From positions 1 through 64,000 of the forward strand of contig NZ_JAELVQ010000007.1 in the NCBI RefSeq assembly GCF_016428595.1: a DNA stretch of 64,000 nucleotides, read 5' to 3'. The notes under the pieces were generated by a model that was given only the letters and a program-made list of their open reading frames with translations, made no database searches and was not told the origin of the DNA. Below, in pieces: positions 1 to 64,000 of this stretch; the first letter of the stretch is position 1, and each line of letters begins with the position of its first letter. This DNA comes from Snuella sedimenti. Lineage in GTDB: Bacteria > Bacteroidota > Bacteroidia > Flavobacteriales > Flavobacteriaceae. Position numbers and translations under genes: made by a program.

Positions 1-262
1 AACCTTGGTTTTGACCAAAGTTATTCTGTAAATCAAATCAAAAAATCAAAGAACGTATCGTATATGTTGTATTTACTGCATTTTTAGAGAATTAAACTTT
101 AACAAACGCATCACTACTAAGTGTTGCTCTGTAATCAATATTTTTACCTTAGAGAGGTGTCTCGATGAAAACCATTTTACATCTGTTACAATATTATCAT
201 GTAACTAATGTTTAACATGATTTTTATCATACTTTTTAATCGTTTATAGCCTTAATTTTATT
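1..262. other. Leading stretch without a supportable gene
   Basis: I find no convincing coding region here. The only plus-strand reading frame with an ATG is a 16-codon frame at 175-225 with no family resemblance, and the minus-strand frames close within a few codons. The stretch is AT-rich and probably holds the promoter of the CBS-domain gene that follows, but I see no clear TTG-N19-TANNTTTG match. Confidence 0.5.
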
Positions 263-283
263 TTGAAATTAAAACCGATAGAC

Positions 284-700
284 ATGAAAAGAAGAACGCC
301 AGTATCCGAAATAATGAGTAAAGATGTTATCGCATTACGTCGGTCAGAAGATTTAATCAGAGCAGAAATGCTTTTTAAAAGGCATAAAATTAGACATATA
401 CCCGTAGTGTCAGGAGAGTCTGTTATCGGTATGTTGAGCTATACAGATTTATTGAGAATAAGTTTTGCAGATGCCACAGAAGATGAACATAATGTAGATA
501 CGGTAGTATATAATATGTTTACCATCGAACAGGTAATGACAAAAAACATAACCAGTATTTCCAGTAATACCAGTATTAAAGAAGCCGCCGAAATATTAGC
601 CGAAAAGGAATTTCATGCGTTGCCTGTAGTCGATGATTCTATTTTAGTCGGCATTATAACTACAACCGATTTAATAAAGTACTTGCTCGAACAGTTTTAA
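284..700 (+). CDS. CBS-domain pair protein
   Basis: Small cytosolic protein made almost entirely of two CBS domains (roughly residues 5-60 and 80-138 from the ATG), a Bateman module that in other proteins binds adenine nucleotides. The pattern MKRRTPVSEIMSKDV then VMTKNITSISSNTS shows the two repeated CBS halves, each followed by a hydrophobic I/L-G-x-x-S/T-x-x-D-L/I motif (GMLSYTDLL, GIITTTDLI). I start at the ATG at 284; a TTG at 263 would add seven residues with no support. There is no fused enzyme or channel domain, so the target is unknown. The stop overlaps the end of the convergent rpe gene by 4 bases, so the two genes share a very tight 3' junction. Confidence 0.85.
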   Translation: MKRRTPVSEIMSKDVIALRRSEDLIRAEMLFKRHKIRHIPVVSGESVIGMLSYTDLLRISFADATEDEHNVDTVVYNMFTIEQVMTKNITSISSNTSIKEAAEILAEKEFHALPVVDDSILVGIITTTDLIKYLLEQF

Positions 701-1359
701 GAATTAGCCAGTAACCTTAAATTTTTAATGGTCTCTATTTGATTGTCACTTTTAAATACATAGCTTCCGGCAACCAAAACATCGGCACCAGCATCAACAA
801 GGGCTTTAGCATTTTTGCTGGTTACACCACCATCAATTTCAATGCGAGTAGAAGCCTTTTTACGAGTAATAAGGTCTTTAAGTTGATTTACTTTATTGTA
901 AGTGTTTTCGATAAAACTTTGGCCTCCAAAACCAGGGTTTACACTCATAATACAGACTAAATCAATATCGTTTATCGTGTCCTCTAAAACATTAATGTTG
1001 GTATGTGGATTTAAGGCAACGCCTGCTTTCATGCCTTCGGCTTTAATAGCTTGAAGAGTACGGTGTAAATGGGGGCATGCTTCATAATGTACCGTAAGTA
1101 TATTACTCCCTAAATTAGCAAACGTTTTTATATAGCGATCGGGGTCTATAATCATTAAGTGCACATCAATGGTTTTTTTTGCATGTTTAGAAATCGCTTC
1201 TAAAACGGGCATTCCAAATGAAATGTTAGGAACAAATACACCGTCCATAATATCGATGTGAAACCAGTCCGCATCACTATGGTTTACCATTTCTATGTCA
1301 CGTTGAAGATTAGCAAAATCGGCTGCTAAAACAGATGGCGCTATTAATTTAGAGTTCAT
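697..1359 (-). CDS. rpe: Ribulose-phosphate 3-epimerase
   Basis: Interconverts D-ribulose 5-phosphate and D-xylulose 5-phosphate in the pentose phosphate pathway. It is a 220-residue TIM barrel of normal length. The N-terminal APSVLAADF block, metal ligands in HIDIMDG (His34, Asp36) and VHLMI (His67), the MSVNPGFGGQ phosphate loop and the EIDGGV strand near residue 175 are all present. It starts at ATG 1359. A TACTTTTG box on the minus strand at 1383-1390 could be its -7 element, but I find no TTG at the expected distance. It converges with the CBS gene. Housekeeping; confident call. Confidence 0.96.
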   Translation of the reverse strand: MNSKLIAPSVLAADFANLQRDIEMVNHSDADWFHIDIMDGVFVPNISFGMPVLEAISKHAKKTIDVHLMIIDPDRYIKTFANLGSNILTVHYEACPHLHRTLQAIKAEGMKAGVALNPHTNINVLEDTINDIDLVCIMSVNPGFGGQSFIENTYNKVNQLKDLITRKKASTRIEIDGGVTSKNAKALVDAGADVLVAGSYVFKSDNQIETIKNLRLLANS

Positions 1360-1411
1360 TATGTATCAATAAAAGTGTTTCGCAAAAGTAATGGTTTTGC
1401 TTTTATGTTTT

Positions 1412-1819
1412 CTATTTTCTACCTATAAAATTCTCAACCATTGCAATAACTTTATTTGCTGATTTACTGTCGGCATCTTTTAACCATTCTAAATAATCAT
1501 TGAGATTATTAAGTTCATTCCTATTATCTATAGTTGTGAATCCGAAGTTGTAATCCTCAAAAATGCGTTGTTCAACAGTAGTATTTATGACTTTAATAAT
1601 ATTTTTGTGCCTACTATCTAAACTAATTCTTTTAAAAGTATTGTCAACCATTTCTTGTTCGCCTTCCAAGACTTGTAAAAAGTTGCCATTTTTGTAAATA
1701 AGGATTCCAGTTATGTTATGTTTAAGGTTATTTGTTTTGGCTTTGTTGTATAAATTTAGAAGATTGTCTTCGGACTTAAAATTTTGTGAATCACTTATGT
1801 AGCATATGGTTTTGAGCAT
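1412..1819 (-). CDS. Stand-alone BLUF-domain blue-light sensor
   Basis: A 135-residue protein that is essentially one BLUF domain, the flavin-binding photoreceptor fold. The residues known to contact the flavin in BLUF proteins fit: Tyr7 in CYIS, Asn31 in the NNLKHNITG stretch and Gln49 in GNFLQVLEG. The semi-conserved Trp/Met region is replaced by YNFGFTT. The C-terminal ~35 residues are helical and may form the cap or dimer contact. No output domain (EAL, GGDEF, cyclase) is fused and no neighbour is an obvious partner, so the output is presumably protein-protein, as in short BLUF proteins such as PixD. Family assignment is confident; the physiological role is unknown. Confidence 0.9.
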   Translation of the reverse strand: MLKTICYISDSQNFKSEDNLLNLYNKAKTNNLKHNITGILIYKNGNFLQVLEGEQEMVDNTFKRISLDSRHKNIIKVINTTVEQRIFEDYNFGFTTIDNRNELNNLNDYLEWLKDADSKSANKVIAMVENFIGRK

Positions 1820-1930
1820 GTGTTCTTGAAGATAAGTTAATAGTCTCTTTTACTAAGATATAAAAATAGAATCATAAAGAAAGTTTTTTCTTTCGTTTAT
1901 CCTTTATTTAAAAAGATATTGTTAAAAACA

Positions 1931-1955
1931 AACCCCCGGTAATCAACCGAGGGTT
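1931..1955 (-). terminator. Terminator downstream of rpoD
   Basis: Stem AACCCCCGGT / ACCGAGGGTT with one mismatch and a five-base loop. On the minus strand the hairpin is followed by TTTGTTTTT, as expected for intrinsic termination of rpoD transcripts. Confidence 0.75.
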
Positions 1956-1975
1956 CTTTCATCAATCAAAAAACG

Positions 1976-1995
1976 AACAGTTATGTTTAACTGTT
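1976..1995 (-). terminator. Second hairpin in the rpoD 3' region
   Basis: An eight-base perfect inverted repeat (AACAGTTA / TAACTGTT) around a four-base loop lies between the rpoD stop and the stronger GC-rich terminator. It has no good U-tract, so it could be a 3'-end stabilising structure rather than a terminator. Confidence 0.4.
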
Positions 1996-2030
1996 TGTTG
2001 CCTTAATTTAGTCGTAATTTATTGAAATTA

Positions 2031-2894
2031 CTAACCTAAATATGTTTTTAAAATTTTACTTCTTGAAGTGTGTTTAAGTCTTCTAATAGCCTTTTCTTTA
2101 ATCTGGCGAACACGTTCACGAGTTAAGTCAAAAGTCTCTCCAATTTCCTCAAGTGTCATTGGGTGTTGATTACCTAAACCAAAATACAAACGAATAACAT
2201 CGGCTTCACGAGGCGTTAAAGTTTCAAGAGCACGTTCAATTTCTGTTCGTAAAGATTCGTGTAATAATTCTTTATCGGGGTTTGGAGACTCCCCACTATT
2301 AAGAACATCATATAAGTTAGAGTCTTCACCTTCAACCAAAGGCGCATCCATACTTACGTGACGACCTGAGTTTTTCATAGACTCCTTAACATCGTTAATT
2401 GTCATATCTAACTCTTTAGCTATTTCTTCGGCACTTGGTGGGCGTTCGTGACTTTGCTCTAAAAATGCAAACGTTTTATTTATTTTATTAATAGAACCAA
2501 TTTTATTTAGAGGCAAACGTACAATACGAGATTGTTCTGCCAAAGCTTGGAGAATGGATTGACGAATCCACCAAACGGCATAAGAAATAAATTTAAAACC
2601 ACGTGTTTCGTCGAAACGCTGCGCAGCTTTAATTAGACCTAAATTACCTTCGTTAATTAAATCGGGTAATGTTAAACCTTGGTTTTGGTACTGTTTAGCA
2701 ACCGATACAACGAAACGTAAATTAGCTTTTGTTAATTTTTCTAAAGCAACTTGATCGCCTGCCTTAATACGTTGTGCCAATTCCACCTCTTCATCTGCCG
2801 TAATTAGGTCAACTTTGCCTATTTCTTGAAGATATTTGTCTAACGAAGCGGTTTCTCTATTGGTAACCTGCTTTGTGATTTTAAGTTGTCTCAT
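2031..2894 (-). CDS. rpoD: Primary RNA polymerase sigma factor (RpoD/SigA)
   Basis: Housekeeping sigma-70 factor in the short Bacteroidota form: 287 residues, no region 1.1 and no large non-conserved insert. Region 1.2 is seen around residues 17-45, the core-binding and -10 recognition region 2 at about 55-115 ([39 protein letters not shown]), region 3 at about 125-200 and the region 4 helix-turn-helix at about 246-275 ([27 protein letters not shown]). In this phylum this factor reads TTG-N19-TANNTTTG promoters, and two perfect examples occur in the window (rpmB and guaA). Monocistronic, with its own terminator downstream. Confidence 0.97.
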
Positions 2895-3160
2895 TTAATT
2901 TTAATGTTCTCCTGTAAATTATAGGGGTAAATAATGCTTTATTAGGTTATACGTATAAAAGAGAGTAAATGTTACAAGGTGGGTGACAATTTTGTTAAGC
3001 TTATGATTTCTTTAACATTTTGTCAAAGTTATCAATGAAGGTATGGCTGTTATGCTCAAAGGAAAGTTATTTTTTATGATTGGTATGTTATGCTGAAAAA
3101 AGTTTTATTAGCCTTAACAGGTAAAAAAACAATTGATTTTTATATTACAATGCTAATGTA
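2895..3160. other. Intergenic region between rpoD and pnp
   Basis: AT-rich leader region of rpoD. I see no open reading frame of note and no clear promoter match. It ends at the pnp terminator. Confidence 0.4.
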
Positions 3161-3162
3161 AA

Positions 3163-3193
3163 AAAGCCGTTTCCAATAATTGGAAACGGCTTT
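3163..3193 (-). terminator. pnp terminator
   Basis: Long perfect stem AAAGCCGTTTCCAAT with its complement, flanked on the minus-strand 3' side by a run of T. Strong intrinsic terminator of pnp; the flanking A and T runs also allow some bidirectional action. Confidence 0.9.
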
Positions 3194-3218
3194 AATATTA
3201 TAAGATGATAAGAAAAAC

Positions 3219-5468
3219 TTAGTCTTCTCGTTTGTCTTCTCTCGGTCTTCTGTCGTCACGACGATTGTCGCGTCCACGATTATCTCTACCACGATTATCA
3301 CGTCCACCGCGGTTGTTATCTCTTGGCGGTCTTGCTACATAACCTTCAGGTTTTGGTAAAATCGCTTTACGGGACACTTTCTCTTTACGAGTTCTTGGGT
3401 CAACGCCAAAGTACTTCACGTCAAAAACATCTCCCATATTAACAACATCACTTACATTTTCAGTGCGTTCCCAAGCGAGTTCGCTTACGTGTAATAGTAC
3501 TTCATTTCCAGGAGCTTCTACATATTCAACAACAGCACCAAAGTCAAGCATTTTAATTACTTTTACTTCATAAACACTGCCAACTTCTGGCTTAAATTTT
3601 AGGGACTCAATTTTAGCTAAAACAGCATCAATACCTTCTTGATCAGTACCTAGAATTTCAACAATACCCTCTTCGGTTACAGGGTCTTCATTGATAACAA
3701 TAGTTGTATTGGTCTCTTTTTGCAATTCCTGAATTACTTTTCCTCCAGGACCAATAAAGGCTCCAATAAGGTCATTAGGTAAAATAGCCGTTACCATTTT
3801 AGGTGCATGCGATTTTACTTCAGTATTTGGCTGCGAAATGGTATCTGTTATTTTTCCTAAAATATGTAAACGCCCATCACGTGCTTGCTTTAAAGCATTT
3901 ACAAGAATCTCGTATGATAATCCTTTTACTTTTATGTCCATTTGACAAGCTGTAATACCATCAGCAGTACCAGTCACTTTAAAGTCCATGTCGCCTAAGT
4001 GATCTTCATCACCCAAAATATCGGAAAGTACAGCGTATTTTCCAGATTCAGTATCGGTTATTAGACCCATGGCAATACCAGAAACAGGTTTTTTTAATTG
4101 TACCCCCGCATCCATCATAGCCATAGTTCCAGCACAAACGGTTGCCATAGATGACGAACCATTGGATTCTAATATTTCGGATACAACACGTACAGTATAT
4201 GGACAATCTTTGGGAACCATACCTTTTAAAGCACGTTGGGCTAAGTTACCATGTCCTACTTCACGACGTGATGTGCCACGAATTGGTCTTGCTTCTCCTG
4301 TAGAAAAAGGAGGGAAGTTATAATGTAAGTAGAAACGCTCTTCACCTTCATAAGATGGCATGTCTATTTGGTTAGCTTCTCTCGAAGTACCTAAAGTGAC
4401 AGTCGCTAAAGCTTGCGTTTCCCCACGGGTAAAGATTGAAGATCCGTGTGTGGACGGTAAATAATCAATTTCACACCAAATTGGTCTGATATCAGTGGTT
4501 TTACGACCATCTAAGCGTAAACCTTCATTTAAGGTTAAATCTCTAACAGCATTCTTTTCAGCTTTACTGTAGTATTTAGAAATTAAGTCTCCAAAATCTT
4601 CTTGCTCTTCTTCAGAAAAAGAGGCGATGATTTCTTCTTTAATTTCAGCAAAGGCAGCACTTCTTTCTTGTTTAGAAGAACCTGCTTTAGCTACGGCATA
4701 CACTTTGTCGTATGCCATATCGTGTATTTTTTTTGCTAAATCTTCGTCCTCACGCTCTGATTCGTATTCACGCGTTTCTTTTTTGCCAAACGCTTCAGCT
4801 AATTTAACTTGAGCCTCACACTGTACTTTAATGGCCTCGTGTGCAAATTTAATGGCTTCAGTCATTTCTTCTTCAGAAATTTCATCCATTTCGCCTTCTA
4901 CCATCATAACAGAATCTGCAGATGCACCAATAACCATGTCGATATCAGATTCTTCTAATTGCTTAAAGGAAGGGTTAACGATAAACTCACCATTAATACG
5001 GCCAACTCTTACTTCAGATATTGGGCATTCAAATGGGAAATCGGATAATTGAATGGCTGCTGAAGCTGCCAAACCAGCCATGGCATCGGGCATTACATTA
5101 TCATCGTGTGACATTAATTGAATCATCACCTGTGTTTCGCTGTGATAATCTTTAGGGAACAATGGGCGTAACACACGGTCTACTAGACGCATTGTTAATA
5201 CCTCACCATCACTGGGTCTTGCTTCTCTTTTAAAGAAACCGCCAGGATAGCGTCCTGCTGCAGCAAATTTTTCACGATAATCTACCGTTAGTGGTAAAAA
5301 GTCAACATCAGCCGATTTGTAATTGGAAACAACTGTACATAACAACATACAGTTTCCAGATTGTACCACAACGCTACCATGCGCTTGTTTTGCTAATTTT
5401 CCAGTTTCAATAGAAATTTCTCTACCGTCACCTAGGTCTATGACCTCTTTAAAAACTTTTGGAATCAT
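3219..5468 (-). CDS. pnp: Polynucleotide phosphorylase with Arg/Asp-rich tail
   Basis: 3'-5' phosphorolytic exoribonuclease of mRNA decay. Domains in order: RNase PH 1 (about 10-225), helical linker, RNase PH 2 (about 310-545, with FPPFSTGE and [10 protein letters not shown]), KH domain (about 560-615, [10 protein letters not shown]) and S1 domain (about 625-695, [19 protein letters not shown]). After S1 comes a low-complexity tail (about 707-749) of repeated DNRGR and RGG-like units, making the protein 749 residues against about 700 for many homologues. Such basic tails are common in this phylum and likely add RNA affinity (inference). It lies 167 bases downstream of rpsO, the classical rpsO-pnp order, but with an rpsO terminator between them. 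Confidence 0.97.
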
Positions 5469-5594
5469 AAATTTTTTAATTCTAATTAAACAATGGTCGT
5501 TGTGTTGTTGTGTGTAGTTGTTGTGTGACCAATGAAAAACTGTAATTAGCTTCTTATTTAGCAGGTTTATACTCTTCGCTATGAGTTATTTAAA

Positions 5595-5626
5595 CAAAAA
5601 ACCACGTTTTAAAACGTGGCTTTTTT
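5595..5626 (-). terminator. rpsO terminator
   Basis: Perfect palindromic stem CCACGTTTTAAAACGTGG flanked by A6 and T6 runs, lying just after the rpsO stop on the minus strand. It separates rpsO from pnp, so read-through or a second promoter is needed for pnp. Confidence 0.9.
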
Positions 5627-5635
5627 GTGATGTGA

Positions 5636-5905
5636 TTATTTTCTTAATCCTAGTTCTTTTACTATTGCACGATATCTCAAGATATCTTTTTTAGTTAGGT
5701 AATCTAACAACGAACGACGCTTTCCTACCAATTTTACTAACGAACGTTCTGTGTTATAATCTTTGCGATTCTTTTTTAAATGCTCTGTTAAGTGGTTAAT
5801 TCTGTGCGTGAACAATGCAATTTGACCTTCAGCAGAACCTGAATCGTTCTTTCCTTTACCGTGTTTTGCGAAGATTTCTTCTTTTACTTCTTTAGTTAAA
5901 TACAT
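5636..5905 (-). CDS. rpsO: 30S ribosomal protein S15
   Basis: Primary 16S rRNA-binding protein of the small subunit. The product is 89 residues from the ATG at 5905, which matches the family length, starts MYLTKEVKEEIF and includes the S15 signature helices (GSAEGQIALFTHRINHLTEHLKKN would span two of them). An upstream in-frame ATG at 5962 would add 19 residues without homology and would overlap the likely -7 box, so I reject it. A TATATTTG box on the minus strand at 5960-5967 fits the Bacteroidota -7 element. Followed by a strong terminator, then pnp. Confidence 0.96.
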   Translation of the reverse strand: MYLTKEVKEEIFAKHGKGKNDSGSAEGQIALFTHRINHLTEHLKKNRKDYNTERSLVKLVGKRRSLLDYLTKKDILRYRAIVKELGLRK

Positions 5906-5959
5906 GCTAATATTATTATAAATGATTTTTATGTATACGAAAGCCTGTCTTTCGAGCGG

Positions 5960-5967
5960 CAAATATA
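5960..5967 (-). promoter_or_regulatory. Probable -7 promoter element of rpsO
   Basis: TATATTTG on the minus strand, matching TANNTTTG, about 55 bases before the rpsO start. No TTG at the ideal 19-base spacing is visible, so this rests on the -7 box alone. Confidence 0.45.
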
Positions 5968-6034
5968 GTAATTTTTAGTGACTTACATAATGAATTTGTC
6001 CAAAAGAAAAAGAGACTACGAAGCATTTTTAATT

Positions 6035-6892
6035 TTATGCCCTAAGCGGTTGATTCGTAATTAAATCGATATATTGATTTACTTTGTTTTTTAGTTCTTT
6101 ACGTTTTGTTATAAAGTCTAGGAAACCGTGCTCTAGCAAAAACTCTGAAGTTTGGAATCCTTCAGGTAATTCTTTGCCTGTGGTATCCCTTACTATACGA
6201 GGTCCAGCAAATCCTATTAAAGCCCCAGGTTCACTAATGTTAATGTCCCCTAACATGGCAAATGAAGCAGTGGTACCTCCAGTTGTTGGGTCTGTACATA
6301 ACGAAATATATGGTATACCTGCATCGGCCAATTGCGCTAATTTTACCGATGTTTTAGCAAGTTGCATTAGCGATAGTGCGGCTTCCATCATTCGAGCACC
6401 TCCAGATTTTGAAATAATCATTAAAGGGATGTTCTTCTTTAATGAATAATCAGCGGCACGTGCAATTTTTTCACCTACAACACTTCCCATCGATCCTCCA
6501 ATAAAACTAAAGTCCATACAGGCGATAACTAAATCTTTCCCTTTAGATTTTCCAACAGCGGTACGAACTGCATCTTTTAAATTGGTTTTGGCTTGTGCTG
6601 CTTTTAAACGATCGGGGTAATTTTTGGTGTCGACAAATTTTAAAGGATCCTTAGACTCTAAGTTGGTGTCTAATTCTTTAAATTTATTGTCATCAAAAAG
6701 TATTTCAAAATATTCTTTACTGCCTATACGTACATGGTAACCATCCTCGGGACTTACATAGAAGTTCTTTTCAAGTTCTTCGGCATCAACAATTTTTCCA
6801 GTTGGCGATTTATACCACAATCCTTTTGGAGTGTCTTTTTTTTCCTCTGTAGAGGTGGTGATCCCTTTTGTTTTTCTTTTAAACCAAGACAT
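6035..6892 (-). CDS. accD: Acetyl-CoA carboxylase carboxyltransferase beta subunit, zinc-ribbon cysteines lost
   Basis: Beta half of the carboxyltransferase that makes malonyl-CoA for fatty acid synthesis; its partner AccA is not in the window. Length (285) and core motifs fit: [30 protein letters not shown]-like [15 protein letters not shown]. The N-terminal zinc ribbon found in E. coli AccD aligns to residues 25-55, but the four cysteine positions read Ser29, Gly32, Ser47 and Asp50, while the surrounding frame (ELEKN, YHVRI) is kept. The only cysteines left are in the catalytic core. I recall the same pattern in other flavobacterial AccD proteins, so it is probably lineage-wide rather than damage. 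Confidence 0.95.
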
Positions 6893-7131
6893 ACTGATTT
6901 ATAATTTTAGATTTACAGTTCAAGATTTTTAATCTTGATCCTTGTTATTCTGTTGTGCTTATCAAAAAAAGTAAGCTCTTATCAAGGCTATTGGTTTGTG
7001 TTTTTTAAATTAACCCCCAAAAAGCCGAAAGACAAAATTAAAGCTTTATTTTAATTTGTAGTTACACCAATATGAATTTTTGACGAAATTGGCGTATTAG
7101 TAAGAAATACTTTGCAGTGCAATATTATAAA
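6893..7131. other. Intergenic region upstream of accD
   Basis: No open reading frame of note. It contains the accD leader and, beyond 7131, a chain of repeats (P163 copy, split fbaA terminator, F143 copy). I see no clear promoter. Confidence 0.4.
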
Positions 7132-7294
7132 TGAACTCATTTTGACTTTTTCCAATTGGTTAAAAAATTGCTCTTTTGAGCCTGCTTTTCGTCATTTTCT
7201 CATTCCGTAGCCCTGCTATGCAACTTAAAAATGCTTTCCATCAAGCTCAAAATAGCTAATTTTCACTTCAATCAAAAAAGTCAAGATGGGTTCA
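7132..7294 (+). repeat. P163 palindromic repeat, copy A
   Basis: A 163-bp imperfect palindrome with ends TGAACTCATTTTGACTTTTT and the near-complement ending GATGGGTTCA. At its centre is GTAGCCCTGCTATG, a small hairpin with one G-T pair. It has the same length and lines up base for base with the copies at 31018 and 46238, but in sequence it is a separate subfamily. It contains no coding capacity. Confidence 0.85.
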
Positions 7295-7328
7295 ATGAAA
7301 AAATCCTGTTAAATACAGGATTTTTTCA
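7294..7328 (-). terminator. fbaA terminator hairpin, split on its distal side by an F143 element
   Basis: Stem AAAAAATCCTGT / ACAGGATTTTTT with a five-base loop, downstream of fbaA on the minus strand. The stem would continue to a perfect 16-bp AATGAAAAAATCCTGT pair if the 143-bp element at 7329-7471 plus one TGAAA copy were removed. The element therefore appears to have inserted inside the outer part of this palindrome. Confidence 0.8.
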
Positions 7329-7471
7329 CACGTTTAAATTTTAGTAATTAATTGATTTTGTTGTAATTATAAAATTAAGAACGTGTGCAACCACTCCTTA
7401 CACTCGTTCTCACATTAAAAATTTTAAACATTTCCTTTTGTGAAGTAATTTTTAAAATTTCTTAATGCTCG
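7329..7471 (-). mobile_element. F143 repeat element, copy 1 (full length)
   Basis: A 143-bp non-coding element reading on the minus strand from CGAGCATTAAGAAATTTT to ACTAAAATTTAAACGTG, flanked on both sides by TGAAA (7472-7476 and 7324-7328 as TTTCA). It is nearly identical to copy 2 at 17307, differing at only a few positions. It carries the mini-ORF MKRALRNFKNYFTKGNV (7424-7477, using the flanking ATGAAA as start) and a hairpin GAGAACG / CGTTCTC-type stem. It lies between the fbaA stop and the fbaA terminator. Confidence 0.85.
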
Positions 7472-7494
7472 TTTCATTTATATATTAAGGTATC

Positions 7495-8562
7495 TTACAA
7501 TGTGTTTACGTTATTAAGGTCTTCAAAAGCCTTTTTTAAACGTTCAACAAATGTTTTTTCTCCTTCACGTAACCATACACGTGGATCGTAATATTTTTTA
7601 TTTGGTACGTCGTTACCTTCAGGGTTTCCTATTTGTCCTTTTAAGTACTCAGCTTTATCTCCCATGTAATCACGAATACCAGTCATAAATGCATATTGTA
7701 AATCGGTATCGATGTTCATTTTAATTACACCATAGCTAATACCTTCACGGATTTCTTCAAGTGTAGAACCAGAACCTCCGTGGAATACAAAGTCGATAGT
7801 GTTATGTGGAACATTGTATTTCTCAGATATATACTCTTGAGAATTTTTTAAGATTTTTGGAGTAAGTTTAACATTTCCTGGCTTATAAACACCGTGTACA
7901 TTACCAAATGCCGCAGCAATGGTAAATTGATCGCTTACTTTACTTAATTCTTCGTAAGCATAGGCAACTTCTTCTGGTTGTGTATATAATTTAGAATCAT
8001 CAACATCAGTATTGTCAACACCATCTTCTTCACCACCCGTTATGCCAAGTTCTATTTCAAGTGTCATGCCCATTTTACTCATGCGCTCTAAATATTGCTT
8101 ACAAATTTCAATATTCTCTTCGATTGGTTCTTCAGAAAGGTCAATCATGTGTGAGCTAAAAAGAGATTTTCCTGTTTCGGCAAAATGCTTTTCACTGGCA
8201 TCCAATAAGCCATCAATCCAAGGCAATAATTTTTTTGCACAGTGGTCGGTATGTAAAATAACGGGAACACCATAAGCTTCAGACAATGTATGAACGTGTT
8301 TTGCTCCAGCAATGGCACCGGCAATGGCAGCCTTTTGTCCTTCGTTGCTTAGTCCTTTTCCTGCATTAAACTGTGCGCCACCATTTGAAAATTGAATGAT
8401 TACAGGTGCATTTAATGCTGCTGCTGTTTCTAGTACACCGTTAATAGTATCTGACCCAATAACATTTACAGCAGGTAAAGCAAAGCTTTTTTCTTTAGCG
8501 AGTTTAAAAATTGCTTGAACTTCTTTTCCTGTAGCAACGCCGGGTTTAATATTATGTCCCAT
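7495..8562 (-). CDS. fbaA: Class II fructose-bisphosphate aldolase
   Basis: Zinc-dependent aldolase of glycolysis and gluconeogenesis that cleaves or forms fructose 1,6-bisphosphate. It is 355 residues, the normal class IIA length. HTDHCAKK holds a zinc ligand and the neighbouring catalytic region, and FVFHGGSGS a second His and the phosphate-binding loop; the NMNIDTDLQYA block also fits. The start is the ATG at 8562. Monocistronic; its terminator has been separated from the stop by a repeat element. Confidence 0.96.
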   Translation of the reverse strand: MGHNIKPGVATGKEVQAIFKLAKEKSFALPAVNVIGSDTINGVLETAAALNAPVIIQFSNGGAQFNAGKGLSNEGQKAAIAGAIAGAKHVHTLSEAYGVPVILHTDHCAKKLLPWIDGLLDASEKHFAETGKSLFSSHMIDLSEEPIEENIEICKQYLERMSKMGMTLEIELGITGGEEDGVDNTDVDDSKLYTQPEEVAYAYEELSKVSDQFTIAAAFGNVHGVYKPGNVKLTPKILKNSQEYISEKYNVPHNTIDFVFHGGSGSTLEEIREGISYGVIKMNIDTDLQYAFMTGIRDYMGDKAEYLKGQIGNPEGNDVPNKKYYDPRVWLREGEKTFVERLKKAFEDLNNVNTL

Positions 8563-8693
8563 TTTTTAAATATGTTGATTAATTATTTATTAGCGTCAAA
8601 AGTAATCAATTTTTAAATAAATAGGTGTGGTTTAACACCTTGAAACCTATAAAAAGAAACTAAAACGTTATAGTTTGAATAAACAAATAAACC

Positions 8694-11234
8694 TTAAAAA
8701 GGATAGTTTATACCAATGTTATATACAGCATTTGAGAAATTATAATCATTAAACCAACGATTTGCTGTATTATAGGAAGGGTCGTAAGTTTTAAACCCAA
8801 CATCAAAACGAAAAACAAAAAAGCTAAAGTCGTACCGCAATCCAAAACCAGAGCCAATAGCAGTGTCTTTAAGAGAGTTAAAGTCAGTAAATGTGGCACG
8901 CTCCTCTTCTATTTCGTCTAAGACATTCCAAATGTTGCCGGCATCAACAAAAATAGCACCATTTAAGTTCTCGAATATGTTAAAGCGTTGTTCGATGCTT
9001 AAAGCTAATTTCAGGTTTGCTTCATTAAATTCGTTGGTTGTTTCAGAACTTCCAGGGCCTAAGCTATAGGCTGTCCAGGCACGGTTGTCGTTAGAGCCTC
9101 CTGCAAAAAAACTTTTTGAAAAAGGAATGTTGGTTGAATTCCCGTATGGAATGGCAATACCAAAAAAGCTGCGCAAGGCTAATACGTTCTTTTTACCTAA
9201 ATCCCAGTGTTTAATATATTCTAGTTCTGTTTTAATATATTGGGAATAGGCTACGTTAAATAGTTCGTAACGGTCATCACTATTTTTTTTAAGTCCCAAA
9301 AGTTTAGAGGCATTTGCCAATAAATTGCCTGCCGATTCTAGCTTAAATCTGAATATGGAAAAATCTTCATCAAACAGATTGGTACGGTCGTCCCTAATTA
9401 AACTGAAACTAGACGATAGTATAAGGTTGTTTTCGGTTAGTCGGTTTTTACGTTCGTTAATAGCAGAGACCCTTTTGTAATCATCATCTTCAGGATTTAA
9501 AGACGTATTGTCGTTTAAAACTTCAGTTATGAATGTGTCTGTTTGATCTGGACGTTCCAAATCTTCTCCATTATTATAGTTTAACAATTTTGAAATGGCA
9601 TTAAGGGTATTGTATGAATTTTTATAAACGTCAAAATAATTGTCAACATTTAAGTTGCGTACATATTGAGCATTGAATAAATCGAGGCGATTGGTTGTTT
9701 TGTTAGATGGGCGCCAATTGTAATTAAATGTACCACTAAACGCTTGTTTGTCTAAGCCTATGTTGGTTTGTCCCGAGGCAGATAAACTAATTCTAGTACT
9801 GGGCGACATGTGTTTGGGGATGATTTTGTCGGTATTAAAAGGGGAAAACAACCTAGGGATAGTAAGTTTTAAATCGACACCAATCTCATTGATGTCAAAG
9901 AAAGGATCGTCTGGGTTGTTCTCATCTTTAGAAGAACCAATAGATCCGATAGCAGAGATTTCGAATGTTTCAGCACCTCTAAAAATATTCCTAATTAAAA
10001 GACTGGGGTTTAATGCAAGACCAATAGTTTGAATATTACTTTGGGAAATATCTGTATCAAAGCTTAAGCTGAATTTTTTTAAAGGGGTTAATTTTATGGT
10101 TGTCGCAAGCTGGTTTTTTAAACCAGTTATTGAGTCGTATTTGATATCCGGATATTTAAAAGAACGCAATTCGCTTATGTGTCTATATGTTCGTGTTCTG
10201 TCTATGTCCTTAAAGATGCTGTTGGGGGATATAAATACCGCATCCGTTAGAGCTTTGGGACGATAACGTATCTTGTCGTAACTGTATATATTGTAACCAT
10301 TAAAAAAAAGTGAATCTTGAAAAGCTTGTCCTTCCTTGGCAAAACGATAATTCGTAATAATCTTTACATCTTTAACCTTATAAATCTGAAAGGGTAGATG
10401 TTTAATAGAATCTTGTGTGCGTATGGCTCTGTTTTGAATTTGAACATCCACGTTCACTTTTTTGTTAGTGCCTATGGTATCTATTTCAAAGCCTATATAA
10501 TCTTGATTGAAGTGGTATACACCAGAATTACGTAAGGCGTTTGTGATACGTTCGCGTTCAAGTTCAAAATTTTCAGTTCTGTATTGTTCTTTTGGAATTA
10601 GTAACGTGTTCTTTTTTACGTAGTAGTATAGGGAATCAATTACTGGTGATGCTATTTTTTGGGAGATACTATCAAGAATGAAAGGTGTACCAGTTTCGAT
10701 ATGGTAATCGATGGTGGCACGATTGTTCTCTTCTTTATTTATAATAGAAGAAGCTTTCACGTCAAACCAACCATTGTTGATATAGTAATCATGAAGACGC
10801 TTAACAGACTTTTCAGTTTTGTTTTTGTCAACAATTACAGGTGCTTCCCCCGTTTTTTTTATCCAATTATTAAAATTTATCCTAGAATATCTATAGCGTT
10901 CTAGTTGTTTTTTGGAAAGGAATTTTTCATACCTACTTTTACGCTTTGGGTTTTTATTGATGCTTGCTTCAATAATAGAGTCAATGTTAGGGCGTGCCGT
11001 ATTATATAAGTGTAATCGTAATGGAAAGCCTAATATTTTTTTGTTTGGCTCTTGATATAGTAAATTGCTGAGAGTCTCTGTGTTGTCTTTTTTATTATTA
11101 ACTTCTATGGAAGTGTTGGTAAGTAGGTACTCGTTTTGTGGAACTCGTTTTACTGCATTACAAGAAAAAATAAATCCTGTAATTATAATAAGTATAAGTA
11201 TTTTAAAAAGTTGCTGTTTCAAACGAAATGACAA
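8694..11234 (-). CDS. tamL: TamL-type BamA/TamA family outer-membrane lipoprotein
   Basis: Large Omp85-family protein of 846 residues. The signal peptide ends in FIFSC, so Cys25 is the likely lipidation site; this lipoprotein form of TamA is typical of Bacteroidota and is called TamL. Residues about 30-330 hold POTRA-like segments (repeated R-x-x-x-x-L-x-x-x-Y-x-x-x-G-W/V-x-x patterns such as LHDYYINNGWFDVK and ITNALRNSGVYHF). The rest is a beta barrel with the family's C-terminal part (SFFAGGSNDNRAWTAY, GNIWNV, GFGLRYDFSFFVFRFDVGF) ending in a terminal aromatic. It likely works with a TamB protein encoded elsewhere to move lipids or insert outer-membrane proteins. Divergent from the SpoU methylase gene. 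Confidence 0.88.
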   Translation of the reverse strand: MSFRLKQQLFKILILIIITGFIFSCNAVKRVPQNEYLLTNTSIEVNNKKDNTETLSNLLYQEPNKKILGFPLRLHLYNTARPNIDSIIEASINKNPKRKSRYEKFLSKKQLERYRYSRINFNNWIKKTGEAPVIVDKNKTEKSVKRLHDYYINNGWFDVKASSIINKEENNRATIDYHIETGTPFILDSISQKIASPVIDSLYYYVKKNTLLIPKEQYRTENFELERERITNALRNSGVYHFNQDYIGFEIDTIGTNKKVNVDVQIQNRAIRTQDSIKHLPFQIYKVKDVKIITNYRFAKEGQAFQDSLFFNGYNIYSYDKIRYRPKALTDAVFISPNSIFKDIDRTRTYRHISELRSFKYPDIKYDSITGLKNQLATTIKLTPLKKFSLSFDTDISQSNIQTIGLALNPSLLIRNIFRGAETFEISAIGSIGSSKDENNPDDPFFDINEIGVDLKLTIPRLFSPFNTDKIIPKHMSPSTRISLSASGQTNIGLDKQAFSGTFNYNWRPSNKTTNRLDLFNAQYVRNLNVDNYFDVYKNSYNTLNAISKLLNYNNGEDLERPDQTDTFITEVLNDNTSLNPEDDDYKRVSAINERKNRLTENNLILSSSFSLIRDDRTNLFDEDFSIFRFKLESAGNLLANASKLLGLKKNSDDRYELFNVAYSQYIKTELEYIKHWDLGKKNVLALRSFFGIAIPYGNSTNIPFSKSFFAGGSNDNRAWTAYSLGPGSSETTNEFNEANLKLALSIEQRFNIFENLNGAIFVDAGNIWNVLDEIEEERATFTDFNSLKDTAIGSGFGLRYDFSFFVFRFDVGFKTYDPSYNTANRWFNDYNFSNAVYNIGINYPF

Positions 11235-11477
11235 TTAATTAAGTTGCGTGCTTTACCAGGGAACTCCAAAGAAAAGGATGTTGTAAAAAGTTTCCTTTTC
11301 ATTGGATTCAAAAATACATTATTTCGTGTGTTATTCATATAATTATCACAATTTGTGATTTAAATTTTGATTTTAATGGTACTTTAAAAAAAATATTTAA
11401 ATATTTGGATTAGCGTAATGCCTGTCAATATTTTTTATTTTCTTTATAAAATTAAAAAGGCGCAGTAATAATCCGAT
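11235..11477. promoter_or_regulatory. Divergent intergenic region between tamL and the SpoU gene
   Basis: Should hold both promoters because the two genes face away from each other. It is AT-rich, and I see no clear full promoter match on either strand. Confidence 0.35.
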
Positions 11478-12203
11478 ATGCTTTCAAAAAATCAGATCAA
11501 ATCAATAACGCGTTTAAAGCAAAAAAAATATAGATACCAGCAAGGTTTTTTTGTAGTTGAAGGAATAAAAACAATAAAAGAATTGCTAGAATCTAATTTG
11601 GTGCTTCATGCTTTATATACGACAGAGTCTTTCAATATTGATGCCAAAGATGAAATCATTATTTCTGAAGGTGAATTAAAGCGCATTAGTTTTTTAAGTA
11701 CGCCTAATAAGGCTTTAGCGGTTTTTAAGATTCCAAAGCCTAAAACTATAAGAACGGACAAACTCATTGTAGCGCTTGATGCAGTTCGAGACCCTGGAAA
11801 TTTAGGGACTATTATAAGACTTTGTGATTGGTTTGGTGTGGACGAACTGGTGTGTAGTAAGGAAACAGTAGATTGCTATAATCCTAAGGTTATTCAGGCA
11901 ACTATGGGATCTATAACCCGGGTAAACATAAGTTATGTTGAATTGGACGTGTTTTTAAAAGAATGCGGTTTGCCTGTTTATGGCGCTTTTATGGAAGGCG
12001 AAGTTGTTTACACCAAGTCCTTGCCAGATACTGGTATTTTAGTCATGGGAAATGAGGCCAATGGTATATCGAAAGCTGTTGAGGCTGCCTTAACCGACAA
12101 AGTTTCGATTCCGCGTTTTGGAGACTTACAGGTGACCGAAAGTTTAAATGTAGCGACCGCTACGGCTGTATTGTTAAGTGAGTTTAAACGCCGTGTTTAT
12201 TGA
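11478..12203 (+). CDS. SpoU/TrmH-family RNA 2'-O-methyltransferase
   Basis: SAM-dependent ribose methylase of the knotted SPOUT superfamily, 241 residues. An N-terminal substrate-binding part (about 1-90, FVVEGIKTIKELLES) precedes the SpoU catalytic domain. The three signature motifs are visible: RDPGNLGTIIR (with the conserved Asn and Arg), VMGNEANGIS and ESLNVATATAVLLSEF, which form the trefoil knot and SAM pocket. The substrate (23S rRNA or tRNA) cannot be told from the sequence. Its stop overlaps the convergent porT gene by 7 bases. Confidence 0.92.
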   Translation: MLSKNQIKSITRLKQKKYRYQQGFFVVEGIKTIKELLESNLVLHALYTTESFNIDAKDEIIISEGELKRISFLSTPNKALAVFKIPKPKTIRTDKLIVALDAVRDPGNLGTIIRLCDWFGVDELVCSKETVDCYNPKVIQATMGSITRVNISYVELDVFLKECGLPVYGAFMEGEVVYTKSLPDTGILVMGNEANGISKAVEAALTDKVSIPRFGDLQVTESLNVATATAVLLSEFKRRVY

Positions 12204-12928
12204 AAGGTGAAATTAATAAAAACACCTCTTGTTTTCATGCTGTATATGTTGCTCGTCCATGGGCTGTCTGGATCTTTGTCTCTTACCAACTCATCGTTAA
12301 TCGCAAAAACACCACGGATTGAAGGTGTGAACTTAAAGTTGTATAAATAAAAATCGATACCAAAACCTAGCTCATAAAATAGCATGTTTTTTTTAGTCCT
12401 AAATTGGCCGTTACTATTATCGTTAGGGTTATCTTGATTGCTGGCCAAATTTATAGCAGTTGAAAAACCACCAACAATAAAAGGTTTGAAATTGTTTATG
12501 CGCTTTGTGGAAAACTTTACCAAAAGAGGGAAATGGATATAGGTCGATTTTACTTCGCGAAATAAATCAGAATCTTTATAGCTAGAGCCTTGAAAATAAG
12601 TTGCGCTGTAATGTAGTTCGCGAGCGGTTATCAGTAAGCCTGGTTCTATACGTAAGTCTATGTAATTATTTACCCGTAAGTTACCAATAAGTCCGACATT
12701 AAATCCAGGACTCCGTTTCACATAAATGTCCCTTAAATCTTGATTGTAATCGAAGTTAAAATCATAGCTGTTAAAACCCAAAAAATACCCCCATCTTAAT
12801 AGATCGTTATCTGTAGACCGTCTCCCTTGATTGGCATCATAAGTCACCTTCTTTTTTGTGAAGAGCTGTGCATGAGAAGCCTGGTTAATGAATACAAACG
12901 AAATTAATAAGATAAAAAGGTTTTTCAT
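12197..12928 (-). CDS. porT: PorT-family type IX secretion protein
   Basis: Outer-membrane beta-barrel protein of 243 residues required for the Bacteroidota type IX secretion system (SprT in gliding flavobacteria). It has a cleavable signal peptide (MKNLFILLISFVFINQASHA then Q) and an outer-membrane barrel pattern (YFLGFNSYDFNF, IEPGLLI, IHFPLLVKF, FIVGGF, YELGFGIDFYL) with a terminal FINFTFQ strand. It follows ubiE with a 3-base gap on the same strand, a pairing I recall from many flavobacteria. Context agrees: a very large T9SS cargo protein lies at 22-27 kb and another at the window end. Confidence 0.88.
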   Translation of the reverse strand: MKNLFILLISFVFINQASHAQLFTKKKVTYDANQGRRSTDNDLLRWGYFLGFNSYDFNFDYNQDLRDIYVKRSPGFNVGLIGNLRVNNYIDLRIEPGLLITARELHYSATYFQGSSYKDSDLFREVKSTYIHFPLLVKFSTKRINNFKPFIVGGFSTAINLASNQDNPNDNSNGQFRTKKNMLFYELGFGIDFYLYNFKFTPSIRGVFAINDELVRDKDPDSPWTSNIYSMKTRGVFINFTFQ

Positions 12929-12931
12929 ACG

Positions 12932-13660
12932 TTATTGCTTAGATGCTACATAAATTGTTGCCACACCCATGGTTTGTGGAAAATCTTCAACACTAATAAA
13001 CCCAATTTTGCGTAAAATATTGTTTAAAGTTTCACCATATGGAAAAACAGATGCCGATTCACTTAAATACCTATAAGCTCTTTTATCTTTAGAAAATAGT
13101 TTTCCAATAACGGGTAAAATGTATTTAGTGTATATTTTATAACCTTGTTTGTAGGGAAATTTGGTTGGAACCGAGGTTTCTAAAATCACAAATCGTCCGT
13201 TTGGCTTTAAAACCCTGAGAATTTCTTTTAATCCGTTTTCTAAAGTTTCAAAGTTTCTAATACCAAAGGCTACTGTTATAGCATCAAAAGTATTATCTTC
13301 AAAAGGCATGTTTTCAGAGTCACCTAAAACGAGTTCTATTTTGTTTTCCAGTGATTTTCTTTTAATCTTTTCTTTGCCAATTTCCAGCATTCCACTGCTT
13401 ATGTCTAAACCAATAATTTTAGAGGCATTGGTAGCTGTTAAGTTAATAGCTAGATCACCCGTTCCAGTAGCAATATCCAGAATGGATTCGGGCTGTTTTT
13501 CTTTTACGATATTAACAACTTTTTTTCGCCATTTTATATCTATTCCAAATGAAATAATACGATTTAGGCCGTCGTAGTCACTAGAAATGGTATCGAACAT
13601 TTTGGTAACCTGTTCCTTTTTTCCTAGTGCGCTATCTTTATAAGGTTTTACTTTAGACAA
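12932..13660 (-). CDS. ubiE: Demethylmenaquinone C-methyltransferase
   Basis: UbiE/MenG family SAM-dependent methylase that makes menaquinone from demethylmenaquinone, the respiratory quinone step in this phylum. Length is 242. The motif I loop ILDIATGTGDLAI, the acidic post-motif GLDISSGML, the GDSENMPF and AFGIRNFE blocks, the RVLKPNGRFVILE strand and the C-terminal TIYVASK are all typical. Likely transcribed with porT (gap of 3 bases). Confidence 0.95.
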   Translation of the reverse strand: MSKVKPYKDSALGKKEQVTKMFDTISSDYDGLNRIISFGIDIKWRKKVVNIVKEKQPESILDIATGTGDLAINLTATNASKIIGLDISSGMLEIGKEKIKRKSLENKIELVLGDSENMPFEDNTFDAITVAFGIRNFETLENGLKEILRVLKPNGRFVILETSVPTKFPYKQGYKIYTKYILPVIGKLFSKDKRAYRYLSESASVFPYGETLNNILRKIGFISVEDFPQTMGVATIYVASKQ

Positions 13661-13783
13661 AATTAATTTTTTGACAAACCTACATATTTATTTTTAATTT
13701 AAATTATTTAAGAATCGGCAAAATAAAGATTCCTTTAATGTATTTAGAGTAAACTACCTTGCGTAAGTCCACAGGACATTTGT

Positions 13784-13846
13784 AAGAAAAAGCATTTTGA
13801 TTTCGAGGCAAGCTTCGGAGTATTTAATCTCGATTATTGAGTAAAT
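13784..13846 (+). repeat. R60 intergenic repeat, copy 1
   Basis: About 60 bp, sharing AGAAAA, CATTTT, GAGxCAAGC, a GAGxATTTAA segment and CTCGATTATTGAGTAAAT with the stretch at 43208. The end part forms a small hairpin CTCGAT-ATTGAG. It is non-coding and lies upstream of ubiE. Confidence 0.65.
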
Positions 13847-13947
13847 GGCTGCTGAGTTTAAAATCAACAATTTATATAGGGATCATATCTTTAATGTAAA
13901 TGCCGTATTGTGTTACGGTAAGAAGAGACGATATGTGTTTTTATACT

Positions 13948-14023
13948 GAACTTATCTTGACTTTTTTGATTGAAGTGAAAATAGCAATTTTTTAACCAAT
14001 TGGAAAAAGTCAAGATGAGTTCA
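13948..14023 (-). repeat. P163 derivative B with central deletion
   Basis: A 76-bp palindrome with ends TGAACTTATCTTGACTTTTT and AAAAAGTCAAGATGAGTTCA. It matches the two outer arms of copy A in the opposite orientation, with the central ~87 bases missing. The join falls at AAAATAGCAATTTTTT. Confidence 0.8.
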
Positions 14024-14102
14024 CTATATTTGTCCTGTTTTTTTATGATAAAACGTAAATAAAAGGCGTTAATAAATTATAAATGCAACATTCGCTAATG
14101 TG

Positions 14103-14210
14103 AATGTTTAAAATTCCTGCCTACCGGCAGGTAGGTTTAATGAGAGAGCGTAGCGGTTACGTGTTCTCTATTTTTATTAAATTATGCATAATTACAAAAA
14201 TCTAAACGAG
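14103..14210 (+). mobile_element. F143 repeat element, copy 4 (right part, diverged, with nested palindrome)
   Basis: Matches the right two thirds of F143 from AATGTTTAAAATT through the GAGA...TCTC hairpin to AAAATCTAAACGAG, directly followed by TGAAA. The left part is degenerate. A 20-base palindrome, CCTGCCTACCGGCAGGTAGG, interrupts it at 14116-14135. The element ends exactly at the trkA start codon, supplying the G of its GTG. Confidence 0.65.
14116..14135. repeat. GC-rich 20-bp palindrome nested in F143 copy 4
   Basis: CCTGCCTACCGGCAGGTAGG, nearly self-complementary and much richer in GC than its surroundings. It resembles short palindromic repeats I recall as dispersed in Bacteroidota genomes; only one copy is present in this window. 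Confidence 0.55.
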
Positions 14211-15559
14211 TGAAAATAATTATTGCTGGGGCAGGTGAAGTTGGATTTCATTTAGCAAAATTATTGTCCTACGAATCTCAAGAGATTACATTGATAGATA
14301 CTAACAAGGAAAGTTTGGCTTATGCCGATGCTCATTTAGATATTAAAGTAATTAGGGGAGACGCCACATCGATAGCTATTTTAAAAGATGCCCGTGTTGA
14401 TAACAATGATTTATTTATAGCGGTTACCTCTAGTGAAACGACCAATATTACAGCTTGTGCTTTGGCAAAACGATTGGGGTCTAAGAAAACAATTGCCAGA
14501 ATCTCTAATACCGAATTTATAAACCATAAGGATGAAGTTGGGTTTACTAAGTTTGGTATAGACGAGTTAATATCACCAGAATCTTTAGCTGCTTCCGAAA
14601 TAGAGTTGTCTTTAAAGCAATCTTCTTTTAATGACACTTATGAGTTTGAAGAAGGGGCCTTAACCATGGTTGGTTTAAATTTATCCAGATCGGCATTATT
14701 TGTTGGGAAAACGGTTAAGGAAGCTGCTGCTATATTTCCAGAAATACATTTTGTGCCCATAGCAATCCAGCGTTTTGGGACGCAATACACTATTATTCCC
14801 CGGGGTGATACTAAATTTAAAAGAGGGGATAATGTAGTGTTTATAACTTCTGAAGGAGGAGCCGAAGAACTTTGTAGACTTACCGGAAAGACCAATCGGG
14901 AGATTAGGGATGTAATGATTCTTGGGGGAACCAAAATAGGGTTTAAGGCAGCTAGGGATTTAAGCGAAAAGGGATTTAATGTAAAGATACTGGAAGAGAA
15001 TAAAGAACGTGCATTCGACATAGCCGATATGTTGCCCAATGTTTTGGTTATTCATAGCGATGGGCGTAATGTAGATTTACTTGATGAAGAGAATATTAGT
15101 GAAATGGATGCTTTTATAGCGGTTGCGGCAAATTCCGAAACCAATATCATGTCCTGTCTGGTAGCAAAATCCAAAGGGGTTAAAAAAACGATAGCCCTTG
15201 TCGAAAACATGGATTATTTTGAGCTGTCCCATTCGATAGGTATCGAGACGTTAATAAACAAAAAACTACTTGCCGCCAATAACATCTTTAGGTATATAAG
15301 AAAGGGAGAAGTTGTAGCCATGACCAAACTTAGTAACATGAATGCCGAGTTACTGGAGTTTGAAGTTAAAGCAACATCCGCCATTTGTAATAAAGTTATT
15401 AAAAATATCGATTTTCCGCGTTCTGCCATTATAGGAGGTGTTATTAGAAATGGATTGGGAGTTATAGCGCTAGGGGATTTTAAGATTCAAGAAGGCGATC
15501 GTGTCGTGGTTTGCAGTTTACTTCAGTCCATAAAAGGCGTAGAAAAATTATTCCGCTAG
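14210..15559 (+). CDS. trkA: Trk potassium uptake regulatory subunit TrkA
   Basis: Cytoplasmic gating subunit of the Trk K+ transporter, 449 residues. Two RCK halves in tandem: Rossmann NAD(H)-binding domains at about 1-125 (IIAGAGEVGFHLAKLL, then acidic LIDTN) and about 232-345 (VMILGGTKIGFKAARDL), each followed by a TrkA-C domain (about 140-225 and 365-449). The GTG start gives MKIIIAGAGEVGF, the usual N-terminus, and is placed exactly against the end of an F143 repeat. trkH follows after 3 bases, so the two form an operon. Confidence 0.96.
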   Translation: MKIIIAGAGEVGFHLAKLLSYESQEITLIDTNKESLAYADAHLDIKVIRGDATSIAILKDARVDNNDLFIAVTSSETTNITACALAKRLGSKKTIARISNTEFINHKDEVGFTKFGIDELISPESLAASEIELSLKQSSFNDTYEFEEGALTMVGLNLSRSALFVGKTVKEAAAIFPEIHFVPIAIQRFGTQYTIIPRGDTKFKRGDNVVFITSEGGAEELCRLTGKTNREIRDVMILGGTKIGFKAARDLSEKGFNVKILEENKERAFDIADMLPNVLVIHSDGRNVDLLDEENISEMDAFIAVAANSETNIMSCLVAKSKGVKKTIALVENMDYFELSHSIGIETLINKKLLAANNIFRYIRKGEVVAMTKLSNMNAELLEFEVKATSAICNKVIKNIDFPRSAIIGGVIRNGLGVIALGDFKIQEGDRVVVCSLLQSIKGVEKLFR

Positions 15560-15562
15560 TAT

Positions 15563-17056
15563 ATGAAACTTAATTACAAGATCATTTTTCATTTTTTAGG
15601 CTTACTGCTTTTATTCAATGGAGGATTCATGTTGTTAGCATCACTCGTAAGCTTGCTTTGTGAGGATGGTGTTACGATCCAAATATTTTTAGCAGGTATT
15701 GTAACGCTTGTAGTTGGGGCTTTGGTTATGTTTTTTACTAGGGAGCACAAAAAAGAAATGAATAAACGAGAAGGTTATATTGTTGTAACCTTTGGTTGGA
15801 TTATCATGGCGTTATCCGGTGCGTTACCCTATGTTTTTACTGAAAGTATAACAAGCTTTACTAGCGCCTTTTTTGAAACCATTTCTGGGTATACAACTAC
15901 AGGAGCAACCATTTTAAACGATATTGAAGTCGTGCCTAAGGGCGTATTGTTCTGGAGAAGCTTAACGCATTGGATAGGTGGTATGGGGATAATTGTATTG
16001 GCTATAGCAATATTGCCACTATTAGGAATTGGAGGAATGCAGCTTTTTGCTGCTGAGGCTCCTGGGCCAAGTGCCGATAAATTACATCCAAGAATTACTG
16101 ATACGGCCAAACGACTTTGGTTGATTTACTTTGGCTATACAGCAGCAGAAACTTTATTGCTTAAGTTAGCAGGAATGTCCTTTTTTGATGCTATAAACCA
16201 TTCGATGGCAACCTTGTCTACAGGAGGATTCTCTACAAAAAATGCAAGTATCGCACACTGGAATGGACAGCCTATAATTCAGTATATTATTATCCTTTTT
16301 ATGTTTTTGGCAGGGTCTAACTTTGTCTTGAGTTATTTTGCGTTTAAAGGAAGAGTACAAAAAGTAATTAAAGATGAAGAGTTTAAATTGTATTTTAAAT
16401 TCATTCTGATATTTACTGCTATAGCAGCTGTTATTATTTATTTTAGAGCTGATGTTTCTGCATCGTCTATTGCGCATCCTATGGTATGGGGAGCTGGAGA
16501 GAGTGCGTTTAGGCATGCGCTCTTTCAGGTGCTAACAGTTATCACAACAACTGGGTTTATTACGGCCGATTTTACAATGTGGACGCCTTTTTTGGTTGTG
16601 TTCTTTTTTGGACTTATGTTTTTGGGAGGGTCCGCAGGTAGTACCTCGGGAGGCGTGAAAGTAGTACGCCATTTAATTATGATAAAAAATGGTTTCATGG
16701 AGTTTAAAAGAACGTTGCACCCCAATGCTATTTTACCGGTACGATACAATACCAAAGCTATTTCGGGCGATATTGTATTTAATATATTGGCCTTTTTTAT
16801 CCTGTATATGCTTTCTTTTATAGTTGGGGCATTGGTCTTCTCGATGTTTCAAATAGACTTTAAGTCGTCTATAGGTTTGGCTGCTTCCAGTTTGGGAAAT
16901 GTGGGGCCTGCTTTGGGTAATTTTGGACCTGTTAATAATTATGCTTCTTTACCTCCTCTGGCACAATGGTGGGCGTCTTTTTTAATGCTTATTGGGCGTT
17001 TGGAACTCTTTACGGTGCTTATTTTATTTACGCCGTTCTTTTGGCGTAATAGGTAG
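15563..17056 (+). CDS. trkH: Trk potassium uptake membrane subunit TrkH
   Basis: Ion-conducting subunit of the Trk system in the inner membrane, 497 residues with about ten membrane segments in the four M1-P-M2 repeat layout. Selectivity-filter loops are seen as TTGATIL, STGGFST, TTGFITAD and, in the last repeat, SSLGNVGPALGN. The gating-loop region GGSAGSTSGGVKVVR is intact. Starts 3 bases after the trkA stop, so the pair is co-transcribed and assembles together. Confidence 0.96.
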   Translation: MKLNYKIIFHFLGLLLLFNGGFMLLASLVSLLCEDGVTIQIFLAGIVTLVVGALVMFFTREHKKEMNKREGYIVVTFGWIIMALSGALPYVFTESITSFTSAFFETISGYTTTGATILNDIEVVPKGVLFWRSLTHWIGGMGIIVLAIAILPLLGIGGMQLFAAEAPGPSADKLHPRITDTAKRLWLIYFGYTAAETLLLKLAGMSFFDAINHSMATLSTGGFSTKNASIAHWNGQPIIQYIIILFMFLAGSNFVLSYFAFKGRVQKVIKDEEFKLYFKFILIFTAIAAVIIYFRADVSASSIAHPMVWGAGESAFRHALFQVLTVITTTGFITADFTMWTPFLVVFFFGLMFLGGSAGSTSGGVKVVRHLIMIKNGFMEFKRTLHPNAILPVRYNTKAISGDIVFNILAFFILYMLSFIVGALVFSMFQIDFKSSIGLAASSLGNVGPALGNFGPVNNYASLPPLAQWWASFLMLIGRLELFTVLILFTPFFWRNR

Positions 17057-17264
17057 AATGGATGGTTGTTTTAAGGAAGAATTGTAACAATTTCATAAAA
17101 TTTCCTACTTATCTATAAAGCAGCTTTTAGTTTGATCCTTAACTGATTTCTTTTGGGTTCCCCAATAATAATCTTTTACATTTTTAGTGACTAGATGAGT
17201 TAAAAGAACAGGTTGTTCTATAACCACATCTGGTCAATGCATATAATTTTAAAATTTGAATATT
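17057..17264. other. Intergenic region after trkH
   Basis: AT-rich spacer of about 200 bases. The only feature I see is a short dyad AGAACA-GGT-TGTTCT at 17205-17219, which could be an operator or a weak hairpin. No clear terminator for trkAH. Confidence 0.3.
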
Positions 17265-17677
17265 ATGAGTTTTGGAGTTGTACAATCAGCAATAACTTCT
17301 ATGAAACGAGCATTAAGAAATTTTAAAAATTATTTCACAAAAGGAAATGTTTAAAATTTTTAATGAGAGAACGAGTGTAAGGAGTGGTTGCACACGTTCT
17401 CAATTTTATAATTACAATAAAATCAATTAATTACTAAAATTTAAACGTGTGAAAAATAATAGAAAACTATTGTCAAAAAAGAAAAGAAAATAAAGTATTA
17501 GATGGTAACTATGTTAATGTGGGATTAAAAGACTTTCCCAAAGCTACACCTGAAGCATTACAAAATTTAAAAGAAAAACTGCAACGGGAGCAGAAGCAAA
17601 GTACTCTTTTTAATACTGTTTTATTTATAAGTATAGTTGTAGTGGTAATGTTGTTTGGATTTTATTTTATGTCATAA
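17265..17677 (+). pseudogene. Small membrane protein gene, split by F143 copy 2 and frameshifted
   Basis: The start MSFGVVQSAITSMK matches the N-terminus of a small one-helix membrane protein family I recall from flavobacteria. After codon 14 the frame enters an inserted F143 element (17307-17449) and stops at 17352-17354. If the element and one TGAAA are removed, the reading continues as NNRKLLSKKKRK and stops; one base out of frame it continues to a C-terminal helix (about NTVLFISIVVVVMLFGFYFMS split over 17620-17674) ending at 17677. The gene is therefore broken by an insertion and by a one-base shift in an A-rich run near 17480-17500. Alternatively, a shorter product is still made from a downstream start, but none is evident. 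Confidence 0.7.
17307..17449 (+). mobile_element. F143 repeat element, copy 2 (full length)
   Basis: A 143-bp element bounded by TGAAA at 17302-17306 and again at 17450-17454, inserted inside codon 13-14 of the small membrane-protein gene. Mini-ORF MKRALRNFKNYFTKGNV at 17301-17354. Hairpin stem GAGAACG (17367-17373) with CGTTCTC (17395-17401). Right end is ACTAAAATTTAAACGTG. Nearly identical to copy 1. Confidence 0.88.
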
Positions 17678-17679
17678 AT

Positions 17680-17707
17680 AAAGCCGCTAAATTGCTTTAA
17701 CGGCTTT
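17680..17707. terminator. Bidirectional terminator between the broken gene and the aminotransferase gene
   Basis: Stem AAAGCCGCTAAA / TTTAACGGCTTT with one mismatch, placed between convergent genes. The flanking A and T runs are short. Confidence 0.65.
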
Positions 17708-17734
17708 CAATTATTTTACTGCACTTAATTAAAA

Positions 17735-18919
17735 TTAACTCAGTGCTTCTTTGATGCGTTTTATGGCTTCGATTATTTGTTCTTGTGAGGCTGCGTAAGA
17801 AATACGGATACAATCTGGATTTCCAAAAGCTTCACCTGTAACAGTTGCTACATTGGCTTCTTCCAAAATATACAATGAAAAATCTGAAGCGTTGTTTATG
17901 GTTTTACCACGTAATGTCTTTCCGAAATAATGGGAAATGTTAGGAAATACATAAAAAGCACCCTCTGGGATATTGGTTTTAAACCCTTCAATGTCATTTA
18001 ATAATCCTAAAATTAGGTCACGACGTACTTTAAATTCGTCGATCATGTACTTTACGCGTGATGGCGATTCATTAAGCGCTGTAATAACTGCACGTTGGGC
18101 AATACAATTGGCACCACTGGTAATTTGGCCCTGCATTTTGTTGCATGCTCTTGCAATTTTTTCGGAAGCTCCAATATATCCTATACGCCATCCGGTCATG
18201 GCAAAAGCTTTGGAAACCCCATTTACAGTGATAGTACGGTCGTACATATCATCAAATTGAGCCATACTTGCGTGGCCACCTATATAGTTTATGTGTTCGT
18301 ATATTTCATCAGAAACCACATAAATATTAGGGTGTTTCTGTAACACGTCGGCTAAAGCTCTTAATTCTTCTTTGCTGTAAACAGAACCGCTGGGGTTACA
18401 AGGCGAGCTAAACCAAATCATTTTTGTGTTTGGAGTTATAGCTGCTTCGAGTTGCTCAGGTGTCATTTTAAAATCGGTTGCAATCGATGTTTTAACCTCA
18501 ACAGGAATGCCGTCATTTAACTTAACAATATCAGAATAGCTTACCCAATAAGGACAAGGTAAAATAACTTCATCACCTTTATTTATCATGACGCCTGCTA
18601 TGTTGGCCAGGGATTGTTTTGCTCCTGTAGAAACAACAATTTGAGAAGGAGTGTAAGCTAAATTGTTATCTCGCTTAAATTTAGTGATAATGGCTTCTTT
18701 TAATTCACCGTATCCATCAACTGGAGAGTAGGAATTATAATTGTCATTAATTGCTTGTATTGCAGCATCTTTTATGAAATCAGGTGTGTTAAAATCTGGT
18801 TCGCCTAGGCTTAGACCAATAATGTCTTTGCCTTCACCTCTTAATTCTCTTGCTTTGGCTGCCATTGCTAATGTAGCAGAGGTTGCCATGTTTAAAATTC
18901 TATCCGAAAGTAAGTTCAT
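17735..18919 (-). CDS. aspC: Class I PLP aminotransferase (aspartate aminotransferase type)
   Basis: Fold-type I aminotransferase of 394 residues, subgroup I-gamma by its motifs, most likely transaminating aspartate with 2-oxoglutarate. The PLP lysine is Lys237 in NGVSKAFAMTGWRIGY; the phosphate-contacting STGAKQS loop (about 97-103), SSPCNPSG (171-178, with the conserved Asn) and VSDEIYEHI (202-210, Asp and Tyr) are present, with the substrate-binding Arg in CIRISYA near the C-terminus. Substrate choice within this subgroup (aspartate, aromatic or prephenate) is not certain. The desaturase gene lies 19 bases upstream on the same strand, so the two may be co-transcribed. Confidence 0.9.
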   Translation of the reverse strand: MNLLSDRILNMATSATLAMAAKARELRGEGKDIIGLSLGEPDFNTPDFIKDAAIQAINDNYNSYSPVDGYGELKEAIITKFKRDNNLAYTPSQIVVSTGAKQSLANIAGVMINKGDEVILPCPYWVSYSDIVKLNDGIPVEVKTSIATDFKMTPEQLEAAITPNTKMIWFSSPCNPSGSVYSKEELRALADVLQKHPNIYVVSDEIYEHINYIGGHASMAQFDDMYDRTITVNGVSKAFAMTGWRIGYIGASEKIARACNKMQGQITSGANCIAQRAVITALNESPSRVKYMIDEFKVRRDLILGLLNDIEGFKTNIPEGAFYVFPNISHYFGKTLRGKTINNASDFSLYILEEANVATVTGEAFGNPDCIRISYAASQEQIIEAIKRIKEALS

Positions 18920-18938
18920 TTAAAAATTGTAATAGTGA

Positions 18939-20039
18939 TTAAACTTGTAAAGCGGGTTTTGTTCCCATTTCTTTTAAGTGTTTAAAATGGGCAATGATTG
19001 CCTTACGTGTGGTTTTATATTCGTTATAGGGTAAGTTGAATTCTTTAGCAGTTTCTCTAACTATTTTAGAAATATTGGTGTAATGTATGTGGCTAATGTG
19101 CGGGAAAATATGGTGCTCTACCTGATGGTTTAGTCCGCCTGTAAACCAATTAACAATTCTGTTTTTAGTACTAAAGTTAACCGTGGTTTTTAATTGGTGG
19201 ACGGCCCATGTGTTTTTCATAGTGCCATCTTTTTCGGGAAGTGGCATTTCGGCTTCTTCCATAACGTGGGCTAATTGAAAAACAACACTTAAAATTAAGC
19301 CGGCTGTATAATGCATAACAAAAAAGCCGATTAATATTTTCCACCAAGCAATGTCTAAAATAGCCATTGGCAATACAATCCAAATGGCAATGTAAATAAT
19401 TTTAGAAATAACCAGCTTGCTCCAGTTCCATATGGGATTTGGAAACTTGCCATATGATAATTTGCGTTTCATATAGCGGCTCATTTGCTGGAAATCTGTA
19501 GTAATGGCCCAATTAATTGTGAGTAAGCCATAGAGTAATACAGAATAATAATGTTGGAATTTATGATGCCAACGCCATTCAGAGTGTTCAGTAAAACGTA
19601 AAATACGTCCAGCCTCTAAATCTTCGTCGTGTCCGTGGATATTTGTATAAGTATGGTGTAAAACATTGTGTTGTACTTTCCAGTTATAAACATTACCAGC
19701 TAATATATAAATGCTGCTACCCATTAAGCGGTTAATCCATTCTTTGTTTGAAAAGGAGCCGTGATTACCATCGTGCATTACATTCATGCCTACACCAGCC
19801 ATGCCAACCCCCATTACAATAGTAAGTAACAGTTGTGCCCAACCGGGAATGTCTAATGTTAAAATTAAAAAGTAAGGTGTTAAGAACAGCGAGAACATAA
19901 CAATGGTTTTAAACCAAAGTTTCCAGTTCCCGGTGCGTTTAATGTTATTATTTTTAAAATAGTCGTTTACGCGTTTGTTAAGTGTTCTAAAAAATTTAGC
20001 AGAATCTGTTCTAGAAAATGAAAGTGCTTGTTTTGTCAT
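18939..20039 (-). CDS. Membrane fatty acid desaturase, front-end type
   Basis: Integral membrane di-iron desaturase of 366 residues. Histidine boxes: HDGNH at 89-93, HNVLHH at 124-129 and QVEHH near residue 310. The Gln in the last box (QxxHH in place of HxxHH) is typical of front-end desaturases, although no cytochrome b5 domain is present. Hydrophobic segments lie at about 45-65, 70-90 and 210-260. It introduces a double bond into acyl chains, probably for membrane fluidity; position and electron donor are unknown. A TATCTTTG box at 20092-20099 on the minus strand may be its -7 element. Confidence 0.92.
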   Translation of the reverse strand: MTKQALSFSRTDSAKFFRTLNKRVNDYFKNNNIKRTGNWKLWFKTIVMFSLFLTPYFLILTLDIPGWAQLLLTIVMGVGMAGVGMNVMHDGNHGSFSNKEWINRLMGSSIYILAGNVYNWKVQHNVLHHTYTNIHGHDEDLEAGRILRFTEHSEWRWHHKFQHYYSVLLYGLLTINWAITTDFQQMSRYMKRKLSYGKFPNPIWNWSKLVISKIIYIAIWIVLPMAILDIAWWKILIGFFVMHYTAGLILSVVFQLAHVMEEAEMPLPEKDGTMKNTWAVHQLKTTVNFSTKNRIVNWFTGGLNHQVEHHIFPHISHIHYTNISKIVRETAKEFNLPYNEYKTTRKAIIAHFKHLKEMGTKPALQV

Positions 20040-20181
20040 TCTATTAATTTAAAATATGATAGGTGTTTAAAACCTATGCCCATACCTGCTGCAAAGATAG
20101 TTAATAAACAAACTTAACTTATAAATATTTTCATAAAAATATGGATATAAAAAGTATATTTTTGCAGAAAATATCTCATTA

Positions 20182-20811
20182 ATGGAACTTATTTTAAAAT
20201 ACTTTACAAACCTTACAGATGATCAGATAGCTAAATTCGAAAAATTAGAATCGCTCTATCAAGACTGGAATCTAAAGATTAATGTTGTATCAAGAAAAGA
20301 CATCGATGAGCTTTATTTGCGACATGTTTTGCATTCTTTGGGGATAGCAAAAGTGATGGGGTTTAGTGATGGTTCTAAAATTTTAGATGTAGGTACTGGA
20401 GGCGGGTTCCCAGGGATTCCATTGGCTATTTTATTTCCGAAATGTTCCTTTCATTTAGTGGATAGTATTGCTAAAAAATTAAAAGTAGTTGATGAGGTTG
20501 TAGGTGGCTTAGGATTAACAAATGTTAAAACGACCCATAGTAGGGTAGAGGCCATAGACGAAACTTACGACTTTATTATAAGTAGAGCAGTAGCCATCAT
20601 GCCTACGTTTGTACATTGGGTAAAAGGTAAAATTGCTAAACCCCAGAAAAATGATCTTAAAAATGGGATTTTGTATTTAAAAGGTGGCGATTTGTCTGAG
20701 GAGTTAAAAAACTATAAAACGACTACCATATATAATTTAAGTGATTTTTTTGAAGAACCTTTTTTTGAAACTAAAAAGGTGGTGCACTTGCCTTTAAAAT
20801 ATAAAGGATAG
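20182..20811 (+). CDS. rsmG: 16S rRNA m7G527 methyltransferase
   Basis: RsmG (GidB) of 209 residues; methylates G527 of 16S rRNA with SAM. The N-terminal helix pair (LYQDWNLKINVVSRKDIDEL, then LRHVLHSL) and the motif I loop ILDVGTGGGFPGIPLAI are diagnostic, followed by HLVDSIAKKLKVV. A TATTTTTG -7 box is seen about 25 bases before the ATG, suggesting a short leader. Convergent with the TPR gene, 4 bases apart. Confidence 0.95.
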   Translation: MELILKYFTNLTDDQIAKFEKLESLYQDWNLKINVVSRKDIDELYLRHVLHSLGIAKVMGFSDGSKILDVGTGGGFPGIPLAILFPKCSFHLVDSIAKKLKVVDEVVGGLGLTNVKTTHSRVEAIDETYDFIISRAVAIMPTFVHWVKGKIAKPQKNDLKNGILYLKGGDLSEELKNYKTTTIYNLSDFFEEPFFETKKVVHLPLKYKG

Positions 20812-20815
20812 GATG

Positions 20816-21775
20816 TTAATCAAGGTCTTTAACACCATTAACGAAAAAGTAATATTGATTTTGGTGCCAATAAGTGTTGGCATAAAATTCTAATGCTTTG
20901 GTGTTTTTAATGCTTGATGTTTTAGCAAGTATTTTTTTTGCCTCATCGAAATTTAATTGAGCATTAGGTAAATCGTTTAATTTATTATATGCAATGGCTA
21001 GGCCAATTAAAGCATCAAAATCGGATGGATCAAGGGATACATTAATAGAAAAATCGGCAATGGCTTTGTTATATTGACCTAGGTGTAAACTGGAGACACC
21101 TCTATAAAAATATGTAAAGGCGTTTTTTTTATCGTGCCGTATCGATTTGGAGAAGTCGGAGCGTGCTTGTTCATGGTAGTTTAGTGTCATGTAAAAGAAG
21201 CCGCGGTCGAAGTAGGTCTCTGCATTCGGGTAGATAAGAACCAGAAAACTATAGTCTTTAAGTGCCATTTCATGCTTCTTCAGTATAGTATAAGATGTTG
21301 CCCTTAATTTGTATGCTTCAGCATGGTAAGGGGCTGCTTCTATAACTTTACTTAAATCCTCAATAGCTCCATTATAATCATTTAGTTCGAACTTAGAAGA
21401 AGCAAGACTGTATAGTGCATCTATAAAATCAGGATCTATATCCAAAGCCTTTTGGTAGTCTTGTTTTGCTCCTTCGTAATCTTGTAGGCTATATCTAGAG
21501 TTACCACGATTAAAATAAGTATCGGCGTCTGGTTTATCGATTAATATTTTAGAATAATCTACAATGGCTCCAGAGTAATCTCCTAAGTCATTTTTAGCAA
21601 TAGCTCTATAAAAATACGCGTTTAGTTTTTTTGGTTCAAGCTTTATAACTTGATTGAAAAGCTCTATTTTCTCATTCAAATCTGTTGACCTCATCGCCTT
21701 TCTATATAATTTGTTGGCTTGAGCGTTAGTTAATATCGGTATTGCAGTTAGAATAACAAAAAGCTTGATTTTCAT
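20816..21775 (-). CDS. Exported TPR-repeat protein
   Basis: About 319 residues: signal peptide MKIKLFVILTAIPILTNAQ followed by roughly eight tetratricopeptide repeats that cover almost the whole chain (YFYRAIAKNDLGDYSGAIVD, YFNRGNSRYSLQDYEGAKQD and similar units every 34 residues). TPRs form a superhelical scaffold for protein binding; the partner is unknown. An ATG three codons upstream (21784) would give MLHMKIK; I prefer 21775 because it leaves a standard signal peptide. Probably periplasmic. Confidence 0.85.
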   Translation of the reverse strand: MKIKLFVILTAIPILTNAQANKLYRKAMRSTDLNEKIELFNQVIKLEPKKLNAYFYRAIAKNDLGDYSGAIVDYSKILIDKPDADTYFNRGNSRYSLQDYEGAKQDYQKALDIDPDFIDALYSLASSKFELNDYNGAIEDLSKVIEAAPYHAEAYKLRATSYTILKKHEMALKDYSFLVLIYPNAETYFDRGFFYMTLNYHEQARSDFSKSIRHDKKNAFTYFYRGVSSLHLGQYNKAIADFSINVSLDPSDFDALIGLAIAYNKLNDLPNAQLNFDEAKKILAKTSSIKNTKALEFYANTYWHQNQYYFFVNGVKDLD

Positions 21776-22005
21776 ATGAAGCATTAAATTTCAAATTGTA
21801 TTTTTCAAAAATAAAGTTAGTATATTTTAAAGATACAGCAATTTTAAGACCATTTTTTGTTTTTCATATAATTTTTAAAGCATTTAATTGAAAGATTTAT
21901 CTTTCTATTTTATTTTTTAATCTGTTTAATGTGTGTTTAATCGTATTTTTGTGAGTTTTGTCTTGTTTTTTGTGTACTTCGTCGGGTTTAAGTGAACTTA
22001 ATTAT

Positions 22006-22013
22006 TATATTTG
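22006..22013 (+). promoter_or_regulatory. Probable -7 element of the giant surface-protein gene
   Basis: TATATTTG matching TANNTTTG, 50 bases before the ATG at 22064. No good TTG at 19-base spacing. Confidence 0.4.
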
Positions 22014-22063
22014 ATCGGTAAATTGTTGTTTATTAGTTAATAATCCATATTTGTCTCTCTTTT

Positions 22064-25000
22064 ATGCTCCTCAAATCAGTCTCTCACCAATTATCGGTTA
22101 AGTTTGTTTTATTGTTTTTTCTAATGAGTTTTATTGGATACTCACAAGATGAAATTCAAGTAGAAATTATTGGAGGTGCCATTGTTGTGGAATATGATAT
22201 TATTACAATTACAGCAGGTAATGCCATTTCGTTTAGGATAACGAATACTGGTGCAAAGTCTAAGTGTGCTAACCTAAAAGTGGAAGATATAACCTTAGAC
22301 CCTTCTACGGGCTTTAGTGTAACTCATAATGGTGTACCACAAAACATAAAACCTGACGCTTGTAAGAATGGCGATAAGTATATGGACTTTACCATAACGA
22401 ATGATAGTGGTAATTGTGTTAACAGTACAGATGTAACTATACATTTAAATGGGAGTGGTGGAGACTTTGAGTTTGAATTCCATTTGTCTGGTACTCCAGA
22501 AATAAACGTTTTAGGGGGAAGCCCTTATGCAGACATTGCAAATGGATCGACTACAACTACAGCAGAGACAGGAACTTATTTTGGTGTGGTGGATCAAGGT
22601 AGTACTGTAACTCGAAATTATATTATTACAAGTACTGGAAGTTGTCCTTTAGACGTAACTGCAATTTCAAGTTCATTAGGTGATTTTTCTGTAGAGACAG
22701 ATTTGATATTGCCAGATAGTTCGATAGACAACTTGCCGGTAAGTATTGATCCGGGATCTTATGTTATTTTTAGTGTTACTTTCTTGGCTCCAGTTTCCAG
22801 TGGTACACTTATCTCGACAATAAGTATTTCAAATTCAGATAATACAACATTTACTTTTGACGTTAGTGCAGAAATATTTGACTATAATATTCCGGGGCCT
22901 GGTGGTATAACGGCAGATTTTAGATTGTGGTTAAAATCGACACGAGGTGTTACAAGAGATGCTAATTCAAAAGTGGAAAAATGGTCCGATATAGGAACAA
23001 ATGGAAAGCATGCCACACAGTCAAGCACAGCTAAGCGCCCCATTTATATTGATGATGCGGCTTCAAACATAAACTTTAATCCTGTTATACAATTTGAAAA
23101 TAACGGAGGTAGCACTAATCAATACCTTTACAATAGTAGTAATGGCTTTTATAGTCAGGACATCTTTATTGTTATGGTACCAGATGTTGATGTATCCAGT
23201 GCGTCTGGGATGACCATTTTTTCAGGATCTATATCCGACATCATTACACCCGAGAATTATGTTGATGATTCAGATGATGTAACAGGTGTAGGAATGGGAG
23301 ATTTTACATCTAATGTTACGGGCGAACGCTTATGGTATAATCAAGGTTCGTCGACCACAAATCCGTATTATAGTTTGCCAGCCTCTTCGTCTAGGGCCTA
23401 TGATGTAGCGGGTATAATAAATGCACGTAATAAATCGGCAACCGCATCCGATGGTATGACCATTTTGTATAATTCTGTTGACGATACGCCTGTGGCCACA
23501 CAAACTATTACGACGTTTCAGAACGTAGGGTATGTTGATACAGCACCAGATCCAGATGTTACTTGGGGAACACCATATAAAATTGGGATAAATGCGAATA
23601 GTAACTTTGGTAACCTTAATGGTCGCGTAGCAGAGATATTTACGTTCGCAGAACGTGTTTCTGATGCCGATAGACAGAAAATAGAGTCGTATTTAGCTAT
23701 AAAATATGGTATTACCTTAGGGGCATCGACCGAAGCCCAAAAGAACTATGTTAATTCTTTCGATACAATTATATGGGATATAACAGCCAATGCAGGGTAT
23801 AATTACCACGTTACTGGTATTGGTAGGGACTCTATTTCCGACTTAAATCAAAAGCAATCAAAAACACTTAATACTACTAATGAAGTTACAATAGGTTTAA
23901 ACGGGATTTATTCAACAAATAATGCCAACATAAGTGAATTTATAGAAGATGGCGATTTTTTGGTTTGGGGAAGTAATAATAATGCGTATACGGGAACGAG
24001 TACAAATACGGTAACCATTGCTTCGGGATTAACAACATCTTTAACACGAATTGATAGGAAGTGGAAAATAGTTGAGTCTAAAGAATCTGTTAATGGTGAT
24101 GTAGGGAAGGTATATGTTTCTATTCCTGTAGATGCATTTAGTAGTTTTTCTTTGGGTGCTGATGAAGAGTACGTATTGATTGTGGCTGATGCCGATAGTT
24201 TTTCCGACACGGATATTATTGATGTTATTCCCTTGGAATCTGATGGTAATTCAAATCTAGAAACTTGGTATGATTTTGATGGAACAAAATACTTTACCTT
24301 CGGTAGGGCTTCTAAGTTATCTGAAAATCACGCAATGCATATAGATTCTGACGATTATTTGGTTGGTGCATCCGATCTTAATTTGAATATTGATGCCTTT
24401 ACCATTTCGGCATGGGTAAAATACAGTGTGTCGAGCTCAGATCCACGAACAATTGTGTCCAAAGGGAGCAAGCTGCAATTGCGAATTAATACTTCCGATC
24501 AAGTAGAGGTAATGGTCGATGATACGGTAACACCAAAATTCACGTCTACAATGCAGCTTAACGATGGAAAATGGCATCAAATAACACTTGTATATAATAG
24601 CGGTACGATTTTTCTATATGTTGATGGTGTTTTGGATAAATCTGAACTTAATGTAGTTGCACCATCCCTTAATTATAACCACTTTTCGGTAGGAGCCTTA
24701 TATATTGATAAGAATACTATTGAAAACCCCTTAAAGGGAGATATTGATGAAGTTTATGTTTGGGATGAAGCATTAACAGAAGGGCAGATACGTTATTTAA
24801 TGAATCAAGAAATAAGTAAGACAGGAGAGGGCTTGGTAGACGGTAAAATACTGCCTCAGGCAGTGGAAAGCAATGAAGTGGCAACCTTACAATGGAGTAA
24901 ATTAAAGGCATATTATGATTTTAATTCATTTTACGGGTCAACGGCTGAAGGTCTAACAGATGATAGAAACTTTTTGCGTTTAAAGTACTTGGATAAGGAC

Positions 25001-27022
25001 AAGGATTTGGCATCTAATCAAACAGCGCCTTTACCATATGTGTCCACGGCTAGTGGTGTTTGGGGTAATGCGGGAACTTGGCTTAACGGTGCAGATAATA
25101 TCTTGCCAAATGCACTTAGTCTGGATGGGGAAACATATATTGATTGGAATATTGTTGAAACGAATCACGACATAAGCTCTGGTGATAAGGATATTACAGT
25201 TTTGGGGCTTATAAATGCTTCAGGGACGATAACTATAGCCGATCCAGTGGTTACATCCCCAATTGAAAATAATGATGGACAAAGTTTACGGGTGACGCAT
25301 TATTTAGAAATAGATGGTGTCATAGATTTGGTGGGAGAATCACAACTTGTACAGGACGAAGGAAGTATTTTGGATGCCGATAGTGGGGGGTATATTGAAA
25401 GGGATCAACAAGGTACGGCCAACAGTTTTAACTATAATTATTGGTCTTCTTCGGTTAGTCCAATAACGGGTAATACAGGAACACGAGGAACGGGTGTAGA
25501 GAGTAATAATAGCAATTATACGGTTTCGGGAGTTTTATATGACGGAACCTCGTCTGATGCATACCAAAGTATAATGTTTGAGGCAGCAAAAAATGCAGCA
25601 GATTCTGATACCCCCTCTGATCCTAAGACTATCAGTACGCGATGGTTTTACAAGTTTTATGGGCCGCATAACAGTTATAGTGGCTGGTCAAAAATCAACC
25701 ACTTATCATCGTTACAACCTGGTGAGGGCTTTACTATGAAGGGAACTTCTGGAGCTGCCGATCTTTTAACAAATCAGAACTATGTGTTTAAAGGATTGCC
25801 AAATAATGGCGATATTAGCTTGGAGTTGGATAAGTCTTCAGGTGACATGGAACGCTTAATAGGCAACCCGTATCCATCAGCAATTGATGCCGATGAATTT
25901 ATTTTGGATAATATAAAAACAACCGAAACAATAAATGGAGAAGTAGGAAGAAATAGTGTTAACGTTATAAATGGGGCACTGTACTTTTGGCATCACTTTG
26001 GGGAGATTAATTCCCATCGTTTGTCCGATTATGTGGGGGGGTATGCTACTTATACGCTTATGGGAGGTACAGAGGCTTATTCTACCGATGACCGTATTGA
26101 TAATTCCTCTCCAACAGTTGGAGGAGATAAAATCCCGGAGCGCTATATCCCTTTAAATCAAGGCTTTTTTGTGCGTACCTATTTGCCATCCGGAATCAGT
26201 GGGACAACTACGACGGTAGAAGGGGGCACAATTGTGTTTAAAAATAGTCAACGTGTGTTTGTAAGGGAAGATAGTACTGGTATAAATGAGGGTTCTATAT
26301 TTTTTAAGCCAAGTAATACAAAGAAAGCAATAACAGAAAAGCCTAAGGACACCCGTCCAAAAATTAGGTTACGATTTATATCACCATTAGGCTTTCAAAG
26401 ACAACTTTTGGTGGGGGCAGATAAAAATGCTACCAATGATTTTGATTTGGGATATGATGCGCCTCTTGCAGATATTAATAAGGACGATATGTATTGGATG
26501 CTTCATGGTGGTAAGTTTGTAATACAGGGAGTTGGTGGTTTTGAAGCAAATCAAGAATTGCCCTTGGGACTAAGTGTTAATCAGTCTGGTGTGGTTTCAA
26601 TAAAAATTGATGCTATTGAGAATTTGGATTCAGATTTGGCTGTTTATATAAAGGATGGTGTTACTGGAGAAACACATCAAATAAACAATGAGCCGTATGA
26701 GGTTTATTTGGATGTTGGAGAATATGAGAGTAGATTTTCATTAGTGCTTAAACCAAAGCAAGTAGATGATGAGGTGTCCCCGATAGATGATTATGTTGTT
26801 TATTTTGATCCTGAGACGTCTTCACTAATTATTAAGCCCAAAGGGCAAACGGAGGTGTTTAATGTTATGCTATATAACTTCTTTGGAAAACGCGTGAAGA
26901 CAAATAAGGTTAGAGTCAATAAAATGACAAAACTTAAAAAACCAAAGTCAGGCATTTACATATTAAGGTTTAATGCTGGTAATAGGGTGATAAGTAAAAA
27001 AATTCTAATTAAGAAACAATAA
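22064..27022 (+). CDS. Giant type IX-secreted surface protein with LamG domain and sorting tail
   Basis: 1652 residues. Signal peptide (about 1-28, ending GYSQ), then beta-rich modules: a choice-of-anchor D-like Ig-type domain (about 150-270), a module beginning GGITADFRLWLKSTRG (about 285-545) of the kind found in large flavobacterial adhesins, a LamG/concanavalin-like jelly-roll (about 770-930, with AFTISAWVKYS and IDEVYVWDEALTEGQI), further beta repeats, and a C-terminal T9SS type A sorting domain (last ~85 residues: YNFFGKRVKT, KSGIYILRF, KKILIKK). Likely exported through the outer membrane by the PorT-containing system and cell-attached or released. Function such as adhesion or glycan binding is inferred from the LamG domain only. 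Confidence 0.88.
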   Translation: MLLKSVSHQLSVKFVLLFFLMSFIGYSQDEIQVEIIGGAIVVEYDIITITAGNAISFRITNTGAKSKCANLKVEDITLDPSTGFSVTHNGVPQNIKPDACKNGDKYMDFTITNDSGNCVNSTDVTIHLNGSGGDFEFEFHLSGTPEINVLGGSPYADIANGSTTTTAETGTYFGVVDQGSTVTRNYIITSTGSCPLDVTAISSSLGDFSVETDLILPDSSIDNLPVSIDPGSYVIFSVTFLAPVSSGTLISTISISNSDNTTFTFDVSAEIFDYNIPGPGGITADFRLWLKSTRGVTRDANSKVEKWSDIGTNGKHATQSSTAKRPIYIDDAASNINFNPVIQFENNGGSTNQYLYNSSNGFYSQDIFIVMVPDVDVSSASGMTIFSGSISDIITPENYVDDSDDVTGVGMGDFTSNVTGERLWYNQGSSTTNPYYSLPASSSRAYDVAGIINARNKSATASDGMTILYNSVDDTPVATQTITTFQNVGYVDTAPDPDVTWGTPYKIGINANSNFGNLNGRVAEIFTFAERVSDADRQKIESYLAIKYGITLGASTEAQKNYVNSFDTIIWDITANAGYNYHVTGIGRDSISDLNQKQSKTLNTTNEVTIGLNGIYSTNNANISEFIEDGDFLVWGSNNNAYTGTSTNTVTIASGLTTSLTRIDRKWKIVESKESVNGDVGKVYVSIPVDAFSSFSLGADEEYVLIVADADSFSDTDIIDVIPLESDGNSNLETWYDFDGTKYFTFGRASKLSENHAMHIDSDDYLVGASDLNLNIDAFTISAWVKYSVSSSDPRTIVSKGSKLQLRINTSDQVEVMVDDTVTPKFTSTMQLNDGKWHQITLVYNSGTIFLYVDGVLDKSELNVVAPSLNYNHFSVGALYIDKNTIENPLKGDIDEVYVWDEALTEGQIRYLMNQEISKTGEGLVDGKILPQAVESNEVATLQWSKLKAYYDFNSFYGSTAEGLTDDRNFLRLKYLDKDKDLASNQTAPLPYVSTASGVWGNAGTWLNGADNILPNALSLDGETYIDWNIVETNHDISSGDKDITVLGLINASGTITIADPVVTSPIENNDGQSLRVTHYLEIDGVIDLVGESQLVQDEGSILDADSGGYIERDQQGTANSFNYNYWSSSVSPITGNTGTRGTGVESNNSNYTVSGVLYDGTSSDAYQSIMFEAAKNAADSDTPSDPKTISTRWFYKFYGPHNSYSGWSKINHLSSLQPGEGFTMKGTSGAADLLTNQNYVFKGLPNNGDISLELDKSSGDMERLIGNPYPSAIDADEFILDNIKTTETINGEVGRNSVNVINGALYFWHHFGEINSHRLSDYVGGYATYTLMGGTEAYSTDDRIDNSSPTVGGDKIPERYIPLNQGFFVRTYLPSGISGTTTTVEGGTIVFKNSQRVFVREDSTGINEGSIFFKPSNTKKAITEKPKDTRPKIRLRFISPLGFQRQLLVGADKNATNDFDLGYDAPLADINKDDMYWMLHGGKFVIQGVGGFEANQELPLGLSVNQSGVVSIKIDAIENLDSDLAVYIKDGVTGETHQINNEPYEVYLDVGEYESRFSLVLKPKQVDDEVSPIDDYVVYFDPETSSLIIKPKGQTEVFNVMLYNFFGKRVKTNKVRVNKMTKLKKPKSGIYILRFNAGNRVISKKILIKKQ

Positions 27023-27060
27023 TCATGTATAGGTCTTAAAGCTTGACCATAGCATAAAGT

Positions 27061-27106
27061 AAAACAAACAGCCCCGAATATTTTACATTCGGGGCTGTTT
27101 GTTTTA
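27061..27106. terminator. Strong bidirectional terminator
   Basis: Long stem AAACAAACAGCCCCGAAT with its complement around a short loop, flanked by A and T runs, between convergent genes (giant surface protein and FKBP lipoprotein). Serves both. Confidence 0.92.
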
Positions 27107-27122
27107 AGGAACGTATGTTCTA

Positions 27123-27581
27123 TTAGTTTACAGAAATTAAGTTGATTTCAAAAATAAGAACAGATCCGCCAGGGATACCATTATAATAGTTGTTACCATA
27201 ACCTAAATGAGCTGGAATTAAAAGCATGCCGCTGCCACCTTCCTTGAAATAAGTGATGCCTTCGGTCCAACCACTTATTACCTGTTGTAAGTTAAATGAA
27301 ATACCTTCAGTACTACTTTGGTCAAAAACATTACCGTTGGTAAAGTAACCTTTATAGGCAACGGTTACATCTGAGGTAAATGCGGGTTGGGTACCGGTAC
27401 CTGGTTCGTTAATGATATAATACAAGCCAGAGCTGCTTTTTTCGGCAGTTAAATTGTTGTCTGCTAAATAGTTCTTAATTTCTTCGTCGTTTTTAGAAAC
27501 AAAATCGGTTGTTTCTTTTTTTGAGCATGATAGTGCGATAACGCATGTTACTATGGCAATTAATGTTTTTTTCATTTTCAT
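27123..27581 (-). CDS. FKBP-type peptidyl-prolyl isomerase lipoprotein
   Basis: Periplasmic or outer-membrane proline isomerase. From the ATG at 27581 the product is about 152 residues with a lipoprotein signal (MKMKKTLIAIVTCVIALSC; Cys19 is the lipid site). The FKBP domain spans about 65-150: VTVAYKGYFTNGNVFDQS, VISGWTEGITYFKEGG, LLIPAHLGYGN and SVLIFEINLISV are the canonical strands. An upstream ATG at 27644 adds 21 residues that destroy the signal peptide, so I reject it. Confidence 0.92.
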   Translation of the reverse strand: MKMKKTLIAIVTCVIALSCSKKETTDFVSKNDEEIKNYLADNNLTAEKSSSGLYYIINEPGTGTQPAFTSDVTVAYKGYFTNGNVFDQSSTEGISFNLQQVISGWTEGITYFKEGGSGMLLIPAHLGYGNNYYNGIPGGSVLIFEINLISVN

Positions 27582-27636
27582 TTTCTTTTTTTTCAAGAAG
27601 CAAATATAGGTAATTTGTATTCGTGCTTTAAAAAGT

Positions 27637-27666
27637 AAAACCACCCTGTTATTGCAGAGTGGTTTT
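27637..27666 (-). terminator. htpG terminator
   Basis: Stem AAAACCAC...CTG / CAG...GTGGTTTT, with a T-rich run on the minus-strand 3' side. Located between the htpG stop and the FKBP gene. Confidence 0.8.
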
Positions 27667-27708
27667 GTTTAAGTTTCTTAGTATTTAAAATTAAAATGTT
27701 CTAAAATC

Positions 27709-29619
27709 TTATTTGATCATTTCGTAGCTACGCTTAATAAAGTTGGTTAGTTCTTCACCTTTTAAAAGCCCTTGGGAAAGGCGAGCTAAATCTAATCCTT
27801 GCTTGATTAAGCGTTCTTGTTTTTTTCGGGTTTTAGTTGCGAGAATATCGCTTACCAATTCTGAGTTTGTGTTTACAACAAGATTGTACATTTCTGGCAT
27901 ATTGCCCATACCAAACATGCCGCCACCACCTGTTGCTTGCATTTCCTTCATACGGCGCATAAACTCAGGTTGTGTAATCATAAATGGCGAATCGTTACTG
28001 TCCATAGCTTCCAATTGAACCATGAATTTCTCTGATGGAATAACTTCTTTAAGCAATTCGTCAAGCGTTTTAGTCTGTTCCTCATCTAGTTTGGAAATCG
28101 TAGTATCATCTTTTTTGATCAACTTGTCAATGTGATCTGCATCAACACGGGCAAAAGAAATATTTTCTTTAGATGTTTCTAATTTTTGCATTAAGTGCGA
28201 TACTATTGGCGAATCTAATAACAACACTTCATAACCTTTTGCTTTGGCAGTTTCGATGTAACTATGCTGCTCATCTTTGTTGGACGCGTATAGGATAACC
28301 AATTTGTCATCTTTGTCAGTTTGTTTTGCTTTAATTTTATTATACAGTTCTTCATAGGTATAATAAGATCCGTCAACCGTAGGATATAGAGCAAAAGCAT
28401 CTGCCTTTTCGAAGAATTTTTCTTCAGAAAGCATACCGTACTCAATTACGATCTTAATATCGTTCCATTTAGCTTCAAAATCTTCTCTGTTATTGTTGAA
28501 GAGAGATTTTAGTTTGTCGGCTACCTTACGGGTAATATAAGATGAAATCTTCTTTACGGCGCCATCGGCCTGTAAATACGAACGCGATACGTTTAATGGT
28601 ATGTCTGGCGAATCGATAACACCACGTAGCATAGTCAAGAATTCTGGAACAATACCTTCCACATTGTCCGTAACAAAAACTTGATTTTGATAGAGCTGGA
28701 TTCTGTCCTTCTGCATGTTTAAATCCTGTGTCATTTTAGGGAAGTACAGGATCCCGGTCAAATTAAACGGGTAATCCACATTTAGATGGATATTGAATAA
28801 TGGCTCTTCAAATTGCATGGGGTACAATTCCCTATAGAAGTCTTTGTAATCTTGTTCTTCTAGATCCGAAGGTTGTTTAGTCCAAGCTGGATTTGGGTTA
28901 TTTATAATATCGTCTACAGTAATTTTCTTGTGCGGCTCGGTCGTTTCCTTTCCGTCTTTGTCCGTTGTGGTTTTGGGTGTAAAGTCAGGATCATTAATCT
29001 CCTTTGTTCCAAATTTAATTGGAATAGGCATAAATTTGTTATACTTTAATAACAGTTCACGAATACGACTCTCTTCTAAAAACTCTGTGGAATCTTCGGC
29101 AATATGAAGTATAATTTCAGAGCCTCTATTGGTTTTATCTGAAGCCTCTAGGGTGAATTCCGGGCTGCCATCGCAAGTCCAGTGTGCAGCGGCTTCATCT
29201 TTATAAGATTTAGTAATGATCTCAACTTTATTGGCAACCATAAATGCAGAATAGAAGCCCAGTCCAAAATGACCTATAATGCCAGAATCTTTAGCAGAAT
29301 CTTTATACTTGTCTAAAAATTCTTCAGCACCAGAAAAAGCAACTTCATTGATGTATTTTTCAACTTCATCAGCTGTCATTCCAATTCCTTGGTCTATAAT
29401 GTGCAGCTTCTTGCCTTCTTTATCTATTTTAACTTCAATTTGAGGGTTGCCATATTCAACTTTTGCCTCTCCAATACTAGTGAGGTGCTTTAATTTTAAT
29501 GTAGCATCTGTAGCATTACTTATTAATTCACGTAAAAAGATTTCGTGATCACTATACAAGAATTTTTTAATAAGTGGAAAGATGTTTTCTACCGATACAT
29601 TAATATTTCCTTTTGTCAT
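27709..29619 (-). CDS. htpG: HSP90-family chaperone HtpG
   Basis: ATP-dependent cytosolic chaperone of 636 residues. The N-terminal GHKL ATPase domain shows SDHEIFLRELISNATDA, the Mg/ATP-binding IIDQGIGMT and the lid region GHFGLGFYSAFMVA; the middle domain includes LNVSRSYLQAD with the catalytic-loop Arg; the C-terminal dimerisation domain is present, with an M/G-rich loop (GGGGMFGMGNMPEM) near residues 575-590. Monocistronic, with its own terminator. Confidence 0.97.
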   Translation of the reverse strand: MTKGNINVSVENIFPLIKKFLYSDHEIFLRELISNATDATLKLKHLTSIGEAKVEYGNPQIEVKIDKEGKKLHIIDQGIGMTADEVEKYINEVAFSGAEEFLDKYKDSAKDSGIIGHFGLGFYSAFMVANKVEIITKSYKDEAAAHWTCDGSPEFTLEASDKTNRGSEIILHIAEDSTEFLEESRIRELLLKYNKFMPIPIKFGTKEINDPDFTPKTTTDKDGKETTEPHKKITVDDIINNPNPAWTKQPSDLEEQDYKDFYRELYPMQFEEPLFNIHLNVDYPFNLTGILYFPKMTQDLNMQKDRIQLYQNQVFVTDNVEGIVPEFLTMLRGVIDSPDIPLNVSRSYLQADGAVKKISSYITRKVADKLKSLFNNNREDFEAKWNDIKIVIEYGMLSEEKFFEKADAFALYPTVDGSYYTYEELYNKIKAKQTDKDDKLVILYASNKDEQHSYIETAKAKGYEVLLLDSPIVSHLMQKLETSKENISFARVDADHIDKLIKKDDTTISKLDEEQTKTLDELLKEVIPSEKFMVQLEAMDSNDSPFMITQPEFMRRMKEMQATGGGGMFGMGNMPEMYNLVVNTNSELVSDILATKTRKKQERLIKQGLDLARLSQGLLKGEELTNFIKRSYEMIK

Positions 29620-29845
29620 AATTCAATAAATTTATTAGGTGTTCTTCAAGAAATGCTCGAAAAATTAGTTATTTGCTTAATTACATAACAGGTCAGGGCA
29701 ACAAAAATGCCAATTGTTAAAAGGTGACAAACTGACATTTATTGAGGTTTAAAAGTGTGTAACAGTTCGTATTTCAGGATTTAATTTTGTATTTTTCTGG
29801 AACAGAAAAACAAGAATGAAAGTGTAAATTAAAAAAGCAGGTGTC

Positions 29846-30850
29846 ATGTATAATTCGAAAATAATTGGTTTAGGGAAATACGTTCCTGATAATGTGGTGA
29901 CAAATGACGATTTGTCAAAGATGATGGATACCAGCGATGCTTGGATTCAAGAGCGAACAGGTATAAAGGAGCGTCGATGGATCGATAAAAGTACTGGTGA
30001 TACTTCGGCTGTTATGGGGGCTAAGGCAGCTAAAATTGCTATAGACCGAGCGGGATTAACTAAAGATGATATCGACTTTATTGTTTTTGCAACGTTGAGC
30101 CCCGATTATTATTTCCCGGGTTGTGGGGTGCAAATTCAAGATATGCTAGATATGCCAACAGTGGGGGCCTTAGATGTAAGAAACCAATGTTCTGGATTTG
30201 TGTATGCATTGTCTGTTGCCGATCAGTTTATAAAGACAGGTATGTATAAAAATATTTTGGTTATAGGAGCAGAATATCATAGTAATGGGTTAGATAAAAC
30301 CACGCGAGGTAGAGGGGTGACTGTTATTTTTGGAGACGGAGCTGGTGCTTGTGTATTGTCAAGAGAAGAAGATAGTAACAAAGGAATTTTGTCTACTCAC
30401 TTGCATAGTGAAGGAAAGTATGCCGAAAAATTGATGGTAGCATCACCGAGTATTGCGCATTGGGTACCTGAAATTTTAGAATCTAAAAATGAAGATCTGT
30501 CCTATTTTCCATATATGGATGGCACCTTTGTGTTTAAGCATGCCGTGATTCGATTTAGTGAGGTTATTATGGAAGCACTAGAAAAAAATGGCCTAGCACA
30601 AGAAGATATTGATATGCTTATTCCCCATCAAGCAAATTTACGTATTGCGCAATATATCCAGAAAAAATTTGGTTTAAACGATAGTCAGGTGTTTAATAAT
30701 ATTATGAAATATGGAAATACTACTGCAGCTTCTGTGATTATAGCACTTACCGAAGCTTGGGAAGAAGGTGAAATTAAAGAGGGCGATATAGTGGTTTTAG
30801 CGGCTTTTGGTAGTGGTTTTACCTGGGGAAGCGCAATTATAAGATGGTAA
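29846..30850 (+). CDS. fabH: 3-oxoacyl-ACP synthase III family protein (FabH-like)
   Basis: Thiolase-fold condensing enzyme of 334 residues. Catalytic triad visible: Cys115 in RNQCSGF, His261 in PHQANLRI and Asn291 in YGNTTAAS; also the TGIKERRW block and the GDGAGACVL loop. KASIII enzymes start fatty acid synthesis from acyl-CoA and malonyl-ACP. Many flavobacteria carry several paralogues, and no other fatty-acid gene is adjacent, so this could be a specialised homologue (for example for branched or secondary lipids) rather than the main FabH. Followed by a terminator. Confidence 0.88.
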   Translation: MYNSKIIGLGKYVPDNVVTNDDLSKMMDTSDAWIQERTGIKERRWIDKSTGDTSAVMGAKAAKIAIDRAGLTKDDIDFIVFATLSPDYYFPGCGVQIQDMLDMPTVGALDVRNQCSGFVYALSVADQFIKTGMYKNILVIGAEYHSNGLDKTTRGRGVTVIFGDGAGACVLSREEDSNKGILSTHLHSEGKYAEKLMVASPSIAHWVPEILESKNEDLSYFPYMDGTFVFKHAVIRFSEVIMEALEKNGLAQEDIDMLIPHQANLRIAQYIQKKFGLNDSQVFNNIMKYGNTTAASVIIALTEAWEEGEIKEGDIVVLAAFGSGFTWGSAIIRW

Positions 30851-30872
30851 TGGAGGCTAATCAAATAAGAAC

Positions 30873-30904
30873 AAAAAATCCGAAACTATAAGTCTCGGAT
30901 TTTT
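30873..30904 (+). terminator. fabH terminator
   Basis: Stem AAAAATCCGA / TCGGATTTTT around an 11-base loop, 22 bases after the stop, followed by TTTTT. Confidence 0.85.
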
Positions 30905-31017
30905 CTAGCTATTAATCAACTCCAACTAACACTATTTCTAATGCGAAGGATCTAATAATTAGACGTAAAAAAGACTATAATATTGCATGAAATACAATAT
31001 TTAACATTTTTTAACAT

Positions 31018-31180
31018 TGAAGTGATTTAAACTTTTACAAATTGGCTAAAAAATTGCCGGTTTGCACCCATATTTTGTCTTTTTATCGTCACATAGCCCT
31101 GCTATGCGATTCAAAAAAGCCTTTGTCTGGTCACAAACCCATAAATTTTAGCTTCAATCCAAAAAGTTTAAACCACTTCA
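31018..31180 (+). repeat. P163 palindromic repeat, copy C
   Basis: A 163-bp imperfect palindrome with ends TGAAGTGATTTAAACTTTT and AAAAAGTTTAAACCACTTCA and central hairpin CATAG-CCCTG-CTATG. About 96% identical (six or so differences) to the inverted copy at 46238-46400. Non-coding; between convergent genes. Confidence 0.9.
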
Positions 31181-31192
31181 TTCTAAAAAGCT

Positions 31193-31224
31193 AAAAACTC
31201 GAAGTTAATTGGCTTCGAGTTTTT
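31193..31224. terminator. Terminator-like hairpin after P163 copy C
   Basis: Stem AAAAACTCGAAG / CTTCGAGTTTTT with A and T runs on both sides. Positioned to act on either strand. Confidence 0.75.
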
Positions 31225-31375
31225 GCTTATACTAATCTTTTTCGAAATTTATTAATATGTAGGTGACTAACTCTAAATAATTATTGTTTGTTTCGGTTAG
31301 ATAGTATATGGTCACAACGTATGCTTTTGATAATTATTGTGTTATGTGTTTGTTTTTTTAAAATATTGTATAAAA

Positions 31376-31409
31376 AATACCCCCACAAGAAGATTTTGTG
31401 GGGGTATTC
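31376..31409. terminator. GC-rich bidirectional terminator
   Basis: Stem AATACCCCCACAA / TTGTGGGGGTATT with a short loop and A runs on the left, which read as a T run on the minus strand. It fits termination of the receptor gene at 31613, although it lies about 200 bases beyond the stop. Confidence 0.75.
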
Positions 31410-31612
31410 ATATATGCTATTATATCAATATTTTTGGGGCGATTAGCAATTGAAGATAACTTTTTTAATTAAGTGACTAATTCAAATAAAAATTCGATAT
31501 TCATGCTAATGGAGGTGCTAGTTACAATTAAAATTGATTACAGGTAAATAAATAGCTTTTATTATACGAATATTCAGTTATTGTTAATTATTTAACAAGT
31601 GTGGTGAGGGGG

Positions 31613-34063
31613 TTATAAAAATCCACCACTGTCTTTGGTTTCATTGTTATCCCTGCTTTTCCTTTTAAGTGCTTGATTTTTTTCTCCCCCAAATCGATAA
31701 GAGAAACCAATGTAGGCAGTTCTACTTTCCCAGTTAAACTGTCCGTTAGAGGGGTAGGGCGTTTTGGCATCGAATTTAAATCGCATGCCTTTAAAGATGT
31801 CATTTACCCTAAAGCTTATGGAGCCTTTGCTTTTTAAGATGTTGAGGCTGGCACCAGCATTTAGCATAGACATAGAGCTAACATCAAATTGAATGCTTCT
31901 TCCGCCTCCAGTGAACATGTAAAATAATTGAAACCGTAAGTTTTTTGTTGCTGTAAAGTTGTTGTTAATACGAGCATTAAAAGCATTGTTGGTAACTTCC
32001 AACTGTTCGCCGTTTGCAATGCCAGATTGCTTTTGTAGGTATAGGTCTGTACTTGCATTAGTACTCCACCATTTGGTTATTTTGTAATTGGCAGCTACCT
32101 CAAAACCATACCGGTTGGTGTTGTTGTAATTGGAAAACGTAAGTAATACTTTATCTTCATCAAATGGATCTTTATTGACAATTCTGTTAATGGTGCCATT
32201 CACACGACGATAAAATGTACCGAATGATAACGATCCTTTTTTTAGCTGTCTCGTGTAATTAAATTCAAAAGAGTTGGTGAATTGAGGGTTTAGGTTTGGG
32301 TTTCCAACACTAGTAACACGAGGGGTGGCCCACTGTCGAATGGGATTTATTTGTCCTAGAGAAGGACGGTCTACGCGTCTGCTATAGCTAATTTGAAACT
32401 GGTTCTTTTCGGTTGGGTTATAAGTAATGAATGCTGATGGATACACCGAAAAAATAGCATCATCTACACTTAGCTTGTCAGAACCTTTATAAAAGTCGCC
32501 CTCAATTTCGTATTGTTCAAAACGGGCACCCAATTGTATGGAAATTGTTTTGAATTCATGATTGTAATTGGCATAAGCCGAGTAGATGTTTCTATTATAG
32601 GTAAACGAAATATTTGGGGTATCCTGTGTTTCAAAGCCACCATTGCCATCTGGGATTTGGTTTCCAGAGCCGTCTAAAACAAATTCGTGTTGGGAGGAAT
32701 CCGAATCATTTTCCGTTTTGTTCAATCGGTATTCAAGCCCTAATTCCAGTTTGCTTTTTTCTGATAATGGATTTGTATAATCCAGATTAATCAGCGTATT
32801 GTTGCTAATGTTGTTTATGTCGTTTGTGTAATTTAGAAAAGGATCTGAAGGATCTATATATTCTTCAGAAATGGCGTTTTCGGTTCCTTTTAGTTTGGAG
32901 TAATTAGATTCAAAATCAATTTTGTGTCCTTCTTTATCAAAATCTAATCGATAGTTAAAATTATAGGTTTGTTCGTAGTTGTCGTTAATTGAAATATTTG
33001 TGTTGTCAGTTGTAAGGGTATTGTCGTCTTGAATTTTAACGTTTCCCATTCCTTCGCTGTCAAAGTAGTTTTGTATAGTGTAAATGGAAAATGTATTGTT
33101 GTCATCTGCAAAAAAATCAATACCGAATTTTGCTAAATGAGATTCCGTGTCATTTTGGAATTTAAAATCTTGAAGCGAATTGTTACCATCTCTTTCAACA
33201 AAACCATTATTGTCAGATTTACCACTATTGGAGCCGTAATTTGTGTAAAAATTTAATTTCCCAGTTTTATAATTCATACCTACAGAACCGTTAAATCTTG
33301 TGTTAATACCTTGCGTTATGCCAGTGTCAATATTTCCGTTAAAGCCCTGATTTGCATTTTTGTGTAAAATAATGTTTATAATGCCACTCATGCCCTCGGG
33401 GTTGTATTTAGCAGATGGATTGGTAATGAGTTCTATTTGCTTTATAGAAGAAGAAGGTATTTGTTTTAGGAGCTGAGAGACACTTACGTTACTTGGTTTG
33501 CCGTCTATTAAAACACGAACGTTCTCATTTCCCCTCAGGCTTAAGTTTCCCGTTTGGGAATCGACACTAACAGATTGTATGTTGTTAAGCAATTCGGATG
33601 CTGTGGTTCCCGCCGAGGTTAAATCCTTACCGACGTTAATAACTTTGCGATCTATTTTCTGAACAACACTGGAGGTTTCGGCAATAACGGTAACTTCGTC
33701 TAGGCCCTCTGCGGCTTCTTCTAATAGGATATTGCCTAAATTGATTTTGTAGCTTCCTTTTCCAATAGCTATTTCTTTGCTAATGGTCTTGTAGCCTATA
33801 TATTGAATGTTTACTATAAAGTTGCCTTCTGCAATTTTTAGAATTTCGAAGGTGCCATCTTCATTGGTGATGCCTCCAGTTAAAGTTTCACCAGAAGTTT
33901 TTTTTACAATAACATTTACATAAGGTAAAGGTTGCTGTAGTTTAGCGTCTAATACTTTTCCAGTGATTGAGCCTGTTTTGTCAATAGCTTTTTCTGGAGT
34001 AAAAGCGAATGTTTTAATGCTTAAAAAGAATATGAGTAAGCATATATAGTGTGATTTTTTCAT
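31613..34063 (-). CDS. Outer-membrane beta-barrel receptor with carboxypeptidase-regulatory domain
   Basis: TonB-receptor-like outer-membrane protein of 816 residues. Signal peptide (about 1-23), a CarboxypepD_reg-like beta sandwich (about 30-115, GKVLDAKLQQPLPYVNVIV), a plug domain (about 130-240: SSVVQKIDRKVINVGKDL, ASELLNNIQSVSVD, RGNENVRVLIDGKPS, IELITNPSAKYNPEGMSGIINI) and a large barrel of the OMP_b-brl_3 type ending in YIGFSYRFGG with a short hydrophilic tail. No SusD partner is adjacent, so it is not a classical polysaccharide-utilisation pair; the substrate is unknown. Monocistronic. Confidence 0.88.
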   Translation of the reverse strand: MKKSHYICLLIFFLSIKTFAFTPEKAIDKTGSITGKVLDAKLQQPLPYVNVIVKKTSGETLTGGITNEDGTFEILKIAEGNFIVNIQYIGYKTISKEIAIGKGSYKINLGNILLEEAAEGLDEVTVIAETSSVVQKIDRKVINVGKDLTSAGTTASELLNNIQSVSVDSQTGNLSLRGNENVRVLIDGKPSNVSVSQLLKQIPSSSIKQIELITNPSAKYNPEGMSGIINIILHKNANQGFNGNIDTGITQGINTRFNGSVGMNYKTGKLNFYTNYGSNSGKSDNNGFVERDGNNSLQDFKFQNDTESHLAKFGIDFFADDNNTFSIYTIQNYFDSEGMGNVKIQDDNTLTTDNTNISINDNYEQTYNFNYRLDFDKEGHKIDFESNYSKLKGTENAISEEYIDPSDPFLNYTNDINNISNNTLINLDYTNPLSEKSKLELGLEYRLNKTENDSDSSQHEFVLDGSGNQIPDGNGGFETQDTPNISFTYNRNIYSAYANYNHEFKTISIQLGARFEQYEIEGDFYKGSDKLSVDDAIFSVYPSAFITYNPTEKNQFQISYSRRVDRPSLGQINPIRQWATPRVTSVGNPNLNPQFTNSFEFNYTRQLKKGSLSFGTFYRRVNGTINRIVNKDPFDEDKVLLTFSNYNNTNRYGFEVAANYKITKWWSTNASTDLYLQKQSGIANGEQLEVTNNAFNARINNNFTATKNLRFQLFYMFTGGGRSIQFDVSSMSMLNAGASLNILKSKGSISFRVNDIFKGMRFKFDAKTPYPSNGQFNWESRTAYIGFSYRFGGEKNQALKRKSRDNNETKDSGGFL

Positions 34064-34316
34064 TTATGTTATTTTTTTCGATTGATGATTTTCCTATAAG
34101 ACTTGAAATTACCCGTTCTGTTACCATGATTTATTCATCTTAACATCTTTTTAACATTTATGTGTAAAAACATTGTTGCTTCGTGCAGTACCAAGGGATT
34201 GGGTAGATTTTCTAATGGCACAATGCAAAAGTTTCCAGATGTGGGGGCAACGTTGCATTAGGCAGTAAAACCTTCAGAAAATATAGGTTGAGTGGTTGAT
34301 ACGATACTGTTCGGTG

Positions 34317-35774
34317 TTATTTTTTGCGAATTAGCATTAAACCAATAAAAGTCAATAATCCATTAATTGGTAAAAGTTCATAACCCAATACATAGCCACC
34401 CAATCTTTCTGGTGGAATTTTTCCTATAATGGTTATTAGTATAACAGAACATAGTGCAACTAACCATACATACTTGTCTTTTACTTTATATTTTGTGAAA
34501 ATACCAAAAGCAAATAGCCCCAGTAATGGTCCGTAGGTATAACCTGCAACAGTTAATAAACTATCAATAACATTGCTGTTGAGGACATATTTAAAGATAA
34601 TGATAACAATGATTAGTAAAATGCTCATGCCAATGTGTGCTTTTTTTCTAATACTTTTTTGAAGAGCTTTTGGCTTTTTGTCTATATCTAAAAAGTCTAT
34701 ACAAAAGGATGTGGTTAATGAGGTTAACGCACTGTCTGCACTACTATAGGCCGCAGCAATTAAACCTAGCATAAATGTAATAGCCAGCGTAATTCCTAAG
34801 CCGCTGTTTAAGGCAATTTCGGGAAATAGTAAATCGGTTTTAGGTTTGCCATCCATTAGCGGAATGGCTATGTTGTGTTTATTTGCGTAAATGTATAGTA
34901 AGGCGCCTAAGAGCATGAATAAAAGTGTTACAAAAACCAATACAATGCTAAATGAGACCATATTTTTCTGGGCATCTTTCAAGGATTTACAGGTTAGGTT
35001 TTTTTGCATCATATCTTGATCTAAACCTGTCATGCATATTGTAATAAACATACCGCCTACAAACGATTTAACAAAATGACTTCGTTCTAAAAAACTGTCG
35101 GTAACAAATATTTTGCTATAGGTTTTCAATTCGTTTGATGCCAAAAATTCTCCAAAACTCCAGCCTAAACTTTCATTTATAAAATAAATAGATAGTACTA
35201 CAGCTAAAATCATAAATAATGTTTGTAAAGTATCTGTCCACACAATAGTTTTTATACCACCTTTGTTGGTGTAAATCCATATGAGTAAGATAGAAATGAC
35301 AACGGTGATTTCAAACGGAACATGCCATGCGTTGAATACAAATTGCTGTAGCACAATAGCTACCAAAAATAGCCTAAAAGCAGCTCCTAAAACTCTAGAA
35401 ACAAAAAAGAAAAAGGCCCCAGTTTTATGACTAACAACCCCAAAGCGTTGTAATAAATACTCGTAAATAGATGTGACATTAAGCTTGTAGTAAATAGGTA
35501 ATAAAACGTAAGCGACAATAAAGTATCCAAACATATACCCTAAAACCACTTGGAAATAGCTAAACTGCGATCCTTCTATCCATCCTGGAACCGATATGAA
35601 GGTTACGCCAGAAAGGGAGGCGCCTACCATGCCAAATGCAACTAAATACCACGGTGATTGTTTTCCTGCTTTAAAAAAATCCTCATTATTGTCATTCTTT
35701 CCCGTAAAGTAAGAGATTACTAAAAGCATTCCGAAATAGGCAGCTATTAGTAGTAAGATTTGTGTTGCAGTCAT
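34317..35774 (-). CDS. Sodium:solute symporter (SSS family)
   Basis: Inner-membrane Na+-coupled transporter of 485 residues with about 13 membrane segments of the LeuT-like fold. Family features: [18 protein letters not shown] near the start, [15 protein letters not shown], the [19 protein letters not shown] segment, the [26 protein letters not shown] block (sodium-site Ser/Thr helix) and a short C-terminus. The solute cannot be told from sequence. No catabolic genes flank it. recR is divergent. Confidence 0.92.
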
Positions 35775-35910
35775 AAGTAAAAGTAGTAGGTGTTATATAT
35801 AGGTTTTCAAATTACAAATATTAAGCTTCAAGTTCCAAATCTAATACTACGTATTTAAAAGAACGCTTTAAAATTAGTGAATTTCGAGTCTAAATGGTAA
35901 TTTCGCATTT

Positions 35911-36528
35911 ATGGAATTTTCATCAAAACTATTAGAGCGAGCTGTTAACGAGATGTCACAATTACCTGGTATTGGTAAGCGAACAGCATTGCGTTTGGTG
36001 TTACATTTGTTAAGGCAGCCAAAGGAGCAAACTGTAATGTTATCTGAAGCATTGAAGCGAATGCGCCAAGATGTTAAATTCTGTAAATCTTGTCATAATA
36101 TTAGTGATGTTGACCTTTGTGAAATTTGTGCAAGTTCAAATAGAAATGAATCTGTTGTTTGCGTAGTGGAAGATGTTAGAGATGTTATGGCAATTGAGAA
36201 CACAAGCTCTTTTAAAGGGCTGTATCATGTTTTGGGAGGGAAAATATCGCCAATGGACGGTATAGGCCCCCACGATTTAAACATTGAATCATTAGTGAAA
36301 AAAATTAAGCAAGGGGAAATAAAAGAACTCATTTTTGCGTTAAGCTCTACTATGGAAGGAGACACGACCAATTTTTACATTTATAAGCAAATTCAAGATT
36401 GTAAAGTTTACACAACAACCATTGCCCGGGGGATTGCAGTGGGCGACGAACTAGAGTATGCCGATGAGGTTACTTTAGGGAGGAGTATAGTAAACAGAAT
36501 ACCTTTTGAAAACTCCTTGAAATCGTAA
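35911..36528 (+). CDS. recR: Recombination protein RecR
   Basis: RecFOR-pathway protein of 205 residues that forms a DNA clamp. Helix-hairpin-helix at about 10-40 ([17 protein letters not shown]), a zinc finger with four cysteines at about 57-75 ([17 protein letters not shown]), a Toprim domain (about 80-170; [12 protein letters not shown]) and a C-terminal Walker-like stretch ([11 protein letters not shown]). Full length. Confidence 0.97.
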
Positions 36529-36619
36529 TCTATTTAAATGTGTAAAGCGAAACCTTTTACGAACAAGGTATTAAGTCGTTTAAAAATGCACCTGACCTTT
36601 TAAAGCATCCATTGAATAC

Positions 36620-37720
36620 GTGAAACTCTCAATTGTTATACTAAATTATAATGTTAGGTACTTCTTGGAGCTTTGTTTAAAAAGTGTACAAGAAGCTGTT
36701 AAAGGCATAGACGCAGAAATCATTGTCGTGGATAATGATTCGAGCGATAACAGTTGTGATATGGTAAAACAACTGTTTCCAGATGTTGTACTTATAAAAA
36801 ATGCAAGTAACTATGGGTTTTCTAAAGCAAACAATATAGGAGTTTCAAAAGCCAAGGGCGATTATGTTTGTGTTTTAAATCCCGATACAGTAGTACCTGA
36901 AGATATTTTTATAAAACTTTTAGACTTTTCAAAAACAAAGGAACAACTAGGAATTGTTGGCTGTAAATTAATTGATGGAAGTGGACGTTATTTGCCCGAA
37001 AGCAAACGTAATGTGCCTTTTTTAAGAAGAGCTTTCAAAAAATTATTGGGGAGCACTAAGGATTATTATGCCAACCAACTATGTGATGGTGCTGTTGGAA
37101 AGGTAGATGTGTTGGTGGGAGCGTTTATGTTTATGAAACGAGAGCTCTATGTTTCCATGGGAGGATTCGATGAAGATTATTTTATGTATGGCGAAGATAT
37201 CGATTTGTCATATAAAGTTTTGAGATCTGGATTCCATAATTATTACTATGGGAACGCTACAGTTATCCACTTTAAAGGTGAAAGCACAATTAGGGATAAG
37301 TTCTATACACAGCGTTTTTATGGAGCTATGCAAATATTTTACGAAAAACATTTTAAAAGGAATTTGCTTTTCGATATGTTTGTTTGGCTAGGAATTAAAA
37401 TAGCTTGCTTTTTTGGAAGACTACCAAAAGCAAAAAAGATAAAACAGGTAGGTAAATATATATTGATGTCAAATAAATTGGATGATAAATTACAAGCTGT
37501 TTTATCAAAGGAAGTGGTTTTGGCATTACACTTAAAAGGTGTTGATACTGCATCAGAAGTAATTTTTGATGCGAACGTGCTTAGTTATAAGGAAGTTATT
37601 AATATGATGGAAAATGGAAGTGAAAGTAAATATGTAACTTATAAAATATTGCCTAAAAAAGCTAATTTTGTTTTGGGTAGTGATAATGCGATAAGCAAGG
37701 GTGAGGTTATTTTATTTTGA
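36620..37720 (+). CDS. Family 2 glycosyltransferase
   Basis: GT-A fold inverting transferase of 366 residues starting with GTG (KLSIVILNYNV). Nucleotide-sugar binding is marked by IIVVDNDSSDNS and the DxD-like NPDT (about residue 94); the acceptor side by GGFDEDYFMYGEDIDLSYKVLRSG. The pattern resembles rhamnosyltransferase-type WcaA/WbbL enzymes of polysaccharide or cell-wall glycan synthesis. The C-terminal ~110 residues carry one hydrophobic helix and a less conserved tail. No other glycan gene is nearby, so the pathway is unknown. Confidence 0.9.
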   Translation: MKLSIVILNYNVRYFLELCLKSVQEAVKGIDAEIIVVDNDSSDNSCDMVKQLFPDVVLIKNASNYGFSKANNIGVSKAKGDYVCVLNPDTVVPEDIFIKLLDFSKTKEQLGIVGCKLIDGSGRYLPESKRNVPFLRRAFKKLLGSTKDYYANQLCDGAVGKVDVLVGAFMFMKRELYVSMGGFDEDYFMYGEDIDLSYKVLRSGFHNYYYGNATVIHFKGESTIRDKFYTQRFYGAMQIFYEKHFKRNLLFDMFVWLGIKIACFFGRLPKAKKIKQVGKYILMSNKLDDKLQAVLSKEVVLALHLKGVDTASEVIFDANVLSYKEVINMMENGSESKYVTYKILPKKANFVLGSDNAISKGEVILF

Positions 37721-37765
37721 TGAGGTTATTTTGTAAATAATTTAAAGAAAACAATGTTTTTTCGT

Positions 37766-37773
37766 TAATTTTG
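37766..37773 (+). promoter_or_regulatory. Probable -7 element of the E2 gene
   Basis: TAATTTTG matching TANNTTTG, 38 bases before the ATG at 37811. No TTG at the usual distance. Confidence 0.4.
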
Positions 37774-37810
37774 CAAGCAAAAATAAAAAAATAAGTATTA
37801 GGTTATTGAT

Positions 37811-39139
37811 ATGGCAAGATTTGAGCTTAAGTTACCAAAAATGGGAGAGAGTGTTGCAGAGGCAACTATAACATCTTGGTTAAAAGATGTTGGAGACACT
37901 ATAGAACTTGATGAGGCAGTTGTGGAAATAGCTACAGATAAAGTGGATAGTGAGGTGCCTAGTGAAGTTGATGGTGTTTTGGTTGAAAAACTTTTTAATG
38001 TTGACGATGTAGTGCAAGTTGGGCAGATAATAGCTGTTATTGAGACCGAAGGAGATATAGATGGAGCTGAGGAAAATAAAGAGGTCGAATCTGTACCAAG
38101 TGAAGCAGTAGCGCAGGTAGAGCAGACCCTAGTAGTGGCTAAAGAAACGGTTGCTTCGGTAAGCTCGGGCACTAGCCGTTTTTATTCGCCTTTGGTTAAA
38201 AATATAGCCAAGCAAGAAGGTGTCTCGCAAGCAGAGTTGGACAAACTTACAGGTAGCGGGAAAGACGGACGTGTTACTAAAAATGATATTTTAAATTATA
38301 TAGAAAATAGGGGGGCAACAAAAGAAGAAGTTTCGGTGCAGGAAGAAATAAAAGCAGCTTCGGCCGTTCAAGAAAAGCGAGAGGATTCAATACCTAAAAA
38401 AGATACAGTTGCTCCAGTTATAGTAAGTGGTGAAGATGAGATAGTCGAGATGACCAGAATGGGTAAGCTTATTGCACATCATATGGTTGAGTCTGTCAAA
38501 ACTTCGGCTCATGTACAAAGTTTTATTGAAGCAGATGTTACCAATATTTGGAATTGGAGAAAGAAGGTGAAAGATGCGTTTATGAAACGAGAAGGTGAAA
38601 ATTTAACCTTTACACCTATTTTTATGGAAGCCGTGGCCAAAGCACTTAGGGATTACCCTATGATGAATATTTCAGTTCAAGGCGATACCATTGTTAAGAA
38701 GAAAAATATTAATTTGGGTATGGCGGCAGCCTTGTCGGATGGTAATTTAATTGTGCCAGTTATAAAAAATGCCGATCAACTTAATTTGGTGGGAATGACC
38801 AAACAAGTTAACGATTTGGCTAATCGTGCGCGAACCAATCAATTAAAACCAGATGATATACAAGGAGGAACTTATACAGTTACCAATGTGGGGACTTTTG
38901 GAAGCATAATGGGTACGCCAATCATTAATCAACCGCAAGTAGGTATTTTGGCATTAGGAGCTATACGAAAAGTGCCAGCCGTTATAGAAACGCCAGAAGG
39001 TGACTTTATAGGTATTCGCTACAAGATGTTCTTGTCACATTCCTATGACCATCGTGTGGTAAATGGGGCGCTTGGCGGACAGTTTGTTAAAGCCGTTAAA
39101 GATTATTTAGAAGCTTGGGATGTAAAAAGAGAGATTTAG
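37811..39139 (+). CDS. 2-oxoacid dehydrogenase complex E2 (dihydrolipoamide acyltransferase)
   Basis: Core acyltransferase of a 2-oxoacid dehydrogenase complex, 442 residues. Lipoyl domain at 1-80 with the lipoylated Lys44 in EIATDKVDSE, a flexible linker, a peripheral-subunit-binding domain (about 117-155, YSPLVKNIAKQEGVS), a second linker rich in Glu/Ala/Lys, and the catalytic domain (about 200-442). The active-site His is His414 in SYDHRVVNG; the usual HRxxDG Asp is replaced by Asn418. The sequence best resembles branched-chain 2-oxoacid E2 forms, but E1 genes are not adjacent so the substrate is not settled. Confidence 0.9.
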   Translation: MARFELKLPKMGESVAEATITSWLKDVGDTIELDEAVVEIATDKVDSEVPSEVDGVLVEKLFNVDDVVQVGQIIAVIETEGDIDGAEENKEVESVPSEAVAQVEQTLVVAKETVASVSSGTSRFYSPLVKNIAKQEGVSQAELDKLTGSGKDGRVTKNDILNYIENRGATKEEVSVQEEIKAASAVQEKREDSIPKKDTVAPVIVSGEDEIVEMTRMGKLIAHHMVESVKTSAHVQSFIEADVTNIWNWRKKVKDAFMKREGENLTFTPIFMEAVAKALRDYPMMNISVQGDTIVKKKNINLGMAAALSDGNLIVPVIKNADQLNLVGMTKQVNDLANRARTNQLKPDDIQGGTYTVTNVGTFGSIMGTPIINQPQVGILALGAIRKVPAVIETPEGDFIGIRYKMFLSHSYDHRVVNGALGGQFVKAVKDYLEAWDVKREI

Positions 39140-39165
39140 GGCTCTATACGATTGTAAGAAAAGTT

Positions 39166-39193
39166 AAATCCAGCCCAAAACGGTTGGATTTTT
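39166..39193 (+). terminator. Terminator of the E2 gene
   Basis: Stem AAATCCAGCC / GGTTGGATTT with one G-T pair, followed by TTT, 26 bases after the stop. Confidence 0.7.
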
Positions 39194-39243
39194 ATTTCCT
39201 ACACTTTTCAATTTAGTATATTTACCCCTTTAAACTTTAGCAG

Positions 39244-40020
39244 ATGCAACTTAATTTAAATAAACCTATTTGTTTTTTCGACCTTGAAACAACTGGGGTT
39301 AATATATCACAAGATCGAATTGTAGAAATTTCAATTTTAAAGGTGTTTCCAGATGGAAAAGAAGAAAGCAGAACATGGTTGGTTAACCCAGAAATGCCAA
39401 TTCCAAAAGAAGTAACTGCAATTCATGGGATTTCGGATGCCGATGTTGCCGATAAACCAACCTTTAAAGAGCTTGCAAAAGAGGTTCATAATATGATTAA
39501 GGATTCCGATTTGGGAGGCTTTAATTCCAATAGGTTTGATATCCCGCTATTGGCTGAAGAAATGTTGCGAGCGGAAATAGATTTTGATATGAAAAATCGT
39601 GTAGCTATCGATGTGCAAACTATTTTTCATAAAATGGAACAGCGTACCTTGAGTGCGGCTTACAAATTCTATTGCCATAAAGATTTGGATGGCGCCCATA
39701 GTGCCGAAGCAGATACTAGGGCAACTTACGAGGTGTTAAAAGCACAAGTGGATAAATACGATGAGATAGAGAACGATACTAAGTTTTTGGCTGAATTTAG
39801 TTCCAGAAAAAACTTTGCCGATTTCGCCGGGTTTATAGCCTATAATAAAAAAGGAGAAGAATGCTTTTCTTTTGGAAAACATAAGGGAAAGCTTGTAACA
39901 GAGGTTTTGGAGAAAGAACCTGGTTATTTTGGGTGGTTGCTTAATGCCGATTTTCCTTTGTATACAAAAAAAGTGCTTACAGCTATTAAGCTTAGAAGTC
40001 TTAATAATAAATTAAGTTAG
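39244..40020 (+). CDS. DnaQ-like 3'-5' exonuclease with ExoX-type C-terminal domain
   Basis: DEDD-family exonuclease of 258 residues. Exo I motif FFDLETTG (catalytic Asp and Glu) at about 11-18, Exo II around FNSNRFDIPLL, and Exo III HSAEADTRATYE with the catalytic His and Asp (DEDDh type). The last ~60 residues (CFSFGKHKGKLVTEVL, GYFGWLLNADFP) form the small FGKxKG module also seen in exodeoxyribonuclease X-like proteins and in DUF3820. Role in proofreading or DNA repair is likely. First of a run of plus-strand genes leading to cinA. Confidence 0.9.
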   Translation: MQLNLNKPICFFDLETTGVNISQDRIVEISILKVFPDGKEESRTWLVNPEMPIPKEVTAIHGISDADVADKPTFKELAKEVHNMIKDSDLGGFNSNRFDIPLLAEEMLRAEIDFDMKNRVAIDVQTIFHKMEQRTLSAAYKFYCHKDLDGAHSAEADTRATYEVLKAQVDKYDEIENDTKFLAEFSSRKNFADFAGFIAYNKKGEECFSFGKHKGKLVTEVLEKEPGYFGWLLNADFPLYTKKVLTAIKLRSLNNKLS

Positions 40021-40083
40021 TTCTCTAAAAGAGTATCAATTATTTTAAAGCGATGCGTTCCCAAAAACAAAATTTAAATGTAA

Positions 40084-40695
40084 ATGAAGCTTATTTGCGT
40101 AGGTAGAAACTATACGGAGCATATAAGGGAGTTGGATAATGAAAAACCCACCGATCCCGTAATCTTTTTAAAGCCCGACACAGCCATATTACTTAAGAAA
40201 CAGCCGTTTTTTATCCCGGATTTTTCCAACAATGTACATTATGAAGTTGAAGTACTGGTTAAGATTAATAGAGTAGGGAAATACATAGACAAGAAATTTG
40301 CACATAAATACTACAGCGAAATAGGTTTGGGTATCGATTTTACGGCTCGAGATTTACAAAGTAAGTTAAAAGAAAAAGGATTGCCTTGGGAAAAAGCAAA
40401 GGCTTTTGATGGTTCAGCTGTTGTTGGTAAATGGTTGCCTGTAAGCGATATTGAAGACGTAAATGGGATTGAATTTTCTTTAAAAAAGAATGAAAAAATT
40501 GTACAAATGGGAAATACAAGCCATATGCTTTGGAAAATTGATGAATTAATAGAATATGTGTCTAAATATTTCACTTTAAAGATAGGAGATATTATCTTTA
40601 CGGGAACTCCGGCAGGAGTTGGTAAAGTCGATGTCAATGATAAATTAAAAGGGTTCATAGAAGACAAAGAAATGTTTTCAATAACAGTTAAATAA
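40084..40695 (+). CDS. Fumarylacetoacetate hydrolase family protein
   Basis: Small FAH-fold metal enzyme of 203 residues, about the size of FAHD1-type acylpyruvase or oxaloacetate decarboxylase proteins. ICVGRNYTEHIREL at the start, VHYEVEVLVKI (metal ligands Glu-x-Glu), GIDFTARDLQ and IGDIIFTGTPAGVGKV are conserved. Substrate is not determined. The Hpt gene begins at the next base after its stop, so the two are translationally close. Confidence 0.9.
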   Translation: MKLICVGRNYTEHIRELDNEKPTDPVIFLKPDTAILLKKQPFFIPDFSNNVHYEVEVLVKINRVGKYIDKKFAHKYYSEIGLGIDFTARDLQSKLKEKGLPWEKAKAFDGSAVVGKWLPVSDIEDVNGIEFSLKKNEKIVQMGNTSHMLWKIDELIEYVSKYFTLKIGDIIFTGTPAGVGKVDVNDKLKGFIEDKEMFSITVK

Positions 40696-41037
40696 ATGGG
40701 AAATTTTTACAAACTAGATAGGGTACGTGAATTAGCTGATAATGATGAGGATTTCATCTTAACCTTGGCAGAAACATTTTTAGAAGAAGTGGCAGAAGAT
40801 GCCGAACGATTAAAAAAAGCAGTGGGCGAAGGCGATTGCCACAATGCTTACCAAGCAGCACATAAGATGAAGCCTACCATAGATTTATTTCAATTAGGGG
40901 TACTTGACGATTTGATAGAGGTGCAAGATTGGGGAAAGTTTGAAAAAAGAGATTTGGATATTACTCCTAAGTTAGAAATTGTTATGAATGCGGTTAACAA
41001 TGCTATTGCTGAAATAAAGTCTGACTTTAATTTGTAA
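40696..41037 (+). CDS. Stand-alone Hpt phosphotransfer protein
   Basis: 113 residues, four-helix Hpt fold. The phospho-accepting histidine is His56 in AYQAAHKMKPTIDLFQL. Hpt proteins relay phosphate between a hybrid histidine kinase and a response regulator, but no kinase or receiver is encoded nearby. It starts immediately after the FAH gene stop and ends 3 bases before cinA, so it belongs to this operon by position. Confidence 0.88.
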   Translation: MGNFYKLDRVRELADNDEDFILTLAETFLEEVAEDAERLKKAVGEGDCHNAYQAAHKMKPTIDLFQLGVLDDLIEVQDWGKFEKRDLDITPKLEIVMNAVNNAIAEIKSDFNL

Positions 41038-41040
41038 AAG

Positions 41041-42294
41041 ATGCAGGCCGAAATTATAACGATAGGAGATGAGCTCTTAATTGGGCAAGTTGTAGATACT
41101 AATTCGGCATTTATAGCAAAGTCACTTAATAAGATAGGTGTTTCAGTCTATCAAATTACTTCGGTTCAAGACGATAAAGCACATATTCTTAATGCGCTGG
41201 AAGAAGCAGAAGCCCATGTAGACATTGTAATTATAACGGGAGGACTAGGGCCGACCAAAGATGATATTACTAAAAAAACCATTGCCGAGTACTTTAATGA
41301 CAGTTTGGTCCGAGATGCTTCAGTTTTAGAGAATATTGAATCCATTTGGAAAAACTACACAAGACAAACACTGTTACAGGTAAATAAAGATCAAGCTTTG
41401 GTGCCGTCTACGGCAACCGTGCTAATGAATAAGTATGGCACAGCACCTGGTATGTGGCTTGAAAAAGGAGAAAAAGTATTCGTGTCACTTCCTGGAGTGC
41501 CTTTCGAAATGAGGGCTTTATTGGAAAACGAAGTCATTCCTAAATTAACAGGTAAATTTCACTTTCCGTTTATTCTTCACAAAACAATGTTGGTATATGG
41601 TTTGGGTGAAAGTACCTTGGCAGATAGAATTGCTGTATGGGAAGATGCATTACCACCGCATATTAAATTGGCTTATTTGCCAAGTTTAGGTAAAATGCGA
41701 TTGCGCTTATCGGCTAAAGGTTTTGATGAATTCCAAATAAAAAAAGACGTTCAAGACCAAATAGATAAAGTTGTCCCCTTGATTAAAGATGTCTATTTTG
41801 GTTTAGAAGATGAGGAAGGGGATCTCGAAGTTATTATAGCGAGGCAACTTACTAGAACGGGGATGAGTTTGGCGATAGCCGAAAGTTGTACAGGAGGCAG
41901 TTTGGCTAAATGTTTTACATCGAAGCCTGGGGCGTCTTTGTATTTTAAAGGAGGTGTGGTGACTTATGCAACACAGTCTAAAGTAGATCTTCTAGGTGTG
42001 CCAGAAGAACTTATCAAAACCCATTCAGTTGTTAGTGCCCCAGTTGCAGAGTCTATGGCCCAAAATGTACTTCGACTGTTTAAATCCGATTTTGCCATTG
42101 CTACTACGGGTAATGCCGGCCCAACAAAAGGAGATAGTGATGCCGAAGTGGGAGATGTTTTTATTGCCATAGCGACAAAGAATAAGGTTTACTCAGAGAA
42201 ATTCAATCTGGGAAACCACCGTACTAAAGTTGTAAATAAGTCGGTGCATAAAGCCTTAGAATTGCTATTAAAAGAAATTTTAAAAAATAGATAA
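41041..42294 (+). CDS. cinA: CinA-family nicotinamide-nucleotide amidohydrolase
   Basis: 417 residues in two parts: an N-terminal molybdopterin-binding-like (COG1058) domain with pyrophosphatase activity in homologues (about 1-170: TIGDELLIGQVVDTNS, ITGGLGPTKDD, LPGVPFEMR) and a C-terminal NMN deamidase domain (about 260-417: SLAIAESCTGGSLAK, GVVTYATQSK, ATTGNAGPTKGD). Works in pyridine-nucleotide salvage. Last gene of the FAH-Hpt-cinA run. Confidence 0.95.
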   Translation: MQAEIITIGDELLIGQVVDTNSAFIAKSLNKIGVSVYQITSVQDDKAHILNALEEAEAHVDIVIITGGLGPTKDDITKKTIAEYFNDSLVRDASVLENIESIWKNYTRQTLLQVNKDQALVPSTATVLMNKYGTAPGMWLEKGEKVFVSLPGVPFEMRALLENEVIPKLTGKFHFPFILHKTMLVYGLGESTLADRIAVWEDALPPHIKLAYLPSLGKMRLRLSAKGFDEFQIKKDVQDQIDKVVPLIKDVYFGLEDEEGDLEVIIARQLTRTGMSLAIAESCTGGSLAKCFTSKPGASLYFKGGVVTYATQSKVDLLGVPEELIKTHSVVSAPVAESMAQNVLRLFKSDFAIATTGNAGPTKGDSDAEVGDVFIAIATKNKVYSEKFNLGNHRTKVVNKSVHKALELLLKEILKNR

Positions 42295-42302
42295 CAAATT
42301 GG

Positions 42303-42332
42303 TTGTCATAAAATAAAGATTTTGTATATTTG
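42303..42332 (+). promoter_or_regulatory. Promoter of rpmB operon
   Basis: Perfect Bacteroidota consensus: TTG at 42303-42305, 19 bases, then TATATTTG at 42325-42332. Predicted start near 42336, giving a leader of about 40 bases before rpmB. Confidence 0.85.
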
Positions 42333-42375
42333 CACCTCGTTTTTAAATAACAAAATATATTTAAAGTTATAGATA

Positions 42376-42612
42376 ATGTCAAGAGTTTGTGAACTTACAG
42401 GGAAGAAGGCAATGGTTGGTAACAACGTGTCTCATGCATTAAACAGAACTAAACGCAAATTTAATGCGAATTTAGTAAAGAAACGTTTTTACATTCCAGA
42501 AGAAGACAACTGGATAACTTTAAAAGTTTCTACATCTGCTTTAAAAACTATAAATAAAATAGGTATTTCTGCAGCAATTAAGGAAGCTAAGTCTAAAGGG
42601 TTTTTAAAATAA
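42376..42612 (+). CDS. rpmB: 50S ribosomal protein L28
   Basis: 78 residues. SRVCELTGKKAMVGNNVSHA at the start and the basic NRTKRKFNANLVKKRFY stretch are diagnostic of bL28. The CxxC pair of some L28 proteins is absent; only one cysteine remains. First gene of rpmB-rpmG-DUF4295-ftsY. Confidence 0.96.
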   Translation: MSRVCELTGKKAMVGNNVSHALNRTKRKFNANLVKKRFYIPEEDNWITLKVSTSALKTINKIGISAAIKEAKSKGFLK

Positions 42613-42637
42613 TAGCTGTATTTAATAAGTAAAAGAA

Positions 42638-42820
42638 ATGGCAAAGAAAGGCAACAGAATACAAGTAATATTAGAATGTACAGAGCATAAGGAGTCTGGT
42701 AAACCAGGAACTTCTAGATATATTACAACTAAGAATAAGAAAAATACGCCTGATAGAATGGAGTTAAAGAAATTTAACCCAATATTAAAGCGTATGACAG
42801 TTCACAAAGAAATTAAATAA
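42638..42820 (+). CDS. rpmG: 50S ribosomal protein L33
   Basis: 60 residues, including [32 protein letters not shown] and the C-terminal [10 protein letters not shown] of bL33. It has one cysteine, so it is a zinc-free (C-minus) form. Follows rpmB by 25 bases. Confidence 0.96.
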
Positions 42821-42870
42821 TATAGATATTTTCATTTATTTATTGAAAATGTCGAATAACGCATAAAGTC

Positions 42871-43020
42871 ATGGCAAAAAAAGCAGTAGCATCATTACAG
42901 ACAGGGTCAAAGAGATTAACAAAAGCAATAAAAATGGTTAAGTCTCCAAAAACAGGAGCTTACATGTTTGTAGAATCTATAATGAGCCCAGACGAAGTTA
43001 ACGACTTTTTAAAAAAGTAG
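42871..43020 (+). CDS. DUF4295 ribosome-associated small protein
   Basis: A 49-residue basic protein, MAKKAVASLQTGSKRLTKAI... ending SPDEVNDFLKK, matching the Bacteroidota-specific DUF4295 family. From memory, a protein of this kind has been reported as a phylum-specific large-subunit ribosomal protein (bL38), which fits its place after rpmB and rpmG; I cannot verify that here. Start ATG at 42871, 50 bases after rpmG. Confidence 0.9.
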   Translation: MAKKAVASLQTGSKRLTKAIKMVKSPKTGAYMFVESIMSPDEVNDFLKK

Positions 43021-43049
43021 TCTGTTAAAACCTTTTTATAACGATATTT

Positions 43050-43080
43050 AAAAGCAGCTTTCTATATGGAAGCTGCTTTT
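43050..43080 (+). terminator. Terminator after the ribosomal-protein cluster
   Basis: Stem AAAAGCAGCTT / AAGCTGCTTTT with a nine-base loop and following TGTTTT. Lies between the DUF4295 gene and ftsY, so ftsY likely has its own promoter too. Confidence 0.85.
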
Positions 43081-43207
43081 GTTTTATATTTGTACAGAGC
43101 TTTAAGGACAAATAGTATAGAGTTTATAAACTCCCTTGGTGATTAATGGTAACTTCCATGTTTATTGGATTCAAACTATCTAGAGAATGACCTAGGAAGT
43201 ATTTGTT

Positions 43208-43267
43208 AGAAAACATTTTAATTTTGAGACAAGCCTTAGAGCATTTAAATCTCGATTATCGAGTAAA
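43208..43267 (+). repeat. R60 intergenic repeat, copy 2
   Basis: About 60 bp matching 13784-13846: AGAAAA-CATTTT, GAGACAAGC, GAGCATTTAAAT and the perfect small palindrome CTCGATTATCGAG, then TAAAT. Ends 28 bases before the ftsY start. Confidence 0.65.
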
Positions 43268-43294
43268 TAATATATCAACAAATAATTTTAAAAA

Positions 43295-44248
43295 ATGAGT
43301 TTTTTTAAAAAAATATTTTCATCAGAAAAAAAAGAAACATTAGATAAAGGTCTGGAAAAATCCAAAACCAGTTTTTTTGGAAAGTTAAGCAAAGTCGTTG
43401 CCGGAAAGTCTAAAGTAGATGATGAGGTGTTGGATGACCTTGAGGAAGTGTTGGTTTCTAGTGATGTTGGTGTAAATACAACTTTAAAAGTAATAGAGCG
43501 TATTGAAGAGCGTGTTGCCAAGGATAAATATTTGGGAACCGATGAGCTTAATAAAATCTTACGCGAAGAAATAGCGAGTTTGTTAAGTGAAACGAACCTT
43601 GGAGAGGAAACCGAGTTTACGGTACCTCAGGATAAAAAACCATATGTTATTATGGTGGTTGGTGTTAATGGTGTGGGGAAAACAACAACAATAGGCAAAT
43701 TAGCTTACCAGTTTAAGAAACAGGGGCTTAATGTGGTTCTTGGAGCAGCCGATACGTTTAGGGCAGCTGCAATCGATCAGCTTCAAGTTTGGGCAGATCG
43801 TGTAGATGTGCCAATAATAAAACAGTCTATGGGGAGTGATCCAGCATCGGTAGCTTTCGATACATTGCAAAGTGCCGTAAATCAAAATGCCGATGTTGTG
43901 ATAATAGATACTGCGGGACGATTGCATAATAAAGTAAATTTGATGAATGAGCTTACCAAAGTGAAACGTGTTATGCAAAAAGTAGTAGAAGGAACACCTA
44001 ACGATGTATTGTTGGTGTTGGATGGATCTACGGGACAAAACGCCTTTGAGCAAGCTAAACAGTTTACAGCAGCAACAGAGGTGAGCTCGTTGGCAGTAAC
44101 TAAATTAGATGGTACAGCCAAAGGCGGTGTAGTTATTGGTATTAGCGATCAGTTTAAAATTCCTGTAAAATACATAGGAGTAGGAGAAGGTATTGAAGAC
44201 TTACAGGTATTCAATAAATTTGAGTTTGTTGATTCATTTTTTAAGTAA
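43295..44248 (+). CDS. ftsY: Signal recognition particle receptor FtsY
   Basis: GTPase docking partner of SRP at the membrane, 317 residues with a very short acidic A region. N domain (about 20-95), then the G domain with G1 GVNGVGKTTTIGKL, the DTFRAAAIDQL motif, G3 DTAGR, and G4 TKLDGTAKGG; the C-terminal closing loop is IGVGEGIEDLQVF. Downstream of the ribosomal cluster, as in other flavobacteria. Confidence 0.97.
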   Translation: MSFFKKIFSSEKKETLDKGLEKSKTSFFGKLSKVVAGKSKVDDEVLDDLEEVLVSSDVGVNTTLKVIERIEERVAKDKYLGTDELNKILREEIASLLSETNLGEETEFTVPQDKKPYVIMVVGVNGVGKTTTIGKLAYQFKKQGLNVVLGAADTFRAAAIDQLQVWADRVDVPIIKQSMGSDPASVAFDTLQSAVNQNADVVIIDTAGRLHNKVNLMNELTKVKRVMQKVVEGTPNDVLLVLDGSTGQNAFEQAKQFTAATEVSSLAVTKLDGTAKGGVVIGISDQFKIPVKYIGVGEGIEDLQVFNKFEFVDSFFK

Positions 44249-44303
44249 GCGTATCGTTTCTCTGTAGATAGGGATTTCAGTATCTAAGTAAATCATATCC
44301 GTT

Positions 44304-44732
44304 GTGAGCTTCGCCATATATCATAATTTTGTCATAAATACTTCCTGTAAAGAGGTATTCCATGCAATTTCACAGCCCAATCATCTCGATAAATGGTGGA
44401 CGCTCAAAAGTTCTGGAACCCCAAAGTTAGGTGCTGTTTATAATTTGAATTTTACAGACAAGTACGATTGGTATAGCATAGTTTCTAAATTTGATACCAA
44501 CACATCAATCCATTTTAAAATGACGAAGGCTGATGCGGATTGGAATGCAACAACTTTTGGGTTTGATCTGGAAACTAGAAATAACCAGACTTTGGTTAGG
44601 TTCAGTCATGTTAACTGGCCTTATCAGAACGATCATTTTAAGCATTCTTCATTTAGTTGGGCATTGCTGCTTAAGGGCTTAAAAGATTATGTAGAAGAAG
44701 GTATTGTTGTACCTTTTGAAAAGCGCAGTTGA
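44304..44732 (+). CDS. SRPBCC (AHSA1/START-like) domain protein
   Basis: 142 residues forming one helix-grip fold: VINTSCKEVFHAISQPNHLDKWW at the start, GAVYNLNF strand, TLVRFSHVNWP strand and the long C-terminal helix (WALLLKGLKDYVEEG). These domains bind hydrophobic ligands in a deep pocket; ligand unknown. GTG start at 44304; no better upstream start is seen. Confidence 0.85.
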   Translation: MSFAIYHNFVINTSCKEVFHAISQPNHLDKWWTLKSSGTPKLGAVYNLNFTDKYDWYSIVSKFDTNTSIHFKMTKADADWNATTFGFDLETRNNQTLVRFSHVNWPYQNDHFKHSSFSWALLLKGLKDYVEEGIVVPFEKRS

Positions 44733-44774
44733 CCAATTAGAGCTATTGGTGACTAATTATCCATAAGCATTACG

Positions 44775-44782
44775 TATCTTTG
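44775..44782 (+). promoter_or_regulatory. Probable -7 element of rimO
   Basis: TATCTTTG matching TANNTTTG, 20 bases before the rimO ATG at 44803. TTG at ideal spacing is not seen. Confidence 0.4.
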
Positions 44783-44802
44783 CGCCCTGATTTACAAAAG
44801 AT

Positions 44803-46113
44803 ATGCGCACAAAATCCCTTAAAAAAAATAAGATAAACGTCGTAACATTAGGTTGTAGTAAGAATGTTTACGACAGTGAAGTGTTGATGGGGCAACTTCA
44901 AGCAAGTGGGAAAGAAGTCGTTCACGAAGAGGAAGGTAATATTGTTGTTATTAATACCTGTGGCTTCATTAATAACGCCAAAGAAGAAAGTGTCAATACT
45001 ATACTGGAGTTCGTTCAGAAAAAAGAAGAAGGAGCGGTTGATAAGGTATTTGTTACAGGATGCTTAAGCGAACGTTATAAACCAGACTTAGAAAAAGAAA
45101 TCCCTAACGTAGATGAGTATTTCGGAACTACCGAACTTCCTGGTTTACTTAAAGCTTTGGGCGCAGATTATAAACATGAATTAATAGGGGAGCGCCTAAC
45201 AACCACGCCAAAAAACTATGCTTATTTGAAAATAGCCGAGGGGTGTGACAGACCTTGTAGTTTTTGTGCCATTCCCTTAATGAGGGGGAAACATAAAAGT
45301 ACTCCCATTGAAGAAGTAGTCTTAGAAGCAGAAAAACTAGCTGCCAAAGGCGTAAAAGAGTTGATTCTTATTGCGCAAGATTTAACATATTATGGCCTTG
45401 ATCTCTATAAAAAAAGAAACCTTGCAGAGTTGTTGGAGGCTTTGGTTAAAGTAGAAGGTATTGAGTGGATTCGTTTACACTATGCCTTTCCAACGGGCTT
45501 TCCAATGGATGTTTTGGAGGTTATGAACCGCGAACCTAAAATATGTAACTACATAGATATACCATTGCAACATATTAGCGATTCGATATTAAAAAGTATG
45601 CGTAGGGGAACCACAAAAGAAAAGACAACACAACTACTACAGGACTTTCGAAAAGCGGTGCCTAATATGACTATCCGTACCACGCTTATTGTTGGATATC
45701 CCGGGGAGACCGAAGCAGATTTTCAGATTTTAAAGAATTGGGTGCAAGAGATGCGTTTTGAGCGTTTGGGTTGTTTTACCTACTCGCATGAAGAAAATAC
45801 ACATGCCTATAATCTAGAAGATGACGTGCCGGAAGAAATTAAGCGGGAACGCGCTAACGAGATTATGGAAATACAATCACAAATTTCTTGGGAATTGAAC
45901 CAAGAAAAAATAGGACAGGAATTTAAAGTGGTTATCGACAGAAAAGAAGGTAACTATTTTATAGGGCGTACTGAATTTGATTCACCAGATGTGGATAACG
46001 AAGTTTTGATAGATGCTACTGAAACCTATTTAAAAACAGGTGAGTATACAACCGTGCGTATCACAGATGCAGCCGATTTTGATCTCTATGGGGACGTGGT
46101 AATAAAAGGTTAG
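44803..46113 (+). CDS. rimO: Ribosomal protein S12 methylthiotransferase
   Basis: Radical-SAM methylthiotransferase that modifies an aspartate of ribosomal protein S12, 436 residues. N-terminal UPF0004 domain with three Cys for an auxiliary Fe-S cluster (TLGCSKNVYDSEVL, INTCGFI, VTGCLSERY), the radical-SAM CxxxCxxC in GCDRPCSFCAIP, and a C-terminal TRAM domain (about 370-436). LGCSKNxxDSE separates RimO from the related MiaB. Confidence 0.96.
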   Translation: MRTKSLKKNKINVVTLGCSKNVYDSEVLMGQLQASGKEVVHEEEGNIVVINTCGFINNAKEESVNTILEFVQKKEEGAVDKVFVTGCLSERYKPDLEKEIPNVDEYFGTTELPGLLKALGADYKHELIGERLTTTPKNYAYLKIAEGCDRPCSFCAIPLMRGKHKSTPIEEVVLEAEKLAAKGVKELILIAQDLTYYGLDLYKKRNLAELLEALVKVEGIEWIRLHYAFPTGFPMDVLEVMNREPKICNYIDIPLQHISDSILKSMRRGTTKEKTTQLLQDFRKAVPNMTIRTTLIVGYPGETEADFQILKNWVQEMRFERLGCFTYSHEENTHAYNLEDDVPEEIKRERANEIMEIQSQISWELNQEKIGQEFKVVIDRKEGNYFIGRTEFDSPDVDNEVLIDATETYLKTGEYTTVRITDAADFDLYGDVVIKG

Positions 46114-46237
46114 GTTGTTTTTCCTGAGTTTGTAATACGATAGTGTTGTTTTAGAGTTGTTAAGGTCTGGTTAGTACGCATGCTGTAATTTTGTGCTTTA
46201 TATTGCAGTTTTCAAGAGGTATTGAATCTTTTTTTAT
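46114..46237. other. Spacer after rimO
   Basis: About 120 bases of AT-rich spacer without a feature I can support before P163 copy D. Confidence 0.3.
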
Positions 46238-46400
46238 TGAAGTGGTTTAAACTTTTTGGATTGAAGCTAAAATTGATGGGTTTGTGACCAGATGAAGGCT
46301 TTTTTGAGTCGCATAGCAGGGCTACGTGACGATAAAAGGACAAAATATGGGTGCAAACCGGCAATTTTTTAGCCAATTTGTAAAAGTTTAAATCACTTCA
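46238..46400 (-). repeat. P163 palindromic repeat, copy D
   Basis: 163 bp, the reverse complement of copy C with about six differences. Ends TGAAGTGGTTTAAACTTTTT and AAAAGTTTAAATCACTTCA; centre GCATAGCAGGGCTACG. Its right terminal 13 bases encode the last four residues and the stop of the membrane protein gene at 46388. Confidence 0.9.
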
Positions 46401-46732
46401 TTGTAAGAATAAATTAATAAAAGAATCCCTAAAATAAATATAGGGAAACCTAGAATGACGGTTACATTACCGTAAGACCATATTAGCCAAGCCGTGAGAA
46501 ATAGGAGGATCCACCACGTTGTTAAAAAAATGCCAGCCTTCTTTTCATTGTTCCACAAGTAATAATAACCAATTAAAAACCAAGCATACAGCAGGAATAC
46601 CATGAAGATTCCGAAATTAGATTCTCTGAAGTCAGGGTTGTAGGGAGGGAATGCTTCATCGATAAAGATCAAGGTGTAAATAAAGGCTGCTATGGTTGTT
46701 AAGATGCGTAAAATATTTCTAAATAGATTCAC
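46388..46732 (-). CDS. Small four-helix membrane protein of unknown function
   Basis: 114 residues, mostly hydrophobic, with four likely membrane segments (about 8-26, 43-61, 67-86 and 89-110) and short polar loops. I do not recognise the family with confidence. The start is a GTG (VNLFRNIL...), since the overlapping ATG is in another frame. The last four codons (N-E-V-I) and the stop lie inside repeat P163 copy D, so the natural C-terminus has probably been replaced. Confidence 0.6.
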   Translation of the reverse strand: MNLFRNILRILTTIAAFIYTLIFIDEAFPPYNPDFRESNFGIFMVFLLYAWFLIGYYYLWNNEKKAGIFLTTWWILLFLTAWLIWSYGNVTVILGFPIFILGILLLIYSYNEVI

Positions 46733-46876
46733 ATGACATTTATTTTAGGGTTAACAGGCCCTAGATCAATTGGTGGACTGATTCAGGTAAAATTGGGATA
46801 CGAATGTGCAATCGATACTTTTAAGCAAGCATCACTAGCAAGTAACTTGAAAGTAAAATGTTTTTCAATTTGCTAC

Positions 46877-46900
46877 TTTTTATACTTATAAGTATAAAAA
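46877..46900. terminator. Perfect AT-rich palindrome after the DUF5686-like gene
   Basis: Twenty-four bases, fully self-complementary, with centre ACTTATAAGT and T/A runs at both ends. Sits 12 bases after the stop of the minus-strand gene at 46912. Acts as a terminator or possibly an operator. Confidence 0.55.
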
Positions 46901-46911
46901 ACATGGTTAAT

Positions 46912-48174
46912 TTAACTGCGTTTTAATTGTCTTTGTATCTTTTTAATAGCCGATTCGATCGATTTTTCAGGTTCTATGATGTTATACTCGCCCCAAAATT
47001 GAGGATCAGAGAAGCCCGATACTTGATCAATTAATATCGTTGTGGGGTGTAATCTGTTGCTCTTGACATTTTTTGCGAACTTAGAGTCGCTAATTTTCCA
47101 GTCGGTTATAGCCATTTCACTATTAAGGGTGTAAACACTGTTAAAGAGCTTGCCTTTCCAGTTTACTTTGAATGTTAATAGAATATTGCTGTAGGCATAA
47201 TGCCATTTGCCGTTTTGCGTTCTGTAGTTTACCCTGTAATTGGCTTCAGTAGGATATACATCGACCTTTCTGGGTTTTTTGCGTACAAACATCTGACTGG
47301 ATAGGGTTTTGTTTTCAACATTTAAACTATAAACAGCGCTTGTTAAAGCAAGGTTCTTGGCGTCTATATAAAGCTTGCCGTAATATAGGGGCGTGATAAC
47401 ATGAGGTTTCTGTTTAAAATTTACAACATATACAAGGTTCTCGTCTATTTGTGTGGAGGGTGCAAAACTAAAATCGTAAAGTTCGATATCCTCATCAGTA
47501 AATATAAACTCTGGGTATTTCATGATATCTGTATATAAATTACCAAACGGACCGCCTTGTAATTTTAATGCTATAGTATCCAGTCTAGAGTAATTTGTAT
47601 TTTTTCTCGCTTTAATTAGATTAATGCCATCTTTTTTAAAGCTGTTATATGGTTGTTTTTGTATTTGCACCACTGCTTCCGATAATGAGGCATTTTTGCG
47701 TCTTTTTTTAATGGTTTCCCTATAAAACGCAGTCATTTCTGTATTGGAGTTATTGTAAAGGGTGCTCTTGTTTTTTAAGGCAGCTAGAAACAAGGATTTA
47801 GCATCTTTTGGCAAGGTAATCTGTATTACATCTAATTGTGTAGGTGTTGGTTCCATATCAATTTTTTCATTGTTGCCAATGGTCGATATTTTTAGCTCTT
47901 TTTTGTGATAACCTAATCGTGAAATCGTTAGGTGCCCATCTAAAAAAGATTCAGGTACTTTTAAAATAAAATCACCATCAGAATTAGATATGGTGCTAAT
48001 ATTTGTGTTATTGATAACGAGGTCGGCGAATATTAATGGCTCATTGGTATTGCTGTCAATTATTTTACCTTTAAGCTCCTTAAAGGATGTATCAGCTTGC
48101 GCGTAAATGCTTGATGTATTACAGATGAAAATTAGGCAGCACGCGGTAAATAATATGAGGAATTTATTTTTCAT
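46912..48174 (-). CDS. Exported carboxypeptidase-regulatory-like domain protein
   Basis: 420 residues. Signal peptide ending SIYAQ, a CarboxypepD_reg-like beta sandwich (about 33-108: LKGKIIDSNTNEPLIFADLVI), and a long C-terminal part with beta strands (FYRETIKKRRK, YVVNFKQKPHV, LYIDAKNLALTSAVYSL, VNYRTQNGKWHYAY) similar to the start of DUF5686-type outer-membrane proteins but without the barrel. Likely periplasmic or outer-membrane associated. No assigned function. Confidence 0.75.
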   Translation of the reverse strand: MKNKFLILFTACCLIFICNTSSIYAQADTSFKELKGKIIDSNTNEPLIFADLVINNTNISTISNSDGDFILKVPESFLDGHLTISRLGYHKKELKISTIGNNEKIDMEPTPTQLDVIQITLPKDAKSLFLAALKNKSTLYNNSNTEMTAFYRETIKKRRKNASLSEAVVQIQKQPYNSFKKDGINLIKARKNTNYSRLDTIALKLQGGPFGNLYTDIMKYPEFIFTDEDIELYDFSFAPSTQIDENLVYVVNFKQKPHVITPLYYGKLYIDAKNLALTSAVYSLNVENKTLSSQMFVRKKPRKVDVYPTEANYRVNYRTQNGKWHYAYSNILLTFKVNWKGKLFNSVYTLNSEMAITDWKISDSKFAKNVKSNRLHPTTILIDQVSGFSDPQFWGEYNIIEPEKSIESAIKKIQRQLKRS

Positions 48175-48415
48175 GACTCCTAGCGTTTAAATTGAAAATT
48201 CGTGCTAATAAGTTACGAAATTTAGTGCAAAAGGCAGAAGTATTTAAGTTAAATTTAAGATTAAGTCCTTGCAAACAAGTTGTTTGTGTTGTTGTTTGGT
48301 TAAGGCGATTATTCATTTCATGTATATTATTTAGAATCTTAACTCTTAACGTATTTTTTAGAATTTCAAAATTCAATAACTGTATCTTTGCTCTTTTAAA
48401 TCTCATATAGATATT
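48175..48415. promoter_or_regulatory. Divergent promoter region before bshC
   Basis: About 240 bases between divergent genes. TATCTTTG at 48383-48390 is a probable -7 element for bshC. Short open frames on both strands here look like chance. Confidence 0.4.
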
Positions 48416-50020
48416 ATGCCAGCTGACTGTATTTCATTTAAAGAAACGGGATATTTTTCATCTCTTATTTGTGATTACCTTGAAGAACAACCAGAATTAC
48501 AGCAGTTTTACCACCGGTTTCCTAAACTAGAGCATTTTAAAGCCCAAATTGATGAGAAGCGCAATGCCTATCAGAACAAGCATAGAGAAACATTGGTTGC
48601 CGTTTTAAAACAGCAATATAAAGATGTAAATGCATCATCAAGTACACTCAACAATATTGAAAACCTGTTAGACGAAAAAACGTTTACGATTACTACAGGG
48701 CATCAGCTTAATTTGTTCACGGGACCTCTGTATTTTTTATATAAAATTGTATCAACCATTAAGCTTTCAAAAGAACTTAAGGCGTGTCATCCCGATTGCA
48801 ATTTTGTGCCAGTGTATTGGATGGCTACCGAGGATCATGATTTTGAAGAAATAAACTATTTTAATTTCAAAGGAAAAAAAATTCACTGGAATCAAACTTC
48901 TGGTGGCGCCGTAGGAGAATTGTCAACCGAAGGGCTAGAACAAGTGTTTAAATTGTTTTCGGGCGAATTGGGAACTAGTAAAAATGCAGAATATTTAAAA
49001 TCGCTTTTTCAATCAGCCTATTTACAACATGACAATTTGAGTGATGCAACGCGCTATATTGCCAATGAACTGTTTAAGGAATACGGTTTGGTGATTATTG
49101 ATGCGAATCATCCCGATTTAAAAAAAATGTTTGAGCCGTTTATAGAGGTTGAGTTGTTAAACAACATAGCATACCATTCGGTTACAGAAACAAATAAACG
49201 TATAAACGAAATAACGGGTAAAGCATATAATATTCAAGTGACCCCTCGAGAAATCAATTTATTCTATCTAAAACCAGGGATACGTGAACGTATTGTTTTT
49301 GAAGCTGGTTCCTATAAGGTTTTAAATACCAGTATTGTATGGACGGAGAATGAGTTGTTAAGTGAGCTTTCCAAGTATCCAGAACGTTTTTCACCCAATG
49401 TGATCATGCGGCCATTGTACCAAGAAGTAATATTGCCCAATCTTTGTTATATTGGAGGAGGGGGCGAATTGGCTTATTGGTTTCAGTTAAAGCAATTTTT
49501 TAATGAAGTAGGCGTTACGTTTCCAGTACTTCTGTTGCGTAATTCAGTGCTGATTAAGACAGAAAAACAAGCAGAAAAACTGGTAAAGCTCAATATATCT
49601 AATAAGGACATCTTTTTAAAACGCGATGCGTTTATAAACAAGAAGGTAAGGGAGATATCGAATATAGACATAGATTTTTCATTGCAAAAAGCACATTTGT
49701 CCCAACAGTTCGAAAGTCTATATGCATTAGCCAAACAAACCGATGAATCCTTTGTAGGAGCAGTTAAAGCTCAGGAGGTAAAACAATTAAAAGGTATTGA
49801 GAAGCTGGAAAAACGGTTGCTTGCTGCCCAAAAAAGAGCCTTGTCCGATCAAGTAACCAGAATGACCGATCTTCAAAATCAGTTGTTTCCCAATCAAAGT
49901 TTACAAGAGCGTAATACAAATTTCTCAGAGTTTTATTTAGAATATGGTTCGCAATTAATACCATGTTTAATAGAAGAATTAGATCCTTTACAAGGAACAT
50001 TTACAATACTAAATTTATAA
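48416..50020 (+). CDS. bshC: Bacillithiol biosynthesis cysteine-adding enzyme
   Basis: BshC of 534 residues, which attaches cysteine to glucosaminyl-malate in bacillithiol synthesis; bacillithiol is the thiol buffer known from Firmicutes and also Bacteroidota. Rossmann-like core with TITTGHQLNLFTGPLYFLYKI, VPVYWMATEDHDFEEI, and the RPLYQEVILPNLCYIGGGGELAYW block; a long coiled-coil-like helix near 450-500. bshA and bshB are not in the window. The decarboxylase gene follows after 7 bases. Confidence 0.94.
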   Translation: MPADCISFKETGYFSSLICDYLEEQPELQQFYHRFPKLEHFKAQIDEKRNAYQNKHRETLVAVLKQQYKDVNASSSTLNNIENLLDEKTFTITTGHQLNLFTGPLYFLYKIVSTIKLSKELKACHPDCNFVPVYWMATEDHDFEEINYFNFKGKKIHWNQTSGGAVGELSTEGLEQVFKLFSGELGTSKNAEYLKSLFQSAYLQHDNLSDATRYIANELFKEYGLVIIDANHPDLKKMFEPFIEVELLNNIAYHSVTETNKRINEITGKAYNIQVTPREINLFYLKPGIRERIVFEAGSYKVLNTSIVWTENELLSELSKYPERFSPNVIMRPLYQEVILPNLCYIGGGGELAYWFQLKQFFNEVGVTFPVLLLRNSVLIKTEKQAEKLVKLNISNKDIFLKRDAFINKKVREISNIDIDFSLQKAHLSQQFESLYALAKQTDESFVGAVKAQEVKQLKGIEKLEKRLLAAQKRALSDQVTRMTDLQNQLFPNQSLQERNTNFSEFYLEYGSQLIPCLIEELDPLQGTFTILNL

Positions 50021-50027
50021 GACAAGC

Positions 50028-51398
50028 ATGCATAAGATAGATATCGATCTAATTGAAATGACCTTAGATGTCATGAAATATGTGATTGGAAGAGTTTCAG
50101 AAATTGAGCACCCAATAGGAAAACCTAAAAAGTATGAAGAATTAAAAGCTTTGGTTGGCGATACCGTTACACCAAAGGGAGTTGGTGGCGAATATGCTTT
50201 CGATCTTTGGAAGGAGCATTTGTCTAAAGCAAATGTGCCGGTAGACCACCCTAGAAATTTAGCTTTTGTTCCCGCTTCGCCTACACGTGCAGCAATAATG
50301 TTCGATTTAATTACATCGGCATCTAGTATTCATGGAGCGTATTGGATGGAAGGTGCTGGTGGCATCTTTTGTGAAAATGAAGCGATGAAGTGGATTGTTT
50401 CCTTAACAGGGCTTCCAGAAGGCGCTTTTGGCGTATTTACCAGTGGCGGTACGGCAGCAAACTTGTCTGGTATAGTGACCGCACGGGAATACTGGCGACG
50501 TAATGATGCATTTAAAGGAGAGAAAGGGTTGATAATAACCTCTATTGGAGCGCATTCATCTATTAAAGCGATGGCCAAAGTAGCCGATGTCGATATCCTA
50601 TTAGTGGAATCTGAAGAAAAATTATCAGCAAGCGCACTTCAGAAAGCTATTGATGGTCTGACCGATCATCAAAGGAAGCGGCTCTTTGCTGTAGTGGCAA
50701 CAGGCGGTACTACCAATGCTGGGATTATTGATGATTTATCCGGTATTGCCGATGTATGTGAAGCGCAAAACCTATGGATGCATGTCGATGCCGCTTATGG
50801 AGGTGGCGCTTTGGCAGCCGATTCTGTAAGGCATTTGTTTAATGGTATTGAACGCGCAGATAGTATCACTATCGATCCGCACAAATGGATGTTTTCGCCT
50901 TACGACTGTGGCGCTATTATTTATAAAAATCCAGAATTAGCAAAAGAGGCGCATTCCCAAGAAGGTTCCTATTTGGAAATCTTTAAGGATGAAGGAGCAC
51001 ACGGTTTTAATCCTACCGATTACCAAATACAGTTAACACGTCGTGTTAGGGGCTTGCCTTTGTGGTTTTCGTTGGCAACACATGGAACCGATAGATATAA
51101 AGAAGCAGTAGAACGTGGTATTGAGCTGGCAAAAATAGCAGGAAAGCTTATTGGAGAGCGACCTTATGTGGAGTTGGTTAGAGAGCCTAGCTTATCTTGC
51201 GTATTGTATAGAAGGATAGGATGGAACCCCGAAGATTATACACATTGGACCTACAAAAACCATGGCAAAGGATTTGCTTTGGTAACACCAACCAAGTGGA
51301 AGAAGGGAGCTGATTTTGAAACTGTATCCCGTTTTTGTTTCATTAATCCAGATACTACCCAAAAGGATATAGAGTTGATTTTGGATTCCATGGCATAA
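50028..51398 (+). CDS. PLP-dependent group II decarboxylase family protein
   Basis: Fold-type I PLP enzyme of 456 residues. The PLP lysine is in ITIDPHKWMFSPYDCGAI (about residue 285); the VFTSGGTAANLSGI phosphate loop, HSSIKAM and the HVDAAYGGG (Asp to pyridine N) motif are intact. Homologues decarboxylate tyrosine, DOPA, glutamate or aspartate; substrate here is unknown. Sits 7 bases after bshC, so the two are probably co-transcribed, though no bacillithiol role is known for this family. Confidence 0.88.
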   Translation: MHKIDIDLIEMTLDVMKYVIGRVSEIEHPIGKPKKYEELKALVGDTVTPKGVGGEYAFDLWKEHLSKANVPVDHPRNLAFVPASPTRAAIMFDLITSASSIHGAYWMEGAGGIFCENEAMKWIVSLTGLPEGAFGVFTSGGTAANLSGIVTAREYWRRNDAFKGEKGLIITSIGAHSSIKAMAKVADVDILLVESEEKLSASALQKAIDGLTDHQRKRLFAVVATGGTTNAGIIDDLSGIADVCEAQNLWMHVDAAYGGGALAADSVRHLFNGIERADSITIDPHKWMFSPYDCGAIIYKNPELAKEAHSQEGSYLEIFKDEGAHGFNPTDYQIQLTRRVRGLPLWFSLATHGTDRYKEAVERGIELAKIAGKLIGERPYVELVREPSLSCVLYRRIGWNPEDYTHWTYKNHGKGFALVTPTKWKKGADFETVSRFCFINPDTTQKDIELILDSMA

Positions 51399-51414
51399 AA
51401 AAACGAATCCTTAA

Positions 51415-51444
51415 TTGCCATTCAAAAATCAATTATTATTTTTG
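51415..51444 (+). promoter_or_regulatory. Promoter of guaA, predicted leaderless
   Basis: Perfect match: TTG at 51415-51417, 19 bases, TATTTTTG at 51437-51444. The ATG of guaA is at 51448, which is where transcription would be expected to start, so the mRNA may have no leader. Confidence 0.8.
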
Positions 51445-51447
51445 CGC

Positions 51448-52983
51448 ATGCAACATGACAAGGTATTAATATTAGACTTCGGATCGCAATATACACAGCT
51501 TATTGCCCGTAGAGTGAGGGAACTCAACATTTATTCCGAAATACACCCATTTAACAAAATTCCAACAGACATCGAAAGTTACAAAGCAGTTATACTTTCA
51601 GGTAGTCCTAATTCAGTAAGGGGGGAGGATGTTTTACATCCAGATCTTACAGATATTAGAGGTAAAAAGCCAATGCTGGCCGTTTGTTACGGGGCACAGT
51701 ATTTAGCCCATTTTTCGGGAGGTAATGTAGCACCTTCAAATACTAGGGAGTACGGTCGGGCAAACTTATCTTATATTAAAGAAGAAGAGACACTTTTCTC
51801 TAAAATAGGATCAGGAAGTCAGGTCTGGATGAGTCATAGTGATACTATTAAAACATTACCAGAACAAGGGGTTTTAATTGCAAGTACAGCTGATGTTACC
51901 AATGCAGCTTACAAAATTGAAGGCGAGCAAACATATGCTATTCAATTCCATCCAGAAGTGTATCACTCTACCGATGGTAAACAGTTATTGGAAAATTTTT
52001 TAGTTAACATAGCAGGTATTAACCAAGATTGGACGCCTGATTCTTTTGTGGAAGAAACTGTTGATGCTATTAAAGAGAAAGTGGGAAACGATAAAGTAGT
52101 ATTAGGTTTGTCGGGAGGTGTTGACTCTACAGTAGCAGCGGTACTCTTGAACAAGGCTATTGGAAAAAATCTTTACTGTATTTTTGTTAACAATGGATTG
52201 CTTCGTAAAAATGAATTCGAAAATGTACTGACTCAGTATGAAGGCATGGGGCTTAATGTAAAAGGAGTTGATGCATCTCAACGTTTTCTAGATGCTTTAG
52301 CTGGTATTGAGGATCCCGAAGCAAAGCGTAAGGCCATAGGTAATGCTTTTATCGAGGTTTTTGATGATGAAGCTCACAAGTTAACAGATGTAAAATGGTT
52401 GGCTCAAGGAACTATTTATCCAGATGTTATTGAGAGTGTTTCGGCTACAGGAGGCCCATCTGCAACAATTAAAAGCCATCATAACGTAGGAGGACTTCCA
52501 GATTTTATGAAGCTTAAAATAGTAGAGCCTTTGCGTGCCATATTTAAAGATGAGGTAAGACGTGTTGGTAATACATTAGGTGTCGACCCAGAACTTTTAG
52601 GGCGTCACCCGTTTCCAGGCCCCGGTTTGGGAATTCGTATATTGGGAGATATAACAGCAGAAAAAGTTCGTATTTTACAAGAAGTAGACGCTATATTTAT
52701 TAATGGCTTAAAATCTTGGGGCTTATACGATAAGGTATGGCAAGCAGGAGCTATGCTGTTACCTGTTAATAGTGTTGGTGTTATGGGTGATGAACGTACC
52801 TACGAAAAATGCGTAGCATTAAGAGCAGTAGAAAGTACAGATGGTATGACGGCCGATTGGGTAAATTTACCATACGAGTTTCTGCAAAAAACATCCAATG
52901 AGATAATAAATAAAGTAAAAGGCGTTAATAGAGTAGTGTACGATATCAGTTCGAAGCCACCGGCTACGATCGAATGGGAATAA
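51448..52983 (+). CDS. guaA: GMP synthase (glutamine-hydrolysing)
   Basis: 511 residues; converts XMP to GMP using glutamine and ATP. Class I glutamine amidotransferase domain (about 1-190: [17 protein letters not shown], catalytic Cys in [10 protein letters not shown], His/Glu in QFHPEVYHS), then the ATP pyrophosphatase domain ([17 protein letters not shown]) and the C-terminal dimerisation domain ([25 protein letters not shown]). I take the ATG at 51448 because the earlier in-frame ATG at 51415 lies upstream of the -7 box. Confidence 0.97.
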
Positions 52984-53138
52984 GCTTGCTCTGGTTTTTA
53001 AGAAGAAGTAGATTTTAAACAGTTTCTTAATAATTAAAGCTGTTTTATACCAATTCAAAGTTGTAATGACATTACACCATTGAAGAGAACTGATTTATGT
53101 GGTTTGTACGTATATAAGTTTAATCAAAAAGAATTCTT

Positions 53139-53153
53139 CGACGCTCTGCGTCG
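53139..53153. repeat. Small GC-rich hairpin CGACGC-TCT-GCGTCG
   Basis: Six-base perfect stem in the AT-rich spacer, followed by GGGG. Part of a composite palindromic repeat block (53125-53370). Confidence 0.5.
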
Positions 53154-53173
53154 GGGTTTCCATTGAAATTGTC

Positions 53174-53242
53174 ATTCCCGTGAAATCGAAGATTCATGAA
53201 TACAAAAAATTTGAAAATATTGTATATGAATAAAACGGGAAT
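53174..53242. repeat. Inverted repeat with ATTCCCGT / ACGGGAAT ends
   Basis: A 69-bp segment with eight-base terminal inverted repeats and an AT-rich, partly symmetric interior (TTCATGAATAC and GTATATGAA). Confidence 0.55.
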
Positions 53243-53265
53243 CTAAATACAGAATTTCGGTTTTT

Positions 53266-53279
53266 GACCTTGTGAGGTC
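53266..53279. repeat. Hairpin GACCT-TGTG-AGGTC
   Basis: Five-base perfect stem with a four-base loop inside the same intergenic repeat block. It is short, so low weight on its own. Confidence 0.35.
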
Positions 53280-53402
53280 AAAATGAAACGAGCGAAACCT
53301 GTACTGAGCGCAGTCGAAGTATACCCCCTATGGCTCTGCCTCGGGGATAGTTCGTTTCAAGAAATTCTTTATTTTAATGTTTCAAAATGATAGCACAAAC
53401 AA

Positions 53403-53443
53403 TGAAGTGGTTTAATCTATTTATAAAAGTTTAAAACACTTCA
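53403..53443. repeat. P163 derivative E (terminal arms only)
   Basis: 41 bp: TGAAGTGGTTTAA, 15 or so middle bases, then AAAGTTTAAAACACTTCA. The two ends are those of the C/D subfamily of P163 with the whole interior lost. Confidence 0.65.
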
Positions 53444-53633
53444 ATAATTAAAACGTCACTTTGGGGGAACTTAAGGTGACGTCAACGTTTTTGTTGCTTA
53501 ACAAACGGAACGAACTAGTGGACAAAAGATATTGTTAAGCATTGCGCTATTTTCTTTTTGGCATACAATATGTACATGTTAAAGTTAAAATGGCAAAATG
53601 CCCACTCTAAATAAAATTTAAAAAATAAATTTC

Positions 53634-55568
53634 ATGACTAAATTCTTTTTTGTTTTATGCTTGTCGTTAGTATTCAGTTTAAACACTGCTACGGCACAGA
53701 ACTACAGCACACATCAAGTTAAGAAAGGAGAGACTATCGAAAGCATTGCTAAACGTTATTTTGTTACACCTTTCGATATTTTTAGTTTGAATCCGGATGC
53801 AAAAAAGGAATTGAAGCCCAATACCATTTTAATCATTCCAATTTCTAAAGCATTAAAACCTAAAGTAACTACGGTTAGGGAGTTAAAGGGGTTTATTACG
53901 CACAAAACAAAACGTAAAGAAACCTTATACAGTTTGGCAAAACAGTATAGTGTTACAGAAGAGGATATAAAGAAGCACAATACGTTTTTGTATGCTAATC
54001 CTTTGCAAAAAGGCGATAAACTTCAAGTACCAATATTTAAAACAACAAAAGTTGTAGAGGAAGTGAAGCCAACTAAGAAATATAAGGTTTTGCCTAAAGA
54101 AGGAAAATGGCGTATAGCCTATAAATTTGGCATCACCATTCAAGAGTTGGAAGCACTTAATCCCGGATTGGAAGAAACACTTCAGGACGGACAGGAAATA
54201 AATGTACCAAACATAGAAGATGACAAAAAGAACGAGATTGATGAGAAATACAGTTACTATAAAGTAAGGCCAAAACAAGGGTTTTATAGCTTAAAGCGAG
54301 AGCTTGGTTTAGAGCAAGAAGAACTGGAAGCTTTAAACCCTGGATTGAAAGAATCTGGTTTAAAGAAAGGTATGATTTTAAAAGTACCGTTCTCTAGTAA
54401 AGCTAACGGTATCATTCAAGTTGATGCAGATAGGATTAACTTAGTAGATAGTATAAGCGATTATAAAACAAAGCACATAGCTGTAATGTTGCCATTCAGG
54501 CTTAATCGGGTCAATCATGATTCCATTTCGGGAACCAAACAGAGTATAGTAGATGATCCCTATTTAAATGCTTCCCTTGATTTTTATTCGGGCGTATTAA
54601 TGGCTATCGACTCGTTAAAGAAATTAGGTATTTCACTTAAAGTAGATGTGTATGATACCAAAAATCAGACAAGCGAAATATCGCGAATAATCGATGCCAA
54701 TAATTTTGAAACAGTTAATGCGGTTATTGGCCCACTTACGCCTAATAATTTTGAATGGGCAGCTTCCAAATTAAGAAACTTCAACGTGCCTGTTGTCTCT
54801 GTAATAGGTAGCAATTTAAAGTTGGGGGAAAATGGATTTCAGTCAAAGCCTTCAGATGGATTACTAAAAGAAAAAATAGTAAACTATGTAAAGGCAGATA
54901 CCTTATCTAGTAACATTGTTATTATTTCCGACTCTAAGCATGCTCAAGTAGCCAATAGTTTAAAGCAAGAATTTAATCATGCCAAGCAAGTTTATTCTCG
55001 AAAGGACGAAGACGGTAAAGAAGCAAACTATGTGTTGGTTGATGACATTCGTGAAGTATTAAAACCGGGTAACAATATTGTGTTTTTAGAAACTAAGGAT
55101 GAAGGTTTTGCTTCTAATGTAACAAGTATACTGGCATCTTTAATTCAGAAAGAAAATATAGAAGAAAAGAAAGAACGTATCGATATAGTATTGGTAACAA
55201 CAAACTTTAATGCAGCATTTGAAGGTGATGAAATTAAAAACCCACATTTGTCTAAGTTACAATTTACCTATGCCTCAGCATCAAAAGCTTACAATGAAAA
55301 TGATAATAATGTATTTGTTAGGGCCTATGAAAAGGCATATAATGTAACACCTAATATTGGAGCCGTTAAAGGTTTCGATTTAACAATGGATGTTGTTTTA
55401 CGATTGGTGTCTTCAGACGATTTGTATACGTCGGTTAACGACGCGCCTCTAACGGAATATGTAGAGAATAAATTTGGTTACCAAAAAAAGCTACTAGGCG
55501 GTTATTATAACAATGCAGTATATTTGGTAAAGCACCAGGATCTAACTATTGTTGAGGTAAAGCCTTAG
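53634..55568 (+). CDS. LysM repeat protein with periplasmic binding-protein-like domain
   Basis: 644 residues. Signal peptide (about 1-21), then four LysM-type repeats (about 25-70, 85-135, 150-195 and 205-252, each with a K/R-x-G/K-E-T-I/L-xx-IA/LA pattern, the last two weaker) that likely bind peptidoglycan, then a type I periplasmic binding-protein fold (about 275-640: HIAVMLPFRLNRV, DFYSGVLMAIDSLKKLG, VNAVIGPLTPNNFEWAAS). No transporter genes are adjacent, so it may be a cell-wall anchored sensor or scaffold rather than transport protein; this is inference. A similar gene follows guaA in other flavobacteria, as far as I recall. Confidence 0.82.
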   Translation: MTKFFFVLCLSLVFSLNTATAQNYSTHQVKKGETIESIAKRYFVTPFDIFSLNPDAKKELKPNTILIIPISKALKPKVTTVRELKGFITHKTKRKETLYSLAKQYSVTEEDIKKHNTFLYANPLQKGDKLQVPIFKTTKVVEEVKPTKKYKVLPKEGKWRIAYKFGITIQELEALNPGLEETLQDGQEINVPNIEDDKKNEIDEKYSYYKVRPKQGFYSLKRELGLEQEELEALNPGLKESGLKKGMILKVPFSSKANGIIQVDADRINLVDSISDYKTKHIAVMLPFRLNRVNHDSISGTKQSIVDDPYLNASLDFYSGVLMAIDSLKKLGISLKVDVYDTKNQTSEISRIIDANNFETVNAVIGPLTPNNFEWAASKLRNFNVPVVSVIGSNLKLGENGFQSKPSDGLLKEKIVNYVKADTLSSNIVIISDSKHAQVANSLKQEFNHAKQVYSRKDEDGKEANYVLVDDIREVLKPGNNIVFLETKDEGFASNVTSILASLIQKENIEEKKERIDIVLVTTNFNAAFEGDEIKNPHLSKLQFTYASASKAYNENDNNVFVRAYEKAYNVTPNIGAVKGFDLTMDVVLRLVSSDDLYTSVNDAPLTEYVENKFGYQKKLLGGYYNNAVYLVKHQDLTIVEVKP

Positions 55569-55603
55569 GAGGTATTGTTGCTGCCAGTACAGGAAAAACT
55601 TCT

Positions 55604-56059
55604 ATGAGATTATTTTTCTTTTTTATATTAGTGATCTCCACAAATGAAAAGCCCATTAAATTTGATCTAGGGGCGCCTGAAATTCAAGCTGTTTGCAAGG
55701 TTATTCTTACTTATGGAGAAATCAAAGAAGGATTTATAACATTAGGGACTGGAGGGTATGAATACAAATACAGGCTTCTGGATGAAATGACAATATATGT
55801 AAAGCTTCCTTTAGATTTGCTTGTTGGTTATAGTTCGGATGATCAAAATGGAAAAACCACTATTGATGTTGAGCGAATTAAATCAATTGAGTTACTTAAA
55901 AAGCCTAGTGAAAAATCAATTGAGATTATCGAAAATGCACGAAAGAGACAAAGTGAAAGTGAAAAGAACGAAGAGTGGGTTGATTATCAGGAACCTGTTT
56001 GGTATCACGAAATAATAACAGATCAAAAAAGAATTGATTATTTATCGAAATTCTTTTAA
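55604..56059 (+). CDS. Hypothetical protein
   Basis: 151 residues with a hydrophobic N-terminus of about ten residues, too short for a normal signal peptide, followed by a mixed polar chain (VILTYGEIKEGFITLGTGG, DEMTIYVKLPLDLLVG) and a basic C-terminal half. I do not recognise the family. Codon use looks like its neighbours. It lies 35 bases after the LysM gene on the same strand and may be co-transcribed. Confidence 0.55.
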   Translation: MRLFFFFILVISTNEKPIKFDLGAPEIQAVCKVILTYGEIKEGFITLGTGGYEYKYRLLDEMTIYVKLPLDLLVGYSSDDQNGKTTIDVERIKSIELLKKPSEKSIEIIENARKRQSESEKNEEWVDYQEPVWYHEIITDQKRIDYLSKFF

Positions 56060-56157
56060 AAAGTACCGTGGTAAAACACAAAATTAATTTCTGGAATGTT
56101 TATGCTGATTAAAGAATATACATGTTAATAACGTATTGTTATTTGCTTTAAGTCAAG

Positions 56158-56182
56158 AAACCCTAAACCCTAAACCCTAAAC
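56158..56182. repeat. Three tandem CCCTAAA units
   Basis: Three perfect head-to-tail copies of the heptamer CCCTAAA between the hypothetical gene and the DUF3820 gene. Same unit as the plant telomere repeat, surely by chance or slippage. Confidence 0.9.
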
Positions 56183-56191
56183 TTGTGATAT

Positions 56192-56419
56192 ATGTTACAG
56201 GATAAAGAGTATTTAATTCGTTTAGCGCATACCAAAATGCCTTTTGGTAAGTACAAGGATTATTATTTAATAGATCTACCCGAACACTATGTGGTGTGGT
56301 ATCAAAATAAAGGATTTCCTAAAGGAAAGTTGGGAGATATGCTCCAGTTGGTTTACGAACTTAAATTAAATGGTTTGGAGGATTTGATTCGTAATATTAA
56401 AAAGCAGTATCCTAAGTAA
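56192..56419 (+). CDS. DUF3820 family protein
   Basis: 75 residues, matching DUF3820: KMPFGKYKDYYLIDLPEHYVVWYQNKGFPKGKLGDML. The FGKxK motif resembles the C-terminal module of the DnaQ-like exonuclease at 39244. Function unknown. Confidence 0.85.
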   Translation: MLQDKEYLIRLAHTKMPFGKYKDYYLIDLPEHYVVWYQNKGFPKGKLGDMLQLVYELKLNGLEDLIRNIKKQYPK

Positions 56420-56537
56420 AATAGTTTTAAACGAGTTTCCTCGAGCATTAATTTGTAGTTTTATTGTATATTATTTTAATCACTAAAAAGGTAGGGAACA
56501 CATCGTTGGTAAATAACTAAAAAACATTTCGGCATAA

Positions 56538-58220
<1,683 letters not shown>

Positions 58221-58347
58221 TGGATAGTTTTTTGATAATCGAAAACGTATCAATAAAAAGTATAAACAAATAAAGTTGTCACATTTTAGTAAAAGAGAGC
58301 ATCGTATCAAGACGCCAATATTCATTAAGAGAGACATCAATTAGCAT

Positions 58348-60240
58348 ATGGAAGAAAAAAAGTTAGATATTAATTCGATAATAGGATTTGTTCTTATTTT
58401 CGGAATATTGATGTATATGCTTTGGCAAAACCAGCCAACGCCCGAAGAGTTAGAAGCCCAGAAAAAGGCACAACAAGAGCAGATAAATGCCGAAAAAAGT
58501 AAACAAGTACAGGAGCAGACAATAACAACTACAGCCGAAGATTTTTCAATTGGAGCCGAAGTCGACTCTTTAAAGTTACTTGAGTTAAAGAATAAATTAG
58601 GAGCGTTTGCCTATTCGGCTACTAAGGTAGCTTCAAAAGAAACGGTAGTTGAAAGTGACGTATTGGCATTAAAGTTTAATAGTAAAGGGGGCTACCTCTC
58701 TGAAGTTAAACTTAAAAAGTTTGTGAATTTTAATGACGAACCTATTTACATTGTTAAGGAAAACAATGCAGAATTCAATATTAATTTTGGAACTAACGAC
58801 AGTAGAATATTAAATACTAAAGACCTGTATTTTGAGCCTACTGTAACAAAAAATGGGGGTAATATCGTCGTTTCAATGAAACTGAAGGTATCCGAGAATC
58901 AGTTTTTAGAATACCGCTACGAATTGAAAGCAGGTGACTATATGATGGATTTTACCATTCGGTCACAAGGTTTAAGCGGCGTTATAAATAGTTCGCAACC
59001 CATTAATTTAGACTGGAATCTTAAAACCTATCGCCATGCCAAAAGTATCACGTACGAAAATAGGTATACCGAATTGGTTTACGAATACGAAGGCGGAAAA
59101 GACGATTACCTTGGGCAACGGGAATTATCTGAGGATTCTGGAGAGGACGTAACTTATGTAGCCTTTAAACAACATTTTTTTACCTCTATTTTATTGGCCG
59201 ATTCGCCGTTTAAAACAGGAGCGTTTACATCTGAGAATTTAGTTAGGGATGAAGAAATAGATACCGTTTTCACCAAAGCATTCACGGCTAAATTACCATT
59301 AGAACTTAATGGTGGCGAACTAAATAAAACAATGAATTGGTACTACGGACCGAGTGATTATAAAATCTTAAATGCTTACGATCGTAACCTTGACGAAATT
59401 GTGCCACTTGGTTGGGGAATTTTTGGATGGATTAACCGTTATGTGTTCATTCCTTTATTCGGATTTTTAGGCGGTATTTTACCTTATGGTTTTGCAATTA
59501 TAGTAATGACCATTTTGGTTAGAATAGTCATGTCCCCGGTAACCTATAAGTCGTATTTGTCCCAAGCAAAAATGAAGGTTATAAAGCCTGAGATTACTGA
59601 GATATCAGAGAAGTATAAGGATAATGCCATGAAGAAGCAACAGGAAACTATGGCTTTATATAGTAAAGCAGGGGTGAGTCCAATGGCAGGGTGTTTACCA
59701 GCTTTAATGCAGTTACCTGTATTTTATGCTTTGTTCCAGTTCTTCCCGTCGGCATTCGATTTGCGTCAAAAAAGTTTCCTTTGGGCAGAAGATTTATCAT
59801 CCTATGATACTATTGCAGAGTTGCCATTTCACATTCCATTTTATGGTGATCACGTGAGTTTATTTCCTATTTTGGCATCGGTAGCCATATTCTTTTACAT
59901 GCAAATGACTACTGGTCAGCAAGTAGCGTCGCAACCAACGCAGGAAGGTATGCCAGACATGGGCAAGATGATGAAATATATGATGTATTTCTCGCCGTTA
60001 ATGATGTTGTTCTTCTTTAACAACTATGCTTCTGGTTTAAGTTTGTATTATTTTATATCAAACTTAATTACCATTGGAATAATGTTGGTTATCAAGAATT
60101 TTATCATTGATGAAGATAAGATTCATGCTAAGATTCAAGAGAATAAAAAGAAGCCTAAAAAGCAAAATCGTTTTCAGCAAAAAATGGCTGAAATGATGGA
60201 ACAGGCAGAAAAGCAAAAGCAAACGCAAAAGCGTAAGTAA
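58348..60240 (+). CDS. yidC: Membrane protein insertase YidC
   Basis: Inserts proteins into the inner membrane with or without SecYEG; 630 residues. N-terminal anchor helix (about 8-24), large periplasmic beta domain (about 95-345), then the five-helix core (about 360-590) with ILVRIVMSPVTYKSYLSQAKM, AGCLPALMQLPVFYALFQFF and YASGLSLYYFISNLITI. The C-terminal tail is strongly basic (KKPKKQNRFQQKM), consistent with ribosome contact. Ends with a terminator. Confidence 0.97.
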   Translation: MEEKKLDINSIIGFVLIFGILMYMLWQNQPTPEELEAQKKAQQEQINAEKSKQVQEQTITTTAEDFSIGAEVDSLKLLELKNKLGAFAYSATKVASKETVVESDVLALKFNSKGGYLSEVKLKKFVNFNDEPIYIVKENNAEFNINFGTNDSRILNTKDLYFEPTVTKNGGNIVVSMKLKVSENQFLEYRYELKAGDYMMDFTIRSQGLSGVINSSQPINLDWNLKTYRHAKSITYENRYTELVYEYEGGKDDYLGQRELSEDSGEDVTYVAFKQHFFTSILLADSPFKTGAFTSENLVRDEEIDTVFTKAFTAKLPLELNGGELNKTMNWYYGPSDYKILNAYDRNLDEIVPLGWGIFGWINRYVFIPLFGFLGGILPYGFAIIVMTILVRIVMSPVTYKSYLSQAKMKVIKPEITEISEKYKDNAMKKQQETMALYSKAGVSPMAGCLPALMQLPVFYALFQFFPSAFDLRQKSFLWAEDLSSYDTIAELPFHIPFYGDHVSLFPILASVAIFFYMQMTTGQQVASQPTQEGMPDMGKMMKYMMYFSPLMMLFFFNNYASGLSLYYFISNLITIGIMLVIKNFIIDEDKIHAKIQENKKKPKKQNRFQQKMAEMMEQAEKQKQTQKRK

Positions 60241-60243
60241 TAG

Positions 60244-60270
60244 AAAGCTGCCAAATGGCAGCTTTTTTTT
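60244..60270 (+). terminator. yidC terminator
   Basis: Perfect stem AAAGCTGCC / GGCAGCTTT with four-base loop and a run of eight T. Confidence 0.92.
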
Positions 60271-60332
60271 ATACAATTAGTTTGTCCGTTTTTCGTTTCA
60301 TTTAGCACATTTAACCTTATAAATAGTCACTT

Positions 60333-61001
60333 ATGAAATTTGTAATAGTTGCAGCTTTTTTACTAACAAGTACTTTGGTCATTTCACAAGATATTAATCA
60401 GTTTGATGAAAATGGGAAACGACACGGTATTTGGAAGAAAAACTTTGAAGGTACCAAGATTACAAGGTACGAGGGTGCATTTGTGCATGGTAAGGAAGTT
60501 GGATTGTTTAAATTTTATAAGAAAATAAATAACCAGCCGGTACTTGCTGCTACCAAGCAATTCAATGAAAACGATAACAAAGCAGAAGTTAAGTTTTATT
60601 CCTCTCAAGGTAAACTAATTAGTGAAGGGGTAATGGACGGGAAAACTTATATAGGCACTTGGAAATATTATCAAAAGAATTCGGATAAATTAATGACCAT
60701 TGAGCATTACGACGATTCTGGAAATCTTGTAGGTGAACGGTTAGTATACTATCCAAACGGAGCGGTAGCAGAAGAGCAACATTACAAAAAAGGTAAATTG
60801 GATGGTGTTTCAAAATGGTACTCAGAAAAGAAGGTAGTTTTAAAAGAGTTTACATATGTAGATGGTAAATTACACGGCCAGTCCAAATACTATAGCCCTA
60901 AAGGAGATTTAGTAGTTGAAGGAGCTTATAAACATGGGAAAAAGCATGGTGTTTGGAAATATTATGAAGAGGGAGTGCTGAGAGAAGAAAAGAGCTTTTA
61001 A
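60333..61001 (+). CDS. Exported YwqK/MORN-repeat protein
   Basis: 222 residues. Signal peptide ending VISQ, then repeated MORN-like units of the YwqK antitoxin family (GKRHGIWKKNF, GKTYIGTWKYY, GNLVGERLVYYPNGAVAEEQHYKKGKL, GKLHGQSKYYSPKG, GKKHGVWKYYEEG), i.e. a beta-repeat solenoid. No toxin gene is adjacent and it is exported, so the antitoxin name is probably misleading; the role is unknown. Confidence 0.85.
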   Translation: MKFVIVAAFLLTSTLVISQDINQFDENGKRHGIWKKNFEGTKITRYEGAFVHGKEVGLFKFYKKINNQPVLAATKQFNENDNKAEVKFYSSQGKLISEGVMDGKTYIGTWKYYQKNSDKLMTIEHYDDSGNLVGERLVYYPNGAVAEEQHYKKGKLDGVSKWYSEKKVVLKEFTYVDGKLHGQSKYYSPKGDLVVEGAYKHGKKHGVWKYYEEGVLREEKSF

Positions 61002-61110
61002 CGGAGCCAGAGTAAATTAATAAGCAACAGATTGGGTTTTTTTATTTGTAAATTTGCAACATAAAATAAGCGTAAATAGACGGCTCCGTATGAACTGGAA
61101 ATATGGAGCA

Positions 61111-61135
61111 AATAATTTAAAAAAGTTTGAACGTG
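61111..61135 (+). mobile_element. F143 right-end remnant
   Basis: AATAATTTAAAAAAGTTTGA followed by ACGTG and TGAAA resembles the right end of F143. It abuts the full copy 3, suggesting an earlier insertion at the same TGAAA. Confidence 0.5.
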
Positions 61136-61140
61136 TGAAA

Positions 61141-61284
61141 CGAACATTAATAAAATTTAAACATTTTTTCACAAAAGGGAATGTTTAAAATTTTTAATGT
61201 GAGAACGAGTGCAACAAGAGCTTACATTCGTTCTTAATTTTATAATTAACATATAGTCAAAATAATTACTAAAATTTAAACGAA
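61141..61284 (+). mobile_element. F143 repeat element, copy 3 (full length)
   Basis: 144 bp flanked by TGAAA at 61136-61140 and 61285-61289. It is more diverged from copies 1 and 2 than they are from each other, but keeps the mini-ORF (MKRTLIKFKHFFTKGNV from GTG at 61135), the GAGAACGAGTG hairpin with changed partner strand, and the right end AAAATTTAAACGA. Its last base is the A of the mnmA ATG. Confidence 0.82.
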
Positions 61285-62471
61285 TGAAAAGAGTAATAAT
61301 CGGACTTTCAGGAGGGGTAGATTCTAGTGTGGCAGCCTTTTTGTTAAAAGAACAAGGCTACGAAGTGATTGGGCTGTTTATGAAAAACTGGCATGATGAT
61401 TCTGTGACCATTTCTAACGAATGTCCGTGGTTAGACGATAGTAACGATGCCATGTTGGTTGCTGAGAAACTGGGAATACCATTTCAAACGGTCGATTTGA
61501 GCGAACAATATAAAGAGCGTATAGTTGATTATATGTTCCACGAATACGAAAAAGGAAGAACACCAAATCCAGATGTACTTTGTAATAGAGAGATCAAGTT
61601 CGATGTCTTTATGAAAATTGCTTTAGAGCTTGGGGCCGATTATGTCGCTACCGGACATTATTGTAGAAAAGGTGTTATAGAAAGGGATGGTAAGGAAATT
61701 TATCAGTTATTGGCAGGGGTAGATGGAAATAAAGATCAGTCGTATTTTTTATGTCAGTTGTCACAAGAGCAATTGGCCAAATCCTTATTCCCAATAGGAG
61801 AGTTAACAAAACCGGAAGTACGTGATATAGCAACTAAGCTAGATTTAGTAACTGCAGAGAAGAAAGATTCGCAAGGACTATGTTTTATAGGAAAGGTAAA
61901 ATTACCAGACTTTCTTCAGCAACAATTAAAACCAAAAGAAGGCCTTATTGTAGAAGTACCAAAAGACCAGAATATTTATAAGCAAACAGCGCCTGTTTTT
62001 GATTCGGAAGAAGACAAGTTAAAATACTTATCTCGTAAAATAGATTATAAAGTCGATTTAGGTAAGGTTGTAGGGAAACATCAAGGAGCACATTATTTCA
62101 CGAAGGGACAACGTAAAGGCCTTGCTGTTGGCGGAACAGTAGAGCCACTTTTTGTAATAGATACCGATGTTGAGGATAATGTTATATATACCGGACAGGG
62201 TAAAGAACATCCAGGGTTGTTAAAAAAAGCCTTGTTTGTTGCTAACGATGAGTTACACTGGATTCGCGAGGATTTGGCTTTGCAATCTGGTCAGACCATG
62301 CAGGTAAAAGCTCGTATTAGATATCGCCAGCCCTTACAAACGGCAACATTGCATAAGGTAGAAGGCGGTTTGTACGTAGCGTTTAATGCCTTTCAATCTG
62401 CCATTACCGAAGGACAATTTGTTGCGTGGTACATAGATGACGAGTTAATAGGTTCCGGAGTAATTTCGTAA
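61284..62471 (+). CDS. mnmA: tRNA-specific 2-thiouridylase
   Basis: Thiolates U34 of certain tRNAs; 395 residues. PP-loop [18 protein letters not shown] at the start, first catalytic Cys in [13 protein letters not shown], second in [12 protein letters not shown], and the [17 protein letters not shown] and C-terminal beta-barrel domains. The ATG is rebuilt at the edge of F143 copy 3, so its leader now contains the element; a TAAATTTG box at 61049-61056 upstream of the element may be its -7 region. Confidence 0.96.
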
Positions 62472-62496
62472 CTTGCCATGACCAAATCTGGTTATA

Positions 62497-64000
62497 GTGA
62501 AACGAGCATTAACAAATTTTAAGGATTTCTTCATAAAACGATTGCTATTTGTTGGTCTGCTGTGCTTTCAGTTTTATGCTTCTGCCCAACAAGATGCTTG
62601 GGTGTATATGGTTGATAAAGAAAACGTAACAGCTTCCATTGCCAATCCAATTACAATACTTACCCAGAAGGCCATAGATAGAAAAGCAGTTCATAACGTA
62701 GCTATTGATGAGCGGGACGTTCCTGTAAACGAAAGTTATATAGCCCAGTTAAAAAATAGTACAGGTATTACCGTTATGGCCAAATCCAAATGGTTTAATG
62801 CAGTACACGTTAGAGGAAGCCAACCAGATATTCAGGCTCTTGAGAACCTAGCATTTGTAGAGCATGTAGATTTTGCAAATAAAAGTTTGAACACTTCAAA
62901 AGCAGTTAGAAAAGTAAAGGTTTCGAAGTTTAAAGAAACCTACGCCATGTTCAATTACGGTAATGCCTCCAATCAAATAGAAATGTTTAATGGCGATAAA
63001 TTGCACGAGGCCGGTTATACAGGAACAGGTATGACCGTTGCTGTTTTAGATGCTGGCTTTCCAAATGTAAATACCATGGTCGCTTTTAAGCGCTTAAGAG
63101 ATGCAGGTAACCTAAAGGGAGGTTATGACTTTGTGAACAGAGAGGATAATGTGTATGCAAATACAACAAGTAACCATGGCACGTTGGTACTAAGTGATAT
63201 GGCTGGGTATATCGAAAACCAATTTGTAGGAACCGCACCCGATGCATCCTACTATTTGTTTATAACCGAAGATGCCCTTAGTGAAAACCCAGTAGAAGAA
63301 AGTTATTGGGTAGAAGCAGCTGAGCGTGCGGATAGCTTAGGGGTAGATGTTATAAACACTTCCTTGGGATATACAACTTTCGACAATCCGAATTATAACT
63401 ATACAACATCCAATATGGATGGTAAAACAGCCTTTATAACCCGTGGAGCCAATATAGCTTTCGAAAAAGGCATGTTGCTTGTAAATTCTGCAGGAAACTC
63501 TGGAAATGATAGTTGGGGGATAGTAGGGGCTCCTGCCGATGCAGCGGGTGTTTTTACTGTTGGAGCGGTTGATGCTAGCGGAAATTATGCAGCATTCAGT
63601 TCCAGGGGTAGTGCTTTGCAACCAACCCATAAGCCAGATGTAGTTGCACAAGGACAAGCAAGTTATGTGATATTTGAAAACGGGGCAATTGGGACAGCAA
63701 ATGGAACATCGTTTAGTTCTCCTATTATGACAGGAGGTATGGTTTGTTTGTGGCAAGCTTTACCAGATAAAACAAATGCAGAGATTATGCAATTGGCAAG
63801 AGCATCGGCATCTCAATATGAAATGCCCGATTATAATTTAGGTTTTGGTATTCCTAATTTGGAATTGGCACTTAATATAGCTCTAGATGAAGCCCCAAAA
63901 GATGATTCGGATAACCTGCTCATATATCCAAACCCTGTAGAGGCTTCTTTATTTGTTAAAACAGCATCAGATAATTTTCCAATAACTATTAATCTTTTTG
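62497..64000 (+). CDS. S8 family serine protease with type IX sorting domain, partial at window end
   Basis: Subtilisin-like protease, at least 501 residues, cut by the window edge. From the GTG at 62497 the chain begins MKRALTNFKDFFIKRLLFVG; the signal peptide ends ASAQ. Catalytic triad: Asp185 in AVLDAGF, His227 in SNHGTLV and Ser405 in NGTSFSSP. The last visible part, LLIYPNPVEASLFVKT, is the start of a T9SS type A C-terminal domain, so it should be secreted by the PorT-dependent system. The first 12 or so codons match the left end of F143, so the true start could be the later part (IKRLLFVG...); see findings. Confidence 0.88.
   Translation, partial: MKRALTNFKDFFIKRLLFVGLLCFQFYASAQQDAWVYMVDKENVTASIANPITILTQKAIDRKAVHNVAIDERDVPVNESYIAQLKNSTGITVMAKSKWFNAVHVRGSQPDIQALENLAFVEHVDFANKSLNTSKAVRKVKVSKFKETYAMFNYGNASNQIEMFNGDKLHEAGYTGTGMTVAVLDAGFPNVNTMVAFKRLRDAGNLKGGYDFVNREDNVYANTTSNHGTLVLSDMAGYIENQFVGTAPDASYYLFITEDALSENPVEESYWVEAAERADSLGVDVINTSLGYTTFDNPNYNYTTSNMDGKTAFITRGANIAFEKGMLLVNSAGNSGNDSWGIVGAPADAAGVFTVGAVDASGNYAAFSSRGSALQPTHKPDVVAQGQASYVIFENGAIGTANGTSFSSPIMTGGMVCLWQALPDKTNAEIMQLARASASQYEMPDYNLGFGIPNLELALNIALDEAPKDDSDNLLIYPNPVEASLFVKTASDNFPITINLF
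62503..62538 (+). mobile_element. F143 left-end fragment forming the S8 protease start
   Basis: CGAGCATTAACAAATTTTAA and the following bases match the first ~36 bases of F143 (8 mismatches over a 44-base comparison including the flanking TGAAA). Only the left end is present, fused in frame to the protease signal peptide. Confidence 0.6.

Follow-up and report, generated by a model that had tools for sequence, protein, structure and literature searches.

What are the short, similar sequences that stand between two TGAAA pentamers in this stretch of the Snuella sedimenti genome, and how did they come to lie there? The window, that is, the whole stretch of 64,000 nucleotides that was analysed, belongs to contig 55 of the 4.37-Mb draft genome. 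An earlier note on the window had described three full copies of an element family, F143, and its coordinates, strands and TGAAA borders all proved exact when the sequence was read again (Table 1). Copies 1 and 2 are 97.4% identical, and copy 3 is 84.5% identical to either.

F143 Copies in the Window

Two shorter pieces had also been assigned to the family, at 14103–14210 and 62503–62538. Both are indeed F143, but their extents had to be redrawn: the former is part of a degenerate longer copy, and the latter is a left end only (Table 1). The neighbours of these copies are varied. Copy 1 has the end of a class II fructose-bisphosphate aldolase gene on one side and, on the other, a terminator-like hairpin that was recognized by eye. 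The final base of copy 3 is the A of the ATG of an mnmA-like gene (61284–62471), and a TrkA gene (14210–15559) starts on the right-end GTGAAA (14210–14215) of the degenerate copy. In the subtilase gene, the left-end fragment itself forms the N-terminus of the protein (VKRALTNFKDFFIK...) and is followed by a signal-peptide-like stretch.

Table 1: Coordinates of F143 and associated features. Positions are those of the window, except for the last three rows, which refer to locus L067 (C2).
Feature	Position	Strand	Remarks
F143 copy 1	7329–7471	-	143 bp; TGAAA at 7472–7476 and 7324–7328
Degenerate longer F143 copy	14066–14216	+	Profile match, profile columns 12–157
Target hexamer ATGAAA, left of copy 2	17301–17306	+	Read from the sequence
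17-codon ORF from left ATGAAA of copy 2	17301–17354	+	ORF reading
F143 copy 2	17307–17449	+	143 bp; intergenic; neighbours are a trkH-like gene and, on the opposite strand, an aminotransferase gene
Predicted stem 1	17311–17365	+	CATTAA-AAATTTTAAA / TTTAAAATTT-TTAATG
Predicted stem 2	17367–17401	+	GAGAACG / CGTTCTC; loop around AGYGGTTRCA mostly conserved
Predicted stem 3	17402–17441	+	AATTTTATAATTA / TAATTA-TAAAATT
Right-end TGAAA of copy 2	17450–17454	+	Preceded by the G of the element (GTGAAA)
F143 copy 3	61141–61284	+	144 bp; TGAAA at 61136–61140 and 61285–61289
F143 left-end fragment only	62497–62541	+	In frame with the subtilase gene
cas9, end	169–1902		Named by eye
cas1	2651–3556		Named by eye
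cas2	3821–4168		Named by eye

Other repeats were seen in and around these places. The degenerate copy is broken by a 20-bp GC-rich imperfect palindrome (14116–14135) of the CCTGCCTACCGGCAGGTAGG type, which is found at about the same place in stem 1 of a second F143 copy, on C6 near 29,100. Another repeat (CATCTTGACTTTTTTGATTGAAGTGAAAATTAGC...) also occurs near F143, at about 7230–7290 on the minus strand and at 13950–14020 in the window, on C55 near 202,000 and on C16 near 170–270. A different one, which begins with ATGAAACGAGCGAAACCTGTACTGA, continues later with TTCGTTTCA and contains an inverted TGAAACGA pair, is present at 53262–53360 of the window and on C4 (L118, about 1660).

Copy Number and Distribution

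F143 is a real family, and a larger one than first described. Candidate places were taken from matches to the end patterns and from a BLAST search whose query contained the pentamers; a profile applied to the stretches around the listed places gave at least 92 matches, 81 near-full and 11 partial. A match was called near-full if it reached profile columns 5 and 155 and so extended into both pentamers, a rule that favours copies with intact flanks; the 11 partial matches among the 92 are excluded. BLAST with a 153-bp copy as query gave 42 matches, of which 41 were near-full (40 of the 161 candidates were scored), and in this list, which also finds inner matches, none of the 41 ends more than 2 bases before the ends of the query. 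The left-end pattern was found at 98 places in the genome versus 5 for the reversed pattern and the right-end pattern at 135 versus 1, which excludes chance.

The 81 near-full copies are 130–147 bp long, clustering at 142–144 bp (54 copies) and 133–137 bp (21 copies). The double border of the window copies holds up elsewhere, with an exact TGAAA on both sides in 72 of the 81, and one tandem pair (C12:193051–193344) has a single TGAAA common to both members. The ends are not inverted repeats of each other, as one begins with CGARCATTAA and the reverse complement of the other with CACGTTTAAA.

The family extends well beyond S. sedimenti. With two candidates scored per genome, 94 of the 299 Flavobacteriaceae genomes searched (82 of 236 genera) were matched with E no higher than 0.001; short AT-rich pieces make up many of the weaker matches. 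An exact 25-base pattern was found in at least 70 stretches of the GTDB species collection; among the matches listed are Arenibacter, Maribacter, Aquimarina, Tenacibaculum, Polaribacter, Galbibacter, Algibacter and others, which we take to be Flavobacteriaceae. Phage (50,697) and plasmid (72,556) records gave no F143 BLAST match and viral contigs no exact match to the pattern, and carriage by phages, plasmids or viruses was rejected on the basis of these collections. A search of the open-licence PubMed Central literature retrieved no description of the family.

Empty Sites and Recent Copies

The mobility proposed in the earlier note was borne out by comparison with orthologous loci. In Maribacter arenosus, F143 sits where the stop codon of the upstream gene overlaps ATGAAA. 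In the congener G301, the flanks of this site (78% and 75% identity) meet at one ATGAAA, with a 5-base overlap, TGAAA; none of the other 10 of the 12 genomes searched gave a match to both flanks. The M. arenosus locus L158 and locus L132 of G257 are the same site with an identical element. In Algibacter marinivivus, a UspA-like gene is preceded by ATGAAA-element-GTGAAA. Ten Algibacter genomes were searched and nine loci were read besides the filled one: seven have a single ATGAAA with the flanks adjoining, the left alignment ending 5–14 bases early in two of them, L280 is without the element but reads ATAAAA, and the junction of L287 could not be aligned. Comparing empty with filled sites shows that the left hexamer owes its A to the target, whereas the element supplies the G at the right end.

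Six 100%-identical F143 copies stand at different places in Aquimarina sp. U1-2, which points to a recent burst. An autonomous version was sought by pairing left with right ends at spacings above 260 and below 4000 bp; the matches listed were chance pairs, orphans and internally deleted forms, with no long version among them, and the non-autonomous reading holds within this search. That F143 is mobile, with a target of the kind described below, is in our view almost certain.

The Target and the Flanking Pentamers

The left hexamer of the 81 own copies is ATGAAA in 77, GTGAAA in 2 and AAGAAA in 2, and the right end is GTGAAA in 50 and ATGAAA in 23, so that 73 of the 81 read (G/A)TGAAA there. 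The 97 copies from relatives, which include 6 second views of one site, have ATGAAA on the left in 89 cases and GTGAAA or ATGAAA at the right end in 52 and 38, respectively; for loci L157–L226 the left TGAAA was part of the search pattern, whereas the A before it was not. Conservation runs to this sixth base, A, on the left side only, and a comparison of flanks found no strong consensus to the right of the insertion. A deviant pentamer was seen in 16 of the 178 copies (left 5, right 13), and in none of the 16 was the same deviant present on both sides. Because the deviants never match, the right pentamer appears to be borne by the element, although later mutation could mimic this pattern.

The earlier note had left a choice between a 5-bp duplication and a 5-bp target. 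The second of these is the one that the sequences favour: a short target, the right copy being supplied by the element, would fit the unmatched deviants (0 of 16) and the left-only sixth base better than a duplication made by a staggered cut. The usual sequence does not separate the two, as empty sites have one TGAAA and either a duplication or an element-borne copy would yield the same filled site. The duplication model corresponds to a MITE of the cut-and-paste (DDE) kind that strongly prefers TGAAA, and for this, one TGAAA in the empty site and two in the filled site would also be expected. Such an element should, however, copy unusual targets to both sides, which none of the 16 deviants shows (here too later mutation could blur the picture), and it should not have a sixth conserved base on the left only. 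F143 further differs from the MITE of a DDE transposon in having no terminal inverted repeats and no long version among the matches listed, and we consider this explanation improbable. The target is refined to ATGAAA, which is mostly a start codon, with the right pentamer as the start that replaces it.

Start Codons and Downstream Genes

The earlier reading had not noticed that in most cases the flanking pentamer belongs to a start codon. An ORF of 60 codons or more starts from the right-end codon in 53 of the 81 own copies and 90 of the 97 relative copies, as compared with 235 of 991 and 403 of 1609 (24–25%) for all RTGAAA in the same DNA. This excess over the baseline indicates that F143 shifts the start codon of the gene to its own right end. 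The downstream proteins in relatives begin mostly with MK or VK, belong by eye to ordinary-looking genes and look unrelated to one another. A start codon is not required for insertion, since 28 of the 81 own copies, among them those at 7329 and 17307, open no long ORF directly; 10 of these 28 run straight into another element of this kind, and 9 of the 10 then reach such an ORF. Preference for the target together with selection against insertion within genes can explain the association, and a separate preference for start codons is unneeded.

One could also read F143 as a conserved 5′ leader (a riboregulator) that spread long ago, is no longer mobile and has been kept for gene control, as the proportion of relative copies leading into genes and the conserved fold described below would suggest. 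Yet congeners have empty sites, identical copies stand at unrelated places, some copies open no gene, and the genes that are opened look unrelated. In addition, the promoter element TANNTTTG is present in none of the 81 own copies, which led us to reject a promoter role for F143. A leader of this kind is very improbable.

If F143 is a mobile element with the target ATGAAA, insertion would occur on the 3′ side of the hexamer, and the old start codon would then open no more than a short decoy ORF, at the left end. The gene would gain a new start (GTG or ATG, then AAA) behind the A-rich stretch at the right end of the element, and with ATGAAA so frequently marking the start of a gene (Met-Lys), insertion would relocate gene starts. 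Upstream stop codons that overlap the start (ATGA) would also be preserved, and a right end with ATGAAA could be targeted again, giving stacked elements. The right end (AAAATTTAAACG) is A-rich, with an A at -6 and none at -3; in Flavobacterium johnsoniae, starts are described as A-rich and without Shine-Dalgarno sequences (PMC6847099).

The left-end ORF of 17 codons is present in 68 of the 81 own and 65 of the 97 relative copies. Among 39 divergent sequences, only 21 keep the 17 codons and 15 differ in frame. A selected leader peptide was rejected and the ORF is probably incidental, because its frame is not kept across species.

As a parasite, an element that inserts in start codons and yet leaves the gene active would be unusually mild. 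F143 would repeatedly rewrite the leaders of real genes, here those of the mnmA-like gene and trkA in the window and of cas2 on C2 (the last named by eye), and could account for GTG starts, for long leaders and for start codons called at the wrong place in Flavobacteriaceae.

Predicted Fold

Copy 2 is predicted to fold into three consecutive stems (Table 1), with z scores of -4.4 as DNA and -4.0 as RNA; 4 nt separate the left end from the first stem, and 8 nt the last stem from the right TGAAA. The fold was compared across 39 sequences left by an 88% identity filter from those of the 178 copies whose bodies measure 130–146 bp. Paired cells make up 93.2% of 1510, versus 91.7% in shuffles (0 of 500 reach the observed value) and at most 51.1% in slid versions, and the covariation score is 0.103, versus 0.078 in shuffles and at most 0.039 in slid versions. 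Pairs changed on both sides number 9 against a mean of 4.0 in shuffles, but this is not above the slid controls (6–12). In stem 3, an exchange of A-T to T-A at columns 119/149 is found in 11 of the 39 sequences. RNAalifold alone gave six pairs only, all in stem 2, and counts of G-U versus A-C gave no signal above shuffles as to the folding strand. The three-stem fold, as modelled, is conserved.

The loop of stem 1 (about 17330–17345 in the window) contains TTCA, the complement of the TGAA of the target, in 19 of the 39 sequences versus 3.8 after shuffling of the loop letters, the sequences being related. At the tip of the stem, TTC also pairs with GAA. The TTCA could be a guide to the target, or merely the tip of the stem.

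Candidate Mobilizers and Known Systems

F143 poses the question of what moves high-copy elements in genomes without a recognizable Y1 transposase. IS200/IS605 elements, moved by a Y1 TnpA, insert 3′ of a short sequence, carry hairpins and make no target duplication. F143 resembles them in its 3′ insertion and hairpins and differs in that no TnpA with F143-like ends was seen. An IS200/IS605-like mobilizer, suggested at the outset, found no backing in the genomes: the Y1 transposase domain (PF01797) was matched in 7 of 19 chosen carriers, hardly more often than in genomes without an F143 match in the search scoring two candidates per genome (4 of 12). It was matched in 8 of 10 further carriers. 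The 12 unmatched carriers of the 19 include A. marinivivus (G264), which has a species-specific insertion. No F143 copy is present in any of the 50 Y1 loci read, each about 3 kb long and RAYT-like ones included, and the ends of two IS200-type genes that were inspected are unrelated to F143; the intact transposase with shared ends that had been suggested as a thing to look for was thus not present in these loci and genes. A Y1 transposase was rejected as the mobilizer for this lack of association in the genomes and loci covered.

The closest parallel that we found is that of the PATEs (palindrome-associated transposable elements), IS605-type derivatives of the archaeon Haloquadratum walsbyi (PMC3119063). 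These are too short for a transposase, lack inverted terminal repeats and target duplication, and have near-terminal palindromes, a targeting sequence of 4-5 bases at the 5′ end and core-deleted short forms. They are mobile although an intact IS200-type tnpA is nearly absent, and the same puzzle is stated there. Like PATEs, F143 has no inverted terminal repeats, is too short for a transposase (130–147 bp) and has palindromes near both ends. Unlike them, it is bacterial, its target is a start-codon hexamer and its right end rebuilds the start codon, and no IS605-type element sharing its ends was found among 50 Y1 loci. We suggest that F143 works like a PATE and do not claim membership, because no Y1 transposase could be tied to it.

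The reading that we favour, with a probability of roughly 0.7, takes F143 to be a miniature mobile element without coding capacity, which inserts 3′ of ATGAAA, carries its own right-end (G/A)TGAAA and, like IS200/IS605 elements and PATEs, travels as a single strand in folded form. Counting against this reading are the Y1 results above, a stem 1 that begins no more than 4 nt from the left end, and the weaker of the fold comparisons. The enzyme would be supplied in trans, and we infer that it reads RTGAAA as both the left and the right cleavage site. For the single-strand (HUH-type) mechanism taken by itself, which is drawn by analogy, the odds appear somewhat short of even.

RTGAAA could also be recognized on one side by another route: a tyrosine recombinase whose crossover spans 5 bases, or an insertion by way of RNA, of the reverse-splicing type, with pairing between ATGAAA and the element. 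The one-sided 6-base target, the conserved fold, the lack of a Y1 match in many carriers and the TTCA of the stem 1 loop would all suit such a route. It is opposed, however, by ends that fit neither group I nor group II introns by the general rules for these, by the absence of an Rfam match at the loci tried and by the 20 of 39 sequences without TTCA, and we hold this route as possible though unlikely.

HEARO RNAs sit 3′ of ATGAA or GTGAA, which is the same kind of site as that used by F143. F143 might in this light be a relic of an IscB/HEARO or TnpB element, with its fold as the remnant of a guide RNA. HEARO/IscB elements (PMC9755519) are structured, as is F143. The latter differs in having neither Rfam nor RRXRR matches: the HEARO family (RF02033) was not matched at E up to 5 in 8 loci, nor at the gathering score in 8 (15 loci in all, L084 being common to both), and no RRXRR protein (PF14239) was found in the genome by a search that matched no control genome either. 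On these grounds, the HEARO/IscB identity was rejected, and a relic of this sort is quite improbable.

REPs are elements of 20–40 bp, most of them in GTAG- or CGTC-tagged superfamilies. F143 is like REP/REPIN-RAYT systems in its high copy number, its palindromes and its non-autonomous nature, and unlike them in its length of about 143 bp, in its RTGAAA borders instead of GTAG or CGTC tags, and in its absence from the Y1 loci examined, RAYT-like ones included; it was not assigned to them. In L068 (C45, about 6430–6500), a palindrome, AGACCTGTCAGGTTTTCAAAACCTGACAGGTCT, adjoins a 188-aa RAYT-like gene and is perhaps the REP of that gene.

Debris, Further Families and Stacking

Internally deleted F143 units have two starts 30 nt apart (L199, L168, L170, and C7 with ATGCAA at left); as the two are in frame with the gene, ten residues are gained before the signal-peptide-like start. 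The F143 left end itself is the beginning of the subtilase at 62497, of a lipoprotein-like gene (C10) and of an ORF on C17. Seven of ten ORFs with F143 pieces were counted as genuine, the other three looking like chance matches. New protein N-termini in front of signal peptides could have arisen from F143 in this way.

Four more short families (B–E), 83–180 bp in the copies seen and with bodies that differ from F143, were noticed, only beside places fetched for F143. They start after RTGAAA and end with TAAACAG-ATGAAA or a near variant; one of their right-end types has 11 exact matches in the genome versus 0 for the control. They occur in the S. sedimenti genome, for example at L076 from 1232, L084 from 1323, L317 and L124 near 1200–1300, some sharing ACCnACCnAnATGATnA and CATCTGACC, and similar pieces are present in Aquimarina (L178, L211, L216) and Tenacibaculum (L215). 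F143 and families B–E stand in series before genes, as in F143-B-D-gene (C6) and cas1-D-F143-cas2 (C2). A broader reading, which we find doubtful and offer tentatively, would have unrelated short elements of Flavobacteriaceae moved by one undescribed non-Y1 system that recognizes and rebuilds RTGAAA; start sites would be the habitat of the whole element community, and its debris would turn into 5′ leaders and protein N-termini.

The CRISPR-Cas locus L067 (C2) also has a 205-aa RAYT-like Y1 gene (1941–2558) between cas9 and cas1. Two short elements lie between cas1 and cas2, the F143 start being about 1.1 kb from the RAYT gene, and nine regularly spaced 46-base matches to CRISPR-DR50, below the cut-off, come after.
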